Assembly: GCA_019894885.1 (NCBI GenBank)
Contig: JAGXNP010000012.1
Coordinates: 1-33,629, forward strand
Direction of reading: 5' to 3'
DNA from: Promethearchaeota archaeon
GTDB taxonomy: Archaea; Asgardarchaeota; Lokiarchaeia; Sigyniarchaeales; SOKP01
Length of the DNA stretch: 33,629 nucleotides
The translations under genes and the position numbers were made by a program. Shown piece after piece: positions 1 through 33,629 of this stretch (within the stretch, counting starts at the first letter, position 1; each line of letters starts with the position of its first letter). The notes beneath the pieces are model-generated. The model saw only the letters and a program-made list of their open reading frames with translations. It had not been told where the DNA came from and did not search any database.

Positions 1-1
1 C

Positions 2-301
2 CTTGCGGGTTTTGCGCCTTGTATCTTCGATTTAATTATATATTCTCAATCTATACAGTTATCTTTAGGATATGGGTTTATCGAGGGTTTATTAGTTGTT
101 TTTTACTTTTCACTTGGGACTTTCGTGGGGCTCTTTCCATTTGCGTTAGCGAAGTATGGAACCTCGCAGATTGTCAAGCCAAATGATAAAAGGCGGAAAG
201 TGATTTTCTACTTAATGATTATAATAATCATTACTTTCAATATTCTTGTAATGATTTTATCGTTTTTACGAATATCTGTATTTCCTATAGAAAGTTTATA
301 G
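2..301 (+). CDS. Partial integral membrane protein, CcdA/TauE-SafE-like C-terminal part
   Basis: Open from the left edge and ends at the TAG at 299-301; about 99 residues are visible. The fragment begins LAGFAPC and has three hydrophobic stretches, with a small polar loop (KPNDKRRK) before the last. The pattern 'GFAPC ... G..EGLLVVFYFSLGTFVGLFPFAL' resembles the second half of six-helix membrane proteins of the cytochrome c biogenesis (CcdA/DsbD) or TauE/SafE-like type, where a Pro-Cys sits in the first helix of each repeat. If so, it would move reducing equivalents or a small ion across the membrane. The N-terminal part is outside the window, so the family is tentative; that it is a membrane protein is clear. 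Confidence 0.55.
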   Translation, partial: LAGFAPCIFDLIIYSQSIQLSLGYGFIEGLLVVFYFSLGTFVGLFPFALAKYGTSQIVKPNDKRRKVIFYLMIIIIITFNILVMILSFLRISVFPIESL

Positions 302-466
302 GTAACTATAAGCAAAACAGTAAATATTATAATTTTAATCAAAAAATTAAAAACTTATTAATTATTCAAATAAATCAATATTGGTCTCATAAAATAATTT
401 ATATCTGTATTTTCATATATATTATAACTAATTATATCTTTCACCAAAGATGGAAATAAGCAAATA

Positions 467-2839
467 ATGGTTGATTGCAAATTTTGTGAATCCCAAAACA
501 TTTCTTTTACTTGTGAGAAATGCAAGTCAAGTTTTTGCATTAACCATATGGCTACAACAGAAAGTTGGCTTTGTAAAAAACATGAGTTACATTATTCTAA
601 GGTGAGTGCTACTGAGAAATTTTATAAATGTACTGTTATTGAAAATAGTAAATGTCCAGAGTGCGATTCCCTCTTAAGATTAGAAAGATTATCATCTGGT
701 CATTATTATTTAGAGTGCATTGATGAAGCATGCAGTTGGAACTCTTACTTAAAATCTCCCGGCTTATTTTTTCCTACTAAAGAACAGCTAGCTAGAGAAG
801 CTACGAAATATAATCTAATTAAAGGATATAGGTTAAACTTATGTCGTAGAGCTCTCAAAAAAATAGTTGGAAAAGAAATTTGTCCAAACTGTTTCATAGA
901 ATTTCTTAAGAGAGCCTCAATTACTAACTTCTCTACTATTATCGAATCATTCAATCTTAACGCTCAACAAATGATTAAATTAATTAACCAATACATTGAA
1001 GAGGAACGAATTTATGGTATAATTGATCAGAAGAACCAGATTTTTTACTACATATCCTATGAAATCCGTGAAAAAATTTTATCGAAAATTCAAAACGAAG
1101 GTATATTAAAAGTAGCAGATCTGGGAGAAATGCTCGATATGAGTTCAGGAGCGGCTATAAAAGTCATTTTTAAGTTAATTAGTCAGTTTCAAATTAAAGG
1201 TTCATTTTCTCAAACAAAACAATTCTATTACTCCCAGAAATATATAATGGACCATTTGATAGAAGAGATTAATAAAAAGGGAAGGATTTCGTTAGATAAA
1301 CTTTCGAAAATATTTGATATCCAAATAGAATTGACAAAATCTTTTTGCGTCAATCTAATGAGAACCAACGCAATAAATGGATTTTTTGCCGATCGTGGTA
1401 ATGAAATTATTATATCTGACCAAATCTATAAAGAAATTAAAAATTTTGCAAAAGAAGTAGGTTTATTTGAGCTATCGAAGCTTGCTACAAAATTAAAAAT
1501 AGCTGTGGAATTAGCAAGAAAAAGTCTCCATGATCTCATTAAATCTGGCAAAATTAAAGGCCTTTTCACCCAACGCAGAGAATTTATGACGCGCAAATAC
1601 CTCGAGACGAAAATAAAAGAAATCGCTCGAGCCTACAGAACGATGCCGCTAAGAGAACTCTCGAATAGGTTAGGTGTAACTGAATCCAGTATAGAAGAGA
1701 ATCTTGCACAACTGATTGGAAACGGAGATATCGATGGTTTTATTGATTTAGGAAAGCGAATGTTTACAGCATATTCGGTACCACGTAATTCATCCGGAAC
1801 AACGCGTCCAAAACAGAAAAAAGCAATTCCTGTCGACGAGGGAAATATAGAAGTTGTAAGGGATTACGATTTCGAGGGTGGACAAGTACACATGAAAATC
1901 GCTGTGCGGAATAAAAGCGATATGGCTATAAATAATGTTAAGGTCCTATTGGATGCGCCAACTAACTTCAAAATAAAACAACCTTTGATAAGTGTTCCCG
2001 TAATTGAAGCCAATAATAGTAGGGGAGTAGATTTTTATCTTGAACCCAAAAATTGCGGCATATCAAACATTGGAGGAACTGTGATATTTAAAGACGCAAC
2101 GGGTGAAAAACACACCAAACACATAAGAAAAAAAGAAGTTGCTATAAAATGTCCACTTGTTTGTACCTCAATGAGCACTATAGAAGATTGCCAAGTCGCA
2201 ATACAAACCTTAGGAAACGACGCTCGGGCATTTTTAATTGCTGACTTAGACCCTCGTTTAGCTTATAGGGCTGCGATAAGAACTCTAAAAAACTTTGATA
2301 CTAGCGCTGTAACATCCCACGAGGGTTCTGATACAAAAGGAAATTACGAAGCTGAAGCATGGTTTTGTTCTGAGGCTAAAGTTACTGGCGGGAGAATTAT
2401 TACCCGAATCTATGTATCTGAAACAAGTCAGTCATTGGAAGTAAGGGTGTGGTGTGGAAATCCAGGACAATTAACAGGTTTCTTAGCTAAAATTATAGAG
2501 TTATTGTTTGAGCAGATCGACATAATCAGAAAAATCAAATCAGAGGAAAGAGAGAAAACAATAGATATCATGGCAATTACACAGAACTTAGCTGAAATCA
2601 GCGATTATTGCATGCTTAGATGGAAAGCACAGAATATAAGAAACAAGTTGCATGACACATTTATACGTTTAAGGAAAATTCTAGGAGATAATGAAGCTAT
2701 ATTAGGTAGAGTCGAATATTGGCTAACTCAATTGAATAAATATGGTAAAGACGACAAAATCAGCGATGAGGACGCCGAGAAGCTAGTGAATGATGTAGAA
2801 AAAATCAAAAATGTCATATCTCGAGCTATAAAAATGTAA
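467..2839 (+). CDS. Zinc-finger / tandem winged-helix protein with beta-sandwich, alpha/beta and helical C-terminal domains
   Basis: 790 aa, no signal peptide or membrane segment. Residues 4-39 form an AN1-like zinc finger (C4, C7, C16, C19, C24, H27, C36, H39), followed by a zinc ribbon (C63, C66, C84, C89) and a further CPNC. About 150-440 holds repeated helical units of the 'LDKLSKIFDI...LMRTNAINGFF' kind, which look like tandem winged helices, as in PCI proteins or the N-terminal part of UFL1. After a basic linker, about 463-560 looks like an Ig-type beta-sandwich (FEGGQVHMKIAVRNKSDMAI) and about 570-690 like a mixed alpha/beta domain. This order resembles the appendage (ear plus platform) of eukaryotic clathrin/COPI adaptors. 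The end (700-790) is helical. Function unknown; a DNA-, RNA- or protein-binding scaffold is possible. The gene stands alone, with TATA-like AT-rich sequence at about 415-428. Confidence 0.75.
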   Translation: MVDCKFCESQNISFTCEKCKSSFCINHMATTESWLCKKHELHYSKVSATEKFYKCTVIENSKCPECDSLLRLERLSSGHYYLECIDEACSWNSYLKSPGLFFPTKEQLAREATKYNLIKGYRLNLCRRALKKIVGKEICPNCFIEFLKRASITNFSTIIESFNLNAQQMIKLINQYIEEERIYGIIDQKNQIFYYISYEIREKILSKIQNEGILKVADLGEMLDMSSGAAIKVIFKLISQFQIKGSFSQTKQFYYSQKYIMDHLIEEINKKGRISLDKLSKIFDIQIELTKSFCVNLMRTNAINGFFADRGNEIIISDQIYKEIKNFAKEVGLFELSKLATKLKIAVELARKSLHDLIKSGKIKGLFTQRREFMTRKYLETKIKEIARAYRTMPLRELSNRLGVTESSIEENLAQLIGNGDIDGFIDLGKRMFTAYSVPRNSSGTTRPKQKKAIPVDEGNIEVVRDYDFEGGQVHMKIAVRNKSDMAINNVKVLLDAPTNFKIKQPLISVPVIEANNSRGVDFYLEPKNCGISNIGGTVIFKDATGEKHTKHIRKKEVAIKCPLVCTSMSTIEDCQVAIQTLGNDARAFLIADLDPRLAYRAAIRTLKNFDTSAVTSHEGSDTKGNYEAEAWFCSEAKVTGGRIITRIYVSETSQSLEVRVWCGNPGQLTGFLAKIIELLFEQIDIIRKIKSEEREKTIDIMAITQNLAEISDYCMLRWKAQNIRNKLHDTFIRLRKILGDNEAILGRVEYWLTQLNKYGKDDKISDEDAEKLVNDVEKIKNVISRAIKM

Positions 2840-2857
2840 TTTTTTTATTAATAAATA

Positions 2858-2867
2858 TTTATAAAAG
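2858..2867 (+). promoter_or_regulatory. TATA box upstream of the ribbon-helix-helix gene
   Basis: TTTATAAAAG sits about 50 bases before the ATG at 2913, directly after the previous stop. A start about 25 bases downstream leaves a short leader containing a purine-rich stretch (AGAAGTGAGAAGAG) that could bind the ribosome. Confidence 0.5.
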
Positions 2868-2912
2868 TTCTAATGAATTTATATTAATAAGAAGTGAGAA
2901 GAGTTTTGAATT

Positions 2913-3326
2913 ATGCCAATAATTAGTATATCTATCAATGAGAGCTTAAAACAATTTATCAATAAACTTGTTAAAAAAAACCAATATGAAAATAAATCCA
3001 AGCTAATCCGAGATGCTTTATTAAGACTAATGTCTGATATTGAGGTTTCAGGCTTTGATAATTTTGGAGATATCAGTCCGATTGAGAAGAGTATTATTGG
3101 AAATCTAATTGTTATAGCGCCCCATGATCCGATTGTTCAAAGAAAATTGAACAAAATCGAAAATAAATATATGGAGCAAATCGTTAATAAAAATCAACAT
3201 TTCCAAGGAGAAAATCTCTTAATGTCAATTATTTTCGATGGGAAAATCTCAGATTTTCAGAATATCGTAGTCGACATAAATGGGATTAAAGAAATTAAGA
3301 ACTTCCGTTATCTAATCGTTAATTAA
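2913..3326 (+). CDS. Ribbon-helix-helix regulator, NikR/CopG-like
   Basis: 137 aa. The N-terminal 45 residues fit a ribbon-helix-helix DNA-binding domain: a short beta strand (PIISISINESL) and two helices (LKQFINKLVKKNQYENKSKL, then IRDALLRLM). About 80-137 resembles the ACT-like regulatory domain of NikR, with the HFQGENLLMSIIFDGK strand and a closing strand. NikR binds nickel through a His-X-His and a Cys. Here only one His (in NKNQHF) is in the expected area and the Cys is absent, so a nickel-sensing role is doubtful. Likely a dimeric or tetrameric transcription regulator with a different or lost effector. No obvious nickel-uptake gene is next to it. Confidence 0.8.
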   Translation: MPIISISINESLKQFINKLVKKNQYENKSKLIRDALLRLMSDIEVSGFDNFGDISPIEKSIIGNLIVIAPHDPIVQRKLNKIENKYMEQIVNKNQHFQGENLLMSIIFDGKISDFQNIVVDINGIKEIKNFRYLIVN

Positions 3327-3489
3327 GCGTAAGATTTTCTTAAAGACATCTTTTTTTATTTTATGAAAAGATTAAATAATTTGCATATTTTGGATTTAAT
3401 ACTTAAAACCATTCGGGATTAACTTTAATAGAGATATCTAATTTAATTCAATATCACAATCCATTTTATTATTGAAGTATAAAGGAATT

Positions 3490-4608
3490 ATGTCTACACA
3501 AGAGACTGAAATATATAGAAAATTGCAGCAACGCTTAGATACTTTACCAATCGGGTTTCCGGCAACAAAATCAGGTGTAGAACTTCGAATATTAAAAGCC
3601 CTTTTTACTCCCAAAGAAGCGGAAATAGCGGTGAAAATGAGTTTTATACCCGAATCTTTAGAAAAGATTTATAGGCGCGTTAAAAAAAAAGTAGCATCAA
3701 AAGGCGAATTAAAGGAAATCTTAGACAGAATGTATCACAATGGGGCTATAAACTTAAAGAGACCCGACGAAGATAATGGAGAAGAAATACAATATCATTT
3801 AGCATTTTTAGCAGTTGGGATGTACGAATATCAAGTAAGGACGCTTTCAAAAGATTTTTATGAGGATATTGAGCAATATTTTGATGAAGCTTACCGGGAT
3901 GAATTCTCAAGTACAAAGATTAATCAATTAAGGACAATACCCATTGAAGAAAGCATCACTCCCGAACATAACATAGCTACTTTCGATGAATTAAGAGAAA
4001 TTATAAGAAAAGCTAATAAGATCGCAGTTATGGAATGTATTTGTCAAAAAGGTAAAGATCTTATTAATAAATCGTGTAAACAAACTGATATGAGAGAACA
4101 CTGCTTCGCATTGAATAATTCTGCTCAACATGTTGTAGATCTTAACAACGGTAAATTTGTCACTAACGATGAAGCCCTAATCATTCTTAAGAGAGCTCAG
4201 GAAGAAGGACTAATCTTGCAACCTGGCAACGCTTTAAATCCAAATTTCATTTGTTGCTGCTGTGGATGTTGTTGCGATTTAATAACTAATATAAAAAAAC
4301 TTGAGCGCCCATGGGAGTTGTTCCATTCAAATTTCTTTGCGAGTGTTGATTCTGATTTATGCATTGGTTGCGAATCCTGCTTGAATAGATGTCAAATGGA
4401 TGCTATTGAAATGGTCGAAAATATAGCAACAGTAAACCAAAATCTATGTATAGGATGTGGTAATTGTGTCGTGACTTGTTCAGAAGAAGCCATAACTATC
4501 GAGAGAAAAGAGAAAGAGGTAATTCCACCCAATACTACAGTTGACTTATATCTGAAAATAATGGATAAGAAAGCGGAATTAAGGCGAAAAGAGAAAGGAG
4601 TGCTATAA
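3490..4608 (+). CDS. Cys-rich 4Fe-4S ferredoxin-type protein with winged-helix-like N-terminus
   Basis: 372 aa from the ATG at 3490, which has AAAGGA just before it; a TTG at 3472 would add six residues. The N-terminal 100 residues are helical and charged and look winged-helix-like. The centre has scattered cysteines (MECICQKGKDLINKSC) and then the striking run CCCCGCCC at residues 255-262. The C-terminus carries two classic [4Fe-4S] motifs: C291-C294-C297-C301 and C320-C323-C326-C330. It is soluble and probably transfers electrons, perhaps within a larger redox complex; no partner dehydrogenase is adjacent. The parvulin gene follows after 18 bases and likely shares its transcript. Confidence 0.8.
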   Translation: MSTQETEIYRKLQQRLDTLPIGFPATKSGVELRILKALFTPKEAEIAVKMSFIPESLEKIYRRVKKKVASKGELKEILDRMYHNGAINLKRPDEDNGEEIQYHLAFLAVGMYEYQVRTLSKDFYEDIEQYFDEAYRDEFSSTKINQLRTIPIEESITPEHNIATFDELREIIRKANKIAVMECICQKGKDLINKSCKQTDMREHCFALNNSAQHVVDLNNGKFVTNDEALIILKRAQEEGLILQPGNALNPNFICCCCGCCCDLITNIKKLERPWELFHSNFFASVDSDLCIGCESCLNRCQMDAIEMVENIATVNQNLCIGCGNCVVTCSEEAITIERKEKEVIPPNTTVDLYLKIMDKKAELRRKEKGVL

Positions 4609-4626
4609 AACTTTAGGTGTTGAATA

Positions 4627-4989
4627 ATGGGAAAAGGAAAGTATGGGAAAGGATATGATAAGAAAGGTCAAGCTTCAAAAGGCCTTGACCCTAAAGGTGG
4701 AGGAGCACCAATTCGTAGTGGTAAAATCAAAGCCAGTCATATTTTAGTTAATAAACTCAGTAAAGCTCAAGAGCTTTACGAGGATATTCAAGCCGGAGAA
4801 AACTTTGAAAACTTAGCGAGGCAATTTTCTACGTGTTCGAGTAAGAAAAAAGGCGGAAATTTAGGAGAATTTGCAAAAGGGGATATGGTAGCTGAGTTTT
4901 GGAGCGCTTGTACAAAATTGAAGATCAATGAAATTTCTCAGCCCGTTAAATCTCAATTTGGATATCATATTATTAGGAGAACGGGATAA
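4627..4989 (+). CDS. Parvulin-type peptidyl-prolyl cis-trans isomerase, Par14/Pin4-like
   Basis: 120 aa. A basic, Gly/Lys-rich N-terminal tail of about 32 residues (GKGKYGKGYDKKGQ ... DPKGGGA) precedes a single compact parvulin domain: KIKASHILV, FENLARQFSTCSSKKKGGNLGEF, and the closing FGYHIIRRTG. The two parvulin histidines (ASHILV and GYHII) are present, and a Cys lies at the usual active-site Cys/Asp area. The tail plus domain layout matches eukaryotic Par14/Pin4 more than bacterial PpiC/SurA, which carry signal peptides and chaperone domains. No signal peptide, so cytosolic. It isomerises Xaa-Pro bonds in protein folding. It lies 18 bases after the ferredoxin gene, with GGTG as a possible ribosome site. 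Confidence 0.9.
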   Translation: MGKGKYGKGYDKKGQASKGLDPKGGGAPIRSGKIKASHILVNKLSKAQELYEDIQAGENFENLARQFSTCSSKKKGGNLGEFAKGDMVAEFWSACTKLKINEISQPVKSQFGYHIIRRTG

Positions 4990-5044
4990 ATTACTAATTG
5001 CTACATAGATTGTTTTTCAATAATCAAAATAGAAGGATTAGAAA

Positions 5045-5117
5045 TAGCCCAGCACGGATTCGAACCGTGGTCACGGGGTTCAGGGCCCCAGATGCTTGAC
5101 CGCTACACTACTGGGCT
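5045..5117 (-). tRNA. tRNA-Gln (anticodon CTG)
   Basis: Read on the minus strand it folds as a full cloverleaf of 72 nt plus discriminator A. The acceptor AGCCCAG/CTGGGCT is fully paired, the T arm is CACGG-TTCGAAT-CCGTG, and the anticodon arm is TGGGG-CCCTGAA-CCCCG, giving anticodon CTG (plus-strand 5081-5083). CCA is not encoded. The A1-U72 pair fits archaeal tRNA-Gln, which is made by amidation of Glu-tRNA. Odd point: the base before the anticodon is C, not the near-universal U33. Confidence 0.9.
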
Positions 5118-5250
5118 TTAAAATGATAATTAATTGATAAATTATAGTTGGTATTCTCTAAAAAATCTTTTTCTTTTAAAATAAGGCTAATCCAAAAAGT
5201 CTACTAGTGATTTCGATTTTATAGTGTAAAAAAAAAAATAAAGATATCTT

Positions 5251-5258
5251 TTTATAAG
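5251..5258 (+). promoter_or_regulatory. TATA box of the structured RNA at 5280
   Basis: TTTATAAG lies with its centre about 26 bases before G5280, the first base of the terminal helix of the downstream RNA. This is the standard archaeal TATA-to-start distance. Confidence 0.6.
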
Positions 5259-5279
5259 AGAATGATTTTATATTCTATT

Positions 5280-5452
5280 GGATTACACTATCTTAACAAG
5301 GAGGATTAAAAAAAACTTGTTTTTATTAATGTTCTTATGAGCATTAAAACCCCGTGAAATTACGCATATTCTGCGTTTTTTGGGAAACTGAAAAAACAAA
5401 ACCCGTTAAACTAAAAGTAATACCTTATCCTCCTCGTGTAATCCTTTTTTTT
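5280..5452 (+). ncRNA. Structured small RNA of unknown class
   Basis: The ends pair perfectly: GGATTACAC (5280-5288) with GTGTAATCC (5436-5444). A second helix pairs AGGAGGAT (5299-5306) with ATCCTCCT (5427-5434). Inside are a 9-bp hairpin (5326-5347, loop TTAT, one G-U pair) and a 5-bp hairpin ACGCA/TGCGT (5362-5376). A T6/A6 helix (5376-5381 with 5391-5396) has GGG in its loop that could pair with CCC at 5402-5404 as a pseudoknot. A TATA box precedes it and a run of nine T follows (5445-5453), as expected for an archaeal transcription unit. No open reading frame fits. I see no match to SRP RNA, RNase P RNA or a tRNA. The closely spaced complementarity suggests selection on RNA structure. 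Confidence 0.65.
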
Positions 5453-5485
5453 TGAAAAGATAATTAACACTTAATACTAATCTCT

Positions 5486-6694
5486 CTAATCAGTGTTATA
5501 CATGGAGGAGACCTTCCTAAAGTAGTGGTCTGACATACCTGCGATAAAATCACGAGCTATTAAACTAAGATTTCCATTTTGCTTATTTGGTTCAAAATAT
5601 GTAGTATATTTTTCATCATCAATATATTCTATGTGGTCTTTAAAAATAGGAGCTTTAAAGTTTTCTTCCTCTAAATCTCGGAGAGAATTTTCAAAAATTA
5701 GGTTGAATTGCTTCGTTAATTTTTCCATGTAGGAATTTTTAGAATCTTCACTTTTGTGCATATCTCTTCGACTATATATGTTATCAAAATTAAATTTTTT
5801 TAGTTCTTTGAACGCTTCAAAAATGTCTTCACTGTAGCCGATTATATCGTTATGTAAACTTGTGTTCAATAAATCCATGATAAGTGTTTTCATGATAGTT
5901 CGATTTGTATCTCCAAGTGTATTTCTGCACTTTTTAGGGATATCAATTCTTTTAATTATTTTTAATAAAATTGCGTCTTCAATATCCCGGCCAATATAGG
6001 CTATAGAGTCAGCAAATCTTACTGCGATGGCTTCGAAAGACATGGGTATTCTTTTAACTTGATTAGTGTTGAAACTTTCTTTATATTCTTTAAAGTGATC
6101 TTCCCAACTCTTCCCATTTATTAATACTGGTTTTAACTCTCTCTCGTTAACTTCACCGTCGTGGCATATGACACCATCTAGCACTTGAAGGGTTAGATTT
6201 AATCCATTTGCTGGTTTTTCAGGAAATCTTTTTTCAAGACGAGATAACCATCTAATACCTTGAGCATTATGGTTAAAAACTCCCATATGATTTCTCAAAC
6301 TTATATCATTTAATATCGCTTCACCTAAGTGTCCAAACGGGGTATGTCCTACATCATGACTCAAAGCAATCGCTTCTATTAAATCAGTATTAAATTTTAA
6401 TATTCTTCCTATTTGACGGGCTATTCTAGCTACTAAAATAACATGTAAAGAACGATGTGTAATATTTGCGTTATTAATGCCAAAAAATACCTGAGTTTTA
6501 TCTATATAGCGAGCGTAAGCTTTACTGTGAACAATTCGATCACCATCTCGAAAGAATGCAGGTCGGATATCAATATCGGATTCTTCATCTTCTTCGTAAT
6601 ATCTTACTGCTTCAGAATCAGATATAGCTTTATCTCCGATATCTGAATCGCGTCTCATATGGAGGGTATAGATTTTAAGATTTTTAGGATCCAA
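5486..6694 (-). CDS. dNTP triphosphohydrolase-like HD-domain protein
   Basis: 402 aa. Residues 49-70 carry the dGTPase-family arm (RDGDRIVHSKAY then DKTQVF). The HD metal site follows: H84 in THRSLH, and H113-D114 in the ALSHDVGHTPFGHLGE motif with H117 and H122. Enzymes of this family cut dNTPs to deoxynucleoside and triphosphate and trim the nucleotide pool. The start is a TTG at 6694, supported by AAGTGAG about 8 bases upstream; an ATG twelve codons inside lacks such a site. The first 45 residues are acidic and less conserved. It is followed on the same strand by intergenic DNA holding the structured RNA (opposite strand). It may be transcribed alone. Confidence 0.85.
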   Translation of the reverse strand: MDPKNLKIYTLHMRRDSDIGDKAISDSEAVRYYEEDEESDIDIRPAFFRDGDRIVHSKAYARYIDKTQVFFGINNANITHRSLHVILVARIARQIGRILKFNTDLIEAIALSHDVGHTPFGHLGEAILNDISLRNHMGVFNHNAQGIRWLSRLEKRFPEKPANGLNLTLQVLDGVICHDGEVNERELKPVLINGKSWEDHFKEYKESFNTNQVKRIPMSFEAIAVRFADSIAYIGRDIEDAILLKIIKRIDIPKKCRNTLGDTNRTIMKTLIMDLLNTSLHNDIIGYSEDIFEAFKELKKFNFDNIYSRRDMHKSEDSKNSYMEKLTKQFNLIFENSLRDLEEENFKAPIFKDHIEYIDDEKYTTYFEPNKQNGNLSLIARDFIAGMSDHYFRKVSSMYNTD

Positions 6695-6736
6695 TTAATA
6701 ACTCACTTATCTTTTATTAGGATTTATTGAGATTGT

Positions 6737-7687
6737 TCATACACTTCCAAATTTAATAACTATAGCGTCGTAAGGACACTTTTCTTTGCATTCTAGACAG
6801 AGATTACATTCTCCTCGTCCTGTGAAGAATTCGAATTGTTCATCCAATATTCGTATCTGTTTCGGACAAATATTTTCACAAACACCACATTCTGACCGCC
6901 CTACACACTTTACAGGATTTCGCGCCAATTTTAGAAAGGAATACTCTGAAACTGCCGAAGAAATCGCTGCAAATGGACATATATATCTACAATATATTCT
7001 TGGATACCAAACTGACAATACAATAATCAATGTGTAAAAAAATAAGATAAAATAACCTCCAAATTCGAGAGCACTAAATTGTGCTGGAAGAAAAATGTTC
7101 TGGACTAAGTAGGGGAAATAAACGAAGATAAATTCCGAAAGAGAGAAAAATCCAATAGGTTGTTGAGCGAAAGTACCTAACTGGGATTTAAAATCGATAT
7201 AAAACAAAATATTTGCATTTTTTGAAATCCCTAGAGGGAAGATAATGATAATGGTAATAATTATGAACACATATTTTATGTTCAACAGAGTTTTATGTGT
7301 TTGTATCTTAAATTTCCTTTTTTTAGTAGGGATTGCAGCACACACATCTTGAATCGAACCTATAGGACATATCCAGCCGCAAAAGAATCGATTCGAGAAA
7401 AGTAAAACCAATAATAAAACTGCGATAAGGAAAAAAGGAAAAACTCCTTCTGCCATGGAAAAAAAGATATATTCTAAAATTCCTCCACCTTTAGAGAAAG
7501 GATTTCTTGGTGAATTTAAAATAGGTAAAACTTTAGTAAGCCCTTCTAAACTTAATAAATTAATTGGAAAAATAATCTCGAGAATTATGTAATTGACAAT
7601 TAAAAAAGCCAAAATCTGAATAATCCTTCGGGTGATAGTAATCGAGTTTTCCCTTATTTTTAACCTTTTAAATCTCAAAGATATCAC
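6737..7687 (-). CDS. NapH/MauN-type 4Fe-4S membrane protein
   Basis: 316 aa with about five membrane helices. Two membrane Cys motifs characteristic of the NapH/NosR/RdxA family are present: FCGWICPIG (C103, C107) and YCRYICPF (C233, C237). The cytosolic C-terminus has two [4Fe-4S] sites: C261, C267, C270, C274 and C294, C297, C300, C304. Such proteins pass electrons between a membrane quinol or ferredoxin pool and a partner oxidoreductase. No partner such as NapG or a reductase is adjacent, so the acceptor is unknown. The start is a GTG at 7687 with no clear ribosome site; the HD hydrolase gene begins about 40 bases downstream on the same strand. Confidence 0.88.
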   Translation of the reverse strand: MISLRFKRLKIRENSITITRRIIQILAFLIVNYIILEIIFPINLLSLEGLTKVLPILNSPRNPFSKGGGILEYIFFSMAEGVFPFFLIAVLLLVLLFSNRFFCGWICPIGSIQDVCAAIPTKKRKFKIQTHKTLLNIKYVFIIITIIIIFPLGISKNANILFYIDFKSQLGTFAQQPIGFFSLSEFIFVYFPYLVQNIFLPAQFSALEFGGYFILFFYTLIIVLSVWYPRIYCRYICPFAAISSAVSEYSFLKLARNPVKCVGRSECGVCENICPKQIRILDEQFEFFTGRGECNLCLECKEKCPYDAIVIKFGSV

Positions 7688-7839
7688 ATGTTCAATTTTA
7701 AATTAATAAATAATTGCTGGTTAAAAAAATTGATCTTCCTAAATGAGATGTGCGGTTTTTCTATTTTCTGAAAAAAGAGATTTATAAACCAGAGTTTTTT
7801 CGAGTAAAATGGATATTAAAAAAGTTAGTGGAAATCCAT

Positions 7840-8274
7840 TTACGCTTTTTTAATTTTACTAAAAGACTTCTTATATTCTTTTGGGTTTCCACCATCATTG
7901 AGATAATTAACATACACTTTTAGACTTTTTAAAAATAAGTCTCCAGCCATTTCCATAATGTTTCTTTGATCCTCCAATTCAAATTCAGCCCATAATGTTA
8001 CAATAGTAGAATCACCCTTCTCTTCGAAAATGTATCCGATTTTTTGCATCGGGCTCCCCTCCTGAAGGGATGTCATTTTTTCAAGAGGTATGTTTTCAAT
8101 TTCAATGTTTGTCACATCTCCTACATTCGTTTTCAGGAAGTATTTTTTAGGTTCAAGCTGTGTACATTCTGTTACAACTATATTCCACCTTGGCAGAGTT
8201 AAGTAATCGTTAAGAATTTCGTAAATCTTCTCTACAGGTGAAGCCAGTTCTATTTTTAATTCGATTAACGGCAT
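7840..8274 (-). CDS. SRPBCC (START/Bet v1-like) ligand-binding protein
   Basis: 144 aa, soluble. The opening ELKIELASPVEKIYEILNDY, the LPRWN motif and the C-terminal helix with VTLWAEFELE before it fit the SRPBCC fold (polyketide cyclase / CoxG-like), which wraps a hydrophobic ligand with a long C-terminal helix. The ligand cannot be told from sequence. A basic tail (KEYKKSFSKIKKA) ends the protein. It stands alone, between the Fe-S membrane protein and aCPSF1, all on the minus strand but separated by 138-152 bases. Confidence 0.75.
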   Translation of the reverse strand: MPLIELKIELASPVEKIYEILNDYLTLPRWNIVVTECTQLEPKKYFLKTNVGDVTNIEIENIPLEKMTSLQEGSPMQKIGYIFEEKGDSTIVTLWAEFELEDQRNIMEMAGDLFLKSLKVYVNYLNDGGNPKEYKKSFSKIKKA

Positions 8275-8412
8275 AAAATCAACTCTTTTGAAAATTAATT
8301 ATCATTAGTGTATACTTAAATTTTTCTAAAAATATAAAATAGGGTGATTTTAGATAAATTTTTCCCGATTTATAATAATTAAATATAAAATGAAGAAAGT
8401 ATCTATTAAATC

Positions 8413-10323
8413 TTATTTTAGGAGTATAGTTTCTCGATTCTTAGGACTTTTAGTTGCTTTCCTTAATTTCTTATGAATCATCGTCGATAAACTCACGCAT
8501 TTACTCTCTTCACCGTGATTTGTTATGATAAGCTTAGGTTTGGGTTGAATTCGGCGTAGGAATTGAGATATTTGGCTGCGCGATGAATGACCGCTAAATC
8601 CTTCTAAAGTGAAAACATTCAAATTAAGTCGTACTAGTTGGGTTCTTCCCTTAGCGTTAGTATATTGAATTTCACGAAATCCTCGTTGAATTCTTGACCC
8701 TAAAGTACCATTTACTTGATAAGATACGAATATAAGAGAGTTGTTTTTATCTTCTGCGAGTGCTTTCAAATATTGTACCGAAGGACCACCAATGAGCATA
8801 CCACTCGTAGCTAAAATTATACAAGGTTCTCCCATAATGACATTGTCCCTTTCGTCGTGAGCTGAGATTGTAGTGAAAAAATCGCTCAAAAACGGATTTT
8901 TCCCTTGGTGTAATATCTTTTCTCTTAAGTCTAAACTAAGAAAATCGGGATTTGCAGTATGAATCGCTGTTGCCTCAGAAATCAATCCATCTAAAAAAAT
9001 AGGTACTTGTTCAATGATACCCTTCGTAATGAACTCTTCTAATACGATTATTAGCTCTTGTGCCCTTCCTACGGCTAACACAGGGATAAGCACCTTACCG
9101 CCTCGCTTAATTGTTGAAGTTAAAATTTGTCTAAGTTCTCGTTCGGAATCTTGCCTACTGGGAATCCGATCTTGTGGTCCGCCATAAGTTGACTCGATAA
9201 GTAAACTTTCTACCCGGGGGAACTTCACAGCGGCTTTTTCAAGCAACCTAGTCTTCTGATATTTAAAGTCTCCAGTATATACGAAATTATAGCCTCCTTT
9301 TCCGAAGTGGAGGTGAATTAGCGATGATCCTAATATATGCCCGGAATTATGAAGAGTTAATTTTATATCGGGAGCAATGTCAGTGACTTTTCCCCATGAG
9401 AGAGGTATAGTATGGAGTACAGCGCTTTTCACATCTCTCCTTGAGTAAGGCATTGGAATTCCCTCTTTTTCACAAATCTGGACGAAATCCAATTGTAACA
9501 TCGTTGACAGGTTGCGAGTTGGAAGAGTACAATAGACGGGACCTTTGTATCCATACTTATAGAGGTATGGAACCATACCACAATGATCTAAATGAGAATG
9601 TGAGATAATAACCGCATCTAAATCTCTTATAGAGAATTCGGGGATATCAAAATTAGGAAATTGATCGTTCTTGTTCCCCACATTCAAACCAACATCTAAA
9701 AGAATATTACTATCCCTCGTTTGCATTAAGATACAAGATCTTCCGACTTCTCTAAAACCGCCTAACGCAGTTAGACGTATATCCAATTCCTTGAACAGAG
9801 CAGGTCTGTGGATTCGTTTTCCAATATTAAGGAGGATATCTTTTTGATTTTGCCTTTCTTTGGTAAGCATTTGTCTAATTAAACTTATAGTTCTCGAGGC
9901 AAGAGGGGGAGTTCGGATGGTTTTTGGTTGCCAGAATGTATTCAGTCTAATCTCTTTTAGATTTACACCTTTCTTACCAATAACTAAACCCGGTTTTCCC
10001 GATTCTATAATGACTTCGCCACGTGTGTGATCAAATTCAATATTTGTAATTTCTGCTTCCTCACCAACCAAATTTTTAATGTATTCTTCAGTTTCAGAGG
10101 GATCTTTGCGTTCTTCTACATTCCATCGAAAAACCACTCTTTTTCGCATAGATTTAGCTAAATCCTTCAGAACCTCGGAACTTTCAATTACCTCAAGATT
10201 TGTATTCTCAGAGTAAACAGCTATTTCAGGGCCCTCAAATTCGATTTTTTTTACAATTATTTCAGGAGGGAGATATTGAATAATTTCTTCTTTAATTCTT
10301 TGTAGTTCGCTTTCGAAACTCAT
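8413..10323 (-). CDS. aCPSF1/FttA: KH-domain beta-CASP ribonuclease, transcription termination factor
   Basis: 636 aa, the full length expected for archaeal CPSF1. Residues 1-145 hold two KH-like domains with a GKKG loop at 116-119. The metallo-beta-lactamase domain follows with TALGGFREVGRSC and the zinc motif HSHLDH (H242, H244, D246, H247), then the beta-CASP insert and the C-terminal FSGHSSRSQ motif with a final conserved His in ITNHGEES. The enzyme cleaves U-rich 3' ends of nascent RNA and ends transcription in archaea, the counterpart of eukaryotic CPSF73. No frameshift or missing catalytic residue seen. The gene points away from purN across a 365-base gap and its TATA box is very close to the start codon. 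Confidence 0.97.
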   Translation of the reverse strand: MSFESELQRIKEEIIQYLPPEIIVKKIEFEGPEIAVYSENTNLEVIESSEVLKDLAKSMRKRVVFRWNVEERKDPSETEEYIKNLVGEEAEITNIEFDHTRGEVIIESGKPGLVIGKKGVNLKEIRLNTFWQPKTIRTPPLASRTISLIRQMLTKERQNQKDILLNIGKRIHRPALFKELDIRLTALGGFREVGRSCILMQTRDSNILLDVGLNVGNKNDQFPNFDIPEFSIRDLDAVIISHSHLDHCGMVPYLYKYGYKGPVYCTLPTRNLSTMLQLDFVQICEKEGIPMPYSRRDVKSAVLHTIPLSWGKVTDIAPDIKLTLHNSGHILGSSLIHLHFGKGGYNFVYTGDFKYQKTRLLEKAAVKFPRVESLLIESTYGGPQDRIPSRQDSERELRQILTSTIKRGGKVLIPVLAVGRAQELIIVLEEFITKGIIEQVPIFLDGLISEATAIHTANPDFLSLDLREKILHQGKNPFLSDFFTTISAHDERDNVIMGEPCIILATSGMLIGGPSVQYLKALAEDKNNSLIFVSYQVNGTLGSRIQRGFREIQYTNAKGRTQLVRLNLNVFTLEGFSGHSSRSQISQFLRRIQPKPKLIITNHGEESKCVSLSTMIHKKLRKATKSPKNRETILLK

Positions 10324-10688
10324 ATATTTTCAATTCTTTTATATAAAATTCTATTTATTGATTATAAAATGTAAAAGCTAATGAATTATGATTTATTTTA
10401 GAATTACGTGATCTTTAGATTGAATTAATTGAAATAAATTAATTTCAAACTCCTTTAAAATGATATATGCAGTTATTGTTATTCATTAAATGATGTTTTA
10501 GAACAAATAGAATAATTCTTAGATATTAATACAAATACCAGAGATTAAATTTAAGAACGAATTAATTCTAATTTCTATATACTATATAAATTAATCAAAT
10601 AAAAACATTTTCATTATAGATTGTGTTAAATTACACATCTATTTATTCATTAGGCAACTTTTTTTAATAAAGAGGATTAGAAAAATTT
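10324..10688. other. Divergent intergenic region between aCPSF1 and purN
   Basis: 365 AT-rich bases with no convincing gene. It contains the aCPSF1 TATA box near 10340 and, for purN, a TATA-like CTATATAAAT at 10582-10591, which would leave a leader of roughly 75-80 bases. AGAGGA at 10671-10676 is a possible but distant ribosome site for purN. No repeats noticed. Confidence 0.6.
10338..10347 (-). promoter_or_regulatory. TATA box of the aCPSF1 gene
   Basis: The palindromic TTTATATAAA has its centre about 20 bases upstream of the aCPSF1 ATG. Transcription would begin at or about the start codon, suggesting a leaderless mRNA. Confidence 0.5.
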
Positions 10689-11324
10689 ATGACAGACTTA
10701 AAAATAGGAGCTATCGCTAGTGGTTCGGGCTCTAATTTAGAGGCTATAATTAAAGCCTGTAAATTTGGTATCTTAAAAAATAAGGCAAGCGTAGAAATTC
10801 TGATATGCAACAAAGCGGGTGCATTTTGCATGGAGCGCGCAAAGAATCATAACATTCCCTATGAACTCATTGAGTCTAATAAGTATCTTCATCTTCCAAG
10901 GGAAGAATATGACAAAAAAATGATAGAAGTGTATCGAAGGTATAATTGCGAATTAATCGTTTTGGTAGGCTACATGAGATTAGTAAGCGGAACATTTATT
11001 AAAGCTTTTAATGGTAATGTCATAAATATTCATCCCGCGCTATTACCTTCATTTAAAGGGATGCACGCACATAGAGATGTGTTAGATTATGGAGTCAAAA
11101 TTTCTGGATGCTCTGTTCATTTCGTTGATGATCAATCGGATCACGGTCCAATAATTATCCAAAAATGCGTTCCTGTTTATGATACTGATACTGAAGATAC
11201 TTTAGGACCAAGAGTTTTAGAATGGGAGCATAAGATTTTCCCTAAAGCGATTGAGTTGTTTTGTGATAAAAGGTTGCATATCAAGGGAAGGCTTGTTATA
11301 ATTGATGGCGAATTTGAACTATAA
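10689..11324 (+). CDS. purN: Phosphoribosylglycinamide formyltransferase (GART)
   Basis: 211 aa, usual length. The Gly-rich start IGAIASGSGSNLEAI binds the phosphate of GAR. The catalytic residues align with those of E. coli PurN: N113 and H115 in NIHPALLPSF, and D151 in DHGPIIIQ, with the same 36-residue His-Asp spacing as in E. coli. It transfers the formyl group of 10-formyl-THF (or the organism's folate analogue) to GAR in the third step of purine synthesis. No other pur gene is adjacent. The C-terminus is complete. Downstream lies a structured inverted repeat, then the EF-2 paralogue. Confidence 0.95.
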   Translation: MTDLKIGAIASGSGSNLEAIIKACKFGILKNKASVEILICNKAGAFCMERAKNHNIPYELIESNKYLHLPREEYDKKMIEVYRRYNCELIVLVGYMRLVSGTFIKAFNGNVINIHPALLPSFKGMHAHRDVLDYGVKISGCSVHFVDDQSDHGPIIIQKCVPVYDTDTEDTLGPRVLEWEHKIFPKAIELFCDKRLHIKGRLVIIDGEFEL

Positions 11325-11342
11325 CTTATTTACACTTATCAT

Positions 11343-11444
11343 GCGGGAAATGATTTCGTTGAAAGCTCTGACCCAACTGAAAGTATGGTGGATTCCATAA
11401 CTTAATGAAGAAGATCTTGAGTAATGAGAATTTTCATTTCCCGC
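11343..11444 (+). ncRNA. Inverted-repeat element, possible structured RNA
   Basis: A perfect 11-bp inverted repeat, GCGGGAAATGA (11343-11353) and TCATTTCCCGC (11434-11444), encloses about 80 bases. Inside, AAGTATGG pairs with CCAT-A-ACTT (8 bp, one bulged A) around a six-base loop TGGATT, and TTTC/GAAA may form a small stem near 11354. It lies between the purN stop (11324) and the EF-2-like start (11536). It could be a separate small RNA, an mRNA leader element, or a DNA site. Strand is unproven; only weak TATA-like sequence lies upstream. It does not fold as a tRNA. Confidence 0.4.
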
Positions 11445-11535
11445 TCCTAATTTCATTAAATAATCCTAAAATTTTAATCAAATTATTCATGGTAAGTAAT
11501 ATATTATTAATGATTTTTTAGAGAATAAAGTGATC

Positions 11536-13725
11536 ATGCCCCGTAGAAAGGAGATTTCAGAAATACTGAATATGATGGAAAAAACCAAGAACATTAGAAA
11601 CATAGGATTAGTAGGTCATATCGATCACGGTAAAACAACACTTTCAGATTCGCTTCTGAGTGAAGCAGGGTTACTATCGCCAGATTTAGCTGGCGAGGCT
11701 CGTGCCTTAGATTATTTAGAGGAAGAACAAGCTCGTGGGATTACGATGAAATCTACTAATATTTCATTATACTACGAAAAATCACTTAAAGACCATGAAC
11801 CATTTCTAATAAACCTCGTCGATACACCTGGACATTTGGATTTTAGTGGAAAGGTAACTCGCGCTCTAAGATTAATAGACGGGGTTGTGGTAGTTGTTGA
11901 TGCTGTTGAGGAAATAATAACTCAATCAGAGACTGTGATTAAACAGGCTCTACAGGAAGGTGTAAAACCAGTCCTCTTTATTAACAAAATCGATCGTCTT
12001 ATCCGGGAATTAAAGCTAAGTGATGACCAAATAAGAACAAAATACTCTAGAATAATCAAGAATTTCAACACCCTTGTAAAACGATATGCTGACAAACCAT
12101 TTAAAAAGCAGTGGCAAGTATCTCCGGCAAAGGGAAATGTGGCATTTGGTTCCGCGCTTCACAAATGGGGTTTTACTTTGCATCTATTAGAAAATAACGA
12201 TCTAAAATTTTCTGATATTAGAACTCGTTATCATAAAGAAACTTACACAAAAGAGAGTTATGCTGATTTAGCAGTTTATTTTCCAATACATCACGCCATA
12301 TTAGAAATGGTAGTTGACCATCTCCCCAATCCTAAAGAAGCGCAAACTTACAGAATAGGAAAGATCTGGGAGGGAGATCTAGAGTCAGATATTGGAAAAG
12401 CTATGGTAAATTGTGATCCTAAAGGACCTACAATTATTTGTTTGAGCAAGGTACAATCAGATAAACACAATTTAATAGCAACGGGCAGAATATTTTCCGG
12501 AATGTGCTCGATGAAAGAAGATGTTTTCTTGGTAAGAGAAAACCATTATGATACAATCCGAAGGATAGCTCTATTTATGGGACAAAGAAGGGAACAAGTC
12601 GAACAAATACCTGTTGGTAACATTGTAGCAGTTGAAGGATTAAAGCAATTACAAAGCGGTGAGACACTAATCGACAAAGACTTTGCCAGTCTGATGGTTC
12701 CGTTTGAAGATGTTAAATATGTATCTACTCCTGTAGTAACCGTCTCAATCGAGCCGGAGTATTTACGAGAACTTGATAAAATGAAGGAACTAATTCAAAA
12801 CTTATTAATAGAGGACCCAAACCTTAAATTTGAAATCAACGAGGAAAACGGCGAATTCTTGCTTTCGGGAGTTGGACCGCTACATCTTGAAATCACAGCA
12901 AATGAAATAGAAAAACGAGGTATTAATGTTTCCATTTCGGAGCCACGTGCAGTGTTCAAAGAATCTTGTAAGTACGATTCTTCCCTTGTCACCGTAAAAT
13001 CGCAAAATAACAGGAATTCTCTTAAACTTAAAATTGAAAGAATAAAGGATAAGACTTCAAGGTTTTTACAAACTCATGATTTAATGGCAATTAAACCTAA
13101 AACGAGATTGAAAGAACTATTTGAGGAACATACAGAATTAACATTGGAGGAAATAGAAAACTTCTGGAGGTATTTTGAAGATGACAACTTGCTTTTTTAT
13201 AAAATGGATGAAGATCTTGCCCCCATTTATAAAGAAATAATAGAAGAAATCATTGGTAAGATTCTTTCAAACGGGTTTTTATGTGGTGAAAAAATTACTG
13301 GAATTAAAGTTAAAATTAAAGAATTAACCATCGATGAGCTTAACGAAGATAACGCTTTTACAGAATTATCCACATTGTTCTACGATGCTATTAAAAAAGC
13401 TTTGAATGAAGCTAAACTTATCCTACTCGAACCTATTTACCACACAATCATTCAATTGCCTCCCGATTACATAAAAATCACGCTTTCGTTACTTTCGAAG
13501 TATTCTGCGAAAATACTGAATGTTGATCAAGAAAAGGATTATCAAACAGTAATAGAAATACTTATTCCAGTAAGAAACTCGATAAAATTTGCTGAAAATA
13601 TCCGATCCAGCACATCGGGTAAAGCATTTTGGCAGAATGAGTTTCACTCCTTCATGGAAGTTCCTAGTCATGAAGCTAAGAAAATAATTAGCGACTTAAG
13701 ATTTAGTAAAGGTCTTTCATGGTAG
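11536..13725 (+). CDS. EF-2 paralogue (translational GTPase) lacking the diphthamide loop
   Basis: About 729 aa, the length of archaeal EF-2, starting MPRRKEISEILNMMEKTKNI as in true EF-2; an in-frame GTG at 11530 is less likely. GTPase motifs are intact: GHIDHGKTT (27-35), ARGITMKS, DTPGHLDFSG and NKIDRL. Domains II, III and V are recognisable (LLSGVGPLHLEI; VPQDY-like LPPDYIKITLSLL; IRSSTSGKAFWQNEF). The tip of domain IV is altered: where EF-2 normally has the conserved His modified to diphthamide (HxDAIHRGPAQ), residues 596-612 read LTIDELNEDNAFTEL, without that His. The SPNKHNR motif of EF-2 is also degraded (SQNNRNSLK). Such aEF-2 paralogues are known in some archaea, including Lokiarchaeota. 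It may be a ribosome-associated factor with a specialised role, rather than the main translocase. Confidence 0.9.
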   Translation: MPRRKEISEILNMMEKTKNIRNIGLVGHIDHGKTTLSDSLLSEAGLLSPDLAGEARALDYLEEEQARGITMKSTNISLYYEKSLKDHEPFLINLVDTPGHLDFSGKVTRALRLIDGVVVVVDAVEEIITQSETVIKQALQEGVKPVLFINKIDRLIRELKLSDDQIRTKYSRIIKNFNTLVKRYADKPFKKQWQVSPAKGNVAFGSALHKWGFTLHLLENNDLKFSDIRTRYHKETYTKESYADLAVYFPIHHAILEMVVDHLPNPKEAQTYRIGKIWEGDLESDIGKAMVNCDPKGPTIICLSKVQSDKHNLIATGRIFSGMCSMKEDVFLVRENHYDTIRRIALFMGQRREQVEQIPVGNIVAVEGLKQLQSGETLIDKDFASLMVPFEDVKYVSTPVVTVSIEPEYLRELDKMKELIQNLLIEDPNLKFEINEENGEFLLSGVGPLHLEITANEIEKRGINVSISEPRAVFKESCKYDSSLVTVKSQNNRNSLKLKIERIKDKTSRFLQTHDLMAIKPKTRLKELFEEHTELTLEEIENFWRYFEDDNLLFYKMDEDLAPIYKEIIEEIIGKILSNGFLCGEKITGIKVKIKELTIDELNEDNAFTELSTLFYDAIKKALNEAKLILLEPIYHTIIQLPPDYIKITLSLLSKYSAKILNVDQEKDYQTVIEILIPVRNSIKFAENIRSSTSGKAFWQNEFHSFMEVPSHEAKKIISDLRFSKGLSW

Positions 13726-13742
13726 AGATTAAAAAAAATAAA

Positions 13743-13813
13743 TGCGCCTGCCGGGAATTGAACCCGGGACACCAGGTTGGGAACCTGGTATAATACCACT
13801 TTACTACAAGCGC
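13743..13813 (-). tRNA. tRNA-Gly (anticodon CCC)
   Basis: On the minus strand: acceptor GCGCTTG/CAGGCGC (one T-G pair), anticodon arm CCAGG-TTCCCAA-CCTGG giving CCC, T arm CCGGG-TTCAATT-CCCGG, discriminator A at 13743. No intron, no encoded CCA. An AT-rich TATA-like stretch lies about 25 bases upstream (near 13835-13845). It faces the EF-2-like gene end to end, 17 bases from its stop. Confidence 0.93.
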
Positions 13814-14079
13814 AAAAAATTAATAAGTACTATTTATTAATTACGATTCGCAAATAAATTTTTTTTATTAATCTTCTTATTTTAGTGAAATTAATTTTCG
13901 TACTAAATTAACGAACAAGTCTCTTTTTTGAATATTTTTAAAATCTACTTTTCCTAGACTTACAATCAATGAGAATTTATTAGATTTTTCAACGAATTTT
14001 TAGTTGATGCTTCTTTGCATACAAATTCAGTTTTAAGGATATACTTCTTTGTTTATTTAAACTAATAATAATAGGGTTT

Positions 14080-16746
14080 ATGAGGTTGGTTTCAGGTAAG
14101 AAAAGTGGGCAAAAACCACTTGAGGTTACTGGCGATATTTACCAGACTATTATAAATGAAATTTTTGATACAATTGTAGAAATTGATTTAAACGGTAATT
14201 TTACTTATGTGAGTTCTCAAAGTTACCAAATGTTTGGATATAAACCTCACGAAGTCATTGGAAGAAAAGCTCTTCGTTTTATTCATCCTGACGATTTATT
14301 AAATGTAATAAATAAAATGAAAACGGCAATAGAAGATCAAAAGCATATATCATTTGAATACAGAGCAAAACACAAAAATGGCGGGTATATTCATGTTTTA
14401 GCTAAAGGAGGAATCATCAAACATGAAGGTATAACTAAATTAATAGTAGTAGTTCGAGATATTTCAGAAAAAAAAATTACAGAAGTGAAATTAAAAGATT
14501 CGGAACATCAATATCGTAGTATTATTGAATCCATGGGAGACCCAATACATGTAGTTAATTCAGATTTGAGAATTGTTCTAATAAATAATACATTAAAAGA
14601 ATGGGTAGACAGATTCAATATTAATCAAGATCTTCTTGCGAGAAAAATCTCTGGTGTCTTTCCTTTTTTACCAGAAAAAGTAATCGAAGAATATTATCAG
14701 GTTTTTGAAACGGGAATAACGCTGATAAGTGAAGAATTCACACAACTTAATGAAAAAGCAATTTACACAGAAGTAAGGAAAATACCAATTTTTATCGAAG
14801 GTAAAGTCGTCCAAATTGTAACTATTTTAAAAGATATTACAGATAGAAAGATTGCAGAAATAAAATTGAAGGAATCAGAAAAAGCATTTCGAAATATTAT
14901 TGAAAATACTAAGGATGCGATCGTTATAATAGATTTTGAGGGAAATTTATTATACTTCTCACCTCAGTTATCGAAGATGTTGAAAGGAAGAGAAATCAAC
15001 AAGAACAGTAGATTCTTTCAATATATTCATAAAGAGGATGTCAAGAAATTGATCACTTTTTATAAGACTGCACTTAAAGAGAAACACTTTCTTGATAGAC
15101 CTATTGAATTCAGAATATTACCTAAAGATGGAGATTATATTTGGATTTCGAGTTCCTCTAAAAACTATTATGACGATGAGGGAAATGTTATTGGGCTAAT
15201 TTCAACATTAAAAGATATTACTGATAAAAAAAATGCTGAGCGTAAGTTAGAGGAATCGGAACAAAAATATCGTCTTATTACGGAAGAATCTAACGATCTC
15301 ATAAGAGTCTTAAACGAAAAGTTTGAAATCGAATATGTAAACGAACTTTCTCTCAAAAATTTTTTAGGGTATACTAAGCAAGAACTATTAGGTAAAAACT
15401 CAATTCTTTTTAACCACCCTAATGATAATAAAAAAGTCCGACGCTTTATGCTCAAAATGTTTAAAGTTGGAGAAAACATGCATGAAACGAGGATAAAACA
15501 TAAAAATGGTAAGTGGGTGTGGTTTGAGAACAAGGCAAAAATGTTTACTGATGAAAAAGGTGATCATAAATACTTATTCATATCTCGAGATATTAGCGAG
15601 AGGAAAAAAACTGAAAAAGCTCTTAAAGAATCAGAAGAAAAATATCGAAGTTTATTTAAAAAATCTCCTAATGCTGTAGTTTTAACGAATGAAAGGGGAT
15701 TGATAATAGATATCAATTCATCAGCAGAAAGAATTCTTGGATATAAACGAGATGAGGTAATTGGGAGAAACTATGCGGAATTAAATATGGTTACTTATGA
15801 TCAGATCTCAACTTTTAAAAGAATATATAAAGATATTCTCAATGGCATTAAACCCAAACCTATTGAGCTACAAATAAAAAGAAAGAATGGTAGTAAATCA
15901 TGGATATCTTTTCAGATTTCAATGATTAAAATTGATAAGGAAATTATAATTGAATCGATTTGTCAAGATGTTACTAGTAAAAAAAAAGCTGAAAACCTCA
16001 TAGTCGAAGAAAATAAAAGATTAATGGAACTTAACAAAATAAAATCCGAATTTATCTCGAGAGCTTCCCACGAATTGAAAACTCCGATAACTTCAATATA
16101 TGGGGGATCTCAAATTTTATTGGAGTTATATAAAGATAAGATATCTTCAGATGCGATAGAATTTATAGAATTGATTAATAGAGGGGGAAAGAGAATAAAA
16201 CTTCTAATTGATAATTTACTTGATGCTTCAAGAATTGAATCTGATAAATTAAGATTAAATCTTCAAAATGAGGACCTAACAAAAATTGTACGTGATAGCA
16301 CGAATGAAATTCGATACTTAGCTAATAAACGAAATCTTATCATAGAGCAAGACTTACCTGAAACGGTAAATATTTTAGTAGATAAAATTAGAATAGAACA
16401 AGTTATCACTAATCTCATCTCAAATGCGATTAAAAATACTCCAAGGAAAGGGATTTTATCGATAGTTTTAGAAGATAAATCCGATAGTGTTTTATTTAAA
16501 GTAACGGATTCGGGTATAGGATTGACGGAAAAAGAAATGGATAAACTATTCAAGAAATTTGGAAAGATAGAACGAGTTGGTCCCAAAATGGATATTGACA
16601 TCGAAGGTTCAGGTCTAGGTTTGTATATTTCAAAAGAAATAATGGATCTACACGGAGGAAACATTTGGGTTGAATCTGAGGGCAGAAATAAAGGATCAAC
16701 ATTCTATTTCAAGTTATTTAAGAAGCAAGCTATAGAATATACTTAG
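14080..16746 (+). CDS. Soluble sensor histidine kinase with five PAS domains
   Basis: 888 aa, no membrane segment, so a cytosolic sensor. Five PAS-like domains in tandem (about 20-135, 145-260, 270-390, 400-515, 525-645) each end in a DIT/DIS-type PAC motif followed by KLKESE-like linkers. HisKA follows with the phospho-accepting H664 in SRASHELKTPITS. The ATPase has the N box (NLISNAIKNTP), G1 (DSGIGL), F box (FKKFG) and G2 (GSGLGLYISKEI). It ends after the catalytic domain, without a receiver. PAS1 opens with IFDTIVEIDLNGNFTYVSSQ. No response regulator is adjacent, so its partner is elsewhere. The ligand or redox signal cannot be read. Confidence 0.93.
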   Translation: MRLVSGKKSGQKPLEVTGDIYQTIINEIFDTIVEIDLNGNFTYVSSQSYQMFGYKPHEVIGRKALRFIHPDDLLNVINKMKTAIEDQKHISFEYRAKHKNGGYIHVLAKGGIIKHEGITKLIVVVRDISEKKITEVKLKDSEHQYRSIIESMGDPIHVVNSDLRIVLINNTLKEWVDRFNINQDLLARKISGVFPFLPEKVIEEYYQVFETGITLISEEFTQLNEKAIYTEVRKIPIFIEGKVVQIVTILKDITDRKIAEIKLKESEKAFRNIIENTKDAIVIIDFEGNLLYFSPQLSKMLKGREINKNSRFFQYIHKEDVKKLITFYKTALKEKHFLDRPIEFRILPKDGDYIWISSSSKNYYDDEGNVIGLISTLKDITDKKNAERKLEESEQKYRLITEESNDLIRVLNEKFEIEYVNELSLKNFLGYTKQELLGKNSILFNHPNDNKKVRRFMLKMFKVGENMHETRIKHKNGKWVWFENKAKMFTDEKGDHKYLFISRDISERKKTEKALKESEEKYRSLFKKSPNAVVLTNERGLIIDINSSAERILGYKRDEVIGRNYAELNMVTYDQISTFKRIYKDILNGIKPKPIELQIKRKNGSKSWISFQISMIKIDKEIIIESICQDVTSKKKAENLIVEENKRLMELNKIKSEFISRASHELKTPITSIYGGSQILLELYKDKISSDAIEFIELINRGGKRIKLLIDNLLDASRIESDKLRLNLQNEDLTKIVRDSTNEIRYLANKRNLIIEQDLPETVNILVDKIRIEQVITNLISNAIKNTPRKGILSIVLEDKSDSVLFKVTDSGIGLTEKEMDKLFKKFGKIERVGPKMDIDIEGSGLGLYISKEIMDLHGGNIWVESEGRNKGSTFYFKLFKKQAIEYT

Positions 16747-16831
16747 TTTTTTTGGGATTTTTATTTACTTACTTTTTTTTTATGTGATATATTGATAAAA
16801 TTTTAATTTTCTTGCTTTTATCTAGAATGTT

Positions 16832-17506
16832 ATGAGCGTTGAGAAACTATATTATCAAAAAAATATATATATTGATAATACTAATGCATTGATTATTGTT
16901 GATATGCAAAATGATTTTATGCCGGGTGGGGCTTTACCTGTCAATGAGGGCGATCAAATAATTGATATTATAAATCAAATCTCTGAAATTTTTAAAAAAA
17001 ATAATGGAAAGATCATATTGACACAGGATTGGCATCCCAAAAATCATAAATCGTTTGCTAGTAGCTATAATAATAAAAATCCAGGTGATGAATATCAATC
17101 TAATGGTATTGGTCCCGTATTATGGCCAGATCACTGTATACAAGGAACAAAAGGAGCACAGTTTCATGATAAATTGAAAATTGATCTCGCACACACCATA
17201 ATCCGTAAAGGTTATAATCCTGAGGTAGATAGTTATTCAGGCTTTATTGAAAATGATAAAAAATCTGAAACTGGACTTAAAGGTTACCTTACTTCCCTGA
17301 AGATTAAAAGAATTTTTATTTGTGGATTAGCTCTGGACTATTGTTGTTATTTTACTGCTTTAGATGGAATACATTTTGGTTTCGAGGTCTATTTTTTAGT
17401 AAATTTAACTAGAGGTATAGATTTACCTCCTGGAAACATATCTAAATCTCTCCAACACATGAAGGAGGAAGGAATTAAGTTTGCTACTAAAGATAATTTA
17501 ATCTAA
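16832..17506 (+). CDS. pncA: Nicotinamidase (isochorismatase-like cysteine hydrolase)
   Basis: 224 aa. Catalytic triad visible: D24 (VDMQNDF), K126 (IIRKGYNP) and C171 (LALDYCC). The metal site is D66, H68, H72 (QDWHPKNH). These are the nicotinamidase signatures, and the NPEVDSYSGF segment fits. It converts nicotinamide to nicotinate for NAD salvage. The N-terminal 15 residues are an extra polar extension. It may be transcribed with the phosphatase gene 110 bases downstream, but a T-rich stretch at about 17555-17570 makes a separate transcript likely. Confidence 0.88.
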   Translation: MSVEKLYYQKNIYIDNTNALIIVDMQNDFMPGGALPVNEGDQIIDIINQISEIFKKNNGKIILTQDWHPKNHKSFASSYNNKNPGDEYQSNGIGPVLWPDHCIQGTKGAQFHDKLKIDLAHTIIRKGYNPEVDSYSGFIENDKKSETGLKGYLTSLKIKRIFICGLALDYCCYFTALDGIHFGFEVYFLVNLTRGIDLPPGNISKSLQHMKEEGIKFATKDNLI

Positions 17507-17616
17507 GACAAGATTACTTAATGTTCTCCTAAATTTGCATGAATTTATTGAATTTTTTTCTTGTCCGGACCATTCCAAAAACTAATTATTAAGAAAAAGA
17601 ATTTTCTAAAGTATCG

Positions 17617-18102
17617 ATGACTTATAAACATAACCGCTTTCCTTATACGAAAATTCTTGCCGTTTGCAGCGTTAACACTGCAAGAAGTAGGATGTCTGAA
17701 GGTTTTCTCAGAGATTTCTTTTCCCGTAATGCAATGAATGTTTCTGTATCTTCCGGTGGTATCGCTTCAAACGCTAGAGATGGGATGCTCATCTCTTTAG
17801 ATGCGAAATTAGTTATGAAGGAAATTGGCATTCCTCTTTCAGATGACTCTCTCTCAATTGACTTAAAAAAACATCCTGAATTGATTCAAGAAGCTGACTT
17901 AATTCTCGCCTTAACGGACAAACATAAAGAAGAAATCTATGATCATTTTGAGTTAGAGAACAAGGCTATATTTACATTAAGGGAATTTGCTGGAAAGAGT
18001 GGCGATATTGATGATCCTTCAATGAAAGGCCTTGAAGGTTTTCGAAAAGCACGTGATGAGATAATAAATTGTATTAATGAAGGAATGAAAAAGTTTGAGT
18101 GA
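17617..18102 (+). CDS. Low-molecular-weight protein tyrosine phosphatase / arsenate-reductase-like
   Basis: 161 aa, usual family length. The phosphate loop CSVNTARS (C17-R23-S24) gives the C-X5-R-S motif of LMW-PTP, and the general acid is in the expected DIDDPSMKG segment. The core differs from typical LMW-PTP (CxGNxCRSP) and could equally be an ArsC-like or tRNA-dependent enzyme; the substrate is uncertain. Its stop is followed after 5 bases by the ATG of the UppP-like gene, so the two are probably co-transcribed and might act on linked phosphate chemistry. Confidence 0.78.
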   Translation: MTYKHNRFPYTKILAVCSVNTARSRMSEGFLRDFFSRNAMNVSVSSGGIASNARDGMLISLDAKLVMKEIGIPLSDDSLSIDLKKHPELIQEADLILALTDKHKEEIYDHFELENKAIFTLREFAGKSGDIDDPSMKGLEGFRKARDEIINCINEGMKKFE

Positions 18103-18107
18103 TTTAA

Positions 18108-18953
18108 ATGATTGAATACATAGTTATTGCAATACTTCAAGGATTGGTTGAGTGGTTGCCAATCTCATCCTCAGGACAAGTATTAATAGCTTCGATTAAT
18201 TATTTAGGAATTCCACCTGAACAAGCTTATAGTTTAAGCATCTGGGTTCATTTAGGTACAACTATCGCCGTAATTGTAAAAATGAGGGTGGAGTTTATAC
18301 AGATCATTAAAACAATAGTACCTGGGAGATTTGAAATCAAGGATAATCATGTTAAGAAACGAAATTGGCTGATATTCGCCACCTTTGGAACAGCAATTAC
18401 CGCTATCCCCCTATATTTATTTTTTAAATTTATAATTATAGAAGGTTTTGACGCTACTCAAGGTGATATAATAACATTAGTGATATCCGGTTTTTTAATA
18501 ATAACTGGAATTGTGTTGTTGATTTTTAAGAAGAAATTTGGAAATAAGACAATCGATTCAATTTCTGATCGGGAACTCATTAAGGATTCAAGCATATCGG
18601 GATTAATTCAAGGTATTGCCATACTTCCTGGGATTTCTCGTTCTGGTTTCACGATTTCTACCCTGATTTTTGAAAAATATACTCAAGAACAAAGTTTAAA
18701 ATTAAGTTTTCTGATGTCAGTCCCGGTAGCTCTTGCATCAATCGGAATGGATATAATCTTCGGAGAAGGATCGGTTTTTGGAACAATTGATATCTTCACA
18801 ATTTTGATTATAACAGCAGTTAGTTTCATTGTAGGTTACTTTTCAATGGAACTTTTGTTAAAAATCGCACAAAAAATCAATTTTAGTTATTTCTGCATCT
18901 TCTATGGAGTATTATCATTCGTGATAATTGTACCTTTCATATTTTTCGGATAG
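18108..18953 (+). CDS. UppP/BacA-type polyprenyl diphosphatase
   Basis: 281 aa with about 7-8 membrane helices. The two UppP motifs are conserved: QGLVEWLPISSSG (Q11-G23, including E15 and Ser residues) and PGISRSG (174-180). The family removes a phosphate from polyprenyl (undecaprenyl) diphosphate at the membrane, recycling a lipid carrier for glycan assembly. In an archaeon the substrate would probably be a dolichyl-type diphosphate. It starts 6 bases after the phosphatase stop. It ends just before the convergent ATP-grasp gene at 18957, with 3 bases between the stops. Confidence 0.9.
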   Translation: MIEYIVIAILQGLVEWLPISSSGQVLIASINYLGIPPEQAYSLSIWVHLGTTIAVIVKMRVEFIQIIKTIVPGRFEIKDNHVKKRNWLIFATFGTAITAIPLYLFFKFIIIEGFDATQGDIITLVISGFLIITGIVLLIFKKKFGNKTIDSISDRELIKDSSISGLIQGIAILPGISRSGFTISTLIFEKYTQEQSLKLSFLMSVPVALASIGMDIIFGEGSVFGTIDIFTILIITAVSFIVGYFSMELLLKIAQKINFSYFCIFYGVLSFVIIVPFIFFG

Positions 18954-18956
18954 AAT

Positions 18957-19847
18957 CTATAAATTTCTAAGATATTCCACCAAATAACTGGATAAAGTGT
19001 TTTCTATGTTTTTAATTCCTCTAAATCCGGGAAAATCGTTTAAATCGATTAGATAAAAACGATTCTTATCTGTTAGTTTTATTAAATCAAATCCAAAAAT
19101 TTTAAGGTTAAGTTCTTTTGATAAGATTCTGGCAAATTCTCTAATTTCTTCAGATATTTTAAATTCTTTCCTTTTAATTTTGTCAACATCAATTTTACTT
19201 GGCTTATCTCTTAAAAATATATAAATCGGATTTTCTCTTATAATGCCAAATACTTTATCTCCTATTACATAAACCTTTCTTTCAAATCCATCACACTCAA
19301 TAAATTTCTGAATATAAACATCGTAATATAAAAATTCTTTATATTTTTCGCAAAAAATGCCTATATCATCAACTTTTTTCACTAAAAAATTAAATCTATT
19401 GTATTTATCATGCTGGTAATGGCTTTTGATAACAATAGGGAGCTTAGGTAAAGCCCATTTCTTAAATTTTGAGAGATCTGCAAGATTATTGTTCCAAGAA
19501 TTAGGTAAAAGTATTTTTTTCTTAATTTGAGGATAAATTTTAAAGATTCTTCTTAAAGCATAATCAAGTGAGATTTTGTTCTTACACATTAATACGGTAT
19601 CGACACTATGTAAAGTAGGAATTTGATGCGTCTTTGCATAGTGGAGCAAATCGATTGAACACTCGTTTCTAACCTTTACTATAATAAAATTAGCTTGACT
19701 TATTGATTTAGGCATTCTTGAAAGATTAAAAAAATTCTTTGTAGGATCATGAAATGAGACTTCTATATCCGGATTTTGTTTTAACTTTTTTATAACGCTT
19801 GCAATTATTTCATGGTCTTGTCTAGCAGAAAATACAACTTTTTTCAT
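18957..19847 (-). CDS. ATP-grasp kinase A, inositol-phosphate kinase (ITPK)-like
   Basis: 296 aa, soluble. Layout: N-terminal Rossmann-like part (1-90), linker, then ATP-grasp. ATP-lysine candidate K141 in LPIVIKSHY; the strand and turn VYIQKFIECDGFERKVYVIGDKVF resemble the ITPK 'YKVFVVGE' element; metal residues D254 (FGFDLIK), D268 and N270 (LIDLNDFPGF). In eukaryotic ITPK the last motif is DINxFPGY, very like LIDLNDFPGFRG. RimK-type peptide ligases share the fold, so the substrate is not certain. Its gene is convergent with UppP and divergent from MFS. It is one of four such genes in 6.7 kb. Confidence 0.75.
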   Translation of the reverse strand: MKKVVFSARQDHEIIASVIKKLKQNPDIEVSFHDPTKNFFNLSRMPKSISQANFIIVKVRNECSIDLLHYAKTHQIPTLHSVDTVLMCKNKISLDYALRRIFKIYPQIKKKILLPNSWNNNLADLSKFKKWALPKLPIVIKSHYQHDKYNRFNFLVKKVDDIGIFCEKYKEFLYYDVYIQKFIECDGFERKVYVIGDKVFGIIRENPIYIFLRDKPSKIDVDKIKRKEFKISEEIREFARILSKELNLKIFGFDLIKLTDKNRFYLIDLNDFPGFRGIKNIENTLSSYLVEYLRNL

Positions 19848-19931
19848 GTTTTAAAATCTATTTAAAAAATGTTTTTTTACATTAAAAATTATATTTAATT
19901 ACCATTTTTAATTAAAAACAGGAAATTAAAT

Positions 19932-21203
19932 TTGACAGAAAAAGGTTTCAGTAAATTTCTTAAGAAACAAGTGTTATTAATTGGATTGCTCTACATGGGA
20001 GATTACCTTTTCTTCTTCTTCGAGCAAAATTATTTCAATACCTACATAGATCACGTACTTTTTTTACCAGAACTATATATCTCGGTCATGGTTATGTCAT
20101 CGGCGATAATAGGTCTCATAACAATGTTTGTATGGGGGATTATAAGCGATAATACGAGGACTAAATTTGGTCGTAGACGACCGTATTTACTTTTGGGAAT
20201 CATAGCCGGGATTGCTATGATGTTTTTTGGATTGTCATTGGATTATAGATTGTGCTTAATAATTGATGTTTTTATTATCGGCATTGCTTCAAATGCATTT
20301 CTCGTAGCTGAAAGAGCTCTTATTCCAGATACCGTCGAAGTTGAAAAAAGGGGGCAAGCAAATGGTATCATTAATTCAATTAGCTACATTGGGCTATTAA
20401 TTGGTGTAGCATTCCTATTAATAGGAAATGAGCTATTTGGAATACCTGATCCTCGCCCAGGTGCTGATGGAACGATTATTACACAGGAAGGGCATATTAT
20501 ATTATTATCTGTAGGTGGACTTCTCTTTGCTATAGTTGGAATTATTGGTTTTTTCTTTATAAAAGAAAAACGTGTTTCTGAGCTTCCTGAGAAGAAAAAG
20601 TTTTTTGCAGAGCTAAAGAAGACTTTTAATTATGGAGAGTTGAAAACCCAAAAAGAATTCTTTAAAATTCTTGCTGCATTTCTCATATTCCAAACTGGAA
20701 TTTCTTCGATTATGCCGTTCTTATTTATTTTCATCTTCGATCAAGGGCTCACAACTCTACAACTCTTATTAGGGATCGTTATCGCATTTCCATTTGTATT
20801 CCTCGCAAGTATTTATTTAGGAAGGTTGTCAGATAAATTTGGAAGAAAAAGATTCGTACCTATATCTATAATTATAGTAAGCATAGGATTTCTTATAATG
20901 CCATTTGCATCAGGTAATTACATCTTGTTTATGATTGGCTTGCCCTTCGTGTTATTAGGTGTTTTAGCATTAGTAACACCTTTAAATGCTTGGTCTCAAG
21001 ATTTATTACCAGAAGAAAAGCGTGGAAAATTTACAGGAATATTTAATATTGTTAACACAGTATCTCAGATTATAGGTTCTATCGTAGGAGGCATAGTTGC
21101 TATGGTATTTGGCATTCCTTGGATATTCGTACTAGTTCCTATCTTTTTTCTAGCCTCGATTCCAGTATTTTTGAAAGTAAAAGAAACTGTAAACAGAGAA
21201 TAA
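19932..21203 (+). CDS. MFS transporter, GPH-like (sugar/cation symporter type)
   Basis: 423 aa with 12 predicted helices and the MFS loop between helices 2 and 3 as SDNTRTKFGRRRPYLLLG, the form seen in the glycoside-pentoside-hexuronide and SLC45-type sugar carriers. A second copy, LSDKFGRKRF, sits in the C-terminal half. A TTG start at 19932 is preceded by AGGAAA. Flanked by ITPK-like genes and followed by the inositol-phosphate synthase, so it could import inositol, a sugar or a metabolite of this pathway. Its substrate is unknown. Confidence 0.88.
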   Translation: MTEKGFSKFLKKQVLLIGLLYMGDYLFFFFEQNYFNTYIDHVLFLPELYISVMVMSSAIIGLITMFVWGIISDNTRTKFGRRRPYLLLGIIAGIAMMFFGLSLDYRLCLIIDVFIIGIASNAFLVAERALIPDTVEVEKRGQANGIINSISYIGLLIGVAFLLIGNELFGIPDPRPGADGTIITQEGHIILLSVGGLLFAIVGIIGFFFIKEKRVSELPEKKKFFAELKKTFNYGELKTQKEFFKILAAFLIFQTGISSIMPFLFIFIFDQGLTTLQLLLGIVIAFPFVFLASIYLGRLSDKFGRKRFVPISIIIVSIGFLIMPFASGNYILFMIGLPFVLLGVLALVTPLNAWSQDLLPEEKRGKFTGIFNIVNTVSQIIGSIVGGIVAMVFGIPWIFVLVPIFFLASIPVFLKVKETVNRE

Positions 21204-21676
21204 TATCAGAACGAAATAGAACTTCTATCTTTTTTTTTAATTGTATAGAAAAGAAAGCATTTCCATAATTCCAGCTCATATGCAATATGCCTAGTTCCTA
21301 TAATCAGTTTTTTCTAATTCGCAGATTATTGCCCTTATTATCTCGAGATCCTTGCCAAAATCAGTATAACCTTTTTAATCACCTTTATACGAATGAGAAT
21401 AGTTTATGTGATAAGATAAGGCGGAGGAAATTTTCTTTTCATCTGCAATCATTATTTTTACTTATTTCCGTAATTTATGATTAAGATATTAAATGCCAAA
21501 AAATCTAATAATTTTGATATCTCCAATCAAATAATTTCAATAGTATAATAAGTGTCATAAATCTAATATATTGAAATTATCTCCATAGTTAAGTTTAAGA
21601 TGATTTAAATAATATCTTTTTAATATAGATACTATATAAAGGAGAACACTAAAAATTTAGTAATAAGGTGAATGAA
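21204..21676. other. Intergenic region upstream of MIPS
   Basis: About 470 bases after the MFS gene. A short open frame at 21287-21484 has no recognisable protein and unusual composition and is not called. A TATA-like CTATATAAAG at about 21632-21641 lies 35-45 bases before the MIPS start. Nothing else supported. Confidence 0.5.
21632..21641 (+). promoter_or_regulatory. TATA box of the inositol-phosphate synthase gene
   Basis: CTATATAAAG, then a short leader containing GGTGA at 21667-21671, a strong archaeal ribosome site five bases before the ATG at 21677. This site decides the MIPS start. Confidence 0.6.
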
Positions 21677-22771
21677 ATGACCAAAAAGGATATAAAAGTC
21701 GCAATAATCGGAGTAGGTGATGTTGCAAGTGCATTAGTTGCGGGAGTCGAGAATTACAAGAAGAATCCAGATAAGATCATAGGTTTATTACCAGAAATTA
21801 CTCAATATGGAGTAGAAGATATAAAATTTGTCCTCGGTATTGATGTTAATGCTAATAAAATTGGCAGAGATCTAAGTGAAGCTATTTTTATGGAACCAAA
21901 TTGTAATATGATAACATTTGAGCCGGAATTTTTAGATGCTCCTGTTCTAAAAGGTCCAATCTTAGATGGTTTAAAAAGTAATATCAAAAACATCATACCT
22001 GTTGATGTTAATCAAAAACTTGTGGACATCGTTGAAGAGTTTAGAAAACGGGATGTTGATGTTGCTGTTATTTTGCTCCCAACAGGCTGTCATGAAGCGG
22101 TTAAATTCTACGCTATGGCAAGCCTTGAAGCTGGAGCTTGTGTGGTTAACGGAATGCCTTCATATGTAGTTAAAGATTCAGAAATTGTTGAAAAAGCCCT
22201 AAAATTAGAACTTCCATTGATCGGTGACGATGTTAAGTCTCAAATAGGAGCTACTATAATACATCGATCGCTAGCAAATCTCTTTCCAATGCGGGGCGCA
22301 ATTCTTGACAGAACTATACAGCTCGATTGGGGAGGATCATCGGATTTCTGTAATTTATTAACCCCTCAATCTAATGGTGAATTAATATATGAGCAAGGAA
22401 AACGCCAATCTAAAACTGAAGCGGTAGTAGCAAATCTACAGAATAAAGATGATGTGGAATGTCGAATATCCGCTGTAGATTATATCCCATTCTTAAAGAA
22501 TCAAAAGGAGGCTTACATGAGATTAGAAGGAAGAATTTTTGGTGGCGCTCCCGTGCGAGTCGATATTACCATGTTCGTAGAAGATGGTAATAATTCCGCA
22601 GGAATTATAGCTGATTGCATTAGAGTTTCAAAAATCGCTAAAGATCGCAAAATTGGGGGGATTTTACAATCAGCCTGCTCATTCTTTAATAAGCACCCTC
22701 CAGAACAATTAGATGATTATGTCGCTAAAAAACGACTTATAGAATTTTTAGAAAATAAAAGAGAACGATAA
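21677..22771 (+). CDS. Archaeal-type myo-inositol-1(3)-phosphate synthase
   Basis: 364 aa. The start ATG at 21677 is chosen because GGTGA sits five bases upstream; a GTG at 21668 is the alternative. The NAD loop is AIIGVGDVASALVAG (9-23). Conserved MIPS motifs include DDVKSQIGATIIHR (184-197, K187 at the catalytic centre), VVNGMPSYV and GGAPVRVDITMFVEDGNNSAG. The enzyme converts glucose-6-phosphate to inositol monophosphate by NAD-dependent oxidation, aldol cyclisation and reduction. Archaea use it for inositol phospholipids or compatible solutes. Here the neighbours are four ITPK-like ATP-grasp genes, which points instead, or also, to phosphorylated inositols. Confidence 0.95.
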   Translation: MTKKDIKVAIIGVGDVASALVAGVENYKKNPDKIIGLLPEITQYGVEDIKFVLGIDVNANKIGRDLSEAIFMEPNCNMITFEPEFLDAPVLKGPILDGLKSNIKNIIPVDVNQKLVDIVEEFRKRDVDVAVILLPTGCHEAVKFYAMASLEAGACVVNGMPSYVVKDSEIVEKALKLELPLIGDDVKSQIGATIIHRSLANLFPMRGAILDRTIQLDWGGSSDFCNLLTPQSNGELIYEQGKRQSKTEAVVANLQNKDDVECRISAVDYIPFLKNQKEAYMRLEGRIFGGAPVRVDITMFVEDGNNSAGIIADCIRVSKIAKDRKIGGILQSACSFFNKHPPEQLDDYVAKKRLIEFLENKRER

Positions 22772-22803
22772 AAAGATACTCAAAATCTAATACATTTGGA
22801 ATT

Positions 22804-23715
22804 TTAGCTCTTAGCTTTAACAAATGCGTTTCGATACAATTCTCTCATATTTATTAAATTGTACATATGATCTGAAATTAAACTTACTCCTTCTGGTACG
22901 TTATTAAAGCTAGGAAAATCGTTTATATCCACGATGTAAGGTCCCTTCTCGGTCATTATGTAGTCTATTCCGAAAACTGACATACCAAGCTTTCGACCTA
23001 ATCGAATAATCCTCTTCTTTAATGGTTCTTCAACTGGAATCCTAATATGGAGGAGTTCTAGAGGAGATAATTGATTAATTTGCTGTAAACGATTATGAGA
23101 GGTTATTGAAACAACCCAATTACCTATCACATAAATTTTATAGAGAACATCGTGTTCACCTAAATATTCTTGGAAGAATAAATCTCCCTCATTATAATTT
23201 TTTATCATTTCAAGTAATTCTCTATGTGTTTTAGCGATACCGATTATTCTATCGTTCTTAGGCAAATCTGGAATGTTATGAGAATTTAGTTTTACTATAA
23301 TTGGTATACCTTTTTGAGAAATATGAATTGCTTCTAATTTAGTTGAAAAAGAGTGTGGTGTTAGAATTTTTTTAGAATTTTGTTTAATAAAATTAAAAGT
23401 GTTTTGCCTACTCTCACATATTTGAATGGATTCTAGCGTGTTAAGAATAGGTATTTCAGGACAAGTTTTTTTAACAATTCGATAGATTTTTTCATTTAAC
23501 TCTTGTGTTGTCAGTTTTACAATCAAAAACGAAATCGGATATTTTTTTAAGCGCTTTTCTAGATATTTAGTATTAAAGGACTCTAATCCGTTTTTCATTA
23601 AATTAACTATCGTGATATTATAATTTTTAATGAAGAACTTCTTGATATTTTCTAAAACTTCAAGATCTCTATTACAAATGGCTCCAATATATTTTCTTTT
23701 TATAGTATTCGCCAT
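22804..23715 (-). CDS. ATP-grasp kinase B, inositol-phosphate kinase (ITPK)-like
   Basis: 303 aa. ATP-lysine candidate K142 (IPIIVKLNS); then LFFQEYLGEHDVLYKIYVIG, very like ITPK 'VLYKVFVVGE'; metal site D251 (VFGIDYI), D263 and N265 in IVDINDFPSFNNVPEG, close to eukaryotic ITPK DINAFPGYEGV. The N-terminal part reads as a Rossmann-like lobe (YIGAICNRDLEVLENIKKFF). Of the four paralogues, B matches ITPK best by eye. It is convergent with MIPS (32 bases between stops). TATA-like TTTATATA is about 45 bases upstream of its ATG. Confidence 0.78.
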   Translation of the reverse strand: MANTIKRKYIGAICNRDLEVLENIKKFFIKNYNITIVNLMKNGLESFNTKYLEKRLKKYPISFLIVKLTTQELNEKIYRIVKKTCPEIPILNTLESIQICESRQNTFNFIKQNSKKILTPHSFSTKLEAIHISQKGIPIIVKLNSHNIPDLPKNDRIIGIAKTHRELLEMIKNYNEGDLFFQEYLGEHDVLYKIYVIGNWVVSITSHNRLQQINQLSPLELLHIRIPVEEPLKKRIIRLGRKLGMSVFGIDYIMTEKGPYIVDINDFPSFNNVPEGVSLISDHMYNLINMRELYRNAFVKAKS

Positions 23716-24059
23716 TTAAAAAACCCTTTCAATTTGATTTCTTAAAAACAAATTAAAATATATAAATGTATTGAAAAGTACGTTTGAGTAATACTTCTAT
23801 ATTCAAAGGAAGTTAAAATAAAAGTATATTAAATTCATAATAAAATCACTGATGCTATTTGAATCTTAGATTATAAAAATAGAAACTTAAACGAAAAATA
23901 AGGGAAAAACCTTAGAAGAAATCCAAAAACAGAGATAGAACAAGGAGAATTTAAATTAATTTCTGTTTTTTATTATATACTTTAAAATAACATAGTTTTA
24001 TACTATTCATATGTAAATGATTTTATTTTCATTGATTGCGTTGAGTTAGGGTAGGTTAT
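23716..24059. other. Divergent promoter region between kinases B and C
   Basis: 344 AT-rich bases. A TATA-like TTTATATA (minus strand, about 23757-23764) serves kinase B. Plus-strand TTTTATAC at about 23996 could serve C. A 9-base inverted repeat, AAAAACAGA (23925-23933) and TCTGTTTTT (23962-23970), lies between them and might be an operator or hairpin; at this AT content it could also be chance. No gene seen. Confidence 0.5.
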
Positions 24060-24878
24060 TTGATAAAAATAGGATTAATAACAGATAATTACCATTTAGA
24101 AAAAAAATCGATTCAATTTTTAAAATATGCTAACACTATATCAGATGTTTCAATATACCTCGAAGAAGACTATATGATAGATTTCTCGAATTATAATTTT
24201 GATGAAGATATTTTTTTTGTGAAGGCAAAAGGAGACCTAGTTTTAAATTTAGTGAAATTAATTGAGAAAGAAACTACCATTCCAGTGATTAATTCTTCAA
24301 GGAGTATTTCTCTTGCTTTCAATAGATTTTTAAATAGCATTGTTTTAAGAAAAGCCGGTATTCAAGTTCCTAATTTTTCGCTAAATCCAGTAGGACAATC
24401 ACCACCATTCAATGAATACATAATCAAAAATATTATAGACAAAGAAAATTATGCATTTAATCCTCAAATTCAGAAAAAAGAGGGATATTTAAGAGTAGTG
24501 GATATTCGTGCTATTGATGAATCAAGCGGAAATTACCCAAAATACACACATTTTTATTTTCAAGATTTTATAAAGAGTAAATGGGAATATAAAGTGTATC
24601 TAATTGGCGACGACATTTTTTATTTCAAGCAATTACCAGTTTTAATAAATCCTGATAAAATGAAATCTAGAATAAAAATAGAGAAAATTCCCGAATTAAC
24701 AGAAATAGCTTATAATGCTACTGAAGCAATGGGATTAAAATTAAGTTCAATGGATTTCTTAAAATCAAAAGATGGAAAATTTTTCTTGACTGATATAAAT
24801 TCATCCCCCAATTTTAATTACATAAAGAATGGTCCTAAAATTATAGGAGATTATTTAATCAAACAAGCTAAAATATAA
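24060..24878 (+). CDS. ATP-grasp kinase C, ITPK/RimK-like
   Basis: 272 aa from a TTG start at 24060, preceded by AGGGTAGGTTA. N-terminal lobe MIKIGLITDN, the shared hinge TTIPVINSSRSISLAFNRF (as IPTLHSVDT in A and IPILNTLES in B), then YFQDFIKSKWEYKVYLIGDD. The metal residues are D232 (SSMDFL), D245 and N247 (LTDINSSPNF). The ATP-lysine area is poorly aligned (AFNPQIQKKEG), so A- and B-type activity is less sure. The gene is 14 bases ahead of D on the same strand and likely forms a two-gene operon with it. Substrate is unknown. Confidence 0.7.
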   Translation: MIKIGLITDNYHLEKKSIQFLKYANTISDVSIYLEEDYMIDFSNYNFDEDIFFVKAKGDLVLNLVKLIEKETTIPVINSSRSISLAFNRFLNSIVLRKAGIQVPNFSLNPVGQSPPFNEYIIKNIIDKENYAFNPQIQKKEGYLRVVDIRAIDESSGNYPKYTHFYFQDFIKSKWEYKVYLIGDDIFYFKQLPVLINPDKMKSRIKIEKIPELTEIAYNATEAMGLKLSSMDFLKSKDGKFFLTDINSSPNFNYIKNGPKIIGDYLIKQAKI

Positions 24879-24892
24879 GAATAAGAGTAACT

Positions 24893-25675
24893 ATGAATAT
24901 TGGAATTTTATCTAAAAAGAAAGGCAAATTAATTAGGGAAATTCGAAAATGCCTTGAAAATAATGGGCATAGAGTAAAAATTTTTACGCTAAATGATTTA
25001 TTTGTCAATGAAATGTTACTTAATAAGGATTTTTATATATTGAAATCTAAGAACTTACTTTATCTTTATGCAGGTTATTTTTTAGAAGCTAATATGATCC
25101 CCGTCATTCCAAATACTAATACCAGTTATGTCCATAAAGATCGTGTTGAATCGTATTTTTCTATGAAAAACTTAGGGTTGTTATGTCCAAAGATTTTTAT
25201 GGGCACCCTTAAAACTCTTAAAAGTCAACTTAAAGAGTCAAGCTTTCCTCTTATTTCAAAACCTATTTTTGGTTCTGGAAGTAAAGGTGTCAAAGTATAT
25301 AATTCTTTTCAAGATTTTAATACTCCAACTGAAAATTATCTCTATCTCGAAAATTTTATCAAAGGGACACACTACTTAGCTTATTTTATAGAAAATGAAA
25401 TCTGTATATGTGAAAAAAGACCTCTCTCAAATGAACATCAAGCTACTGAATTAATCAAATCCGATAAAGAAATAGAAAAATATCTTATAAAATGGAAGGA
25501 AAAATATAATCTGTTATTTGGACATCTTGATCTAGTTAGAGAAACTAAAACAAATAAATTATATGTAGTAGATGCTGGTACTTTTCCGGAATTCTCTAAT
25601 TGGAAATGTGATACGGATCCTGCTTTGAAAATAAGTGATTTAATATTAAATAAATATCACGAAGTAAGGAAATAG
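24893..25675 (+). CDS. ATP-grasp protein D, RimK/ITPK-like, altered metal site
   Basis: 260 aa. It has the most typical ATP-grasp glycine loop of the four: K123 in ISKPIFGSGSKGVKV (GSGSKG 127-132), then YLENFIKG, D213 (FGHLDLV) and D227. The third metal ligand, normally Asn in D-x-N, is Gly229 (VVDAGTFPEF), so catalysis may be weakened or the ligand replaced. It may partner C as a regulatory or specialised subunit. It follows C after 14 bases with AGAGTAACT before the ATG. A diverged RimK-type ligase is an alternative. Confidence 0.65.
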   Translation: MNIGILSKKKGKLIREIRKCLENNGHRVKIFTLNDLFVNEMLLNKDFYILKSKNLLYLYAGYFLEANMIPVIPNTNTSYVHKDRVESYFSMKNLGLLCPKIFMGTLKTLKSQLKESSFPLISKPIFGSGSKGVKVYNSFQDFNTPTENYLYLENFIKGTHYLAYFIENEICICEKRPLSNEHQATELIKSDKEIEKYLIKWKEKYNLLFGHLDLVRETKTNKLYVVDAGTFPEFSNWKCDTDPALKISDLILNKYHEVRK

Positions 25676-25704
25676 AAGATATTTAATTTAAAAGAAGAAT
25701 TATT

Positions 25705-26847
25705 TTATGATTTATTTTCTTCTGTATCATGATCGTGATTGTGATCATGATTGTGATCGTGCTCCTTATTGTACTCGTCTACCTTTTGCATAACGGATTC
25801 AGCTGGTGTCGGTGGCGCGGGCATTTTCTCATATACTTCAATGAACTTGACATCTTCAATTTCATCACCCATATGAGTCTGTAAATCCATAGCTAAACCA
25901 AATTTAAGATATGTAAGGTTTTGAAACAAGAACATTTTAGGAACAATAATTTCTAGAGTTTTGTCCTCCAAGTGATTTACTATGAATTCAGAGGCGCTTT
26001 CTTGGGGAATTCCCTTTGAAATCATAAAATAGTCAATTTTTTCGTTAAATTCCTCAATCCTATCAATGATTTCAAGATTGTAGTCTATTGACATGCCTGC
26101 TAGCGGAGAATTATAATCAATTATAACTTTGCCCTGCAAAATATTCGTAATAACTCCTTTCTGTCCTTTTTTATTTGTGAAGTCTTGACCGTATTCAGGA
26201 TTTTTTCCATCGTTTAATTTTCTAAATTTAGCTATGCCAATTCTTTCAATTTTTTGAGGATCTCTTTTACCAAAGGCTTTAGTGGGGGGAATTTTTACAG
26301 ATTTTTTTTGAAAATAATTCATATCTTTTATAGTTTCAGTTAAACCTTCATTTAAAAATCCCGGTTTTCCAACAATTACAAATTCTGGAGTGTAATACCC
26401 TTGATTAGCTTTTTCTTCCTCGAAAATTCCTGCTTTTTTAGCATCTTCTTCAGAAGATACTCTAAAAACCTTTCCTTTTTGCGTTCTTGCTGTCATCTTA
26501 AGTAAAACGAAATCGCCATCTTCTACCTTTTTGCCTTCCAACTTCTTTTTCTTCTCTTCGAGTTTTTTAGCTTCTTCTTCCTCCTTTTTTGCTTTCTCTG
26601 CTTCCTCTGAAGATTCATCAAGAACTGAATCATCGCTTTCTATAGTAGGCTCTTTTGGTTCAATTAATAATTCTTTAGCGCTACTTATGAATTTTTCAGC
26701 TGTAGCTTTTCCAATGCCTTTTAATTGTGTTAAATCTTCCACACTCGCATTTGCTAACTTTTCAACGGAATCAATACCCGCTTCAATCAGCACATCTTGT
26801 TTTTTACCTACACCTTTCACTTCTTCTAAATTCATCGAAAATACCAT
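25705..26847 (-). CDS. HhH-FKBP fusion: SlyD-like peptidyl-prolyl isomerase with His-rich tail
   Basis: 380 aa. N-terminal 1-58 holds two helix-hairpin-helix motifs (VKGVGKKQ and LKGIGKATAEKF). A charged coiled segment (about 75-105) with Glu/Lys runs follows, then an FKBP domain of the SlyD type (DGDFVLLKMTARTQKG; later the PPTKAFGKRDP and PLAGMSIDYNLEI elements) and a large C-terminal part ending in HDHNHDHNHDHD, a metal-binding tail. It acts as a folding helper and metal chaperone in the cytosol; the HhH part suggests contact with DNA or RNA, since HhH binds nucleic acid without sequence preference. Two start ATGs occur (26847, 26835) with no clear ribosome site. Confidence 0.9.
   Translation of the reverse strand: MVFSMNLEEVKGVGKKQDVLIEAGIDSVEKLANASVEDLTQLKGIGKATAEKFISSAKELLIEPKEPTIESDDSVLDESSEEAEKAKKEEEEAKKLEEKKKKLEGKKVEDGDFVLLKMTARTQKGKVFRVSSEEDAKKAGIFEEEKANQGYYTPEFVIVGKPGFLNEGLTETIKDMNYFQKKSVKIPPTKAFGKRDPQKIERIGIAKFRKLNDGKNPEYGQDFTNKKGQKGVITNILQGKVIIDYNSPLAGMSIDYNLEIIDRIEEFNEKIDYFMISKGIPQESASEFIVNHLEDKTLEIIVPKMFLFQNLTYLKFGLAMDLQTHMGDEIEDVKFIEVYEKMPAPPTPAESVMQKVDEYNKEHDHNHDHNHDHDTEENKS
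25731..25762 (-). repeat. 12-base tandem repeat encoding the His-Asp tail
   Basis: Near-identical 12-base units (plus strand: gatcgtgattgt, gatcatgattgt, then a partial gatcgtgctc) encode the HDHNHD-type repeat of the FKBP C-terminus. Repeat-based slippage can change tail length. Confidence 0.7.
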
Positions 26848-26917
26848 TGAGTATAATTAGTTAAATAGTTGCTAGTAGGATTTAAGAATTTTTCATTACT
26901 TATTATTTTTTCTAAAA

Positions 26918-28030
26918 CTAAGAGACTGGCTCGTACAAGATTCCTAATTCGTCAGCATAATTTTTCACTTCATGAATTTCTCCCATTGATGGCCTTCTAT
27001 TTATTTCTTGATATTTGTGTGATAAATATTCGGGTCTGAATTGCTGCATAATGTTAACAACACACATCGGTACTTCTTTCGCAATAAAATCTAAAATTGG
27101 TTTAGAGCAACATTCTATGTGATTAGGCATAACTAAGTGTCGGATTATTATTTCTCCGCTTCCAGCGTTGTGAATTCTTTTTAAATTGCGAGTTACTACA
27201 TCGAAATAGCTTGTAATTCCTGAATATTTTTCAGCACAGATATTATTGCCGTACTTAAAATCAGGTAACCAAAAATCCATTAAGTCAACGAGTAAAGATA
27301 GAGATTCTTCCGTTAAGTAAAAATTAGAATTCCAGAGTTGTGTAATGTTTGAAGTTTGATGCTGAAGGTTTCCCAAAATTGTATGGATGTTCGGAATAGG
27401 ATCGCCTCCAACATAATTGATATTAATCGCACCTTTCTCTACTAATTTATCAGCAAGATTAGCAAGTTGAATTGAATCAGTTTTTCGAGCTATATCCTCA
27501 ATATTTCTCCTTTTTTTCCATGACTGAGATATATCGTAATTTTGGCAAAATACACAACTAAAATTACATCCTTGGAAAAATATTGTACCGCTAGGTATTA
27601 ACGGAGCTTCTTCCCCCGTATGAAGAAAAGCAGACGATACATAAGAATCCTTAGGAATATAACAAAAACCAGTTTCACCATCAGCTCGATTAACTTGACA
27701 TCGTCTTTCGCAAAAACAGCAATTTTCGAGATATTTCCATGCTAGCTTTTCAACCAAACTAATATAATTCTTATTGTATACTTGACGGTTTTCGATAATT
27801 TCAGTGAATTTATTCAGTAAGAGATTAAACTCCTTAGATTTTTCTACTAACAAATTCTCTAAGTTTTTAATTGAATCATTAGTATCAAAGTCACATTCTA
27901 TACTTTTTGCGATTATATACCGTGCAATTTCTTTATCATCAATGATACTTCTATATCTGGCAAATCGTTTTCGAATTGCTTTATTTTTCCAGACCGCCTC
28001 TGAATCAGGTCTAAGAAACCTAAAAACCAT
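26918..28030 (-). CDS. Radical SAM protein, PflA/YjjW-like, with extra N-terminal Cys cluster
   Basis: 370 aa. The radical SAM cluster is C155-X3-C159-X2-C162 (CNFSCVFCQN), then GGDP. Upstream, C104, C105, C107, C111 and C123 (CCFCERRC, GFC) suggest a second iron-sulfur or zinc site. The first 100 residues are helical and without homology I recognise. It resembles pyruvate-formate-lyase-activating-like (COG1313-type) enzymes, but no pflB or glycyl-radical gene is in the window. Cytosolic. It follows the FKBP start by 71 bases on the same strand, probably as an independent transcript. Substrate unknown. Confidence 0.82.
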   Translation of the reverse strand: MVFRFLRPDSEAVWKNKAIRKRFARYRSIIDDKEIARYIIAKSIECDFDTNDSIKNLENLLVEKSKEFNLLLNKFTEIIENRQVYNKNYISLVEKLAWKYLENCCFCERRCQVNRADGETGFCYIPKDSYVSSAFLHTGEEAPLIPSGTIFFQGCNFSCVFCQNYDISQSWKKRRNIEDIARKTDSIQLANLADKLVEKGAININYVGGDPIPNIHTILGNLQHQTSNITQLWNSNFYLTEESLSLLVDLMDFWLPDFKYGNNICAEKYSGITSYFDVVTRNLKRIHNAGSGEIIIRHLVMPNHIECCSKPILDFIAKEVPMCVVNIMQQFRPEYLSHKYQEINRRPSMGEIHEVKNYADELGILYEPVS

Positions 28031-28092
28031 TTTGGTTTTCGCTCTTTTTTGTTTTGATTATTTTTAGCTGCATAAAAATAAGGAGAATTACG

Positions 28093-28821
28093 CTAGATCT
28101 CAAAACTGAGCCATTTAATAATGTTAGATAGAAATGGTATATTATCTCCTGCGTCTAATCCAAAATCATCTTCAATAAGCCAATCAGATGAACCAATAGT
28201 TACACATCTCCCACTGAAAAACTCGCTAACAACACAGATAGGGACAATACCAATACTTTCTATGTCATCGTCAACGAGATATTTAAATTCTGCTTTTTCT
28301 GAAGTCACTATTATATCTTCAACTTCTTCTTCAGTTATCGTAAAAAATGTACAGTTAGGGAGGACGACTTCAGTTATACCAGTAGTAATCGGATGGATAA
28401 ATAGGTCATTTATTAACACATTTTGTTTATTTACTAAAAAATGTGATGGTGACTCCTGTATAATTCCATTCCAAAATCTTCGCACTCCAGTCATTTTATA
28501 TAATACTCTGATAGACCCCATCTTCATTGGAACATCGCGATCTCCTCCTTCTCCAGTAGTTAAAAAAAGTCCCCCGCCTTCTCCAACATATCGCTTAATT
28601 GCTAATAATTCGTCTTTGGTGAATTTATCGTCTTTGCCATCCTTAGTTTGTTGAATATTTCCTATAAATAAAACGTCATAATCTTCAAGTAAATCGTAAT
28701 CAATAGGACCTTCATTCTTGTCTATGTATTCGACCTCATACTCATCATCCCCCAAAGAAAAATCGGGAAATTCCTCTATTTGTTCTCGATGAGATAAATC
28801 CACTATGATACTGTAAGGCAT
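28093..28821 (-). CDS. Class I glutamine-amidotransferase-like (GIFT/DUF4350-type) protein
   Basis: 242 aa. The central LLEDYDVLFIGNI and LAIKRYVGEGGGLFLTTGEGGD reproduce the flavodoxin-like core of GATase1/GIFT domains, with the nucleophile elbow replaced (TTGEGGD, no Cys). The family is non-catalytic in many cases and occurs in IFT52 and in archaeal and bacterial proteins of similar length. C-terminal part ends in a helix (NIPFLSNIIKWLSFEI). It is acidic and soluble. Could bind a nucleotide or peptide. Followed on the minus strand by the radical SAM gene 62 bases on. Confidence 0.6.
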   Translation of the reverse strand: MPYSIIVDLSHREQIEEFPDFSLGDDEYEVEYIDKNEGPIDYDLLEDYDVLFIGNIQQTKDGKDDKFTKDELLAIKRYVGEGGGLFLTTGEGGDRDVPMKMGSIRVLYKMTGVRRFWNGIIQESPSHFLVNKQNVLINDLFIHPITTGITEVVLPNCTFFTITEEEVEDIIVTSEKAEFKYLVDDDIESIGIVPICVVSEFFSGRCVTIGSSDWLIEDDFGLDAGDNIPFLSNIIKWLSFEI

Positions 28822-29259
28822 TTTAACGCGACTCTAAAGCTACTTTGTAGTTATTATTTCTTTATAGAAAAGTAAATTCTAATTTGTTCTAAGTGTAAAT
28901 TCTACTATCTAAAATAATATAATTTTTATTTTTAAAGATATGGTATTATTATTAAAGGTTTCTAAATCGTAATACTGCTAACGCAAAGTTTAAATATTTA
29001 GAGGAGAAAATATAAAGGATCTAAAAAATAAAGCAGATTTATTTTCGCATGCTTCTTCTCTATTAAAATTTTCAGTGAATAAAATTTAAAGGAATTTGAG
29101 TGATTTATTCAATATCAGAATCCAAGAATTACATCATATAAGCTCTAACACTGAGGCGGTGTATAGATGTATCTATATAGTAATAGGTGTAGTTTAACGC
29201 ATTATAATCAATTTTAAAGATTAGTGGACAATTAGAATGAGAAATATGGAAAAATTTGA
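28822..29259. other. Long intergenic region between psmB and the GIFT-like gene
   Basis: 438 AT-rich bases. It holds the 3' side of the proteasome gene and the upstream region of the GIFT-like gene. A possible box-C/D-like pair (ATGATGT and CTGA, minus strand around 29114-29134) is seen but lacks a second pair of boxes. No gene supported. Confidence 0.4.
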
Positions 29260-29952
29260 TTATATGGAAATAAAATCTCGTTCCGCTGGTCCATTTTTTT
29301 TGATAATAGCAATATCAATTCCATTTCCTGAAGCCATATCTCTTATGATACTTGAAGTGACTGCTTTTATAATTATTTCTTTTCCTGCATTAATCGATAA
29401 GCCATCTTTATACTTGGCTTCGAGCACACCATAAGAGAAATTTTGACCACTCCCTACAGCACAGAATTTATCAGGCAAAATAGAACCATATGCTCCAAGA
29501 TTTAGAAGTACTGGACCTTCTTCTTCAGTTACTCCTCCTAAAATGAGACCTACTTGAAATGGATACATTTTATTTTGATAGAGGATATTAGATAGCAGTT
29601 TTCCAGCACTTTTTATTTTAATAGGTGTTTCTTCCTTTAGTTGATACAATGTAGTTTCAGCTCGGAGAACATCAACCAAATACATTGCGTCAGCTACTCC
29701 TCCAGCAATAGTCATATATAAGTGTTCTTGGATTTTATGCAATTTTTCAGCTGTTTTACTTGCTACAAAGTAACTCATTGTAGCCCTCTTATCCGTGCCT
29801 AAGATTACTGCATCCTTGCATACTAATCCTACTGTAGTTGTCCCCGTTTTTAATGTTTGAGTGGTTCCTTGCGTAGATGGTTTGTTATCGTTGATTATGG
29901 AATCTCGGATAAAAATCGATTCAGATGGTTTAACTAAATCTTCTTTTCTCAT
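29260..29952 (-). CDS. psmB: 20S proteasome beta subunit
   Basis: 230 aa. A long 37-residue propeptide precedes the autolysis site G37|T38 (KTG-TTTVGLV). In mature numbering Thr1, Asp17 (LGTDKRAT) and Lys33 (SKTAEKLH) are all in place. The conserved IAGGVADA and GSGQNFSYGVLE segments follow. It forms the proteolytic ring of the archaeal proteasome. The partner alpha subunit is not in the window. A strong TATA box lies about 45-50 bases upstream. Confidence 0.96.
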   Translation of the reverse strand: MRKEDLVKPSESIFIRDSIINDNKPSTQGTTQTLKTGTTTVGLVCKDAVILGTDKRATMSYFVASKTAEKLHKIQEHLYMTIAGGVADAMYLVDVLRAETTLYQLKEETPIKIKSAGKLLSNILYQNKMYPFQVGLILGGVTEEEGPVLLNLGAYGSILPDKFCAVGSGQNFSYGVLEAKYKDGLSINAGKEIIIKAVTSSIIRDMASGNGIDIAIIKKNGPAERDFISI

Positions 29953-29995
29953 AATATCATTAAAAGACTCTTGTCTTAATAATTTTTTTTTAATT

Positions 29996-30005
29996 TTTTA
30001 TAAAT
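29996..30005 (-). promoter_or_regulatory. TATA box of psmB
   Basis: AATTTATAAA on the minus strand, about 45-55 bases before the psmB ATG, just beyond the stop of the preceding alkyltransferase-like gene. Confidence 0.5.
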
Positions 30006-30016
30006 TGCTACTTTTC

Positions 30017-30343
30017 TTAAATATTTACAATAGAATCAATTTCCCATAAATATTTTTTAAGATCGACTCTATTATTCTCAAGAAATTCAATCCCTTCTTT
30101 TTCAAGTAAAATCTTTTGATAATCTTTGCCGTCTTGGGATTTCAATGCAATTTTTCCTTGTGAATTTATGACACGGTGCCATGGTAAATTATATTTTTTT
30201 GTTGAAGAATGTAATAACCATGAAACTTGTCTAGCAGCTCTTGGATTTCCAGCTAGTTTTGCAATTTTACCATATGAGAGTACTTTCCCAACGGGAATAT
30301 TTTTTATAATTTTAATTACATCTTGAGTAAAATCGCTTGGTAT
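30017..30343 (-). CDS. Alkyltransferase-like protein (MGMT homologue), PWHR form, unusual start
   Basis: About 108 residues with the classic MGMT/ATL core: FTQDVIKIIKNIPVGKVLSYG, KIAKLAGNPRAARQV, and LPWHRVINSQGKIA. Trp replaces the alkyl-accepting Cys of PCHR, so it binds but does not remove O6-alkylguanine, and may flag damage for other repair. The reading frame has no ATG, GTG or TTG near its beginning. An ATA codon at 30343-30341 lies 6 bases after GGGTGA, a good ribosome site, and gives a start just before FTQDV. The upstream GTG at 30353 would read through only if one T were removed from the T4 run at about 30332. Either a rare start codon or a homopolymer indel explains it. Confidence 0.8.
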   Translation of the reverse strand: MPSDFTQDVIKIIKNIPVGKVLSYGKIAKLAGNPRAARQVSWLLHSSTKKYNLPWHRVINSQGKIALKSQDGKDYQKILLEKEGIEFLENNRVDLKKYLWEIDSIVNI

Positions 30344-30376
30344 TAGTTGTCACCCTTTTAGTTGTAATATAATTAA

Positions 30377-31840
30377 TCAATTTGATTCTTTTCTCTCTTG
30401 AATAATTTTAATAAGTTCTTCTCTTCCAGATCTCTTTAACCTTCTTAGATAGGTATTTAACATATTTTTTGTATGATGAGGACCGCCTTCTTCTATTACG
30501 GTCCACATTGGATCTTTTGGTGAAGGAGAAGTTTTCATCATCTGTTTATGCCATTCGTCGAGAAGGTGTAAACCCTTTCCAACAATATCCGGTTTTTCCT
30601 CAGCAAGATTTTTAGTCATATGAAAATCGTTTTCGAAATCGTATAGCATGATCTCAGGATAGTCTCTTAACCCAGTATGATAAGTCCGTATCAATGTCCA
30701 ATTTCCAAACCTTACTGCACGCTGACAGGTCCAGGCATTTTGACTAATAACTAAATAGTTCCTTCCAAATTCCTCTCCATTTTCAATTCCTTTGTATATA
30801 CTCTTCCCATCCCAAAAATCTGGCACTATTTTTCCAACTCCTTCAATTATAGTAGCAGCAATATCAGTAGCATAAAGCAATGATTCGTACTTTTTATTCC
30901 ATGTTTTATATGGCCATTTTATTATCATCGGAACTCGATTAACAATGTGACAAGCTGTTGCGTGATCTCCATACACATTTAGTTCACCTTGACTTTCACC
31001 GTGATCCGAACTAATAATTATAAGTGTATCGTCAAAAATCCCTAAATTTTTAATTATTTCTATGATTTTACCTATGAAATCGTCAGCATATCTGATACCA
31101 ACATCATAGGCATTAATCCATTTGGTAAAATCATTAAGATTTTCTATTTCCCGTATATCTTGTATTCTTTTATAGAATTGTGTGAGTTTTAACCTGTCAA
31201 AACCTCCAATATCGCGTGCTGAGCGAGGTCCGTAGCTACTTCGATGTTTTTTAATAATATCTTCGGTGATCCAAGATGGAGGAGGATCGTTTTCAAACGA
31301 GGGTTCAAACGATAAAGGTGTGCGGTAGGGTGTGTGAGGATCCCAAACATTTAGATGTAAAAACCAGTTATCTTTCTTCCCGTTATCTTCCAACCATTTT
31401 TTTGCGTATGGAAAAACATCGTCAGCTATTTCGTGTCCTCTTTTACCAGGGTTGTACATCTCGTTCCAACCAGAACAAAACCAAAATGCTGAATGCCTTT
31501 CAGCAAAAGGTGATATTGATACAGTATAATATTTTGCGCTTCTCAATGTTCCAATCCAGTTATTCCTTAAATATTCATCATCGAATCCTCGCTCTTTACC
31601 AGTTAATCTCATATCTGCTGCTGTACCACCGTGACCGACTATACCAGTATGAATTCCAAATCTTCCAGTAAAAAGTGAAGCTCTAGAAGGTAAACAAGGA
31701 GCATCAGAAGCATAACAATTAGTAAATTTTACACCAGTTTCAGCGATTTTATCAATATTAGGCGAAGTATTTCGATGATAACCGTAACATCCTAGATGGT
31801 CTGGTCTTAGAGTGTCAATATCAAAATAAATTATTCTCAT
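30377..31840 (-). CDS. Sulfatase family protein (formylglycine-dependent type)
   Basis: 487 aa. The signature APCLPSRASLFTGR places C49 in the C-X-P-S-R site to be converted to formylglycine. Metal-binding residues include those of FDIDTLRPDH at the start and SSDHGESQGE later. The C-terminal part is rich in basic residues. There is no signal peptide or lipobox, so the enzyme is probably cytosolic. It needs a formylglycine-generating enzyme, not seen in this window. It hydrolyses sulfate esters, possibly of glycans; the beta-galactosidase divergent to it suggests sugar use. The ATL gene follows about 33 bases beyond its stop. Confidence 0.93.
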   Translation of the reverse strand: MRIIYFDIDTLRPDHLGCYGYHRNTSPNIDKIAETGVKFTNCYASDAPCLPSRASLFTGRFGIHTGIVGHGGTAADMRLTGKERGFDDEYLRNNWIGTLRSAKYYTVSISPFAERHSAFWFCSGWNEMYNPGKRGHEIADDVFPYAKKWLEDNGKKDNWFLHLNVWDPHTPYRTPLSFEPSFENDPPPSWITEDIIKKHRSSYGPRSARDIGGFDRLKLTQFYKRIQDIREIENLNDFTKWINAYDVGIRYADDFIGKIIEIIKNLGIFDDTLIIISSDHGESQGELNVYGDHATACHIVNRVPMIIKWPYKTWNKKYESLLYATDIAATIIEGVGKIVPDFWDGKSIYKGIENGEEFGRNYLVISQNAWTCQRAVRFGNWTLIRTYHTGLRDYPEIMLYDFENDFHMTKNLAEEKPDIVGKGLHLLDEWHKQMMKTSPSPKDPMWTVIEEGGPHHTKNMLNTYLRRLKRSGREELIKIIQERKESN

Positions 31841-31884
31841 AATTCATATTTTCTTCTCTTCATTAAATAATCTTAATTATTTAA

Positions 31885-31893
31885 TTATATAAA
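31885..31893 (+). promoter_or_regulatory. TATA box for the beta-galactosidase gene
   Basis: TTATATAAA lies within the 143-base divergent gap, roughly 90-100 bases before the ATG at 31984. The minus-strand start of the sulfatase has its own AT-rich sequence at the other end of the gap. Confidence 0.35.
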
Positions 31894-31959
31894 AAAATGT
31901 GAAATGTTATATTTCTCTCATATCCTCAATTAGAAATAATAGAAGATAATTTTAACTAG

Positions 31960-33629
<1,670 letters not shown>

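Follow-up and report, generated by a model that had tools for sequence, protein, structure and literature searches.

A Lokiarchaeial genome carries an inositol-phosphate synthase (MIPS) gene beside four ATP-grasp genes, here called A to D, and by sequence two of the four, A and B, belong to the ITPK family of inositol-phosphate kinases. Because the order A-MIPS-B-C-D is conserved, genes of the cluster are gained and lost block-wise and A, B and C share a Lys-x-Tyr pair, we consider a MIPS-fed pathway of soluble inositol-phosphate kinases the best reading of the locus, with a probability of roughly 60%. Inositol polyphosphates are viewed as a eukaryotic system for signaling and phosphate sensing, and the group of Asgard archaea that carries this cluster may produce soluble inositol phosphates like those known from eukaryotes. 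More tentatively, the cluster could be a dedicated soluble inositol-polyphosphate pathway in which A, B and C are position-specific kinases and D is a degenerate partner that may sense nucleotides or inositol phosphates; to our knowledge, this would be the first one-locus inositol-polyphosphate pathway in a prokaryote. The sequence-only reading of this DNA had proposed that four ITPK-like proteins make phosphorylated inositols without lipids. The family match of A and B and the block-wise conservation with MIPS favor such a pathway, but neither the number four nor the exclusion of lipids survived analysis.

In the open reading frame listing of the window (the whole stretch analyzed, 33,629 nucleotides), one MIPS gene, the four ATP-grasp genes, which encode proteins of 260-303 amino acids, and an MFS transporter gene are packed into 6.7 kb, at the positions originally described. 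A (18957-19847, minus strand, 296 amino acids) and B (22804-23715, minus strand, 303 amino acids) lie on the opposite strand to MIPS (21668-22771, plus strand), C (24060-24878, plus strand, 272 amino acids, TTG start) and D (24893-25675, plus strand, 260 amino acids), so the cluster is not one operon. B is convergent with MIPS, with 32 bp between them; C and D, spaced by 14 bp, are the only pair that looks co-transcribed. A sigma-70 promoter scan found sites no more frequently than in shuffled sequences. Dozens of relatives have A-D and MIPS at roughly 45-94% identity, so these genes are not chance open reading frames.

The synthase is of mycobacterial type. It starts with GTG, its first ATG being at 21677, and the MIPS motifs noticed earlier at 21677-22771 were borne out by a PF01658 score of 76 bits (cut-off 27) and by a full-length alignment of residues 7-361 to residues 14-365 of the Mycobacterium tuberculosis enzyme (1gr0, E 1.6e-78). 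The expected lysines are kept (K190, K245/K249, K280). MIPS of the cluster type reads QLDWGGSSDF where the M. tuberculosis and Ari2 enzymes have QLNxGGN, with Asp and Ser for the two Asn, so that even the MIPS product is not certain. The neighboring transporter gene (19932-21203, plus strand, 423 amino acids), first taken to be GPH-like, encodes a general MFS protein (MFS_1 152 bits, MFS_2 70 bits) that resembles the GPH family weakly, at 51 bits on model TIGR00792 against a cut-off of 231. About half of the clusters in relatives lack it, and it is no constant partner.

Both A and B exceed the gathering cut-off of the ITPK profile PF05770 (23 bits), with 47.1 and 38.6 bits, in a match limited to about profile positions 126-201 of 201; A, at 25.8 bits, is also above the RimK cut-off of 21. 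In profile searches, the best solved relatives of A were eukaryotic ITPKs (E 3e-12, against 1.4e-6 for RimK), and that of B was likewise a eukaryotic ITPK (E 1.9e-6, against 0.13). True Lokiarchaeial RimK proteins, used for comparison, scored 134 bits on RimK and gave nothing on PF05770. As noted earlier, each protein has a YVIG element and a final D-[IL]-N-D-F-P motif, DLNDFP in A (D268-P273, 19029-19046) and DINDFP in B (from D263, 22912-22929). A Lys-x-Tyr pair, K191-x-Y193 in A (19269-19277) and K193-x-Y195 in B (23131-23139), is invariant in 39/39 A and 32/32 B members, respectively. K191 and Y193 of A align onto K198 and Y200 of maize ITPK1 (ZmITPK1), which contact the substrate 5-phosphate (PMC7614388). 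R204 of A lies 13 residues past this Lys, the same spacing as in the K199/R212 pair of HsITPK1 (PMC12077091); at the place of HsITPK1 H167, A has N/R and no His. In RimK-like proteins, ArgX and the graspetide ligase CdnC, the place of this Lys is taken by Arg.

C gives mixed signals. It scored 23.3 bits on RimK and 18.3 bits on PF05770, under the cut-off of 23, and its profile search favored LysX/ArgX (1.7e-4) over ITPK (0.04). A predicted-fold search was also mixed, with TM at most 0.51 among all matches listed. C nevertheless carries K178-x-Y180 (24591-24599), with Lys and Tyr in 36/36 members. We therefore leave its assignment undecided, since its profile points to RimK/LysX and its substrate-phosphate Lys-x-Tyr to ITPK.

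D is ligase-like. It scored 28.9 bits on ATP-grasp_3 and had no PF05770 match, and its closest relatives in a profile search were ArgX/LysX; ArgX was also the best fold match of its AF2 model (pLDDT 92; TM 0.81, E 7e-17). The ITPK-type Lys is present in 0/34 D members. In the metal motif D-x-N, Asn is replaced by Gly (D227-A-G229, 25571-25579), as in all 33 members having a letter there. For D, which has lost this Asn, a role as partner, regulatory subunit or altered ligase is likelier than kinase activity. Of the four proteins first called ITPK-like, A and B thus keep that description, with PF05770 scores over the cut-off and ITPKs as nearest solved relatives; C is undecided, and D is nearer to a ligase than to ITPK in both sequence and fold, an outcome that, for this gene, fits what the sequence-only reading had named as refuting its pathway.

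The ArgX/LysX likeness of D, the LysX/ArgX-nearest profile of C and the RimK score of A would suit an arrangement in which all four proteins are RimK/LysX-type amine or peptide ligases making an inositol-containing or unrelated conjugate, with MIPS as supplier of the head or a mere neighbor. We think this unlikely. All four fall far under the cut-off of the RimK subfamily model TIGR00768 (143.4), with 42.8 bits for A, 25.6 for B, 46.0 for C and 28.9 for D; A and B lie closer to ITPK than to RimK, and where the ligases have Arg, all A, B and C proteins have Lys. Nor was a peptide precursor, a LysW-like carrier or an amino-acid biosynthesis gene seen in the block.

The gene order A-MIPS-B-C-D is complete in 24 related genomes, with a MIPS-B gap of 11-70 bp in 29/31 and a C-D gap of at most 23 bp in 32/33. 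The suggested check for the gene set in further Asgard genomes confirmed that it recurs, but only inside one order of the phylum. Synteny in relatives extends to the flanking genes (EF-2, nicotinamidase, phosphatase, BacA, FKBP-like, AmrS-like, proteasome beta), and A and B are on the other strand from MIPS, C and D, as would be expected if the region merely rearranges slowly, with MIPS serving for lipid precursor only and A-D having unrelated jobs. Such chance synteny is improbable, because MIPS, B, C and D come and go jointly inside this constant frame, including within genus g8. In genus g3 (L057, L067), where the order is otherwise identical, the MIPS-B-C-D block is cleanly missing from its place between A and the FKBP-like gene. 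Across 65 family genomes, uncorrected for kinship, cluster-type MIPS and C were both present in 41, both absent in 20 and discordant in 4, and the family's other MIPS type is mostly located elsewhere, without B-D. Several genera have A in the absence of MIPS-B-C-D, and in G028, a genome rated 100% complete, A is present with no MIPS match; A therefore need not depend on the cluster MIPS.

The same genome encodes two archaetidylinositol-phosphate-synthase-like proteins, which score 159 and 132 bits against a cut-off of 180. It also has two genes of the inositol-monophosphatase family, and no second MIPS copy was found in it. The cluster MIPS thus probably also supplies lipids, and the locus cannot be credited with a lipid-free route. 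These genes would also be in keeping with MIPS feeding an archaetidylinositol-phosphate synthase elsewhere and A-C phosphorylating the lipid headgroup in a phosphoinositide-like archaeal pathway. We regard this as quite unlikely: ITPKs are established as soluble enzymes whose substrates are free inositol phosphates, the cluster contains neither a lipid synthase nor a phosphatase for the pathway, and most other Asgards have MIPS and no PF05770 protein.

PF05770 proteins were found in 56 of 228 genomes of the phylum, all from one Lokiarchaeial family except two from a sister family. When A-D and fragments of eukaryotic ITPKs were placed in a short-alignment tree, the eukaryotic proteins grouped with A; this is suggestive only, as no placement was rejected by the AU test (p 0.17-0.26). 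Look-alike gene pairs exist in bacteria, in Streptomyces; these actinobacterial pairs form a separate clade of their own in the tree and were ruled out as A/B orthologues. Viral collections yielded no relatives of A and B, and the source genome no IPK-family inositol kinases. A search of the source genome for the SPX domain, a eukaryotic inositol-phosphate sensor, gave no match, with controls equally silent.

The gene identities, the family membership of A and B, the conserved residues and the linkage are shown by the sequences; kinase activity, substrates, products and the functions of D and of the cluster as a whole are inferred. In the favored soluble-kinase pathway, MIPS would convert glucose 6-phosphate to inositol monophosphate, a share of which would go to archaetidylinositol lipids. 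A, B and, less certainly, C would be ITPK-type ATP-grasp kinases that use the D-x-N metal site to hold ATP between their two grasp lobes and the invariant Lys-x-Tyr pair to hold a ring phosphate; transfer of an ATP phosphate to a ring hydroxyl would give soluble inositol bis- or polyphosphates. One synthase accompanied by three paralogues would fit enzymes that differ in position or substrate preference, and D would act as the partner, regulatory subunit or altered ligase. With synthase and candidate kinases in one compact locus, the Asgard inositol-polyphosphate question becomes testable with four or five recombinant proteins. The narrow distribution of PF05770 in the phylum calls for caution in evolutionary use, both vertical descent to eukaryotes and transfer being possible.

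We found no description of a MIPS-ITPK cluster in the open-access literature searched. According to PMC7356102 and PMC8024741, Desfougeres et al. 2019 reported four ITPK1 homologues in Lokiarchaeota and proposed a route that starts from Ins(3)P and bypasses lipids; the assays reported from that work are of the human and Arabidopsis enzymes, not the archaeal ones. By those accounts, the number and the lipid-independent proposal are the same as in the sequence-only reading, and the genes are probably related or identical, from related organisms; what the present analysis appears to add is the conserved linkage to MIPS, the split between an ambiguous C and a ligase-like D, and the restriction to Lokiarchaeial families. 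Compared with the mycobacterial-type inositol-3-phosphate synthase 1gr0, the cluster MIPS shares the full-length match and catalytic lysines and has a conserved QLDWGGSSDF instead of QLNVGGNMDF. C resembles the RimK/LysX/ArgX ligases in profile and differs by Lys for the ligase Arg, whereas D resembles them in fold and best sequence match and differs by Gly for the metal Asn; both are far under the family cut-offs. A and B share with ITPK the Pfam match over cut-off, D-[IL]-N-D-F-P, Lys-x-Tyr and the nearest solved structures; unlike known ITPKs, they are recognized by their C-terminal part alone, A has no H167 equivalent, and several paralogues adjoin MIPS.

The cluster lies on contig 33 of a 3.2-Mb Lokiarchaeial genome (279 contigs, 89% complete); among named assemblies, those of Candidatus Lokiarchaeota/Lokiarchaeia are most closely related to it. 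Every gene claimed in the sequence-only reading was found as described, and Pfam bore out its assignment of an inositol-phosphate synthase (MIPS; 21668-22771, forward) and four ATP-grasp proteins, A to D. The gene order is LMW phosphatase, BacA, A (18957-19847, reverse), an MFS transporter (19932-21203, forward), MIPS, B (22804-23715, reverse), C (24060-24878, forward), D (24893-25675, forward) and an FKBP-like gene (reverse). B converges with MIPS and diverges from C, and 14 bp separate C from D; the cluster is several transcription units rather than an operon. Reverse-strand genes at 28093-28821 and 26918-28030 flank it in a neighborhood strongly conserved in nearly all relatives, with GATase-like, AmrS-like radical SAM and proteasome beta subunit content.

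Using per-family alignments from relatives, we searched solved structures with A to D separately. The best nine matches of the A profile were all ITPKs, the eukaryotic inositol-phosphate kinase family PF05770 (E 3e-12 to 3e-9), with the ligase RimK next (1.4e-6), and the B profile likewise matched ITPKs (1.9e-6) ahead of RimK (0.13). By contrast, the ligase ArgX ranked ahead of ITPK for C (1.7e-4 versus 0.04) and ahead of human ITPK1 for D (9e-6 versus 0.05). For D, AlphaFold gave a confident model (pLDDT 92) whose nearest structure is ArgX (TM 0.81), followed by RimK (up to 0.79) and PPIP5K2 (0.71). The C model is moderate (pLDDT 82), and its Foldseek matches are mixed: those to LysX, Vip1, PPIP5K2, RimK and maize ITPK1 span no more than two orders of magnitude, with TM < 0.52. 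True RimK proteins from Lokiarchaeia, run as a control, reached 134 bits with the RimK model and did not score on PF05770. The proposal of four ITPK-like genes is supported for A and B but not for D, in either profile or fold, with C between the two. The N-terminal half of the ITPK kinase domain goes unrecognized.

Two residues of maize ITPK1, K198 and Y200, bind the substrate 5-phosphate (PMC7614388). When the A profile was aligned to the maize chain, K191-V-Y193 of A fell on this pair. Family alignments show the Lys-x-Tyr pair in every A (39/39), B (32/32) and C (36/36) protein; the Lys is found in 0/34 D proteins, and RimK-like archaeal proteins, ArgX and CdnC carry Arg in its place. These residues place C alongside A and B even though its profile is weak, and they are the chief ground for keeping it as a candidate kinase. 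In D, the metal motif D-x-N has Gly instead of Asn in 33/33 members with a letter there, which argues against normal catalysis. A is without an equivalent of HsITPK1 H167. Two genomes of a different family, f2, encode single PF05770 proteins (L059:9050-10015, L060:258-1229) that match profile positions 27-195, most of the domain, and have His residues near the places of HsITPK1 H162/H167; these are possibly the more canonical archaeal ITPKs.

PF05770 occurs in 56 of the 228 genomes of the phylum, 54 from this family and two from a second family in its order. A short-alignment tree nests human, maize and potato ITPK within the A family (support 79-90), but alternative placements are not rejected. 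A, MIPS, B, C and D share one contig in 24 relatives, and the same linkage was seen again in named GTDB records. By hand count, 41 of 65 family genomes have both C and cluster-type MIPS (the window's kind), 20 have neither and four, at least some of them fragmented assemblies, are discordant (Fisher p about 1e-12, not corrected for kinship). In genus g3 (L057, L067), the stretch from the FKBP-like gene to A has no MFS, MIPS, B, C or D in an otherwise unchanged neighborhood, and three genomes of genus g8 (completeness 92-99%) lack A, C and cluster MIPS altogether. A is distributed more widely than the other cluster genes and is probably older in the lineage; one genome (G028) has it with no MIPS match.

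The MFS-MIPS interval varies. At L036:11306-15190 and nine other loci it holds a 941-aa protein with no Pfam match, accompanied by a 337-aa zinc alcohol dehydrogenase-like protein (about ten Lokiarchaeial genomes); in other genomes the insert is a GH2 glycosidase or a protein of 811 aa with no match. The distant f3 genome G066 has only convergent B-like and C-like genes (L073:9703-11400), with no MIPS nearby, a pairing that suggests B and C may work together.

The best match of the window MIPS, over its full length, is the mycobacterial enzyme, and it retains the expected active-site lysines. Where the Mtb and Ari2 enzymes have QLNxGGN, the window MIPS and nearly all cluster-type relatives have QLDWGGSSDF; in yeast MIPS, the two Asn of QLNxGGN line the active site. 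The host genome has two archaetidylinositol-phosphate-synthase-like genes, and because the window MIPS is the only one found there, it probably supplies the lipid pathway as well. Other Asgards carry tandem pairs of MIPS paralogs about 40% and 33% identical to it (L083:5384-7527, L084:4847-7034, L046:12981-16456), and G034 has three MIPS in a row, this pair plus the cluster type.

The most likely reading is an inositol-phosphate kinase locus fed by MIPS: A and B are good candidates for the kinases, C is a plausible candidate, and D would be a partner that is ligase-like or degenerate.

Two adjoining ATP-grasp genes also occur at 30 loci in Streptomyces and relatives (L142, L144-L172; for example, L147:9506-15552), one with the motif DVNDFPSF, resembling B, and the other with D[IV]NAFPG, resembling A. 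The second gene of the Kutzneria pair also encodes a fused APH-like kinase domain, and 2 kb downstream there is a MIPS; no other widely recurring neighbor was found in the loci listed. Because the actinobacterial pairs form their own clade, we regard them as a parallel arrangement. As relayed by PMC7356102, PMC8024741 and PMC7695695, Desfougeres et al. 2019 reported four ITPK homologs in Lokiarchaeota and a lipid-independent route from Ins(3)P, so the idea of a Lokiarchaeial ITPK pathway is not new. Judging by the open literature that was searched, the new points are the conserved MIPS linkage, its gain and loss as a unit, the distinction of C and D and the restricted distribution.
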